Below are positions 1-41,903 of a DNA stretch of 41,903 nt, piece after piece (position 1 is the first letter of the stretch; each line of letters starts with the position of its first letter). Made by a program: the position numbers and the translations under genes. Where the stretch lies: assembly GCA_016930135.1 (NCBI GenBank), contig JAFGHM010000015.1:1-41903 (forward strand), written 5' to 3'. This DNA comes from Thermoplasmatota archaeon (GTDB lineage Archaea; Thermoplasmatota; Thermoplasmata; UBA10834). The notes beneath the pieces are model-generated. The model did not search any database and was not told where the DNA came from. It was given only the letters and a program-made list of their open reading frames with translations.

Positions 1-2030
1 ATCATAGACATCTCCGAGGGCTACGACGACAAGGAGGTCATCTGGCTGCTCAAGGACCTCGGGGTCAAGGAGGTGGGGGAGCAGTACACCACCGAGACCA
101 GGGTGTACGTCAACGGAGACCTCATCGGGCTCCATGACAAGCCCAATGAGCTCGTCGAGGAGGTGCGCCAGAGGAGGCGTTCAGGGCTGCTTTCCTCTGA
201 GGTCAACGTGCGCTTCGACGAGAACATGAACGAGATCATAATCAACTGCGACGAGGGCAGGCTCAGGAGGCCGCTGCTCGTCGTGAGGCACGGCAAGACG
301 ATGATGACAAGGAGACACGTCGAGGAGATGCGCTCCAAGAAGCTCCGCTGGACCGACCTGATCAGAGAGGGAGTGGTGGAGTGGATCGACGCAGAGGAGG
401 AGGAGGACACATATATCGCCGTGTTCGCATACAGGACGCCTCAGAAGTGCGAGCACTGCGAGAAGTTCCTGTCCGAGATCGATGTCGAGTGGCGAAACCC
501 AGGGGATGAGGGCAAGGTGCTCCTAGAGTGCAAGCACTGCGGCGGCACGATGCACGTCGAGTCGATGCTGACCGACCAGCACACGCACCTCGAGGTCGAC
601 CCTATGGTCATACTCGGAGTGTGCTCCGCGCTCGTGCCGTATCCGGAGCACAACTCGAGCCCGAGGGTCACGATGGGCTCGGGCATGGCCAAGCAGTCGC
701 TGGGCCTCAGCTCGTCCAACTACAGGATCAGGCCGGACACCAGGAGCCATCTTCTGCACTATCCGCAGAAGCCTCTGACGACCACGAAGCCCATGGACTT
801 CGTCGAGTTCAACAAGAGACCTGCCGGCCAGAACTTCGTGGTGGCGATCCTGTCGTATCACGGTTACAACATGGAGGACGCGGTCGTCATGAACAAGTCC
901 TCCGTCGAGAGGGCCCTCGGGAGATCGACCTTCATGAGGACCTACAGGGCGGAGGAGCGCAGGTACCCAGGCGGGCAGGAGGATCACTTCGAGATTCCGA
1001 GCCCGGATGTCAGGGGTGCGCGTGCCGACCTTTCCTATAGCAACCTGGGAGAGGACGGCCTCATCAGCCCCGAGACAGCGGTGCAGGGCGGCGACGTCCT
1101 GATAGGGAAGACATCCCCTCCGCGGTTCTTAGAGGAGGAGGCGGACTTCCTGACGCCCCAGAAGCGCAGGGAGACATCTGTGACCGTGCGCCCCGGCGAG
1201 ATGGGCTATGTCGACAATGTGATGCTCACCGAGTCGGAGAACGGCTCTAGGCTGGTCAAGGTCAAGGTCAGGGACGAGCGGGTCCCCGAGCTGGGCGACA
1301 AGTTCGCCTCCAGACACGGCCAGAAGGGGGTCGTCGGGCTCCTGGTCCCGCAGGAGGACATGCCGTTCACCGAGGACGGGCTCGTGCCGGACCTGCTGAT
1401 CAACCCGCACGCCATACCGTCGCGTATGACCGTCGCGCACGTGCTCGAGATGATAGGGGGCAAGGTCGGCTCGATGGAGGGCAGGCTCATTGACGGCACA
1501 CCGTTCAGCGGCGAGAGGGAAGAGGCCCTCAGGGACGCGCTGGTTAGGAACGGCTTCAAGCACAACGGCAAGGAGGTCATGTACGACGGCGTCACCGGCA
1601 GGATGATCGAGGCCGAGGTCTTCGTCGGAGTGATCTACTACCAGAAACTGCACCACATGGTCTCCGGAAAGCTGCATGTGAGGAGCAGGGGCCCGGTCCA
1701 GATACTCACCAGGCAGCCGACCGAGGGGAGGTCAAGACAGGGCGGCCTGAGGTTCGGTGAGATGGAGAGGGACTGCCTCATAGGCCATGGAGCGGCGATG
1801 GTCATCAAGGACAGACTCCTGGACGAGTCGGACGGCACGCTCCAGTACGTCTGCGGCAACCCGAGCTGCGGCCACATAGCGATCCTCGACAGGCGCGGGA
1901 CCCTCAGGTGCCCCGTCTGCGGCAACAACTCGAAGATATACCAGGTGCAGACCTCGTACGCTTTCAAGCTCTTGCTCGACGAGCTGCTCTCGCTCGGGGT
2001 CGCCATGCGCCTTCAGCTGGAGGACTTGAA

Positions 2031-2034
<4 letters not shown>
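1..2034 (+). CDS. rpoB: DNA-directed RNA polymerase subunit B (5' end outside window)
   Basis: Frame 1 is open from base 1 ([28 protein letters not shown]...). Rpb2-family motifs: [62 protein letters not shown]-terminal CGNPSCGH...CPVCGN zinc site. Confidence 0.97.
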
Positions 2035-6549
<4,515 letters not shown>

Positions 6550-6560
6550 TGGGTGGGAGC

Positions 6561-6986
6561 ATGGCTGACATCAAATTCACCGGGGATACGCTGAGGTACA
6601 TATCCCTCTTCGAGAAGGTCACGGGCACGCAGGTCAAGGACTGCCTGGAGACCGAGGAGAAGCTGGTGTTCGTGGTCGAGAAGGGCCAGGGTAGCAGGGC
6701 GGTCGGGAAGAAGGGCGAGAACGTCATCCGCCTGCATGACCTCACAGGGAAGAACATACATGTCATAGAGTACTCTGAGGACCCCGAGACTTTCATCAAG
6801 AACGTGTTCCACACTTACTTGGTCCAGAGCGTGGCGATCGAGGACAGAGGCAACATAATACACGCGACCGTGACCGTGGACCCGAAGATGAAGGGAAAGG
6901 CGATCGGCAAGAACGGCAAGAACCTCAGGATAGCCCGCGAGGTCGTCAACAGGCACCACAACGTTCAGAGCATCAGTGTCGCCTGA
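6561..6986 (+). CDS. nusA: NusA-like KH-domain transcription factor
   Basis: Two KH GxxG-type motifs (GKKGENV, GKNGKNL) and the characteristic position after L30e. Start at 6561 (MADIKFTGDTLRYISLFEKVTG); 6546 is an alternative. Confidence 0.92.
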   Translation: MADIKFTGDTLRYISLFEKVTGTQVKDCLETEEKLVFVVEKGQGSRAVGKKGENVIRLHDLTGKNIHVIEYSEDPETFIKNVFHTYLVQSVAIEDRGNIIHATVTVDPKMKGKAIGKNGKNLRIAREVVNRHHNVQSISVA

Positions 6987-8058
6987 GCGGCTCCCTCTCC
7001 ACCTCGAGCCTGTCGGCTGTCGGGTATTCTTCCACTATGTAGCTCTGGATGTCAAGCTCCGACGCGATCTCTTCAAGCACCCACGGAGCGACCTCCAGCC
7101 TCCTTCTTCGGTTGTCCTCCCACAGCAGGCTGCCAGGGACCCCGAACCTGTTCATGATATGAGCGGCGGTCGCGGCTATTAGATCGGTCTCGATCACTCC
7201 TTTCACGAGCGTGCCGTCTTTCGTGAGCACCTCGTGCGGCTTTCTGACGTTCCTTGCGCGCCGCATTATCCTTCGCCTCAGCTGCACTCCGTCCTTGAAC
7301 GCTGCAGAACAGTAGTGCAGAGGGACATCGGTATCGAGCCTGAGGAGGTCCTTCGCGAGGTGCTCGCTGCCATCAACCCCTGACGATATGTCATTGTCCG
7401 CTCTCACACCGAATCCCATCGCCCGGAGTGAGCGCCAATTCGTCTCCGAGAACTCGAGCTCGTTGAGGTTCACGAAATCGAGCTCCATGCTGTCCGCGAA
7501 GGCGATTGCAGCCACGAGCTCCGCCTTCTTGTCCGGTAGCACGGGGATTTCCAAGCCTGTCGCCAGCCCAAGGCGCTTTGAAAGCCTGAGCGCACTGCGG
7601 TACGCCGACCCATCGAGGCTCTTCCACCTCGCGAGGGGGGGATGAAACCGTATCTCGTCGAGGCCAGCCTTGGCAACCTTCCGGATCCTCTGCGGGCTCG
7701 TCGTCGAGGTGTACAGGTGTATGTGATGCCCCCTGCCGAAGTGTTTCTTCAGGCTCTCGATGGAGTCCAAGGTCCGTTCCAGAGCCATCAGTGGGTCTCC
7801 CCCCGTGATGCCCGTTCCGAGGGCGTCCATGAGATCGGCCTCGTCCAACACATCCTCCATCGCGGAAACCTTGCGCTCGTTCGCGTAGAAGACATCCTTG
7901 CCGCGCTTCTCCGAGGACAGAGGACAGTAGTAGCATCTCCGGCCGCATCTTCCGGTGACAAGGAGCACTAGCTTGGCACCCTTCTCGCACAGGACGCAGC
8001 CCTTGGGCAGTCTCCTGGTGTAGGAGGAACGCTTCGGCAGCCTGCGGATTTCCGGCAT
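6973..8058 (-). CDS. Radical SAM protein (COG2108-like)
   Basis: CGRRCYYC matches the CxxxCxxC radical SAM motif, followed by GTGITGGDPLM. Start chosen at MPEIRRLPKR; the ORF is open to 8139. Confidence 0.85.
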   Translation of the reverse strand: MPEIRRLPKRSSYTRRLPKGCVLCEKGAKLVLLVTGRCGRRCYYCPLSSEKRGKDVFYANERKVSAMEDVLDEADLMDALGTGITGGDPLMALERTLDSIESLKKHFGRGHHIHLYTSTTSPQRIRKVAKAGLDEIRFHPPLARWKSLDGSAYRSALRLSKRLGLATGLEIPVLPDKKAELVAAIAFADSMELDFVNLNELEFSETNWRSLRAMGFGVRADNDISSGVDGSEHLAKDLLRLDTDVPLHYCSAAFKDGVQLRRRIMRRARNVRKPHEVLTKDGTLVKGVIETDLIAATAAHIMNRFGVPGSLLWEDNRRRRLEVAPWVLEEIASELDIQSYIVEEYPTADRLEVEREPLRRH

Positions 8059-8143
8059 TCGGACGTGTATCAAGCTCAACGTAGTTGAATGGATGCGCTG
8101 CCTTGTTTGGCCGTAAGAGATAAACGATAGTCTTGCCAATCAG

Positions 8144-8800
8144 GTGTCGGGGGAGAGGATGCAGAGGAAGAACAGGGTAATACTGGCTCTTGATGTCACA
8201 TCGCGAGCCGATGCGATGCGCGTTGTCGAATCTGTTAGGGACCATGTGGACGCAATCAAGATCAACTGGCCGCTCATACTTGCGGCCGGTCCCGAGATAA
8301 TAGCGGAGCTGTCCAAGATCAAGTCAGTAATATGCGACATGAAGATATCCGACATACCGAACACGAACAGGCTCATCGTGGAGCAGGCGATGGCGAGGGG
8401 TGCGAGCGCGGTCATCTGCCACGGGTTCGCGGGCGAGGATTCGGTCAGGGCGTGCGTCGAAGCGTCGAAAGGCCAAGTCTTTGTGCTCTGCGAGATGAGC
8501 CACCCTGGAGGCAAGCAGTTCACGGCGCCTGTGGCGGACAAGATCGCCGAACTCGCCAAAGCTGCCGGAGCGAGGGGCATCGTGGCCCCGGCGACAAGAC
8601 CTGAGAGGATATCGGAGTTGCGGAAGATCATTGGGGGCATGGAGATTATAAGCCCCGGCGTGGGGGCACAGGGCGGGAAGGCCTCCGACGCCATCAGGGC
8701 GGGAGCCGACTACATAATAGTCGGAAGGGCGATATATGAGGCGCAGGACCCTCGCGATGCGGCTAGAAAGATAGCAGCCGAGGTCCGCGGAGCCTGCTGA
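8144..8800 (+). CDS. pyrF: Orotidine 5'-phosphate decarboxylase
   Basis: VILALDVTSRADAMRVV, DAIKINWPLIL, VICDMKISDIPNTN, SPGVGAQGG, ADYIIVGRAIY. GTG 8144 or ATG 8159 start. Confidence 0.9.
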   Translation: MSGERMQRKNRVILALDVTSRADAMRVVESVRDHVDAIKINWPLILAAGPEIIAELSKIKSVICDMKISDIPNTNRLIVEQAMARGASAVICHGFAGEDSVRACVEASKGQVFVLCEMSHPGGKQFTAPVADKIAELAKAAGARGIVAPATRPERISELRKIIGGMEIISPGVGAQGGKASDAIRAGADYIIVGRAIYEAQDPRDAARKIAAEVRGAC

Positions 8801-8902
8801 GTTGTCGAAAGCCCCGGTTCCGAGCGCGTCCACTCTGCGAAATCGGGCTGCGCCAGATGTGCTCGTTAATGGTCTCCCGTCGGCTCGGTCTCCCAGATAA
8901 CG

Positions 8903-8911
8903 TATATATAG
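8903..8911 (+). promoter_or_regulatory. Probable archaeal TATA box upstream of aglB
   Basis: TATATATAG in an otherwise GC-rich intergenic stretch, ~20-35 bp upstream of candidate starts 8926/8944. Confidence 0.55.
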
Positions 8912-8925
8912 CACCCTTGTAATCG

Positions 8926-11900
8926 GTGGGCTACTATCACCAGGTGGCATTATCTTTGGCTGAGGCAAGGGAGGTCCCAGCTGGGTCTTTCCTGTCCAGG
9001 TTCAGAAGGGGGGACAGGGGGCCGAGCGAGTTAAGGAAGTGGTTCGTCGCTAACTGGACCACTCTGTTCATCCTCGCCCTCCTGTTCGCGGTCGCCCTGT
9101 TCGTGCGGACATACTTCGGCTACGACACCGCCATGGATGGCTACCTCGTCTCGGGCGGGTCTGACTCGTACTATTGGCAGCGGATTATCGACTACTCCGC
9201 TGAGACTGGCAAACAGCTGTATTGGGACCCACTGATCAACTACCCGGACGGCATCAGGAACCCCCGTCCGCCGTTCTACAGCATGTCGATTGTCGTTCCC
9301 GCGGTGTTCGCGCAGGGTATGTTCGAGTCCCTGGACGATGCCATAGGCTGGTCCCTGCTCTGGTCGACAGCCTTCTGGGGAGCGCTCACGATCATACCCA
9401 CATACTTCGTGGGCAAGGAGACCTTTGGCAGGAGGGCGGGCCTCGCGGCCGCCTTCTTCCTAGCGGTCATGCCCGCGCATGTCCAGAGGAGCGTGTTCTC
9501 GGACGCTGACCACGACTCGTTCATCCTGTTCTTCATAGTCCTCACATTCTACTTCCTGCTAAGGGCCGTCAAGACTCAGGAACACAAGAGATGGGTCGAG
9601 AACTGGCGCAGCTGGAGCAGTATCAGGGCGGGTCTTGGCGACTATGTGCGCGAGAGCAGGACCCCGATGCTGTACGCGCTGATGGCGGGGGTCGCCTACG
9701 GCTGTGTGATGATAGCTTGGGTAGGGTTCGGCTACGTGACGGTGCTCATACTCGCGTACTACTTGATACAAATCCTTCTCAACAAGTTCAAGGGATTCGA
9801 CTCAACGAGCGTGACCATCATAGTGTCGCTCGCCATGGCTTTCGGCTATCTGCTCGCGTTTCCGGTCTATTACGAACAGAGCCTCATCCCGGTCAGGTTT
9901 GACGTCCCCGTATACCTCTTCGTGTTCGCGGTAGTCTTCGGCATGCTCTTCGTGATATCCAGGGATTATCCTTGGACGCTCACTCTCCCGGCGACATTCC
10001 TGCTGCTCGGTGCGGGGATAGTCATCATCAACGCGATCGACCCCAGCCTCGCCGAGGCGATACTGAGCGGACAGGGCTATTTCGTGAAGAGCAAGCTGTA
10101 CTCAACGATTGCCGAGGCCAGGGCTCCTGACTTCAGCGAACTCGCGATGAGCTTCGGCATGGTGACGTTCTTCCTCTCGCTGACAGGCCTCATCTGGGCC
10201 ATCATCAAGATCCCGAAGAAGGCCACCGCGGAGTACATATTCATAGTCGTCTGGCTAGGAGCCGCAATATTCATGGCCATATCTGCGGGCAGATTCATGT
10301 TCAACGCGGCACCCGCTTTCGCGCTCGCGGCAGCATGGGTCGTCGTCATAATCGTGGACAACCTAGATTTCAACAGCGTCAGGAAGTCGCTCATGGGCGC
10401 GAGCGGATCATACTGGCAGATATTCAGGAAGAGCGTGAAGATCAGGCACATCGTCGGGGTTCTCTTCATCGCGTTCATGGTCATACTCCCCAACGTGTGG
10501 TATGGCACCGATGCCGGCATACCGTCCGAGACGAAGGCCCTCCTGGACAAGGAGATCTACGAGAGCATGCCGAGCTTCATGAGGCCGGACGACTACGACA
10601 GGATCAACGGCTCGAACTGGTACCTCGGTGCCTTCGGCTACTCGATACCGCTGGAGCGGTACTACTTCCCGTCTGCCTGGGAATGGTTCACGGAGTACGA
10701 TTCGCACATACCAGCAGCTGTCGATAGGCCCGCGTATGTGTCATGGTGGGACTACGGTTTCGAGGCGGTCCAGGCGGGCCAGCATCCGACAGTCGCCGAC
10801 AACTTCCAGAACGGTTATCAGATCGCCGGGAACATCATCATGGCCCAGAGCGAGGCCGAGGTCATTGCTCTCTTCTCCTATCGGCTCCTCGAAGTGGCGA
10901 TGAGAGACGCTGAAACTAGAGATGCTCTCCAGGGGATGTGCGAGCGCTACGGAGTCGATTACGAGCGCATCTATGAAATCGTCTTCGGTCCCGTCCAGCC
11001 GATCATAGATGAGGTCCTGGAGGACCCGGCAGTCTACGGCCCCATGGACAGCGACCTGAGCGGTGCCAACGCCAAGATAGTCGCGGCCAGGGTCGAACTG
11101 GTGAAGCTGGACCAAGACGCGTTGGTCGGGTTCTATGGGGAGCTGTGCTCGCTGACCGGCTGGGACATCAGGTACTTCAGCGTCGACTCCAGGATGTTCC
11201 CAAGATCGGGCACTGACACGGGCATATTCTACGCCCCGGCCAAGCTTTCCGACCGCAGGATCGACCAGGGTTCCGTGCCAATTGACTTCTATGGAATCAA
11301 TGCCGTGGACCAGTATGGCCGAGAGGTCGCGCTCGACCAGGTCACGGCCGACATGGTGATAGTCGATTACTCACTGACGTACAAGCCAATGTTCTACAAT
11401 TCGACCTTCTACAGGGCCATGTGCGGCCCCTCGGGATACGAACTTGGTATGTCGAACGATGGCATTCCGAGCCTCTCGGGGACGCTCCAGAGCCTGGAGG
11501 TCATGCCGGGCTGGAACATGGCCCATTTCAGGATGGTCTACAGGACGGCGTACTACAACCCGTACCCGATTGCGGAGATACCTTACCACAGGGACGCCTG
11601 GACTGCGATCAGCCTTGAGGAGGCCCAGGAGCTGCAGACGAAGATACAGAACAATGAGATACAGGGATATGTCGACGACTCGGCGTCCTCCTTCTACAGC
11701 GCAGGAGTCGTCTTCCTGAAGTACTACAAGGGTGCCTATGTCAATGGCACTGTCACCACAGAGGAGGGCTACCCGGTCGCCAATGTCAGGGCGACAGTCC
11801 AAGACGAGTACGGCATCCCGCACATGTCAGTCCTGACAGACTCGGAGGGCAGGTACTCGCTCCTGGCCCCGTTCGGAGAGATCACATTGGTGCTCTCCAT

Positions 11901-14900
11901 GGGCGACACGGTGACCTCGTCCTTGGTCAGCTCGAACATCATAGACAGGCTTGAGTTCAATGTCACGGACGATCAGGCGATGCGGCTCCCGTACGACCTC
12001 GACGGCGACGGGATGTACGACTACATGATAACTAAGGACTACCAGATGCGAGAGACACAGGTCACCGCGGACCTGTTCTGGGACATTGACGAGGAAGGCA
12101 ACTACACGGCCGAGACCGACGAGCTCATCCAGGACGCCACGGTATATGCAATGGACCTCGTGACCGGAAGCATGTTCGAGATAGACGCCCCGGAGGGCAC
12201 CTTCGACACCACACTCCCGCCAGGCACTTACGACATGTGGGCGAGAATATACGGCGTCAATGTCACGGTCAGCACCAACCTCACTGTTGCCGCTGGCCAG
12301 AAGTCCACTCAGAAGCTTGCCCTCAAGCCGAGCATGCTCTATGGCTATCTTTCCTACCTCGACGGTGAGTCAGCGATCGGCATCGAGCTCGTCATGACCG
12401 AGCTGAGCAGAGGATACCGGGTATCCGCGCTCACCGACGACGAGGGCGCGTTCAGGTTCGAGAAGCTGCTCTCCGGTGACTACAGCCTGACGACCACTGA
12501 GCCAGGATACACGCTCTCCGCCGTCACACTCACCATCACTGCGGGATCCGATATCTTCAACAACCTGACCATCTTCCCGGAGGCAACGATCCGGGCGAGG
12601 GTGCTCATGGACGGCGCCGGGGTGCCCTATGCCGCGTACATGCTGTCCGACATCTACAGCCCAGGAACGGTCGTCTCCGGGTTGACCGATGCCAGCGGCC
12701 GCATCGAGGTCAAGGTGCTCAAAGGCGTCTGGACCCTTTACGCAGTCCAGACCGTGGGCTCGGAGTCGTACGCGGGTGCAAAGACATTGGACCTGAGGAC
12801 TGCAGATTCGGTTTCCACAGCGGTATCCCTTGGCCAGGCCTCATCCGTCTCGGGCGGCGTGAGGAATCCCTTGGGAGCGACGATACGCAGCGGCCATGTG
12901 GTCTTCGAGAGCTCGGAAGGAGTCAGGATACCTGCGCGCATAGACACTCTGGGCGTTTACAAGATGACTCTGCCGTACGGTACCTACGAGGTGACATCCT
13001 ACTCTACGACCGGCAGTTGCCTCTTCTCGGGCACCACGGTCGTGACCGGAGCGGCGACCAGCTACCAGGTCGAGATGATCGAGGGCGTGCTCGTCGAAGG
13101 GGCGATATGGCTGGACAGGGACAGCACGGGCACCTTGTCGGCGCAGGAACTGGGCAGATACGCGAAGCTGCGCCTGACAGATGAGAGCGGCGCGTTGTTC
13201 ACTGCAGCCGCGGCCGAAGACGGCAACTTCACGCTCGTGTACCCCAAGGCCGCTGATGGCACTCTCAGCGTCGGGGAAGCCGGTTTCTCCGAGTGGTCCG
13301 TCACTTCCAGGTTCGTCAACGACACGACGAACATCGGCGCGGTCGTTGGTCCTGACGAGGTTGTCGTGCAAGGACGGATCGCATACGACGGACAGGGCCT
13401 CAGAGGTATCAGAGTGACTTTCACACCCCAGGTGCTCCTGCTCGATGTCGTGACCGCGGTCACATCGTCCGGCGGATACTACACGGCCAGCCTCCTGCCG
13501 GCGGTCTACACTGTGTCGGTCGACCAGGACACGAACCCGATGGGTGGAGAGAGGTACATTTGCGAAGAGGAGTTCACGCTCCTTCCGTCGGGCGTCCCGG
13601 TCCAGTATTCGCTCACGCCGGACAAGAAGGTCGAGATGCACGGTGTCCTCTTCGGGGCTGAGTCGGACATGGAGCTCAGCCTTTCGGGTCCGGAGACGAG
13701 GGCTCTGACCCTCGGCGGCACGATCAGCTACTCCGCATATCTGCTGCCCGGGGAGTACAACGTGTACGCGAAGGGCTACCTGGGCGCCGACGTGTACGCG
13801 AACGTGACATCGGTCACACTCTCGGTCGATTCCCGTCAGCACGATTTCCAGTTGTATCCAGCTCACGAGCTCCGAGGATCGATCGACATCGACGGCAGGC
13901 CAGTCACGAAGGAAGTCACCATCAGGGCCGTGTCGGCCCTTGGCGAGGCGGTCGAGACGACGACTTCGCTGTCGTCCTACTCCATCGAGCTCCCGCAGGG
14001 CCTGTACACGGTCAACTTCAGTATGGAGGATACCAAGACCGAAGGTGGCAGGACACTGTATGTGGAATATGAGGCCGAGGCTCCCATACTGATCAGCACG
14101 GACGACCAGAGGCTGAACCCGTCGCTCTCGAGGCGCCTTGACAACACCACATTCAGCGGGACTGTCTACGGGACCGGAGGGGCGCCCGTCAGGGCATACC
14201 TGCGCATGGTCCCGAACACGGTCTTCGGGCTGGGGCTGGAATTCTGGACGGACACCAGCGGCTCCTTCAACGTCTCGATGCAGCCGGGAGATTACACAGT
14301 ACACATCCTCCGGTCGCAGGACAAGAGCGCATACTTGGGCACATTGAGGCTCGAGCGCGACGTGTCTATGGAGCAGTCGTTCAACCTGACCTCAGGCCTG
14401 TACATATCAGGCAGGGTGTTCGTGGCGGACGCAGGCGCGTCGGTCGATGTATCAGTTGCCACCGGCAGCGCCAAGCTGCAGGTCACATCCGATGCCTCCG
14501 GTGATTTCAGGGTACTTGTCACCGAGGGGAGCTACATACTCTCAGCCACGACGACGCGGGTCGAGAACGACCTCACAGTGAGGTACACGGGCAGCCTCGA
14601 CGTGAATGTGGAGGATACGGACAGCTACGTCACTCTCAATCTGTTGAGGAGTTCCACGCGCACCGTCTCGGTCAGCTGGGATAGGAACCTGACGCAGACA
14701 GTACCGCCCGGCGTCCTCGTGAAGTACGCCTTCACTGTCACGAACACGGGCAACATAGAGGACAAATGGAGCGTGTCCTCTTCGACGACCGGCTTCAACA
14801 TCTCTTTCACCCCCTCGACCTTCGAGCTGGGCCTGGGCTCTGAGAGCACGGCCACAGTCGTAGCCGAGATAACCGCCCATGACGACGTTGCCGCTGGCGA

Positions 14901-15510
14901 GGCTCTGATAAGCGCAGTCGTCCGCTCGAGCGCGCAGTCGTCCGCGAGAGCCACAGTCAACCTCTACCTCAACGTGTCGCCTGTGCACGATGTGCGCGTG
15001 TTCAGCTTGAACGAGTCCACTTATGTCACCGGCTGGAGCACGATCACCAAGTTCACCGTGAACAACACGGGCAACATCGAGGACACGTTCCTGGTGAGCG
15101 TGTCCAACCTCGATTCGCTCCTCTCGCTGGGCTGGTCTGCAACCATAATAGACCCCGCCACCGGCGACGAGGTGACTGAGGTCCAGGTCGATGCCTTCGA
15201 CGGCATGGAGCTTGCAGTCAACTTCACGGCCACGAGGAGCACTCCGGACGTCACCGCCTCCGCACTGGTGTTCGCAGCGTCTGCAGAACAGCCGGCTTCT
15301 GGCAGCTACGGAGCGGTCCAGGTAAGGCTTCCCGACCTCGTCATCGGGCCCGGGTATGTCGACGCCGAGAGGGCAGACATCTCCTACGAGTACGACGTGT
15401 CCAGGGTTCTGCTGAACATAAGCTTGGCGATCGCGCTCGTAGCGCTGGTCGTGATGTTCTTCGTGCTGCGCAAGAGGAAGGGCTTGGGCAAGGGAGGTGC
15501 TGCGAAGTGA
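8926..15510 (+). CDS. aglB: STT3/AglB oligosaccharyltransferase with very long extracytoplasmic C-terminal extension
   Basis: N-terminal multi-TM region, SGGSDSYYW and DADHDSF acidic loop motifs, WWDYG at 10744-10758. After ~11737, repeated carboxypeptidase-regulatory-like beads, two NEW3/CARDB-like domains and a terminal TM helix with a basic tail. GTG 8944 is an alternative start. Confidence 0.93.
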   Translation: MGYYHQVALSLAEAREVPAGSFLSRFRRGDRGPSELRKWFVANWTTLFILALLFAVALFVRTYFGYDTAMDGYLVSGGSDSYYWQRIIDYSAETGKQLYWDPLINYPDGIRNPRPPFYSMSIVVPAVFAQGMFESLDDAIGWSLLWSTAFWGALTIIPTYFVGKETFGRRAGLAAAFFLAVMPAHVQRSVFSDADHDSFILFFIVLTFYFLLRAVKTQEHKRWVENWRSWSSIRAGLGDYVRESRTPMLYALMAGVAYGCVMIAWVGFGYVTVLILAYYLIQILLNKFKGFDSTSVTIIVSLAMAFGYLLAFPVYYEQSLIPVRFDVPVYLFVFAVVFGMLFVISRDYPWTLTLPATFLLLGAGIVIINAIDPSLAEAILSGQGYFVKSKLYSTIAEARAPDFSELAMSFGMVTFFLSLTGLIWAIIKIPKKATAEYIFIVVWLGAAIFMAISAGRFMFNAAPAFALAAAWVVVIIVDNLDFNSVRKSLMGASGSYWQIFRKSVKIRHIVGVLFIAFMVILPNVWYGTDAGIPSETKALLDKEIYESMPSFMRPDDYDRINGSNWYLGAFGYSIPLERYYFPSAWEWFTEYDSHIPAAVDRPAYVSWWDYGFEAVQAGQHPTVADNFQNGYQIAGNIIMAQSEAEVIALFSYRLLEVAMRDAETRDALQGMCERYGVDYERIYEIVFGPVQPIIDEVLEDPAVYGPMDSDLSGANAKIVAARVELVKLDQDALVGFYGELCSLTGWDIRYFSVDSRMFPRSGTDTGIFYAPAKLSDRRIDQGSVPIDFYGINAVDQYGREVALDQVTADMVIVDYSLTYKPMFYNSTFYRAMCGPSGYELGMSNDGIPSLSGTLQSLEVMPGWNMAHFRMVYRTAYYNPYPIAEIPYHRDAWTAISLEEAQELQTKIQNNEIQGYVDDSASSFYSAGVVFLKYYKGAYVNGTVTTEEGYPVANVRATVQDEYGIPHMSVLTDSEGRYSLLAPFGEITLVLSMGDTVTSSLVSSNIIDRLEFNVTDDQAMRLPYDLDGDGMYDYMITKDYQMRETQVTADLFWDIDEEGNYTAETDELIQDATVYAMDLVTGSMFEIDAPEGTFDTTLPPGTYDMWARIYGVNVTVSTNLTVAAGQKSTQKLALKPSMLYGYLSYLDGESAIGIELVMTELSRGYRVSALTDDEGAFRFEKLLSGDYSLTTTEPGYTLSAVTLTITAGSDIFNNLTIFPEATIRARVLMDGAGVPYAAYMLSDIYSPGTVVSGLTDASGRIEVKVLKGVWTLYAVQTVGSESYAGAKTLDLRTADSVSTAVSLGQASSVSGGVRNPLGATIRSGHVVFESSEGVRIPARIDTLGVYKMTLPYGTYEVTSYSTTGSCLFSGTTVVTGAATSYQVEMIEGVLVEGAIWLDRDSTGTLSAQELGRYAKLRLTDESGALFTAAAAEDGNFTLVYPKAADGTLSVGEAGFSEWSVTSRFVNDTTNIGAVVGPDEVVVQGRIAYDGQGLRGIRVTFTPQVLLLDVVTAVTSSGGYYTASLLPAVYTVSVDQDTNPMGGERYICEEEFTLLPSGVPVQYSLTPDKKVEMHGVLFGAESDMELSLSGPETRALTLGGTISYSAYLLPGEYNVYAKGYLGADVYANVTSVTLSVDSRQHDFQLYPAHELRGSIDIDGRPVTKEVTIRAVSALGEAVETTTSLSSYSIELPQGLYTVNFSMEDTKTEGGRTLYVEYEAEAPILISTDDQRLNPSLSRRLDNTTFSGTVYGTGGAPVRAYLRMVPNTVFGLGLEFWTDTSGSFNVSMQPGDYTVHILRSQDKSAYLGTLRLERDVSMEQSFNLTSGLYISGRVFVADAGASVDVSVATGSAKLQVTSDASGDFRVLVTEGSYILSATTTRVENDLTVRYTGSLDVNVEDTDSYVTLNLLRSSTRTVSVSWDRNLTQTVPPGVLVKYAFTVTNTGNIEDKWSVSSSTTGFNISFTPSTFELGLGSESTATVVAEITAHDDVAAGEALISAVVRSSAQSSARATVNLYLNVSPVHDVRVFSLNESTYVTGWSTITKFTVNNTGNIEDTFLVSVSNLDSLLSLGWSATIIDPATGDEVTEVQVDAFDGMELAVNFTATRSTPDVTASALVFAASAEQPASGSYGAVQVRLPDLVIGPGYVDAERADISYEYDVSRVLLNISLAIALVALVVMFFVLRKRKGLGKGGAAK

Positions 15511-16310
15511 GGCCTCGGACATCGGTGTTGTTCTCGTTGGCCACAGCAGCGTTGCTCGTCATGCTCGTCCTTCCCGGGATGGTGCAGCTCGCCTCGAACG
15601 CGGTTGCGTACGGAGGCATCAGCATACAGCTCGACCGCCCGTCATTCGCTGGTAAGGGCGATACCGTGGTGTGCACTCTGACCATCACTGGCGGCCCTGC
15701 AGAGGATGGTGGAGGAGAGTATTCATATGAGGCCGAGATAGTGGCTGACAACTCCACCGGCTCGTCCGTCAGTCCGGACACCGGCAATTCTGCGAGCGGC
15801 GTGTTCAAGCTCAACGTGACCATGCCTGGCGAGGCCCCTCAGAAGATCAAGATCGCCATCAACGCGACCTCCAAAGGGGGCTCGCCGCAGGTGACCAAGC
15901 ACCTCGAGCAGGAGTTCGAGATGAAGGTCGTGGACCCCATCATCATAACGGCTACGATCTACAACAGGGGCGAGACCGACGCGCGGAACGCGACGGTCAA
16001 GTTCTACGCAGACGGGACCTACCTGGCTTCTCGGGTATTCAATGTCACCGCGGGATCCTCCGCAGTGCTCACCCACAACTGGACCTTCGACAACATCCGC
16101 TCCGGGAGGCATGTGATTACGGTCGTGGTCGATGATGCGAATGACCTGGTCGAGTTCAGCACGGGCAACAACGTCTATTCCCTCACCATATACGTTGGCA
16201 GCGAGGGCAATCCCATGGGAGCCATACTGACGATCGGTGTGATCATAGCCTCGGTGTTCGTCGGCCTGATGTGGCTCCAGAAGCCCCAGAAGCGCGGCAA
16301 GAAGCTATGA
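15507..16310 (+). CDS. Secreted/membrane-anchored protein with CARDB-like domain
   Basis: N-terminal hydrophobic segment, Ig-like region, CARDB-like 'IIITATIYNRGETDARNATVKFYADGTYLASR...FDNIRSGRHVITVVVDDANDLVEFSTGNN', C-terminal TM and basic tail. GTG overlaps the aglB stop (GTGA). Confidence 0.8.
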   Translation: MRPRTSVLFSLATAALLVMLVLPGMVQLASNAVAYGGISIQLDRPSFAGKGDTVVCTLTITGGPAEDGGGEYSYEAEIVADNSTGSSVSPDTGNSASGVFKLNVTMPGEAPQKIKIAINATSKGGSPQVTKHLEQEFEMKVVDPIIITATIYNRGETDARNATVKFYADGTYLASRVFNVTAGSSAVLTHNWTFDNIRSGRHVITVVVDDANDLVEFSTGNNVYSLTIYVGSEGNPMGAILTIGVIIASVFVGLMWLQKPQKRGKKL

Positions 16311-16385
16311 CCTGGAGCCCCCTCAGGATGATGGGATAGGCTCTTATATTGAACACACTTTACCCGGCCTAATTCAAGGGAAGGC

Positions 16386-16721
16386 ATGATGAGCTTGTCC
16401 GAAGAAATACTACATCTGAGCGACTCGAACTTCGATTCCGCTGTCAAGTCATCCGGCAGTCTGCTGATCGACTGTTGGGCCGCATGGTGCGCCCCCTGCA
16501 AGATGATCGCCCCGACCATCGAGGCGCTGGCAAAGGACTACAAGGGAAAGGTGACCTTTGCGAAGCTCGACACGGACGAGGCGCCCAAGACGGCGATGGC
16601 CCTCGGCATACGTAGCATCCCCACTCTGTTGTTCTTCAAGGACGGAAGGCAGGTGGACCGTCTGATTGGGGCGCATCCTCGTGTGAACATCGAGGCCGCG
16701 ATAAAGAAGCACTTCGTGTGA
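16386..16721 (+). CDS. trxA: Thioredoxin
   Basis: LIDCWAAWCAPCKMIAPTIEALAKDYKGKVTFAKLDTDE...IRSIPTLLFFKDGR; CAPC active site. Confidence 0.95.
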   Translation: MMSLSEEILHLSDSNFDSAVKSSGSLLIDCWAAWCAPCKMIAPTIEALAKDYKGKVTFAKLDTDEAPKTAMALGIRSIPTLLFFKDGRQVDRLIGAHPRVNIEAAIKKHFV

Positions 16722-16728
16722 AAGCCGG

Positions 16729-17346
16729 TCAGCTCTTTCTCAGGACCTCCTCTATCTTCTTGTGGAGCGTATTGGCTGAGGTCGCCACAGCGACTTCGCC
16801 CCTCGTCTTCTCGAGCAGGCTCCTCGCTACATCCTGCTTGTGCCTCAGGGGCACGATCGCATCGGGGTAGTCGAACCTCATCAGGGCCGTCAGGAGCTCC
16901 TCCATCATGTCCAGGATCTCATTCGCACGGCCGACCCTCCCGGACTTGAGCTCTTCGAGGCAGAACCTCCTCAGCTCCCCGACGCTGTCCCCGAGGCCCA
17001 TGAGATAGGGAGCGCTCCCCACTTCCAGCTCTTCAGGCGATGGGACATCGCCCTTCTCGAGGAGGGACATGATGAGTCCGACCTCTGCATACTCCTGGAA
17101 CGCGCTGGTTACATATCCTGCGTGCTCCAGCTCGGGGTGTTCTGCCAGGAGGCTGTACAACCTGTTCACCTCGTCCTTGAGCACGTTCAGCTGGTCCCCT
17201 GCCTGCTCATTCCTGTGCAGGCCTCTCAGTATCGCTCCGGACAGCCTCACGACGGCCCTCGACGATTTCAGCGCGATCTCCCTCACCTGGTCCTTCTCGT
17301 CAAGCTCGGATTCTATCTTCGAGATCACCTCTTCCAGGTTCTTCAC
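16729..17346 (-). CDS. Translin-family protein
   Basis: All-helical ~205 aa; 'REIALKSSRAVVRLSGAILRGLHR' and 'YLMGLGDSVGELRRFCLEELKSGRVGRANEILDMMEELLTALMRFDYPDA' match the archaeal translin pattern. Confidence 0.8.
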   Translation of the reverse strand: MKNLEEVISKIESELDEKDQVREIALKSSRAVVRLSGAILRGLHRNEQAGDQLNVLKDEVNRLYSLLAEHPELEHAGYVTSAFQEYAEVGLIMSLLEKGDVPSPEELEVGSAPYLMGLGDSVGELRRFCLEELKSGRVGRANEILDMMEELLTALMRFDYPDAIVPLRHKQDVARSLLEKTRGEVAVATSANTLHKKIEEVLRKS

Positions 17347-18674
17347 AGCTCTCCCCTCCTTATCCGATCCATCCGCGCGATCTTGGCATCGAGCATCTCC
17401 TTCTTCGCTATGTCGTGCCTCACGTGTATCCTGCCGGACACATGGCCTATCGCGCTCTCGGCTATGGCCTCGGCCTCATCGATCACGTCCGCGATGCCCA
17501 CTATCCCCACGGACCGCGAACTCGTCGTGAACACCCTGCCATCCTGTTCGTTGACGCTGGCATAGTACAGGATCGCCCCTTTGTCGGCTATTGCCTTCTC
17601 GTCCACGCTGATCTCCTGTCCTGAGAGCGATTTCACTCCATAACCCTCAGGAACGATGTACTTGCACACGGAGGCCTTTCGTGTGAACTGCAGGCGGCTC
17701 CTCGAGATGTTTCCGCTCGCCATGCCCTCGCACATCTGAGCAAAGTCTCCTTCGAGCAGCGAGAGGACGTTCATCGCCTCCGGGTCGCCGAACCTGGCAT
17801 TGAACTCGATCACCTTCGGGCCGTCCCTCGTGAGCATGAACTGGCCGTACAGCGTGCCCCTGTACTCAGCTCCCTCGGTCTTGAGCGCCTTCACCGTGCT
17901 GTCCATGATGGCCACTGCATCCTCGTACTCGCTCCTCCTGAGGAAAGGCAGCAGACCGTCATTCTGCGAATACGACCCCATCCCTCCAGTGTTGGGGCCA
18001 GTGTCGCCCTCGAAAGCCCTCTTATGGTCCTGGACCGCGGGCATTGGCACGACCCTCGTCCCGTCACAGAATGCCTGGACAGTGAACTCCTCTCCGACCA
18101 GCTTCTCCTCGAGGACGATTGTCGGCGTGCCCCCAATGTTCTTCGAGAGTATCTCTGCGACATAGTCCAGGATATCTCTCTTTGACATCAGGTGCTCCCC
18201 GAACACCTTCACGCCCTTGCCTCCAGTCAGGCCCGTGGGCTTGACCACTATGTCGGTCCCGAGGGAGTCGAGGGCCTTCTCCGCATCCCTGGCGTTGTCG
18301 ACTGCCACGAACTTCGCCGCGCCTCTGATTGCGTACTTGGCCAGCAGCTTCCTCATGAAGCTCTTGGAGGTCTCTATCCTCGCAGCCGCCTTCTTCGGGC
18401 TCGCAGTCGAAATGCCGGCCATTTCGAGCGCATCCGCGAGGCCCAACTCCAAGGGCGCCTCCGGGCCGATCACAGCGATGTCGACATGCGTGTTCTTCGC
18501 AAACTCGACCACTCTGTGCAAGTCCATCTCATCGACGAGCATGTGTTCCTTCGCTGCACGGAAGATGCCCGGGTTCTTGTTCTTCGAACACGCGTAGACT
18601 TCGGCTCCCGAGCGTGCAAGAGCAGCGACGATCGCATGTTCTCTCGCGCCTCCCCCTACAGCCAGGGCCCTCAT
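17343..18674 (-). CDS. purD: Phosphoribosylamine--glycine ligase
   Basis: MRALAVGGGAREHAIVAAL, VVKPTGLTGGKGVKVF, NTGGMGSYSQNDG, VIEFNARFGDPEAMNVLSLL. Start corrected to 18674 (ORF open to 18905). Overlaps the translin start by 4 bp. Confidence 0.95.
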   Translation of the reverse strand: MRALAVGGGAREHAIVAALARSGAEVYACSKNKNPGIFRAAKEHMLVDEMDLHRVVEFAKNTHVDIAVIGPEAPLELGLADALEMAGISTASPKKAAARIETSKSFMRKLLAKYAIRGAAKFVAVDNARDAEKALDSLGTDIVVKPTGLTGGKGVKVFGEHLMSKRDILDYVAEILSKNIGGTPTIVLEEKLVGEEFTVQAFCDGTRVVPMPAVQDHKRAFEGDTGPNTGGMGSYSQNDGLLPFLRRSEYEDAVAIMDSTVKALKTEGAEYRGTLYGQFMLTRDGPKVIEFNARFGDPEAMNVLSLLEGDFAQMCEGMASGNISRSRLQFTRKASVCKYIVPEGYGVKSLSGQEISVDEKAIADKGAILYYASVNEQDGRVFTTSSRSVGIVGIADVIDEAEAIAESAIGHVSGRIHVRHDIAKKEMLDAKIARMDRIRRGEL

Positions 18675-18770
18675 CGTTTCCGACCTGCCCATGCATGAGA
18701 CTTGTGAAATAAGAAGGTTGTCCACGCGAGCCGACTGGCCGTGAGACGACAGCTCGGTCATACCTGGGAA

Positions 18771-18780
18771 ATCATATAAG
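18771..18780 (+). promoter_or_regulatory. Probable TATA box upstream of gatD
   Basis: ATCATATAAG centred ~28 bp upstream of ATG 18805. Confidence 0.5.
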
Positions 18781-18783
18781 ACA

Positions 18784-20094
18784 ATGAACCCTATCCCTGT
18801 CCTGATGAAGTACGCTGGCCATGTGGGCGAGCTCCTGGACAGCGCCGGAGCTGAGATCGGTGACGTCATCGAGATCCGGCGCGGAAAGGAGGTACGCTCA
18901 GGCATCTTGATGCCGCATCACGACTTCAGCGCACCATCTGTAATCACGCTGAAGCTAACGACTGGTTACAACATCGGCGTGCTTGTTGATCAGGAGACCG
19001 AGGTCAAGCTTGTACTGAAGAGGGAAGCCAAGGCTCAGAAGAAGCAGGCACTTCCGCGTGATCCCGCGAAGAAGGACATTGCGGTCATAAGCACCGGGGG
19101 CACGATCGCGTCCTACGTCGACTACAGGACGGGTGCTGTCCATCCGGCGATATCCGCCGAGGAGCTGGTCTTCTCTGTGCCCGAGCTTCTGGACCTCGCG
19201 AACGTCCGTGCAAAGGTCCTCTACTCGATCCTAAGTGAGAACATGAAGGTCTCTCACTGGCAGAGCTTGGCCAGGGCCGTCGCCGAGGAGCTGAACTCAG
19301 GCGCGGTCGGCGTGATCATACCCCACGGCACCGACACGATGGGCTTCACATCCGCAGCTCTCGCATTCATGCTCAGGAACCTGACGGGCCCGGTGGTCTG
19401 CGTGGGCGCCCAGAGGTCCTCTGACAGGCCGTCCTCTGATGCGATTATGAACCTGCTCTCGGCGACGAGACTGTCCATCGACAGCGACCTCGGAGAGGTG
19501 GTGGTCCTCATGCACGGGGACACTTCCGACACGCACACGCTCGTCCATCGGGGCACCAAGGTGAGGAAGATGCACTCGTCCCGCAGGGACGCCTTCAAGA
19601 GCATCAACATCGACCCGATTGCCAGGATCGAGGGTCCCAAGATGACATTTCTCACGGAGTACACGAGGCGGTCCAAAGGCTCCGTCCAGCTGAAGGACAG
19701 GATCGACGGGCGGGCCAGCATGCTGCACTTCTACCCGGGCTTCGAGGCGGAGCACTTCGACCTCATCGCCACCAAGGTCAGGGGCATAGTCATCGCGGGG
19801 ACCGGACTGGGCCATGTCTCGGAGGAGATAGTCGGCTCGATCAGGAGGGCAGTGAAGGACGGCGTGCACATCTACATCACCACCCAGTGCCTTCACGGGG
19901 CTGTCAACCTGAACGTCTACTCCACCGGGAGAGACATGATCACCGCGGGCGCGGTGACCCTGGGCGACATGCTCCCCGAGACGGCATATGTCAAGCTCAT
20001 GTGGGCCATGGGCCAGGCCGAGGCCCCGGAGGAGGTCAGGAAGATCATGCTGACCAACATCGCGGGCGAGTTCGCTGAGAGGAGGCTGGTCTGA
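18784..20094 (+). CDS. gatD: Glutamyl-tRNA(Gln) amidotransferase subunit D
   Basis: Asparaginase-like: AVISTGGTIASYVDYRTGAVHP, IIPHGTDTMGFTSAAL, VVLMHGDTSDTHTLVHRGTKVRKMHSSRRDAFKSIN. ATG 18805 may be the true start. Confidence 0.95.
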   Translation: MNPIPVLMKYAGHVGELLDSAGAEIGDVIEIRRGKEVRSGILMPHHDFSAPSVITLKLTTGYNIGVLVDQETEVKLVLKREAKAQKKQALPRDPAKKDIAVISTGGTIASYVDYRTGAVHPAISAEELVFSVPELLDLANVRAKVLYSILSENMKVSHWQSLARAVAEELNSGAVGVIIPHGTDTMGFTSAALAFMLRNLTGPVVCVGAQRSSDRPSSDAIMNLLSATRLSIDSDLGEVVVLMHGDTSDTHTLVHRGTKVRKMHSSRRDAFKSINIDPIARIEGPKMTFLTEYTRRSKGSVQLKDRIDGRASMLHFYPGFEAEHFDLIATKVRGIVIAGTGLGHVSEEIVGSIRRAVKDGVHIYITTQCLHGAVNLNVYSTGRDMITAGAVTLGDMLPETAYVKLMWAMGQAEAPEEVRKIMLTNIAGEFAERRLV

Positions 20095-20095
20095 G

Positions 20096-21967
20096 TTGGA
20101 CTACAAATCCCTTGGGCTGAAGGTGGGCATAGAGATCCACCAGCAGCTCAACACGGGCAAGCTCTTCTGCGGCTGCTCGTGCGAGCTCTCGGATGTCCAC
20201 CACAAGGAGCTGACGAGAAGGCTCAGGCCCACCCAGAGCGAGATGGGCGAGATAGACAGGGCGGCTCTGGAGGAATCGGAGCGGAAGATGCACTTCAGGT
20301 ACCAGACCGTGCCGCATTCGTGTCTGGTGGAAGCCGATGAGGAACCACCCCACGATGCGAACAGGCGCGCGATCGAGGCCGCTTTGGAGATGTCGATGTT
20401 GCTCGGCATGACCCCCGTCGATGAGGTACACTTCATGCGGAAGATCGTGATCGACGGTTCGAACACGAGCGGGTTCCAGAGGACCGCTCTCATATCGATG
20501 GGGGGCAGGGTGGAGGTCGAGGGCAAGACCATAGGGGTGACCACCTTGTGTCTAGAGGAGGACGCGGCCCGCAAGATAGCCGAGCACGGGAGTGAGGTGA
20601 CCTACCGCCTCGACAGGCTGGGGATCCCTCTAGTCGAGATTGCAACCGAGCCGGAGATATCTTCCCCAGAAGAGGTCAGGTTGGTCGCAGAACGCCTCGG
20701 CTCTCTCCTCAGGGCCACCAAGAAGGTTCGGCGCGGCATAGGGACAATAAGGGAGGACATAAACATCTCGGTGTCGGGTGGAGCGCGCGTCGAGATCAAG
20801 GGCGCTCAAGACCTCAGGCTGCTGCACCTCTATGTCGCGGAGGAGGTCAAGCGCCAGCTCGCACTCCTCGATGTCAAGAAGACGCTGAGGGACCGGGGGG
20901 CAGGTAGGCTGTCTTCGGAGGCCAAGGACGTCTCGGGGATCTTCAGGGGGACCAGGTGCAAGGTGATCAAGGGCGCCCTCGACGCCAAAGGTGTCGTCCT
21001 GGCGATCAGGCTGCCCAAGTTCGCGAGAGTCCTTGGTCCCACTGAGACGGGGGTCAAGAGGCTCGGTCCGGAGATGGCGTCACATGCGCGCGTGGCAGGA
21101 GTGAAGGGATTGTTCCATTCCGACGAGCTGCCCGGCTATGGAGTCACCGTGGCCGAAGTCGAGGACCTCAGGGCGGTGTTGCTCGTCGAGCCGGAGGATG
21201 CCTTCTTCCTTATTGCGGATGAGGAGGAGAAGGCACGCGCAGCCATCGTGAGGGCCGTGGACAGACTGAATGTCGCAATCGAGGGCGTTCCGGAGGAGAC
21301 GAGGGACCCGCTCCCGGACGGCCAGACGGTGTACAGCCGCCCGCTCCCGGGCAAGGAGAGGATGTACCCCGAGACGGATGTCAGACCGATACTCGTCGAT
21401 GAGACGCTGATCGAGAGCATCCGGCTCAATCTACCCGAGCTCCCAGAGCAGAAGATCTCCAGGCTCGTGAAGCACTTCGGCATCAGCAAGGACCAGGCCG
21501 AGTCGCTCATCAAGAGCGGCTACGAGGACGAGTTCGAGCTGCTCGCCAGCAGCTTCGGAAGCGCGCAGGTCGTCGCCAGAATCTATCTGAACACGTACCC
21601 CGAACTCGAGAAGCTCGGCCTGACCCCCTCCGAGCTCAGCCTTGAGACGATGAAAGAAGTCATGGCCCTCCTCAAGAATGGAGCCTTCGCGAAGGAGGCC
21701 ATCCCGAAGATACTGGCATCGGTGCTCGAGAACGGCCACACGGTCGCGCGCGCAGCGGAGACGGTGGGTGCTGAGCCGATCGGCATGGACTCGGTCAGAG
21801 AGCTCTGCGACCGGATTGTCAGGGAGAAGGAGAAGCTGGTGAGGGAGCGAGGTGAAGCCAGCATAGGCCCCCTCATGGGTCTGGTCATGAAGGAGCTCCG
21901 GGGCAAGGTGGACGGGAAGGTGCTCAGCGAGATTTTACGCGAGAGGATAAGACAGCTAATGAGCTAG
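20096..21967 (+). CDS. gatE: Glutamyl-tRNA(Gln) amidotransferase subunit E
   Basis: GatB/E motifs: KVGIEIHQQLNT, KLFCGCSCEL, FHSDELPGYGVT, C-terminal YqeY-like tail. TTG start directly after gatD stop. Confidence 0.95.
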   Translation: MDYKSLGLKVGIEIHQQLNTGKLFCGCSCELSDVHHKELTRRLRPTQSEMGEIDRAALEESERKMHFRYQTVPHSCLVEADEEPPHDANRRAIEAALEMSMLLGMTPVDEVHFMRKIVIDGSNTSGFQRTALISMGGRVEVEGKTIGVTTLCLEEDAARKIAEHGSEVTYRLDRLGIPLVEIATEPEISSPEEVRLVAERLGSLLRATKKVRRGIGTIREDINISVSGGARVEIKGAQDLRLLHLYVAEEVKRQLALLDVKKTLRDRGAGRLSSEAKDVSGIFRGTRCKVIKGALDAKGVVLAIRLPKFARVLGPTETGVKRLGPEMASHARVAGVKGLFHSDELPGYGVTVAEVEDLRAVLLVEPEDAFFLIADEEEKARAAIVRAVDRLNVAIEGVPEETRDPLPDGQTVYSRPLPGKERMYPETDVRPILVDETLIESIRLNLPELPEQKISRLVKHFGISKDQAESLIKSGYEDEFELLASSFGSAQVVARIYLNTYPELEKLGLTPSELSLETMKEVMALLKNGAFAKEAIPKILASVLENGHTVARAAETVGAEPIGMDSVRELCDRIVREKEKLVRERGEASIGPLMGLVMKELRGKVDGKVLSEILRERIRQLMS

Positions 21968-22112
21968 ATTTCCTCTTGTTCATCAGCAGCAGGAAGCTCT
22001 TGCAGTACTCTATCGCGGCGCCAGGGTCAGTACTGCTCTCGACCAAGAAGCGCCTGCAGAGCTCGTCCAGATCATCCGGGTTGTTGTACTTGTGCGGTTT
22101 CTCAGAGGTCAC
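21924..22112 (-). CDS. Small hypothetical protein (62 aa)
   Basis: GTG start preceded by GGAGTG and, further upstream on the minus strand, CTTTATCT; fills the gap between gatE and the methyltransferase; convergent 3' overlap with gatE. Confidence 0.45.
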   Translation of the reverse strand: MTSEKPHKYNNPDDLDELCRRFLVESSTDPGAAIEYCKSFLLLMNKRKSSSLAVLSSRVKSR

Positions 22113-22176
22113 TTGCCCACTCCGTCCTGTAGCACCGCTCTATCTCGGATGGAACTAGATAAAGCTTCTCGCAGCG

Positions 22177-22791
22177 TTATCTATTCGCGAAATCACGCAA
22201 TCTGAATCTGTAGATATATATCGATTCGAAGAACAAATGCTTCTCCTCCAGCATCTCTGACTCGTATCTCTGCTTGGCCGTTTTCAGAAGACTCATCAGC
22301 CCGCCTATAGACGACAGGACCACGTATATCCTCCCGCCTGGCGCCAGTTGTCTCCAGGCCTGTTCGAGGAACCTGACGGCCATCTCGCTCCCCTCCTCGC
22401 CCCCGGCCCACGCCTTCTCGACCCAGCTGGTCGAACTGGCCGTCCCGGGGAGGTATGGAGGGTTGAACGCGATCACATCGAACAGGCCAGATATCCTCTC
22501 GAAGAGGTCGCTTCGCACAACCTCAAGCCTGATGTTGTTCCTGGCGGCGTTTCTGCGCGTGCACTCGACTGCCTTCGGGCTCATATCGGCGGCGGTCACT
22601 TTTGCACCGAGTTTTGCTGCATGGAGCGCAATCAGTCCGCTGCCTGTGCCCATCTCCAGCAGCGATTGGTCAGGTGATACCTCGACGCATTTGAGGAGGA
22701 GGTACGAGTCGTCGCTCGGATTGTAGACCTCTTCGTCGATCTCTATGTCGATGCTGCTGTCGAACCTCACAGCCCGGCGGTAGGTCAACAC
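22177..22791 (-). CDS. HemK2/PrmC-like class I SAM-dependent methyltransferase
   Basis: LLEMGTGSGLIALHAAKLGAKVTAADMSPKAVE plus FNPPYLPG (NPPY motif) in a ~205-aa single-domain protein. Confidence 0.85.
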   Translation of the reverse strand: MLTYRRAVRFDSSIDIEIDEEVYNPSDDSYLLLKCVEVSPDQSLLEMGTGSGLIALHAAKLGAKVTAADMSPKAVECTRRNAARNNIRLEVVRSDLFERISGLFDVIAFNPPYLPGTASSTSWVEKAWAGGEEGSEMAVRFLEQAWRQLAPGGRIYVVLSSIGGLMSLLKTAKQRYESEMLEEKHLFFESIYIYRFRLRDFANR

Positions 22792-22886
22792 CTATCCTTA
22801 AGGTTTTACTAGGTCAAGGCCATCACCGGGCAGGTCAGGCGCGCTGAGGTCAGAGTGCTCTAACCGGTGTTCGAAGGGGGAACGGA

Positions 22887-23756
22887 TTGGACGCAGCAGT
22901 CGTCGCGGTGATTGCAGTGATCATTGGGACCACTGCATTCTCATGGTGGAAGCAGAGCATGTTCTCCGTGCTCGTCAGCATAGCATGTGTCGTCACGATG
23001 CTGCTGATGTATCTTCCTGATCCGGACAATCGCTTCGCCATCCAGTTCCAGCTCGCCTTCGCGCCGAGGGACTTGATCGACCCGAGCCACATGACCTCGG
23101 TCATCACCTCGATGTACACTCACGACGTGAGAGGCTTCACGCACATATTCTTCAACCTGCTCGTGCTCTTCCTGATAGGGATGCCCTTCGAGGAGCGCAT
23201 TGGGACGAGAAGGTTTATCGTGGTATACTTACTGAGCGGCCTGGTCGGGACTCTTGTCTTCGCGCTGTTCCGCTGGAATGACTTGGTGATCGCCTTCGGG
23301 GCATCCGGATCCATAAGCGGGGTTCTTGGCGCTTTCATCAGGCTCTATCCGCACGAGAAGATGTCCCTTCTGTTCATTCCTTCATTGACCTTCCCGCTCT
23401 GGCTTGTGGGCTTAGGTTTCCTCGCCCTGCAGGTCGTCTACGCCATGGGATCCTACGGCATCGCCTACGAGGCCCATCTCGGAGGGATGCTCGCGGGTAT
23501 GGCCATTGCCCCGATACTCGTGAAGACGCCCATGCACAAGCGCGTCAAGCGGATGATATCCCTCTCATCTCTCAGGAAGCTGGCTAAGACGCCGGAGCTG
23601 AAGGCGATCCTCAGGCGCATAGAGGACGAGGACCTGCCCGATGTGAGGAGTGCGTGGGTCGAGCAGTTCATCTCCAAGGCGAAGTGCCCTCACTGCGGCT
23701 CTCCGCTCAAGGTCACCAAGGAGTCGGTCATGTGCGAGAAGGGCCACCTGTTGTGA
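22887..23756 (+). CDS. Rhomboid-family intramembrane serine protease with C-terminal zinc-ribbon-like tail
   Basis: GASGSISGVLGAF (catalytic Ser region), TM-embedded AHLGGMLAGM (catalytic His), HIFFNLLVLFLIG; C-terminus CPHCGSPLKVTKESVMCEKGH. Confidence 0.88.
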   Translation: MDAAVVAVIAVIIGTTAFSWWKQSMFSVLVSIACVVTMLLMYLPDPDNRFAIQFQLAFAPRDLIDPSHMTSVITSMYTHDVRGFTHIFFNLLVLFLIGMPFEERIGTRRFIVVYLLSGLVGTLVFALFRWNDLVIAFGASGSISGVLGAFIRLYPHEKMSLLFIPSLTFPLWLVGLGFLALQVVYAMGSYGIAYEAHLGGMLAGMAIAPILVKTPMHKRVKRMISLSSLRKLAKTPELKAILRRIEDEDLPDVRSAWVEQFISKAKCPHCGSPLKVTKESVMCEKGHLL

Positions 23757-23767
23757 TCAGTCCTCAG

Positions 23768-24343
23768 ATGCCCGTCGTGAGACCTGTCTGGAGCGGTCAC
23801 ATAGTCCGCAAGGGAAGTACCGTAATCGAGGCCTCATCCAGCGTTACCTTGATCGAGGCCAGTGGGAAGAGAGTCCTGGTCGACACGGGCTCTCCGAAGG
23901 ATGAGGATAGGCTGCTCAAGGCCCTTGCGCGGATGGGAGTCACGCCGGAACTCGTCAGCCTGGTCGTCAACACCCATATGCACATCGACCACTGCGGGTG
24001 CAACGACCTTTTCAGCGCAGCCAGAGTCGTGGCGCACGAATCGGAGGCGCCTCCGGTGGGAAGCGCGCCGATCAGCGGGAGACAGCCGCTCCTCCCGGGA
24101 ATCGAGCTCGTGCCGACCCCAGGACACTCCGAGGGGTCGATGTCGGTCTTCGTCACGGCTGAAAAGCGCTACGCAATATGCGGCGACGCCATCCCGACCA
24201 GGGACAACTACGAGAAGTGGGTTCCGCCATTCATCAACATCGACCGCAGACTTGCTCTGGCGTCCATGGAGCTAATCTGGTCTTGGGCGGATGTGATAAT
24301 CCCCGGACACGATTCGCCCATCCAAGTCAGGAGAAAGAAGTAA
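23768..24343 (+). CDS. Metallo-beta-lactamase-fold hydrolase
   Basis: NTHMHIDHCG (HxHxDH), PTPGHSEGSMSV, GDAIPTRDNY, IIPGHDSP. Start inferred at ATG 23768 (ORF open to 23654). Confidence 0.88.
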   Translation: MPVVRPVWSGHIVRKGSTVIEASSSVTLIEASGKRVLVDTGSPKDEDRLLKALARMGVTPELVSLVVNTHMHIDHCGCNDLFSAARVVAHESEAPPVGSAPISGRQPLLPGIELVPTPGHSEGSMSVFVTAEKRYAICGDAIPTRDNYEKWVPPFINIDRRLALASMELIWSWADVIIPGHDSPIQVRRKK

Positions 24344-24370
24344 GACTGATTACTACAATGACTTCGCATC

Positions 24371-24976
24371 ATGGTCCTCCCTTCTTCTGTTTTGGTCGAA
24401 TGCCCCATCTGCAAGCAGGAATCTCTTCACGAGGTGCTCTCGGGCAAGATGGGTGGCAAGGCCCAGACCGTCTTTGAGATGACCGTCAAGTGCAGGCAGT
24501 GCAGTCATGTCCACCATGCTGTGCTGACGGTCCAGAAGCCAGTGGAGATACCTGTGGTGGTCAGTTGGCTCCATGAATCGGTCAGGTCCGCAATCACCCT
24601 CGGCCCGGACGAGGTGCTGACCGTCAACGACGAGATAATGTGTGGCGAGGATCCCGTACTCATCACATCCATCGAGTCCAATGGCGCCAGAGTCAAGAGG
24701 GCCAGGGCGGGGAGAATTCAGACTCTTTGGGGGAAGAAGTTCGACAAGGTCAGGGTGCCCTTCTCCATCAATCATCACGGCAGATCCTTCTCGGAGCACG
24801 TGCTGGCCGTCCCTGACGAGGAGTTCTTCATCGGTGACATGTTGAAGATCGGCAAGCATGAGGTCGTGATACACTCCATAAGAATCAGGGACAGATCCCT
24901 CAGGATCGGGAGCGCGTGCGCGCGCGACATCGTGCGCGTGTATGCGAACATCGTAAGGCGGAGTACGTCCCACTAG
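24371..24976 (+). CDS. HVO_0476-like zinc finger protein
   Basis: ECPICKQESLHEVLSGK...KCRQCSHVHHAVL followed by a beta-rich domain (RAGRIQTLWGKKFDKVRVPFSI). Confidence 0.7.
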   Translation: MVLPSSVLVECPICKQESLHEVLSGKMGGKAQTVFEMTVKCRQCSHVHHAVLTVQKPVEIPVVVSWLHESVRSAITLGPDEVLTVNDEIMCGEDPVLITSIESNGARVKRARAGRIQTLWGKKFDKVRVPFSINHHGRSFSEHVLAVPDEEFFIGDMLKIGKHEVVIHSIRIRDRSLRIGSACARDIVRVYANIVRRSTSH

Positions 24977-25028
24977 GCGCTGGTTCTCGGCATCAAGATT
25001 TTACCCTCTCCGACGATTAACCTCTCGG

Positions 25029-25682
25029 ATGGAGTCGTTCGAGGAGCAGAGAGAGAGTCTGGTCGAGAGCCTGAAGAGGCGCGGCTATATCTCAAACGTG
25101 GCCGTCGAGGCTGCGATGCGCAGGATCCAGAGGGAGGAGTTCCTGCCCGAGAGCCTTCGCGACGACGCTTATGTCGATTCTCCCCTCCCGATAGGTGAGG
25201 GGCAGACGATATCCGCGCCTCACATGGTGGCAATCATGGCCGAGCAGCTGGACCTCAGGCCCGGCATGAAGGTCTTGGAGATCGGTGCGGGCTCGGGATA
25301 TCACGCAGCGGTCTGCGCAGAGATAGTGGGCCAGGAAGGGCATGTCTACACTGTCGAGAGGATATCATCGCTCGCATCCTTTGCAGAGGCCAACCTCAGG
25401 AAGACGGGATACGCTTCCGTCGTCACGGTCATATTCGGCGACGGGACAAGGGGCCTGCCTGAGCATGCGCCCTACGACAGGATACTCGTGGCCGCAGGGG
25501 CCCCGGCGATACCAACTCCTCTGACTGAGCAGCTCGCAGAAGGCGGGAAGCTGCTGGTCCCAGTGGGTGGCAGGTTCTGCCAGGACCTGATCAGGATAGA
25601 GAAGAGGGGCCACAAGCTGAAGAAGGAGAGCCTGGGCGGCTGCGTGTTCGTGCCATTGATAGGCGAACACGGGTACCACTGA
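25029..25682 (+). CDS. pcm: Protein-L-isoaspartate O-methyltransferase
   Basis: QTISAPHMVAIMAEQLDLRPGMKVLEIGAGSGYHAAVCAEIVG; YDRILVAAGAPAIPTPLTEQLAEGGKLLVPVG. Confidence 0.95.
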   Translation: MESFEEQRESLVESLKRRGYISNVAVEAAMRRIQREEFLPESLRDDAYVDSPLPIGEGQTISAPHMVAIMAEQLDLRPGMKVLEIGAGSGYHAAVCAEIVGQEGHVYTVERISSLASFAEANLRKTGYASVVTVIFGDGTRGLPEHAPYDRILVAAGAPAIPTPLTEQLAEGGKLLVPVGGRFCQDLIRIEKRGHKLKKESLGGCVFVPLIGEHGYH

Positions 25683-25690
25683 GCACGTGC

Positions 25691-26326
25691 TCAGACGAGA
25701 TCCAGTATCTTCGTCAGATCCTTGTCCTCGACCACTGCGTCTGCTCTGTCCCGGACAGAATCGTCTGCGGGGACGAAGGCGATGCCCTTGCCAGCGATCT
25801 CGAACATGGACACGTCGTATCTCGAGTTCCCAACGGCGACGACATCAGCTGGACTCACGCCGAACTTCCGGGCCGTCTCGATCACGGCATCGCCCTTGTC
25901 CGTTAGCCTGACCCGGAGTATTCCTCTGCCGGACAGACGGCCGGAGGCGTCCGTCTCGAGCCCGTTCGCGATTTGATGGTCCATCCCGAGCTCCTCGGCG
26001 ATGCGTTCGGACAGCAGGTCTATCCCCGCTGAGATGATGGCCGTCCTCACGCCATCCTCTCTCAGACTTCGCATCGTCTCAGCGGCCCCCGGCATCAGGC
26101 GCACCTGCCTGAGGATATCCCTTATCCTGTCGGAGGTCACACCGGGCTCCTTGGACTTCCAAAGGCCGATGTCCCTTCTGATGAACTCCAGGTCGTCGAT
26201 CTCACCTCTGAGATAGGCGTAAAGGGAGTCATCGTTGTTCACTCCGAAACGCTGGTGGACGAACACCCAAGAGCTTATCGTGTCGGCTAGAACGCCGTCC
26301 ATGTCGAAGACCACGAGCCTGGCCAC
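25691..26326 (-). CDS. HAD-superfamily (phosphoserine phosphatase-like) hydrolase
   Basis: VVFDMDGVLAD, AIISAGIDLL, GDAVIETARKFGVSPADVVAVGNSRYDVSMFEIAGKGIAFV. GTG start at 26326; ORF open to 26884 through the divergent gene. Confidence 0.88.
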   Translation of the reverse strand: MARLVVFDMDGVLADTISSWVFVHQRFGVNNDDSLYAYLRGEIDDLEFIRRDIGLWKSKEPGVTSDRIRDILRQVRLMPGAAETMRSLREDGVRTAIISAGIDLLSERIAEELGMDHQIANGLETDASGRLSGRGILRVRLTDKGDAVIETARKFGVSPADVVAVGNSRYDVSMFEIAGKGIAFVPADDSVRDRADAVVEDKDLTKILDLV

Positions 26327-26381
26327 GGCCCGCTGATAGCGGAAAGCATTATTAAAAGGATGGGATGATTGGGCACCCCTC

Positions 26382-27083
26382 ATGATAACAATAGTGGGCG
26401 TCGGGCACGTGTTCGCGATCTCCGAGAACGTCAAGGACCTGATACGATCGAGGCGGCCTGAGGTCGTGTGCCTGGAACTCGATCCGGGAAGGTACAGAGC
26501 GCTCGTGCACAAGGAGGACTCGAGAAAAGCGCCCCTCCAGTACAGGCTGCTCGAGCTCTTCCAGAAGCGCATGGCCACCAAGTTCGGCACTGAGGTCGGG
26601 GATGAGATGGTGGCTGCTGTCGACGCAGCTCGCGAAGTGGGCGCCAAGGTCGCCCTGATCGACATGGACGCCGCCATGGTCTTCGCAAGGCTCTGGAAGC
26701 GCATGTCGTTCAAGGAGAAGATGCACCTCATGGGAGGGGCCTTCGCAGGCCTGTTCGCGTCCAAGGAACGGGTGGAGAAAGAGCTGGGGAAGTACGAGGA
26801 GAGCTCAGACCGGTACATGGAGCTCCTGGGAGAGGGGTTCCCGTCGATCAAGGAGGTCCTCATAGACGACAGGAACAAGTTCATGGCGGGCAGGCTCTCA
26901 GAGCTCGCCGCTCAGCATGCAAGCATAGTGGCGGTTGTCGGTGACGGGCACGTGCCGGGCATCGCATCAGGGCTCGAGGGGTCAGAGGTCGAGACCGTGA
27001 GGCTGAAGGATCTCAGGACGTCTTCCGCGACCCCGTCATCTGGCCAGGAGTTCACGACCAGTTTCTGGATAAGGCAGGAGTGA
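26382..27083 (+). CDS. TraB-family protein, short form without evident TM helices
   Basis: ITIVGVGHVFAISENVKDLIRSRRPEVVCLELDPGRYRAL...VVGDGHVPGIASGL; preceded by ATTATTAAAAGG. Confidence 0.8.
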   Translation: MITIVGVGHVFAISENVKDLIRSRRPEVVCLELDPGRYRALVHKEDSRKAPLQYRLLELFQKRMATKFGTEVGDEMVAAVDAAREVGAKVALIDMDAAMVFARLWKRMSFKEKMHLMGGAFAGLFASKERVEKELGKYEESSDRYMELLGEGFPSIKEVLIDDRNKFMAGRLSELAAQHASIVAVVGDGHVPGIASGLEGSEVETVRLKDLRTSSATPSSGQEFTTSFWIRQE

Positions 27084-27163
27084 GCGGTGCACATGTCCCT
27101 CCGCCTTCCTGAAAAGGATATAGGATTGGAACACGTATCCGGCTGAGCCCAGCAGGTGTTCGC

Positions 27164-27877
27164 TTGAAGGTCGTGCTACTGAACTACACGAAGAACCCGG
27201 ACCAGATATGTGCCGCGGCCGCTCAGTCATGCTACTCGGAAAAGGGCGCATCCGAGCTCTTCGAGAGGACCACCGCCGTGAAGGCCGAGAAGATGATCAA
27301 GAAGGTGGTCGAGATGGGGCACCTGTCCGTGGTCGAGCACGCACACTTCACATTCAGCGTCGAGGGGGTTTCGAGGGCGCTCACTCACCAGCTGGTGAGG
27401 CATAGGATAGCCTCGTACTCTCAGCAGAGCCAGAGATATGTTGGCATGGACGAGGCCGAGTATGTCCTCCCGCCGTCCGTCCAGGCCGATCACGAAGCGA
27501 AGAAGCTGTACAAGAAGGCGATGGACGATGCGTGGAAGACATACCGTGCGCTCGCCGCCAAGGTCGACAAGGAGGACGCGAGGTACGTGCTCCCGAACGC
27601 GTGCCATACGAACATCACGATCACCATGAACGCCAGGGAGCTCTGGCACTTCTTCAGCCTCAGGTGTTGTCGGAGGGCGCAGTGGGAGATCCGGATGATG
27701 GCCTGGAAGATGCTCGCGGAGGCGAAGAAGGTCGCGCCGATACTCTTCGAGAATGCAGGTCCGGGCTGCTTCAGAGGCCCCTGTCCGGAGGGCGAGTACA
27801 CCTGCGGGAAGCCGTACGAGAAGGGGCATATGCCCACGGACAAGGAACTGATGGTCGAGAGCATGAGGCCAGAATAG
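27164..27877 (+). CDS. thyX: Flavin-dependent thymidylate synthase
   Basis: ThyX motif RHRIASYSQQS (RHRx7S) with SQRYV; NARELWHFFSLRCCRRAQWEIR. Confidence 0.96.
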   Translation: MKVVLLNYTKNPDQICAAAAQSCYSEKGASELFERTTAVKAEKMIKKVVEMGHLSVVEHAHFTFSVEGVSRALTHQLVRHRIASYSQQSQRYVGMDEAEYVLPPSVQADHEAKKLYKKAMDDAWKTYRALAAKVDKEDARYVLPNACHTNITITMNARELWHFFSLRCCRRAQWEIRMMAWKMLAEAKKVAPILFENAGPGCFRGPCPEGEYTCGKPYEKGHMPTDKELMVESMRPE

Positions 27878-27941
27878 AGGCTATCCGTCGACAGAGCCCG
27901 CAGGATATCGATTTACAAAGTGTGCCTACCCATCCGAAAAC

Positions 27942-27950
27942 CATAAATAA
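27942..27950 (+). promoter_or_regulatory. Probable TATA box for rps17e
   Basis: AAAACCATAAATAAGG ~38 bp upstream of the rps17e ATG. Confidence 0.5.
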
Positions 27951-27983
27951 GGCCTTCTCCTACGCAGGCCAATCGGTGAGCCC

Positions 27984-28175
27984 ATGGGTAACATCAGACC
28001 GACCTACATCAAGAGGGTAGCAATCGAACTGGTCCACCGCTATCCGGAGCAGTTCACGGGTGACTACCAGCACAACAAGATGATGGTCTCCAAGCTCACA
28101 GATGTGCGTTCCATATCCATGCGCAACAAGATCGCAGGGTATGTCACGAGGTACAGGACGCACTACGAAGCCTGA
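27984..28175 (+). CDS. rps17e: Ribosomal protein eS17 (S17e)
   Basis: [58 protein letters not shown]. Confidence 0.95.
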
Positions 28176-28261
28176 GGCCCTGCGCGCATTCGCGCGACCA
28201 TTTTCGTGTTGGCCCGCTCCAGTTTCAAATCCACCATCCTATATGGCTAGGTGCTCCGCAC

Positions 28262-29239
28262 ATGGAAGCTGCCGTAGAGACGAAGTCGCTGTCGAGGGTC
28301 TTCGAACCCAAGAAGAAGAAAGAGGGCAAGTCAGTGACGGCCCTCGACTCCGTAGACCTGCGCATCGAGGGTGGGGAGCTGTTCGGGCTCTTGGGGCCGA
28401 ACGGCGCGGGTAAAACTACCCTTCTCAAGATATTGAGCACTCTGCTGCTTCCAACGTCGGGCAAGGCCTATGTCGCTGGGCTGGATGTAGAGAGCCAGTT
28501 CAGCGCTATCAGGCAGAAAATCAACATGGTCTCTGGGGGCGAGATCTCCGGTTACGGTCTCCTCACGGTGAAGGAGAACCTGTGGATGTTCTCTCAGTTC
28601 TACGGCATCAAGAGCAAGGTCGCGCTTCAGCGCATAGACGAGATGCTCAAGGACTTCGGCCTCAGCGAGAAGAAGGATGCGAAGGTGAGGACGTTGTCGA
28701 CCGGCGAGAGGCAGAAGATGAACGTCATCAGGGGGTTCATCACCGACCCGGACATAATCTTCCTGGACGAGCCGACGCTCGGCCTGGACGTGAACGCCTC
28801 CAGGGTGATCAGGAGTTACATGATCGACTGGCTCAAGGACCACCCGACCAAGACGGTCGTGCTCACGACCCACTACATGGTCGAGGCGGACGAGCTGTGC
28901 GACAGGATAGCGATCATCGACAACGGAAGGATACTCGCCTGCGACACTCCGGAGAGGCTCAAGAAGATGGTGAAGATGAACACGACTCTGAGCATGGATG
29001 TCACGCGGCTGAAGGATGCAGCGGTGCTCGGGTCGTTCTCGGGCGTCGAGAACTTCACGTTCACCGAGGACGGCGATAAAGGCCTCACGAGGCTGAGGTT
29101 CGTGATGAGGGACGAATCCGGAGTCTCCGACATCATCTCCGCAGTGCTGAGCCAGGGTTCGAGGATCGAGTCGCTTCAGAAGACCGAGCCCACGCTGGAG
29201 GACGTGTTCATCAAGATGGTCGGCAAGGGACTGGAATGA
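28262..29239 (+). CDS. ABC transporter ATP-binding protein (DrrA-like)
   Basis: Walker A GPNGAGKTT, signature LSTGERQK, Walker B DIIFLDEPTLGLD. Confidence 0.95.
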   Translation: MEAAVETKSLSRVFEPKKKKEGKSVTALDSVDLRIEGGELFGLLGPNGAGKTTLLKILSTLLLPTSGKAYVAGLDVESQFSAIRQKINMVSGGEISGYGLLTVKENLWMFSQFYGIKSKVALQRIDEMLKDFGLSEKKDAKVRTLSTGERQKMNVIRGFITDPDIIFLDEPTLGLDVNASRVIRSYMIDWLKDHPTKTVVLTTHYMVEADELCDRIAIIDNGRILACDTPERLKKMVKMNTTLSMDVTRLKDAAVLGSFSGVENFTFTEDGDKGLTRLRFVMRDESGVSDIISAVLSQGSRIESLQKTEPTLEDVFIKMVGKGLE

Positions 29240-30057
29240 GCGACGGCTGGATCATCAAGAACCTGAGGGCAGTCAAGGGGCGCGCGTATCCCCGCGTCGT
29301 GGGCGCACAGAGAGAACCCAGCTGGGTCTTCTTCGAGGTGTTGCTCCCGCTCTTCACGGTCGCGGCATACGCGTACGTCTACCAGTTCATGGACGCAAGG
29401 CAGGAGCTCATCGGCTATGTGGTCCTCGGCGGTGCGATGACGGCTTTCTGGCTAAACGTGCTGTGGTCCATGGCAGCCCAGTTCTACTGGGAGAAGGAGA
29501 TCGGGAACCTGCAGCTGTACATGATCGCCCCGATATCGAGGATGTCCATTCTCGCGGGCATGGCCCTTGGCGGGATGTTCTCGACCACTGTCAACGCAGC
29601 GTCGACACTGGTGATAGGCGCGCTGATATTCAACATCGCCTTCCATGTGGTGGACCCGGTCATGCTCATAGCCATATTCATGGTCACGATGGTCGCGCTG
29701 TACGGCATGGGGATGATGTTCGCGTCGCTCTACATGCTCTTCGGCAGAGAGGCGTACCACATGTCGAACCTCCTGACGGAGCCGGTGTACCTCGCATCGG
29801 GGTTCTACTTCCCTGTGAAGTACCTGGGAGTGTTCGCCGCGGCGGGCGCATCGTTCATACCGATTACGCTGGGCCTGGATGCGCTCAGACAGCTCTTCTT
29901 CACGAGTGGGGCAGGTGACGCGTTCCTCTCGCTCGAGCTGGAGCTCGGACTCCTGTTGGGGCTGTGCGCGCTGTTCATGGTTCTGGCGCATTACTCGCTC
30001 AGGTACATGGAATACCTCGGAAAGGCCACAGGGAGGTTGACCCTCAGATGGCAGTGA
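29236..30057 (+). CDS. ABC-2 type transporter permease
   Basis: Multi-TM protein with ABC-2 features; ATG overlaps the ATPase stop (ATGA). Confidence 0.9.
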   Translation: MSDGWIIKNLRAVKGRAYPRVVGAQREPSWVFFEVLLPLFTVAAYAYVYQFMDARQELIGYVVLGGAMTAFWLNVLWSMAAQFYWEKEIGNLQLYMIAPISRMSILAGMALGGMFSTTVNAASTLVIGALIFNIAFHVVDPVMLIAIFMVTMVALYGMGMMFASLYMLFGREAYHMSNLLTEPVYLASGFYFPVKYLGVFAAAGASFIPITLGLDALRQLFFTSGAGDAFLSLELELGLLLGLCALFMVLAHYSLRYMEYLGKATGRLTLRWQ

Positions 30058-30926
30058 TGAACGACCTGCGGACGATGAAGAACGCCGCGTGGCTCGGCTG
30101 GCAGATGGAGGCGAACTGGGCGGACCCGTTCTTGTTCGCCACCTACTCGATCGTGAAGCCGATCAGCGCGACTCTCATACTCGTGTTCATGTACATGGTC
30201 GTCACGGGCGGCAACACGGACAATCCGTACTTCTCGTACATGTTCGTCGGGAACGCGCTCTACATGTACGTTGCCGAGGTGCTCTTCGGGGTGACATGGG
30301 TCATACACGACGACAGGGAGCACTACATGACCCTGAAGCAGGTGTACATCGCGCCCATCAACTTCTACGCGTACATCCTGGGACGGTCGGCCATAAAGAT
30401 AGCCATCACGACTGCAGGGGTCATAATCACGCTGGTGTTCGGTGTCCTCGTCCTGGGCGTGGATATCTTCCTTGACGACGTCGATTGGCTCTTGCTGCTC
30501 GGCTCAGTCGTGCTAGGTATGGGGTGCATATGCGTGCTCGGGCTGGCCCTAGGCGGCATCACATTCCTCACCGCCAGGCACTCGATAGGCATAAACGAGG
30601 GCGTCGCCGGCGTGTTCTACGTCATGAGCGGCATCATATTCCCAATAACCGCGCTGCCCGCATGGGCCCAGTCCATTTCGAAGGTCCTCCCCATCACCTA
30701 TTGGATGGATTCGATGAGGCGGGCTGTGATGCCGGATGCGATGGCCGAATTGAGCACGGCGGCCGCAACCGACGTCACCGGCCTTGGCGGCGTCAGCGAT
30801 CTGTACATCATGGTGTATTTGGCGATATCGACTGCCGTGTTCTTCGCGCTGTCTCTCGGCGTGTTCAGGTTCGCGGACGGCGTCGCCCGCAGGAAGGGTA
30901 AAATCGACTGGACCACGGCGTACTAG
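30048..30926 (+). CDS. ABC-2 type transporter permease (second)
   Basis: MAVMNDLRTMKNAAWLGWQMEANWADPFLF..., multi-TM; 10-bp overlap with upstream permease; ORF-track start at 29964 rejected. Confidence 0.9.
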   Translation: MAVMNDLRTMKNAAWLGWQMEANWADPFLFATYSIVKPISATLILVFMYMVVTGGNTDNPYFSYMFVGNALYMYVAEVLFGVTWVIHDDREHYMTLKQVYIAPINFYAYILGRSAIKIAITTAGVIITLVFGVLVLGVDIFLDDVDWLLLLGSVVLGMGCICVLGLALGGITFLTARHSIGINEGVAGVFYVMSGIIFPITALPAWAQSISKVLPITYWMDSMRRAVMPDAMAELSTAAATDVTGLGGVSDLYIMVYLAISTAVFFALSLGVFRFADGVARRKGKIDWTTAY

Positions 30927-30990
30927 GTTCGCGGTGAATGGGTAGGTATTTCTATCGATGCTCTCATGGAGGGTGCCGTTCAGGCAGAAT

Positions 30991-31064
30991 GCCCGAGTGG
31001 GGTAGCTTGGATATCCTAGAAGCCTGCGGAGCTTCGGACCTGGGTTCGAATCCCAGCTCGGGCG
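30991..31064 (+). tRNA. tRNA-Arg (anticodon GCG)
   Basis: Acceptor GCCCGAG/CTCGGGC, anticodon stem GAAGC/GCTTC with loop CTGCGGA, T arm CTGGG-TTCGAAT-CCCAG, discriminator G. Confidence 0.9.
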
Positions 31065-31097
31065 CACCTGCTTCTCGACTCGAGAAACGGCAGTTGG

Positions 31098-32522
31098 TCA
31101 TCTGAGCTTCTTGATCATGTCCTCCATGCGCTGGGATTCGTCCTTTGTCACCACGGGCGTCCTGGGCCGGCTCAGCATCTTCCTCGCCTCATCATGAGCT
31201 CTCCTGATCAGCTCTCCTCTCGGACGAAGCTCCATAGGTCCGGATAGGGTAGCCTCTGGAAACGATGTCGACATGAACTCCTTCTTGAACCGCGTCATCG
31301 TATGCCTCTTGCTCAGGAAGCTGCCGTCGATACCGCCATCTCGGATGGTCTGGAAAGATATCGCGTCAGCTCCTGTGTCGAACTCCCTCGAGAAGCCCCT
31401 CGCGACTTCCCAAACCCAGCAGTCGACAAGTAGCTGCTCGAACGACGCGCCAGCCGCCTCATCAATTCCGCCAATCCCTGCTCCCAGGTCGGAATCGACC
31501 ATCGACTGGATCGCCATGTGCGGGACGCCTTCCTCTATGCTTCCGAGAGAGAGGCTCATGCGGTCGAGCCCAATGCCAGCAACCATTGTAGGAATCCCAT
31601 AGTATCTCCCCATCTGCCCCATGCCTGCCCGAAGCAAGCATGTCTCGAAGGCCCCATAGCTGATGGATCCGGTCTTCAGATCGCCCGCGCTGGAATCGCT
31701 GCTGTAGATCCATGGCGCCCCGTTCTTGGCGGTCTGAGATATCACCAGGCTCGCGAGGTTCTCCGCATTCGCCTGGGCTATCGTTCCGGAAACGGTCGCT
31801 GGCGAGGTGAAGCCAGCCACCGCAGCGGTCATGGCGACCACTGGTATTCCCGCCCTTGCATACTCTGCCTGGGCCTCCGCCATGCCCCCTTCGAACGTGA
31901 GAGGGGAGATCGGGCACAAGCATGCCGATAGGATGGGCCTCTTAGCGAGCGCATCCTCCCCTTCCGTGAGTATTGATGCCATGTCTATCGAATGCCTCGC
32001 CTCGGCCGCATTCGCCGCCGATGTCTGCAAGTGCTTCACAGTGTATTCGAATCCAAGCTTCGCCTCCACGAGGTACTTGAGGTGGGCCGGTTGTTCGATA
32101 GCTCCAACCATCCCCCACCAGAAATCTATCTGAGGCATCTCGTTGATTAGAATCGAGAAGTCCCTGACGTCTTCCGAGTTCGAGCATCTCGACTCGCCAG
32201 TGACCAGATCCTTCACGAACAAGCCCTCACCACCGTTGGCGATGAAGGCTCTATCCTTTGTCGGCAACTTGAGGTCCCATCTCTTGTCTCTGGCCGCCAG
32301 AACGAAGGATTTCGGAGCGGATCTGACGGACTCCTTGACAAGCTCCTCCGGGACTAGTATTCTCTTGCCGTCCTTGCTCGTGGCCGCGCCGGCATCCGTC
32401 AGCATGTCGCAAGTGCTCTTGCTGTGGATGACCACACCGACCTCTCTCAGCACTCTCAATGTGGTCTCATGAATCCGCTCTATCTCTTCACGCTGAAGGA
32501 AATCGATCTTTGGTCTGGCCAT
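31098..32522 (-). CDS. MttB-family (trimethylamine methyltransferase superfamily) protein, non-pyrrolysine
   Basis: MttB-like from IERIHETTLRVLREVGVVIHS to DGSFLSKRHTMTRFKKEFM; full-length with no in-frame amber. Confidence 0.88.
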   Translation of the reverse strand: MARPKIDFLQREEIERIHETTLRVLREVGVVIHSKSTCDMLTDAGAATSKDGKRILVPEELVKESVRSAPKSFVLAARDKRWDLKLPTKDRAFIANGGEGLFVKDLVTGESRCSNSEDVRDFSILINEMPQIDFWWGMVGAIEQPAHLKYLVEAKLGFEYTVKHLQTSAANAAEARHSIDMASILTEGEDALAKRPILSACLCPISPLTFEGGMAEAQAEYARAGIPVVAMTAAVAGFTSPATVSGTIAQANAENLASLVISQTAKNGAPWIYSSDSSAGDLKTGSISYGAFETCLLRAGMGQMGRYYGIPTMVAGIGLDRMSLSLGSIEEGVPHMAIQSMVDSDLGAGIGGIDEAAGASFEQLLVDCWVWEVARGFSREFDTGADAISFQTIRDGGIDGSFLSKRHTMTRFKKEFMSTSFPEATLSGPMELRPRGELIRRAHDEARKMLSRPRTPVVTKDESQRMEDMIKKLR

Positions 32523-32643
32523 TGGCGAGCCACCTCGCTTTCGGTCGGGTGAGGCACTCGAGGCGAAAGAATCTTTTGGTCGTCAGGGTCAGCCCGGCCA
32601 CATCTCGCCGGCCTTCAGCTCCCAGAGGCACGACTCTGCCATC

Positions 32644-32667
32644 CCCCACCTGCAGAGAATGGTGGGG
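32644..32667. repeat. Inverted repeat CCCCACC-N10-GGTGGGG in divergent intergenic region
   Basis: Perfect 7-bp arms 32644-32650 and 32661-32667, between the minus-strand MttB gene and the plus-strand corrinoid protein gene. Confidence 0.7.
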
Positions 32668-32739
32668 AGTATGCCGTCCTCAATACTCGTCTCTCTTCTC
32701 TGAGATCGGCTTCTGGTTATCATCTCCAATCAGCACGAG

Positions 32740-32749
32740 GTTTATAATA
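32740..32749 (+). promoter_or_regulatory. Probable TATA box upstream of corrinoid protein gene
   Basis: GGTTTATAATACG, an AT-rich element in a 300-bp intergenic region. Confidence 0.45.
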
Positions 32750-32862
32750 CGAGGACCGGTTGTCGAAGCCTGTCCAGAATCGAATCGCTAGCATCGTCAT
32801 GGAAGTGAAGCGAGAATGCTGAGATGATCAGGGATATCCGAATCCACGAACGAGGTGTCGTC

Positions 32863-33516
32863 ATGGCAGATGGCAAAGAGGCAATCTTGAGTGAGCTTGA
32901 GAACAGCGTGAAGAACCTGCAAGAGGAGGCCGCTATGGAGGCAGCGAGGAAAGCCCTTTCGGCCGGCGTCAGTCCAATCGACGCAATAGAGAAGGGTTTG
33001 GCAAAGGGCATCCGACAGGTCGGAGAGAAGTTCGAGCGGAAGGAGATGTTCGTAGTTGAGCTGATCTATGCCGCTGAGATAATGAGCAATGCGATCAAGA
33101 TCCTGGAACCCGAGCTGAGGAAGAGCAAGGAGAAGAGAAACGTCTTGGCTCATGTCGTCCTTGGGACTGTTGCTGGAGACATACATGATATCGGCAAGAA
33201 CCTTGTGAGGATCATGCTTGAGGCGAGCGGGTTCGAGGTCAGGGACATCGGCAAGGATGCGCCGATTGACGGCTTCATCAGCGCGGCCAAGGAGATGGGA
33301 GCTGAGATAGTCGGTGCGTCGTCCCTCATGACCACCACGGTTTCGGTCCAGAAGGAAGTTGTGGACGCGCTCAGGAGCGGGGGCATAGAAGCGCCTCTTA
33401 TGGTCGGCGGAGCGGCCGTGACTGAGGCTTGGGCCAAGGAGATAGGCGCGGTCTACTCGTCGGACGCGGGCTCAGCTGTGAGCGTGGCAAAGAGCCTCGT
33501 TGGCAAGGGAGGGTGA
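32863..33516 (+). CDS. Corrinoid (B12-binding) methyltransferase protein, MttC/MtbC-like
   Basis: N-terminal helical cap plus GDIHDIGKNLVRIMLEASGFEVRDIGKDAP (DxHxxG at 33178-33195), GASSLMTTT, VGGAAV. ATG 32824 is an upstream alternative. Confidence 0.93.
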   Translation: MADGKEAILSELENSVKNLQEEAAMEAARKALSAGVSPIDAIEKGLAKGIRQVGEKFERKEMFVVELIYAAEIMSNAIKILEPELRKSKEKRNVLAHVVLGTVAGDIHDIGKNLVRIMLEASGFEVRDIGKDAPIDGFISAAKEMGAEIVGASSLMTTTVSVQKEVVDALRSGGIEAPLMVGGAAVTEAWAKEIGAVYSSDAGSAVSVAKSLVGKGG

Positions 33517-33520
33517 TGTC

Positions 33521-34981
33521 ATGGGTCACACAATGGGGCGCGGCCTTTACGGGATGCGGCCGCTCGATGTGATGGATCCCGTGGACGCCGAGAAGATACA
33601 TGTCAACTCGCTGCATCTGCTGGAGACGATGGGCATCAAGGTCGTCAGCGCGGAGGGTCTGAGACTCCTCAAAGAGGCCGGTGCTGAAGTCGATGAGAAG
33701 GCGAAGATAGCCAAGATCCCTTCTTACCTCGTCGCAGATGCAGTCAGTAAGTGCAGAAGGCCAGTAAGGCTGTGCGCGAGGAACCCGAAGAATGACATGG
33801 TGCTCGACGGAGAGCATTGTCATATCTGCACAGATGGCACAGGCCTCTCGACGATCGACCTCGAGACTGGCGTCAGGCGCGATTCGACGAAGAAGGATGT
33901 GGCCGATTCCGCGAGAGTGGTGGACTATCTGGAGATGATGAACATATACTATCCGATCGTGACGCCTCTGGACGTGCCCAAGCACTCCCACACGCTGCAC
34001 GAGTTCGATGCGACCTTCAACAACTGCGAGAAGCACATAACCAGCGGGGCCACTTACATGAAGGAGGAGGCGCAGTACGAGCTCAAGATGGCGGCCGCGG
34101 TCGCCGGAGGATGGGATGAGCTCAAGAGAAGGCCGCTCGTCTCGGCTCTCACTTGTACGACCTCTCCTATGGTCCTCGGAATGACGACCGATGCGGCCAT
34201 CGAATTCGTAAGGGCGGGCTGCCCACCGATGATGATGACGATGCCGCTGATAGGAGCGACCTCTCCGATGACGGTCGCCGGGGCGATCCTAGTAGGGAAC
34301 GCACAGGTGCTCGCGCTCACCACCGTGTGCCAGCTCGCTGCGCCGGGCTCTCCTGTATGCTACAGCACGGAACCCATGGCCATGGATATCCAGTCGGGTC
34401 TGTTCGAGGGCCTGTTCCCTGCCGCGAACATGGTCAGAGCCGCTCATGTGCAGATGGCGAGATACTACAAGATACCGATATTCGTCGGCGGCTGGGGCTC
34501 TTGCTCGAAGCTGCCCGATGCACAGGCCGCCTATGAGAAGGCCCTGTCTGCGTTCACATACTATCTGGCAGGAGCCGACATAACCTCTGGCCCCGGACTC
34601 CTCGAGAACTGGACGGTCCTGTCCTACGAGCAGCTCCTGATAGACTACGAGATGTACACTATAATGCTGGACATGCTGAAGGGGATCGAGGTCAACGACG
34701 ACACGATGGCGCTCGATGTCATCATGAACGTCGGCCACGAAGGCCATTTCCTGGGAAAGAAGCACACCCTCGACCACTTCAAGACGATGTGGCAGCCAAT
34801 GATAACTGACGGCCAGACCTACCACAGCTGGAAGGCCGCGGGCTCTAAGTCTGCTGCCGACAACGCCAGGGCAAAGGCCAAGGAGATCCTCAAGACGCAC
34901 GAGGTAACGCCGCTACCAGATGACGTGAAGAAGGAGTTCGCAGCGATCATCAAGGAAGGGGAGCAGAAGATACCGCACTAG
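33521..34981 (+). CDS. MttB-family methyltransferase (second paralogue), non-pyrrolysine
   Basis: VNSLHLLETMGIKVVSAEGLRLLKEAGAEVD...SYEQLLIDYEMYTIM...GHEGHFLGKKHTLDHFKTMWQP; full-length; terminates at TAG with another in-frame TAG six codons later. Confidence 0.9.
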   Translation: MGHTMGRGLYGMRPLDVMDPVDAEKIHVNSLHLLETMGIKVVSAEGLRLLKEAGAEVDEKAKIAKIPSYLVADAVSKCRRPVRLCARNPKNDMVLDGEHCHICTDGTGLSTIDLETGVRRDSTKKDVADSARVVDYLEMMNIYYPIVTPLDVPKHSHTLHEFDATFNNCEKHITSGATYMKEEAQYELKMAAAVAGGWDELKRRPLVSALTCTTSPMVLGMTTDAAIEFVRAGCPPMMMTMPLIGATSPMTVAGAILVGNAQVLALTTVCQLAAPGSPVCYSTEPMAMDIQSGLFEGLFPAANMVRAAHVQMARYYKIPIFVGGWGSCSKLPDAQAAYEKALSAFTYYLAGADITSGPGLLENWTVLSYEQLLIDYEMYTIMLDMLKGIEVNDDTMALDVIMNVGHEGHFLGKKHTLDHFKTMWQPMITDGQTYHSWKAAGSKSAADNARAKAKEILKTHEVTPLPDDVKKEFAAIIKEGEQKIPH

Positions 34982-35228
34982 AAGAGGGCCGATGCCGAGT
35001 AGGAGCAGCTGAGTTGCCCAGAGCGCCTTCTTCATTGTCTGAGAAGGACGAGTCATCCTCAGGAAGTGCTCCGAAACGCAGGCTGCGCAACTCCGGGATG
35101 GGGTGTCACTGCACTGATGAATCCCGCTTCCGCGTCTTCTCATTTGTCTGTCCAAACGGTAAAATACGCGTCCCTCAATCCCGATGTGGTTGCGCGAGAT
35201 GCCAGTGCCAGCTGCGGAGACCGCCCAT

Positions 35229-36395
35229 ATGACCTCTGAATATGACGGTATGCTGAAAGTCGCTGAGATGTGCATTCTCTGCAGATGCGGCTGCTGCAAG
35301 GACGAGTGTCCTATGTATTCTGAGATCCTCGAGGAGAGCATATCCCCCAAGGGCAGGAATCAGCTCGTGCATGCGCTCCTCACCGGCCTCCTCGAGCCTG
35401 ACGAGCGTGCTGTCAGGATCGCCTACTCCTGTCTCCTCTGCAAGAGAGATGAATACTCATGCACCGCAGAGCTGAGGAACGCGGAAGCGACGGAGACTCT
35501 GAGAGAATATCTCCTCTCCGTCGGCATGCCGCTGCTCCCCGAGCATCAGCTGCTTGTCAAGAGCCTCGAGAACTACGGCAACCCCTGGCAGGAGCCCCGC
35601 TCATCCAGGAAGCGATGGGCCAAGGGGCTGAAGGACAAGAAGGTCGTGCCGGGCAAGACCGAGACCCTGTTCTATGTCGGCTGCACCTTCTCGCTCGATA
35701 GGACATTGCTGGACAGCCCTCGAGCGCTGGCGCATCTTCTTGAATGCGCGGGTGAGGATTTCGGCCTGCTGCTCGAGGACGAGCTGTGTTGCGGCTCGAC
35801 AGTGAAGAGGCTTGGCCATGTCCAACTCTTCCAGAAGCTCAGGAGGGAGAATGAGCAGAGAATCAGGGCTACAGGGGTCAGAAGGATAGTCACTGCCTGC
35901 GCCGGATGCTACAAGACCCTGAGTCAGGACTACAAAGGACTGTCGCAGGATGTGAAGGTGCTGCACTCAACGGAGTATCTGGCGGAGCTTGTCGGTTCGG
36001 GCAGATTGACATTCAAGGGAGCGGATATCAAGGTGACTTATCACGATCCGTGCCACCTCGGCAGGCACGCAGAGGTCTACGATGCCCCTCGAACGCTCCT
36101 GCACTCGGTCTCAGGACTTGAGCTGGTCGAGATGAAGACATCCAGGGAGCTCGCAAGGTGTTGCGGAGGCGGTGCGGGCGTCAAGACCGCATATCCGGAG
36201 ATATCGCAGAAGGCAGCTGTCAGGCGCATCAGAGAGGCTGAGAAGACAGGCGCATCTGCGCTCGTAACCGCGTGTCCGTTCTGCATGCAGAGCCTCAAGG
36301 ACGCCGCCCAAAGCGTTGGATCCTCTATCGATGTCGTTGAGCTGTGCGTATTCCTCGACAGATATGTCGAGTGTCCGAAGGAGGACCAGCGATGA
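35229..36395 (+). CDS. Fe-S oxidoreductase with CCG domains (GlcF/HdrD/LutA-like)
   Basis: CILCRCGCCKDECP and CLLCKRDEYSC Fe-S motifs; CCG-type motifs CAGCYKTL and CCGGGAGVKT. TATA-like TAAAATACG near 35159 favours ATG 35229; ORF open to 35184. Confidence 0.85.
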   Translation: MTSEYDGMLKVAEMCILCRCGCCKDECPMYSEILEESISPKGRNQLVHALLTGLLEPDERAVRIAYSCLLCKRDEYSCTAELRNAEATETLREYLLSVGMPLLPEHQLLVKSLENYGNPWQEPRSSRKRWAKGLKDKKVVPGKTETLFYVGCTFSLDRTLLDSPRALAHLLECAGEDFGLLLEDELCCGSTVKRLGHVQLFQKLRRENEQRIRATGVRRIVTACAGCYKTLSQDYKGLSQDVKVLHSTEYLAELVGSGRLTFKGADIKVTYHDPCHLGRHAEVYDAPRTLLHSVSGLELVEMKTSRELARCCGGGAGVKTAYPEISQKAAVRRIREAEKTGASALVTACPFCMQSLKDAAQSVGSSIDVVELCVFLDRYVECPKEDQR

Positions 36396-37792
36396 TGCCC
36401 GATTCCGTGAAGGATGAAGTCAAGAGGCAGCTCGTGGAGGCTCTCGGGGAGAGAGGGCTTCTCTGGGAGAAGGCCGATCTTCTTCCTTACTGCAAGGATA
36501 CCTACAGGGTCAGGTTCGAGGACGAGTACAGGTACATGCCCGATTTCGTCGTTCTGCCGGAGACAACCGAGGAAGTGAAGAAGGTCGTCAGCATTGCAGC
36601 CAGCAGAAAGATCCCCCTGATTCCCAAGGGCGGCGGCTCCAACAGGACCGGGATGTTGGTACCGACTCACGGCGGGATAGTTGTCGACACCATCAGGATG
36701 AACAAGCTCATCGAGATCAGTGTGCCAGATCTGTGTGTGACGGTCCAGCCAGGCATGACTCTGAAGGACCTTGGTGACGGGCTCGCTGAGCATGGGCTTT
36801 GGCTGACACAAGAGCAGGGCTCGTTGAAGATGGCGACCGTCGGAGGAGCAATCTCCACATCAGCCTTCAGCAGGCGGCACCAGAAGTATGGAGCCATGGC
36901 GGACTGCGTGATGTCGCTCGAGGTTGTCCTTGCAGACGGAAGCGTCCTGAGGACAGGCCCGAAGGTGCTCTACACGTCCACGGGATATAGGCTCCACCAG
37001 CTGTTCATAGGCGCGGAGGGCACTCTGGGGATAATCACCGAGGCCACCCTCAGGGTCGAGCCCTTGCCAGAGGCGCAGGAGGTGGTGCTGGGCTTCTTCG
37101 ACGATTTCTGGGCCGCTATCGATGCTGCCAAGAGGGTCATGGCGTCGGGCGTCGACTTCTCCGGGGGCGAGGCGTACGAGATCGTCGATCATTCGGAGCT
37201 GCGAGCCCCGCCTGACAAGAAGGCCCTGTTCTACGCCCTGGTTCACGGCACCAAGGAAGAGGTGCAAGCAGTGTCAGAAAACCTCAGGAGGACGATCGAG
37301 GGATCAGGGGGTATCCTAGCCGATCACGAGGTCGCCAATCAGTTCCTCACGACCTATACAAAGCAATGGTGCGGAGCCCGGGCGCTGACAGGTTACGAGG
37401 ATGTGCTGACGACCTACGTTCCTATGGAGAAGATGCGTCAGTACTATGACACCCTGTGGAACGAGATAGCCCCGAAATATGGCATCGAGCCTCTTCCCGG
37501 TGAGAAGTACAGCTTGGACGTCGGTAAGTACAGGATGGCTGGCGGAAGGTACCGCTTGCCCAAGGGCGACCGGGTCTGGGAGAGGTATCAGGAAGTGCTC
37601 AAAGAGATAGCCGCGCTCGCGACCGGCCTGGGCGGCTCGGTCCAGGCCTGCCATGGCGTGGGGATTCAACACAGAGACAACATGGTGCTGGAGTACTCCG
37701 ACGTGGCCTTGGAGGCTATGCGCGGGATCAAACACCTGCTCGATCCCGACAACATAATGAACCCCGGGAAGAAGATACCAGAGAAGGAGTGA
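36392..37792 (+). CDS. FAD-linked oxidase, GlcD/D-lactate dehydrogenase-like
   Basis: FVVLPETTEEVKKVVSIAASRKIPLIPKGGGSNRTGMLVPTHGGIVVDT (FAD_binding_4), C-terminal CHGVGIQHRDNM...LLDPDNIMNPGK. ATGA overlap with upstream gene. Confidence 0.92.
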   Translation: MMPDSVKDEVKRQLVEALGERGLLWEKADLLPYCKDTYRVRFEDEYRYMPDFVVLPETTEEVKKVVSIAASRKIPLIPKGGGSNRTGMLVPTHGGIVVDTIRMNKLIEISVPDLCVTVQPGMTLKDLGDGLAEHGLWLTQEQGSLKMATVGGAISTSAFSRRHQKYGAMADCVMSLEVVLADGSVLRTGPKVLYTSTGYRLHQLFIGAEGTLGIITEATLRVEPLPEAQEVVLGFFDDFWAAIDAAKRVMASGVDFSGGEAYEIVDHSELRAPPDKKALFYALVHGTKEEVQAVSENLRRTIEGSGGILADHEVANQFLTTYTKQWCGARALTGYEDVLTTYVPMEKMRQYYDTLWNEIAPKYGIEPLPGEKYSLDVGKYRMAGGRYRLPKGDRVWERYQEVLKEIAALATGLGGSVQACHGVGIQHRDNMVLEYSDVALEAMRGIKHLLDPDNIMNPGKKIPEKE

Positions 37793-38106
37793 TGAACATG
37801 GAGGCTGAGTGGAAGAAGGCGATCAGAAGGTTCTTGTTGAACAACCTCGGCCAGATGGAGCAGGCAGAACTCGATGCCTGGCTCAGCGACGATTTCGACC
37901 TCGCCCCTTTGCTCGAACCTCCGTTGAGAGCGATGTCTCGATACAGGGCACAGGTGCTGCGAGAACTCCACCAGATCTCGCCGGGCGAGATCTTCGACAC
38001 CTTCCGCGAGGAGCACCCGGAGCTCGTTTTCCCTGACAAGAACAAAGCAATACTCAAGATCGGCAAGGAGCTCGAGGTCATGAAAGCGATGCTGCTGACG
38101 ATGTGA
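37789..38106 (+). CDS. Small helical protein of unknown function (105 aa)
   Basis: ATGA overlap with the GlcD-like gene; MNMEAEWKKAIRRFLLNNLGQMEQAELDAWLSDDFDLAPLLEPPLRAMSRYRAQVLREL... Confidence 0.75.
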   Translation: MMNMEAEWKKAIRRFLLNNLGQMEQAELDAWLSDDFDLAPLLEPPLRAMSRYRAQVLRELHQISPGEIFDTFREEHPELVFPDKNKAILKIGKELEVMKAMLLTM

Positions 38107-38244
38107 TCGCCCCGGCGTTTCCATTCCGCCTTGCCGCGTCTAGCCATGGAGCCTTCTGCGAGCGTATCCAGATGCTGTCAGCACCTGGCTCCGTAACTGC
38201 AAAACTGTTATTACAGCCTACAATCTTCGAGTCGCTGACCATCC

Positions 38245-40158
38245 ATGGCCGCGAAATCAACGGCGTCCGAGGAACCCTCAACAGCGCCCCCTGCTGGAAG
38301 CTCGAAGATGATGCTGGATTGGCAAGAGCGCTACAAGGAGAAGGTGAGGACGCCGGAACAGGCGGTCGCGACGATACGCCGAGGCGACAAAGTATTCATA
38401 GGTTCTGGCGCGGCCGAGCCGCAGACGATCGTCAAGGCGCTAATCGAGACTGCTGGGAGGCTCGCGGACACCAGGATAATGCACATCATGACCCTCGGCG
38501 TGGCGCCTTATACCGAGGAGAAGTTCACCGACCAGTTCAGGCATAACGCCTTCTTCATAGGCGCTAACACGAGACAGGCTGTGGCGGAGGGCAGGGCGGA
38601 CTACACGCCCGTGTTTCTGTCCGAGATCCCTGCCCTGTTCAAGTCCGGACAGATGCCAATCGACGTCGCCATAATCCAGGTCTCCCCGCCTGACAAGTTC
38701 GGGTTCTGTAGCTACGGCGTGTCAACGGATGTCGTCAAGTCCGCCACAGAGTCGGCGGCGAAGGTCATCGCGGAGATCAATCCGCAGATGCCCAGGGCGC
38801 TCGGGGACTGCTTCGTGAACTTGAACGACATCGACATAGCCGTGCCGGTGGACGAGCCCCTGCTCTGCTCCGCCTATGTCAAGGCGGACGATGTGTCAAG
38901 GCGGATCGGCAGGAACATCGCCAGTCTGATTGAGGACGGCTCGACCATGCAGATGGGCATAGGCACCATACCCGATTCCGTGCTTCTTCACCTCACGGGG
39001 AAGAAGGACCTGGGTATCCATACCGAGATGTTCTCGGACGGGCTCATGGAGCTCGTGGACAAGGGCATCATAACGAACAGGAGGAAGACGCTTCACCCGG
39101 GGAAGACCATCGCCTCGTTCTGCATAGGAAGCAGGAAGCTCTACGAATACGTGGATGACAACCCAGCCATAGAGTTCCATCCGACCGAGCACACCAACGA
39201 CCCCTTCATAATCGCACAGAACGACAAGATGGTCTCGATAAACTCGGCGATAGAGGTGGACCTCACGGGCCAGGTGTGCGCAGACTCCCTCGGCTCGATG
39301 TTCTACTCTGGCATAGGCGGCCAGGTGGACTTCGTCAGGGGCGCTTCGAGGTCTAAGGGAGGCAAGCCGATAATCGCCCTGCCCTCGACGGCGAAGGACG
39401 GCAAGATATCGAGAATAAGCGTGAACCTGCGGGAGGGCGCGGGAGTTGTCACCACCAGGGGCGATGTGCACTACGTGGTGACCGAGTGGGGCATCGCATA
39501 TCTCCACGGGAAGAACATCCGGGAGAGGGCGATGGCCCTGATAGGCATCGCGCACCCCAAGTTCAGGAAGGACCTCATGGAGGGTGCGAAGAAGCTCAAC
39601 TACATCTACAAGGACCAGATACTGCCAGACGAGGAGGCCGTCTATCCGGAGGAACTCGAGACCGTCATGACCACAAAGGACGGTTCCGAGCTGATCGTCA
39701 GGCCCATCAGGCCCACGGACGAGGAGATGCTCAGCGACATGTTCTACGACCTCAGCGATCAGACCATCATAAACAGGTTCTTCAGTATGCTCAAGTCGAT
39801 GCCTCACAGGAGGCTGCAGCAGTTCTGCTGTATCGATTATCAGAGCGAGATGTCCCTCGTGGCCATCACGAATGAGGGCGTCAAGCAGAAGGTCGTCGGC
39901 CTCGGCAGCTACCATCTCAACCCGGCCACGCACAGGGCGGAGATAGCCTTCATGGTCGCGGATGCGTGGCAGGGCAAGGGCATAGGCACGTTCATGATGA
40001 AGTCCCTGGTCAGGATTGCGAAGTCGAAGAACATCAAGGGCTTCACCGCCGAGGTGCTCAGGGACAATGTGGCCATGATAGCCCTCATGCACAAGGCGGG
40101 CGTGGAGCCGAAGTCCAACATCGTCGACGGCTCCTACGTCTTCACGATGGACTTCTGA
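38245..40158 (+). CDS. Acetyl-CoA hydrolase/transferase-family protein fused to C-terminal GNAT acetyltransferase
   Basis: CoA-transferase region (GSGAAEPQTIVKAL, MQMGIGTIPDSVL, EVDLTGQVCADSLG, VTEWGIAYLHGKNIRERAMALIGIAHPKFR); GNAT from ~39682 (LIVRPIRPTDEEML, WQGKGIGTFMM). Confidence 0.92.
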   Translation: MAAKSTASEEPSTAPPAGSSKMMLDWQERYKEKVRTPEQAVATIRRGDKVFIGSGAAEPQTIVKALIETAGRLADTRIMHIMTLGVAPYTEEKFTDQFRHNAFFIGANTRQAVAEGRADYTPVFLSEIPALFKSGQMPIDVAIIQVSPPDKFGFCSYGVSTDVVKSATESAAKVIAEINPQMPRALGDCFVNLNDIDIAVPVDEPLLCSAYVKADDVSRRIGRNIASLIEDGSTMQMGIGTIPDSVLLHLTGKKDLGIHTEMFSDGLMELVDKGIITNRRKTLHPGKTIASFCIGSRKLYEYVDDNPAIEFHPTEHTNDPFIIAQNDKMVSINSAIEVDLTGQVCADSLGSMFYSGIGGQVDFVRGASRSKGGKPIIALPSTAKDGKISRISVNLREGAGVVTTRGDVHYVVTEWGIAYLHGKNIRERAMALIGIAHPKFRKDLMEGAKKLNYIYKDQILPDEEAVYPEELETVMTTKDGSELIVRPIRPTDEEMLSDMFYDLSDQTIINRFFSMLKSMPHRRLQQFCCIDYQSEMSLVAITNEGVKQKVVGLGSYHLNPATHRAEIAFMVADAWQGKGIGTFMMKSLVRIAKSKNIKGFTAEVLRDNVAMIALMHKAGVEPKSNIVDGSYVFTMDF

Positions 40159-40203
40159 CAGGATTATCTATTGGGAGCGGGAATACAGGTTTGGTAGCTG
40201 GAA

Positions 40204-41046
40204 ATGATGCTGGGAGGGCACGTATCGATCTCAGGCGGTTTGGACAAGGCCCCTGAGCGGGCACGCCAGGCCACGTGCGACTGCATGCAGATCTTCTCGA
40301 AGAACCAGATGCAGTGGAAGGCGAAGCCCTTGGACCTGGAGGAGGCCGAGAGGTTCAAGGAGAACTCCAAGAGGTTCTCAATCAAGGAGACGGTCATCCA
40401 TGATTCGTACCTGATCAACCTCGGCAGCCCTGACAAGAGGCTGCTCAGGCAGTCGAGGGAGGCCTTCCTCGACGAGATGGCTAGGGCTAAGCACCTCGGC
40501 GTTCGCAACCTGATCTTTCATCCGGGAGCGCATATGGGCGCAGGCGAACAGGCTGGCCTGAAGAAGATAGCTGAGTCGCTCAACTGGGCGAGGACTGAGT
40601 TCGGCTCAGGTGATGTCGCCTTCGTGATAGAGATCACCGCAGGCCAGGGGACAGTGCTGGGTCACTCTTTCGAGCAGATCGAAAAGATCATCACCCTTCT
40701 CAATGACCAGAAGAACGTTGGCGTGTGCTTCGACACCGCTCACGCCTATGCAGCAGGCTACGATGTAAAGACCAGGAAGGGCTACGAGAGGACCTTCCAG
40801 ACGTTCGAAGATGTGATAGGGCTCGAGCATATGAAGGCGATGCACATCAACGACTCGAAGGTGAAGCAGGGCTCTAGGATCGACAGACACGAGCAGATAG
40901 GCAAGGGGTTCATCGGGCTTGACGGATTCAGGAACTTCATGAACGATAAGCGCTGGGAGAGCATACCGCTGGTCCTCGAGACCCCTCAAGGGGAGAAGGG
41001 CTACAGGAGCGAGCTCAAGACCTTGAGGGCCCTCAGAAGGAAATAG
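40204..41046 (+). CDS. nfo: Endonuclease IV (AP endonuclease)
   Basis: LGGHVSISGGLDKAPERA, MQIFSKNQMQWK, LIFHPGAHMGAG, VGVCFDTAHAYAAGYD, MKAMHINDSKVKQGSRIDRHEQIGKG. Confidence 0.95.
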   Translation: MMLGGHVSISGGLDKAPERARQATCDCMQIFSKNQMQWKAKPLDLEEAERFKENSKRFSIKETVIHDSYLINLGSPDKRLLRQSREAFLDEMARAKHLGVRNLIFHPGAHMGAGEQAGLKKIAESLNWARTEFGSGDVAFVIEITAGQGTVLGHSFEQIEKIITLLNDQKNVGVCFDTAHAYAAGYDVKTRKGYERTFQTFEDVIGLEHMKAMHINDSKVKQGSRIDRHEQIGKGFIGLDGFRNFMNDKRWESIPLVLETPQGEKGYRSELKTLRALRRK

Positions 41047-41903
41047 ACATCCCGACCTGCTCGGTGACGCCGACATCCCCAGGCGGGAGAATGCTCTGGA
41101 TCTCCTCGATGGGCACCTCGAACGCATCGGAGAGCAGCCTCGCGAACTCGTTCTTGTCCCGCTCGCCAGGCCTGAAAATCACATAGCGGCCGCATCGTGA
41201 GCGTATGGCGGTCTCGGGCCCGCACATGATCTTCCTCGTCCCCTCGAACTCAGTCTCTCCGATGCCGAGCTTGATCTCCAGCTTGTTCGAGTAGTTCCTC
41301 TTCCCTCGTATGACGAACGCGCCCTTTGCGAGGTACTCTCCGCTTTGCGGGGTCTTGCTGACCTGTTCGGGCATGACCCAGTAGCCTGCCGCGGAGCCTA
41401 TCTTCGCGTTCCAGGCCTTCGAAGTCGCCACTGCGAACTCGCAGGCCTCGTATAGTGTCTTCTCGGTCACGCCGGCCTGCGTCTTCACGACGACGCTCGG
41501 CGCGCCGTGTATGTCGGCATGGGCGTATCTGTCGCCTGGCTTCAGATGCTTCTTGACCAACATATCGTTGCTCTTGGCATCCTTGCCCCCGAGCACTATC
41601 GCCCCCTCGCTCGATATGAACCACCTGTACCTCTCGAACCAGAAGCGCTTGGTGTGCTCGTGTCCTGCCTTCTTCTTCTCGGGCTCGGCATCCCCCTCGA
41701 CGGCGGATTCGAGTGCGCTCCTAGTCTCCCCGAGGGCCGTAAGAACACCTTCGAGCTTCTTCCTGGCCTTCTTGGCCGCCTCATAGTATCTTCTGGAGCT
41801 GGACTCAACGGTGCCGTCTAGCTCCAACTCGACCTTGTTGTGGCCGAGCACAACCGTCAATATGCGTCTCTTCTGGTCGAAGGATTCGTACCCCTGGACG
41901 CTC
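41033..41903 (-). CDS. rqcH: RqcH/NFACT-family ribosome quality-control protein (N-terminus outside window)
   Basis: FEKYRWF-like 'FWFERYRWFISSEGAIVLGGKDAKSND', 'YAHADIHGAPSVVVK' (NFACT-R/DUF814). Frame stays open to the window end. Confidence 0.92.
   Translation of the reverse strand, partial: SVQGYESFDQKRRILTVVLGHNKVELELDGTVESSSRRYYEAAKKARKKLEGVLTALGETRSALESAVEGDAEPEKKKAGHEHTKRFWFERYRWFISSEGAIVLGGKDAKSNDMLVKKHLKPGDRYAHADIHGAPSVVVKTQAGVTEKTLYEACEFAVATSKAWNAKIGSAAGYWVMPEQVSKTPQSGEYLAKGAFVIRGKRNYSNKLEIKLGIGETEFEGTRKIMCGPETAIRSRCGRYVIFRPGERDKNEFARLLSDAFEVPIEEIQSILPPGDVGVTEQVGMSISF

Follow-up and report, generated by a model that had tools for sequence, protein, structure and literature searches.

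Related methyltransferase systems

Eubacterium limosum has 42 MttB proteins, and MtpB, MtcB and MtyB all feed the corrinoid protein MtqC, from which MtqA passes the methyl group to tetrahydrofolate (H4F) (PMC8604678). In the MtgB–MtgC–MtgA system of Desulfitobacterium hafniense the second methyltransferase is of the MtrH type, PF02007 (PMC8630106). Methanosarcina and Methanomassiliicoccales have MttB–MttC systems that use pyrrolysine. Within the Thermoplasmata, methylotrophic acetogenesis has been proposed for Ca. Gimiplasmatales (COMBO-56-21), where the second methyltransferase was not found and was left to “an undescribed protein” (PMC11264602). A bathyarchaeial protein for aromatic O-demethylation also bears the name MtgB, but it is a 300 aa protein with no homology to known MT1s (PMC10989822); it is not an MttB and was set aside.

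By gene content, the system described here resembles the quaternary-amine:tetrahydrofolate system of E. limosum, but its host is a non-methanogenic archaeon. As with MtpB/MtcB/MtyB–MtqC–MtqA–RamQ, there are many non-pyrrolysine MttB paralogues and few corrinoid proteins, a reductive activase (here RACo-type, by family), a Wood-Ljungdahl outlet, and a second methyltransferase, linked to a corrinoid protein and MttBs, that seems to belong to the same AcsE/MtvA-type family. The differences are the archaeal host, three types of corrinoid protein that all have MttBs next to them, a second-methyltransferase subfamily specific to the order, and CODH and ACS in one chain.

The order of the genome studied here (termed G000) is likely the same as Ca. 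Gimiplasmatales. Both are Thermoplasmata with ~1.9 Mb, mttB/mttC/mtmB, acsA-E and MTHFR, and both lack Mcr (PMC11264602). Relative to that study, a candidate second methyltransferase is named here and the expansion of MttB paralogues is counted.

The MttB and corrinoid protein genes

The window (the whole 41,903-nucleotide stretch that was analysed) contains the following genes of this type:

31098–32522, minus strand: MttB1, a non-pyrrolysine MttB-superfamily methyltransferase of a divergent subclade, 474 aa (Pfam MTTB, 3.1e-71)
32824–33516, plus strand: corrinoid protein, MttC/MtbC/MtqC-like, 230 aa (B12-binding_2, 5.5e-18; B12-binding, 2.7e-23)
33500–34981, plus strand: MttB2, a non-pyrrolysine MttB-superfamily methyltransferase, 493 aa from the first start (Pfam MTTB, 2.5e-94)

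The sequence-only reading had placed here a divergent MttB gene, a corrinoid protein gene with a DIHDIG motif and a second MttB gene, and all three are found at these positions with Pfam support. They are intact genes and not chance open reading frames. Both MttBs match PF06253 over its full length and above the curated cut-off of 25 bits (MttB1, 240 bits; MttB2, 316 bits). Neither passes the cut-off of 525 for TIGR02369, the trimethylamine methyltransferase MttB equivalog (313.7 and 473.9 bits, respectively).

The corrinoid protein displays B12-binding cap and core domains (PF02607 and PF02310) with a DxHxxG motif, as do methylotrophic corrinoid proteins; the cobalt-ligand motif, DIHDIG, is at residue 119. 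The protein scores below the cut-offs of TIGR02370 (188.8 bits, cut-off 215.3), NF041607 for MtbC (187.6, cut-off 350) and NF047995 for MtgC (164.8, cut-off 310). By these profiles it appears to be kin to MttC/MtbC/MtqC and to fit no named subfamily. Its true start is likely the ATG at 32863, as judged by the MxDKxxIL start in relatives, and that of MttB2 is likely the ATG at 33521, which has a gggagg 5′ of it.

Both MttB open reading frames had been described as full length with no internal amber codon and were assigned to the non-pyrrolysine branch. There are zero in-frame stops in either, the column of pyrrolysine 334 has Gly, and PylS is above cut-off in none of the 17 genomes of the order (the M. 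acetivorans control is above it), all of which bears the assignment out. Matches to PylS below threshold do occur, but they are all far under the cut-off and are found likewise in 13 of 14 controls, which points to a general class-II synthetase similarity; they were rejected as evidence for pyrrolysine. Thus neither MttB1 nor MttB2 displays the hallmark of trimethylamine MttB, i.e. an in-frame amber codon/pyrrolysine together with a pyl system. The resemblance to pyrrolysine MttB–MttC consists of a 31% identity between MttB2 and M. barkeri MttB and a shared corrinoid-protein architecture; the differences are that position 334 is Gly, Tyr364 is replaced by Ser or Ala, PylS is not above cut-off and Mcr is lacking.

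MttB1 and MttB2 differ

MttB1 and MttB2 have a 27% aa identity and fall in different clades of the tree, both apart from pyrrolysine MttB and MtgB, so that a recent duplication is ruled out. MtgB groups with 4yyc (99*), away from both. Both window proteins appear, from their tree positions, to belong to a radiation of uncharacterised MttBs. The nearest relatives of MttB1 are copies on contigs G007:C113 (61% identity), G015:C59 (52%) and G000:C65 (49%), whereas orthologues of MttB2 are 69%–83% identical and adjoin the corrinoid protein in relatives.

The AF2 model of MttB1 (pLDDT 89.5) has an MttB-like fold, with a TM of 0.84 to both MtgB and MttB and MtgB (9yce) as the best PDB match; MttB2 is assigned to this fold from sequence alone. 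The fold, without pyrrolysine, is shared with D. hafniense MtgB, but the window MttBs are only 23%–27% identical to MtgB and are in a different clade. A K-x-PDxQA stretch common to MttB2, MtgB and MttB is missing from MttB1, so the function of MttB1 may be altered.

Differences between the paralogues at the C-terminus had been read as differences of the active site. The segments in question (SFEQLL.../DGSFLSKRHT and SYEQLL.../GHEGHFLGKKHT) align to residues 376–393 and 413–424 of M. barkeri MttB, whose TIM barrel comprises residues 82–395 and whose dimerisation loop comprises residues 396–452 (PMC9842639). They therefore map to the final helix of the barrel and to the dimerisation loop, outside the substrate pocket, and the active-site interpretation is not sustained. 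His423/Thr424 (M. barkeri numbering) of the loop segment are kept in almost the entire group.

Conservation of the gene arrangement

Gene maps suggested that the divergent MttB–corrinoid protein–MttB triad was conserved, but the tree overturned this. The conserved unit is the corrinoid protein with MttB2: its corrinoid protein orthologues are 70%–77% identical and adjoin MttB2 in relatives. MttB1 is not its conserved partner. In relatives the divergent neighbour of the unit belongs to another MttB subfamily, whose G000 copy is on contig C7 beside an apparent superoxide dismutase gene. On G007:C113 the flanks are as in the window and a different MttB replaces the corrinoid protein–MttB2 unit.

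Both the different neighbour in relatives and the different centre on G007:C113 would fit the view that MttB1 was brought here without functional meaning, either by a recent rearrangement or by a join made in assembly, in which case the two MttBs need not serve one corrinoid protein. This explanation is doubtful, as the sequence on either side is collinear with G007:C113 (~9 kb in all, at about 70%–71% identity), the junction has no visible sequence shared with the end of contig C7, and the GC content is smooth across it. Of these two events, a genuine rearrangement is the more probable.

The proposal that two methyl donors feed one corrinoid protein is thus upheld in part. There are two distinct MttB subfamilies and a corrinoid module, but the divergent pair is not a fixed two-donor module. 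It is the genome as a whole, with 18 MttBs and 3 corrinoid proteins, and not the window pair, that supports the sharing of corrinoid proteins.

Inventory of the order

The order was surveyed in 17 genomes (incomplete MAGs among them), with 27 genomes as the outside comparison set. The 17 genomes together have 298 MttBs and 47 corrinoid proteins, i.e. 10–26 MttBs per ~1.1–2.1 Mb genome and 1–4 corrinoid proteins each. The corrinoid proteins of G000 are of three types, all with MttBs adjacent, and substrate-binding protein/permease genes adjoin several MttBs.

McrA was absent from all 17 genomes with controls positive, which rules out methanogenesis. MtrH (PF02007) was likewise found in 0 of 17, controls positive, so that a second methyltransferase of the type in D. 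hafniense is ruled out as well. RACo-type activases, assigned by family, are in 17/17 genomes (two in G000), as is MTHFR. Acetyl-CoA synthase (CODH/ACS) is present in 12 of the 17; in the others, three of family f1 and both of the sister family, none was found, and these are incomplete MAGs. In G000 a CODH/ACS cluster with RACo and AcsE is on contig C40. CODH and ACS are fused in a single chain, and a literature search on this fusion yielded nothing on point.

A candidate second methyltransferase

The sequence-only reading had noted no second methyltransferase and no RamA-type activase. This holds for the scanned open reading frames of the window, RACo included, but candidates for both are found elsewhere in the genome. 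An AcsE/MtqA-type methyltransferase gene is present on contig C52 of G000. Orthologues with at least 59% identity are found in 16/17 genomes of the order and 0/27 others (e.g. G008:C4:67533-68423), a co-occurrence with MttBs specific to the order. The gene is next to corrinoid protein–MttB–MttB genes in f1 genomes and next to corrinoid protein and RACo genes in G016.

The C52 protein scores 267.5 with the NCBIfam profile of methyl-H4F:corrinoid methyltransferase, above its cut-off of 259. It is close to AcsE (2yci) and to an O-demethylation component (4o0q), with aligned D/N/D/N residues which we take to be pterin-contacting. Order-specific and sharing a locus with a corrinoid protein and MttBs in relatives, the gene is the strongest candidate for the second methyltransferase that the window lacks. 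The gene and its orthologues make the missing step of the proposed Thermoplasmata methylotrophic acetogenesis testable with few purified proteins.

Proposed function

MttB1 and MttB2 are probably two first methyltransferases, each specific for its substrate, that serve corrinoid-dependent catabolism in an archaeon with neither methanogenesis nor pyrrolysine. Each enzyme would have a donor of its own, most probably a quaternary amine with an acidic group, e.g. a betaine, and would move a single methyl from it to the Co(I) corrinoid of the intervening gene's product; MttB1 may instead load another of the three corrinoid proteins of the genome. The RACo-type activase would maintain the corrinoid as Co(I), and a shared second methyltransferase, that of C52, may pass the methyl to tetrahydrofolate. 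Methyl-H4F could then be oxidised via MTHFR, or combined with CO by CODH/ACS to give acetyl-CoA. Folate and not methanopterin is the presumed acceptor on the basis of DHPS-like, MTHFR and AcsE-like genes.

Donors of another kind (non-acidic amines, methyl-sulfur, methoxy or halogenated compounds) for MttB1, MttB2 or both are rather improbable. The identified substrates of non-pyrrolysine members are acidic quaternary amines or phosphocholine, but a physiological substrate has been identified for only six members of the superfamily (PMC12155760), and both window MttBs are within the uncharacterised radiation. Methyltransferases implicated in dichloromethane fermentation are discussed alongside the MttB superfamily in one report (PMC9768040).

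The C52 protein is also similar to the folate domain of MetH. The methyl groups could be for biosynthesis (methionine/one-carbon units) and not for acetogenic energy; the AcsE/MetH-like protein would then connect folate to the corrinoid protein, whichever way the methyl moves. In marine bacteria, glycine betaine demethylation is reported to be intertwined with methionine synthesis (PMC12478193). This use is unlikely here, since the number of MttBs in genomes of this size and the nearby transport genes look catabolic and CODH/ACS is present in most of the order.

For the catabolic reading, an extension to the whole order is an evenly balanced proposal: these archaea may live by stripping methyls from many quaternary amines with their pyrrolysine-free MttBs and few shared corrinoid proteins, the AcsE/MtqA-type transfer to folate being the missing step of Thermoplasmata methylotrophic acetogenesis. 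The MttB radiation is a large non-pyrrolysine set from a lineage sharing its class with pyrrolysine-using Thermoplasmata, and is of use in asking how the chemistry of the superfamily moved between quaternary amines and trimethylamine.

Other genes in the window

30991–31065, plus strand: tRNA-Arg(gcg), between ABC exporter genes and MttB1; it is not tRNA-Pyl
35184–36395, plus strand: CCG-domain Fe-S protein, GlcF/TfrB/HdrD-like (Pfam CCG, 1.1e-33)
36344–37792, plus strand: GlcD-like FAD-linked oxidase (FAD_binding_4, 6.9e-39; FAD-oxidase_C, 5.7e-25)

An intein in RNA polymerase A″, suspected from the domain spacing, was not seen when the translation was read. The Fe-S protein and oxidase genes are likely co-transcribed. 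The Fe-S protein gene is kept in G007:C113 and is linked to MttB1 in G007, and the GlcD-like gene is likewise kept in G007:C113, next to MttB1.

The MttB locus

MttB1 and MttB2, two MttB-like genes, lie on either side of a corrinoid protein gene (CorrP). Open reading frames and Pfam matches show all three to be present, as the sequence-only reading had stated.

31098–32522, minus strand: MttB1, Pfam MTTB across nearly the full length
33500–34981, plus strand: MttB2, Pfam MTTB across nearly the full length

CorrP has two domains and carries the DIHDIG motif. Its corrected start is likely ATG 32863, and that of MttB2 is likely ATG 33521, with gggagg ahead of it; with these starts CorrP and MttB2 are almost contiguous. 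3′ of MttB2 are two genes with overlapping frames, one for a CCG Fe-S protein and one for a GlcD-like flavoprotein; the upstream side of the locus has an ABC exporter and a tRNA-Arg. RNA polymerase A′/A″/B, GatD and GatE show the window to be archaeal.

The two genes 3′ of MttB2, a GlcF/GlcD-like Fe-S/FAD oxidase pair (window positions 35184–37792, plus strand), have a counterpart in another genomic stretch (L076:10338–12550). In the relative G007 this pair still adjoins MttB1 whereas CorrP-MttB2 does not, and the pair may be linked to what MttB1 uses or produces. The window also encodes an acyl-CoA:acetate CoA-transferase-like protein with a fused GNAT/Pat-like acetyltransferase domain (38245–40158, plus strand), and a 2194-aa protein in which carboxypeptidase-regulatory-like repeats come after an STT3 oligosaccharyltransferase domain (8926–15510, plus strand).

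Non-pyrrolysine MttB homologues

The source genome has 18 MttB homologues, all of them free of in-frame TAG codons; one has an in-frame TGA. In an alignment, MttB1 and MttB2 both display Gly at the M. barkeri Pyl334 column, and Ser or Ala at the Tyr364 column. Neither reaches the TIGR02369 equivalog cut-off. PylS is over its cut-off in 0/17 genomes of the order (the source genome included) and in one control genome. Thus the proposal that both are non-Pyl proteins holds.

One MttB homologue of a relative (G002:C99:10011–11435) has a single in-frame TAG, with no PylS over cut-off in that genome; it may be a pseudogene or a sequence error. An MtmB-family protein (PF05369) is found in stop-free open frames adjoining a corrinoid protein and MttBs:

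L077:13312–14694 (contig C27 of the source genome), minus strand: MtmB homologue, stop-free frame
L053:12130–13515 and L044:6387–7769: MtmB homologues, PF05369 scan on the L053 copy

By its reading frames, this is a putative MtmB homologue of the non-Pyl kind, and the genomes that encode it lack PylS.

Two MttB subfamilies

MttB1 and MttB2 share 27% identity and fall in separate, strongly supported clades of a 111-protein tree (quick search; SH-aLRT support only; several long branches). In this tree the Pyl MttBs form a group of their own and MtgB pairs with 4yyc. The predicted MttB1 fold is about equally close to MtgB and MttB (TM 0.84). The C-terminal stretches that had been quoted as active-site differences align instead to MttB residues 376–393 and 413–424, which lie at the end of the barrel and in the dimerisation loop. 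In the MttB-MttC complex this loop helps hold the partner's corrinoid protein (PMC9842639).

Gene arrangement in relatives

CorrP followed by MttB2 is found again in relatives (MttB2 identity 69%–83%), but the divergent MttB beside it belongs to another clade than MttB1, so that the proposed module of all three genes is not a fixed one. The source genome copy of that other clade is on contig C7 (L089), ending beside a gene reading as superoxide dismutase. On either side of CorrP-MttB2 the window and G007:C113 are collinear, at about 70%–71% identity, and in G007:C113 a different MttB takes the place of CorrP-MttB2. CorrP-MttB2 therefore appears to have relocated beside MttB1; that the adjacency is an assembly join is less likely than such a relocation.

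MttB paralogues and a candidate second methyltransferase

MttB copies number 18 in the source genome and 10–26 across the 17 genomes of the order. In a phylum sample (up to six MttB candidates scored per genome), 22 of 243 genomes have any MttB; these are mostly of family f6, with 1–5 copies, most of which contain an in-frame TAG. Corrinoid proteins number three in the source genome, and the order totals are 298 MttBs to 47 corrinoid proteins (the genomes are incomplete). One cluster (L058, G007:C95:5916–14403) has five MttBs and one corrinoid protein with flanking peptide-type ABC permeases, and shows local expansion.

McrA and MtrH are each found in 0/17 genomes of the order, RACo-type activases and MTHFR in 17/17, and ACS in 12/17. 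A conserved locus of several family f1 genomes combines a PF00809 methyltransferase with CorrP, two MttBs and genes for substrate-binding proteins and permeases; in G016, of the sister family, the same methyltransferase is placed between CorrP and RACo. Of the 17 order members, 16 have an orthologue (at least 59% identity); the 27 other genomes tested have none, and only more distant AcsE-like proteins (35% identity or less) occur there.

C52, 372–1262 (source genome): candidate second methyltransferase, PF00809

The C52 protein is over the NCBIfam cut-off for the methyl-H4F:corrinoid methyltransferase model and is similar to AcsE and to the O-demethylation component 4o0q/4o1f, which binds THF. 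It has kept the four residues that contact the pterin in AcsE. The gene is a candidate for the missing second-methyltransferase step. Its family is suitable because one phylogeny (PMC13222342) includes MtvA, OdmD and AcsE along with CdmA, which is 59% identical to MtqA.

The simplest account would be an archaeal counterpart of the E. limosum system, where several MttBs deliver to a single corrinoid protein and a single MtqA (PMC8604678). We infer all catalytic roles from protein families and gene order. The gene inventory is closely similar to that in the Ca. Gimiplasmatales proposal (PMC11264602), which however lacks the second methyltransferase for which a candidate is named here. The window locus itself is a further member of an already known type; the interest lies in how large the set of MttB paralogues is and in the candidate named for the missing step.

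A CODH-ACS fusion

L172:6552–10688 (contig C40 of the source genome), plus strand: CODH-ACS fusion, 1378-aa single chain

Its neighbours on C40 are a CooC-like ATPase, two CFeSP-type subunits, RACo and AcsE. Residues 28–651 correspond to a bacterial-type CODH catalytic subunit and residues 672–1377 to a bacterial-type ACS; the two are separate chains in the PDB entries matched. Among the papers searched, none was found on such a fusion. The fusion is also present in G009, G011, G008 and others, and most ACS-bearing relatives have open frames of 1309–1446 aa.
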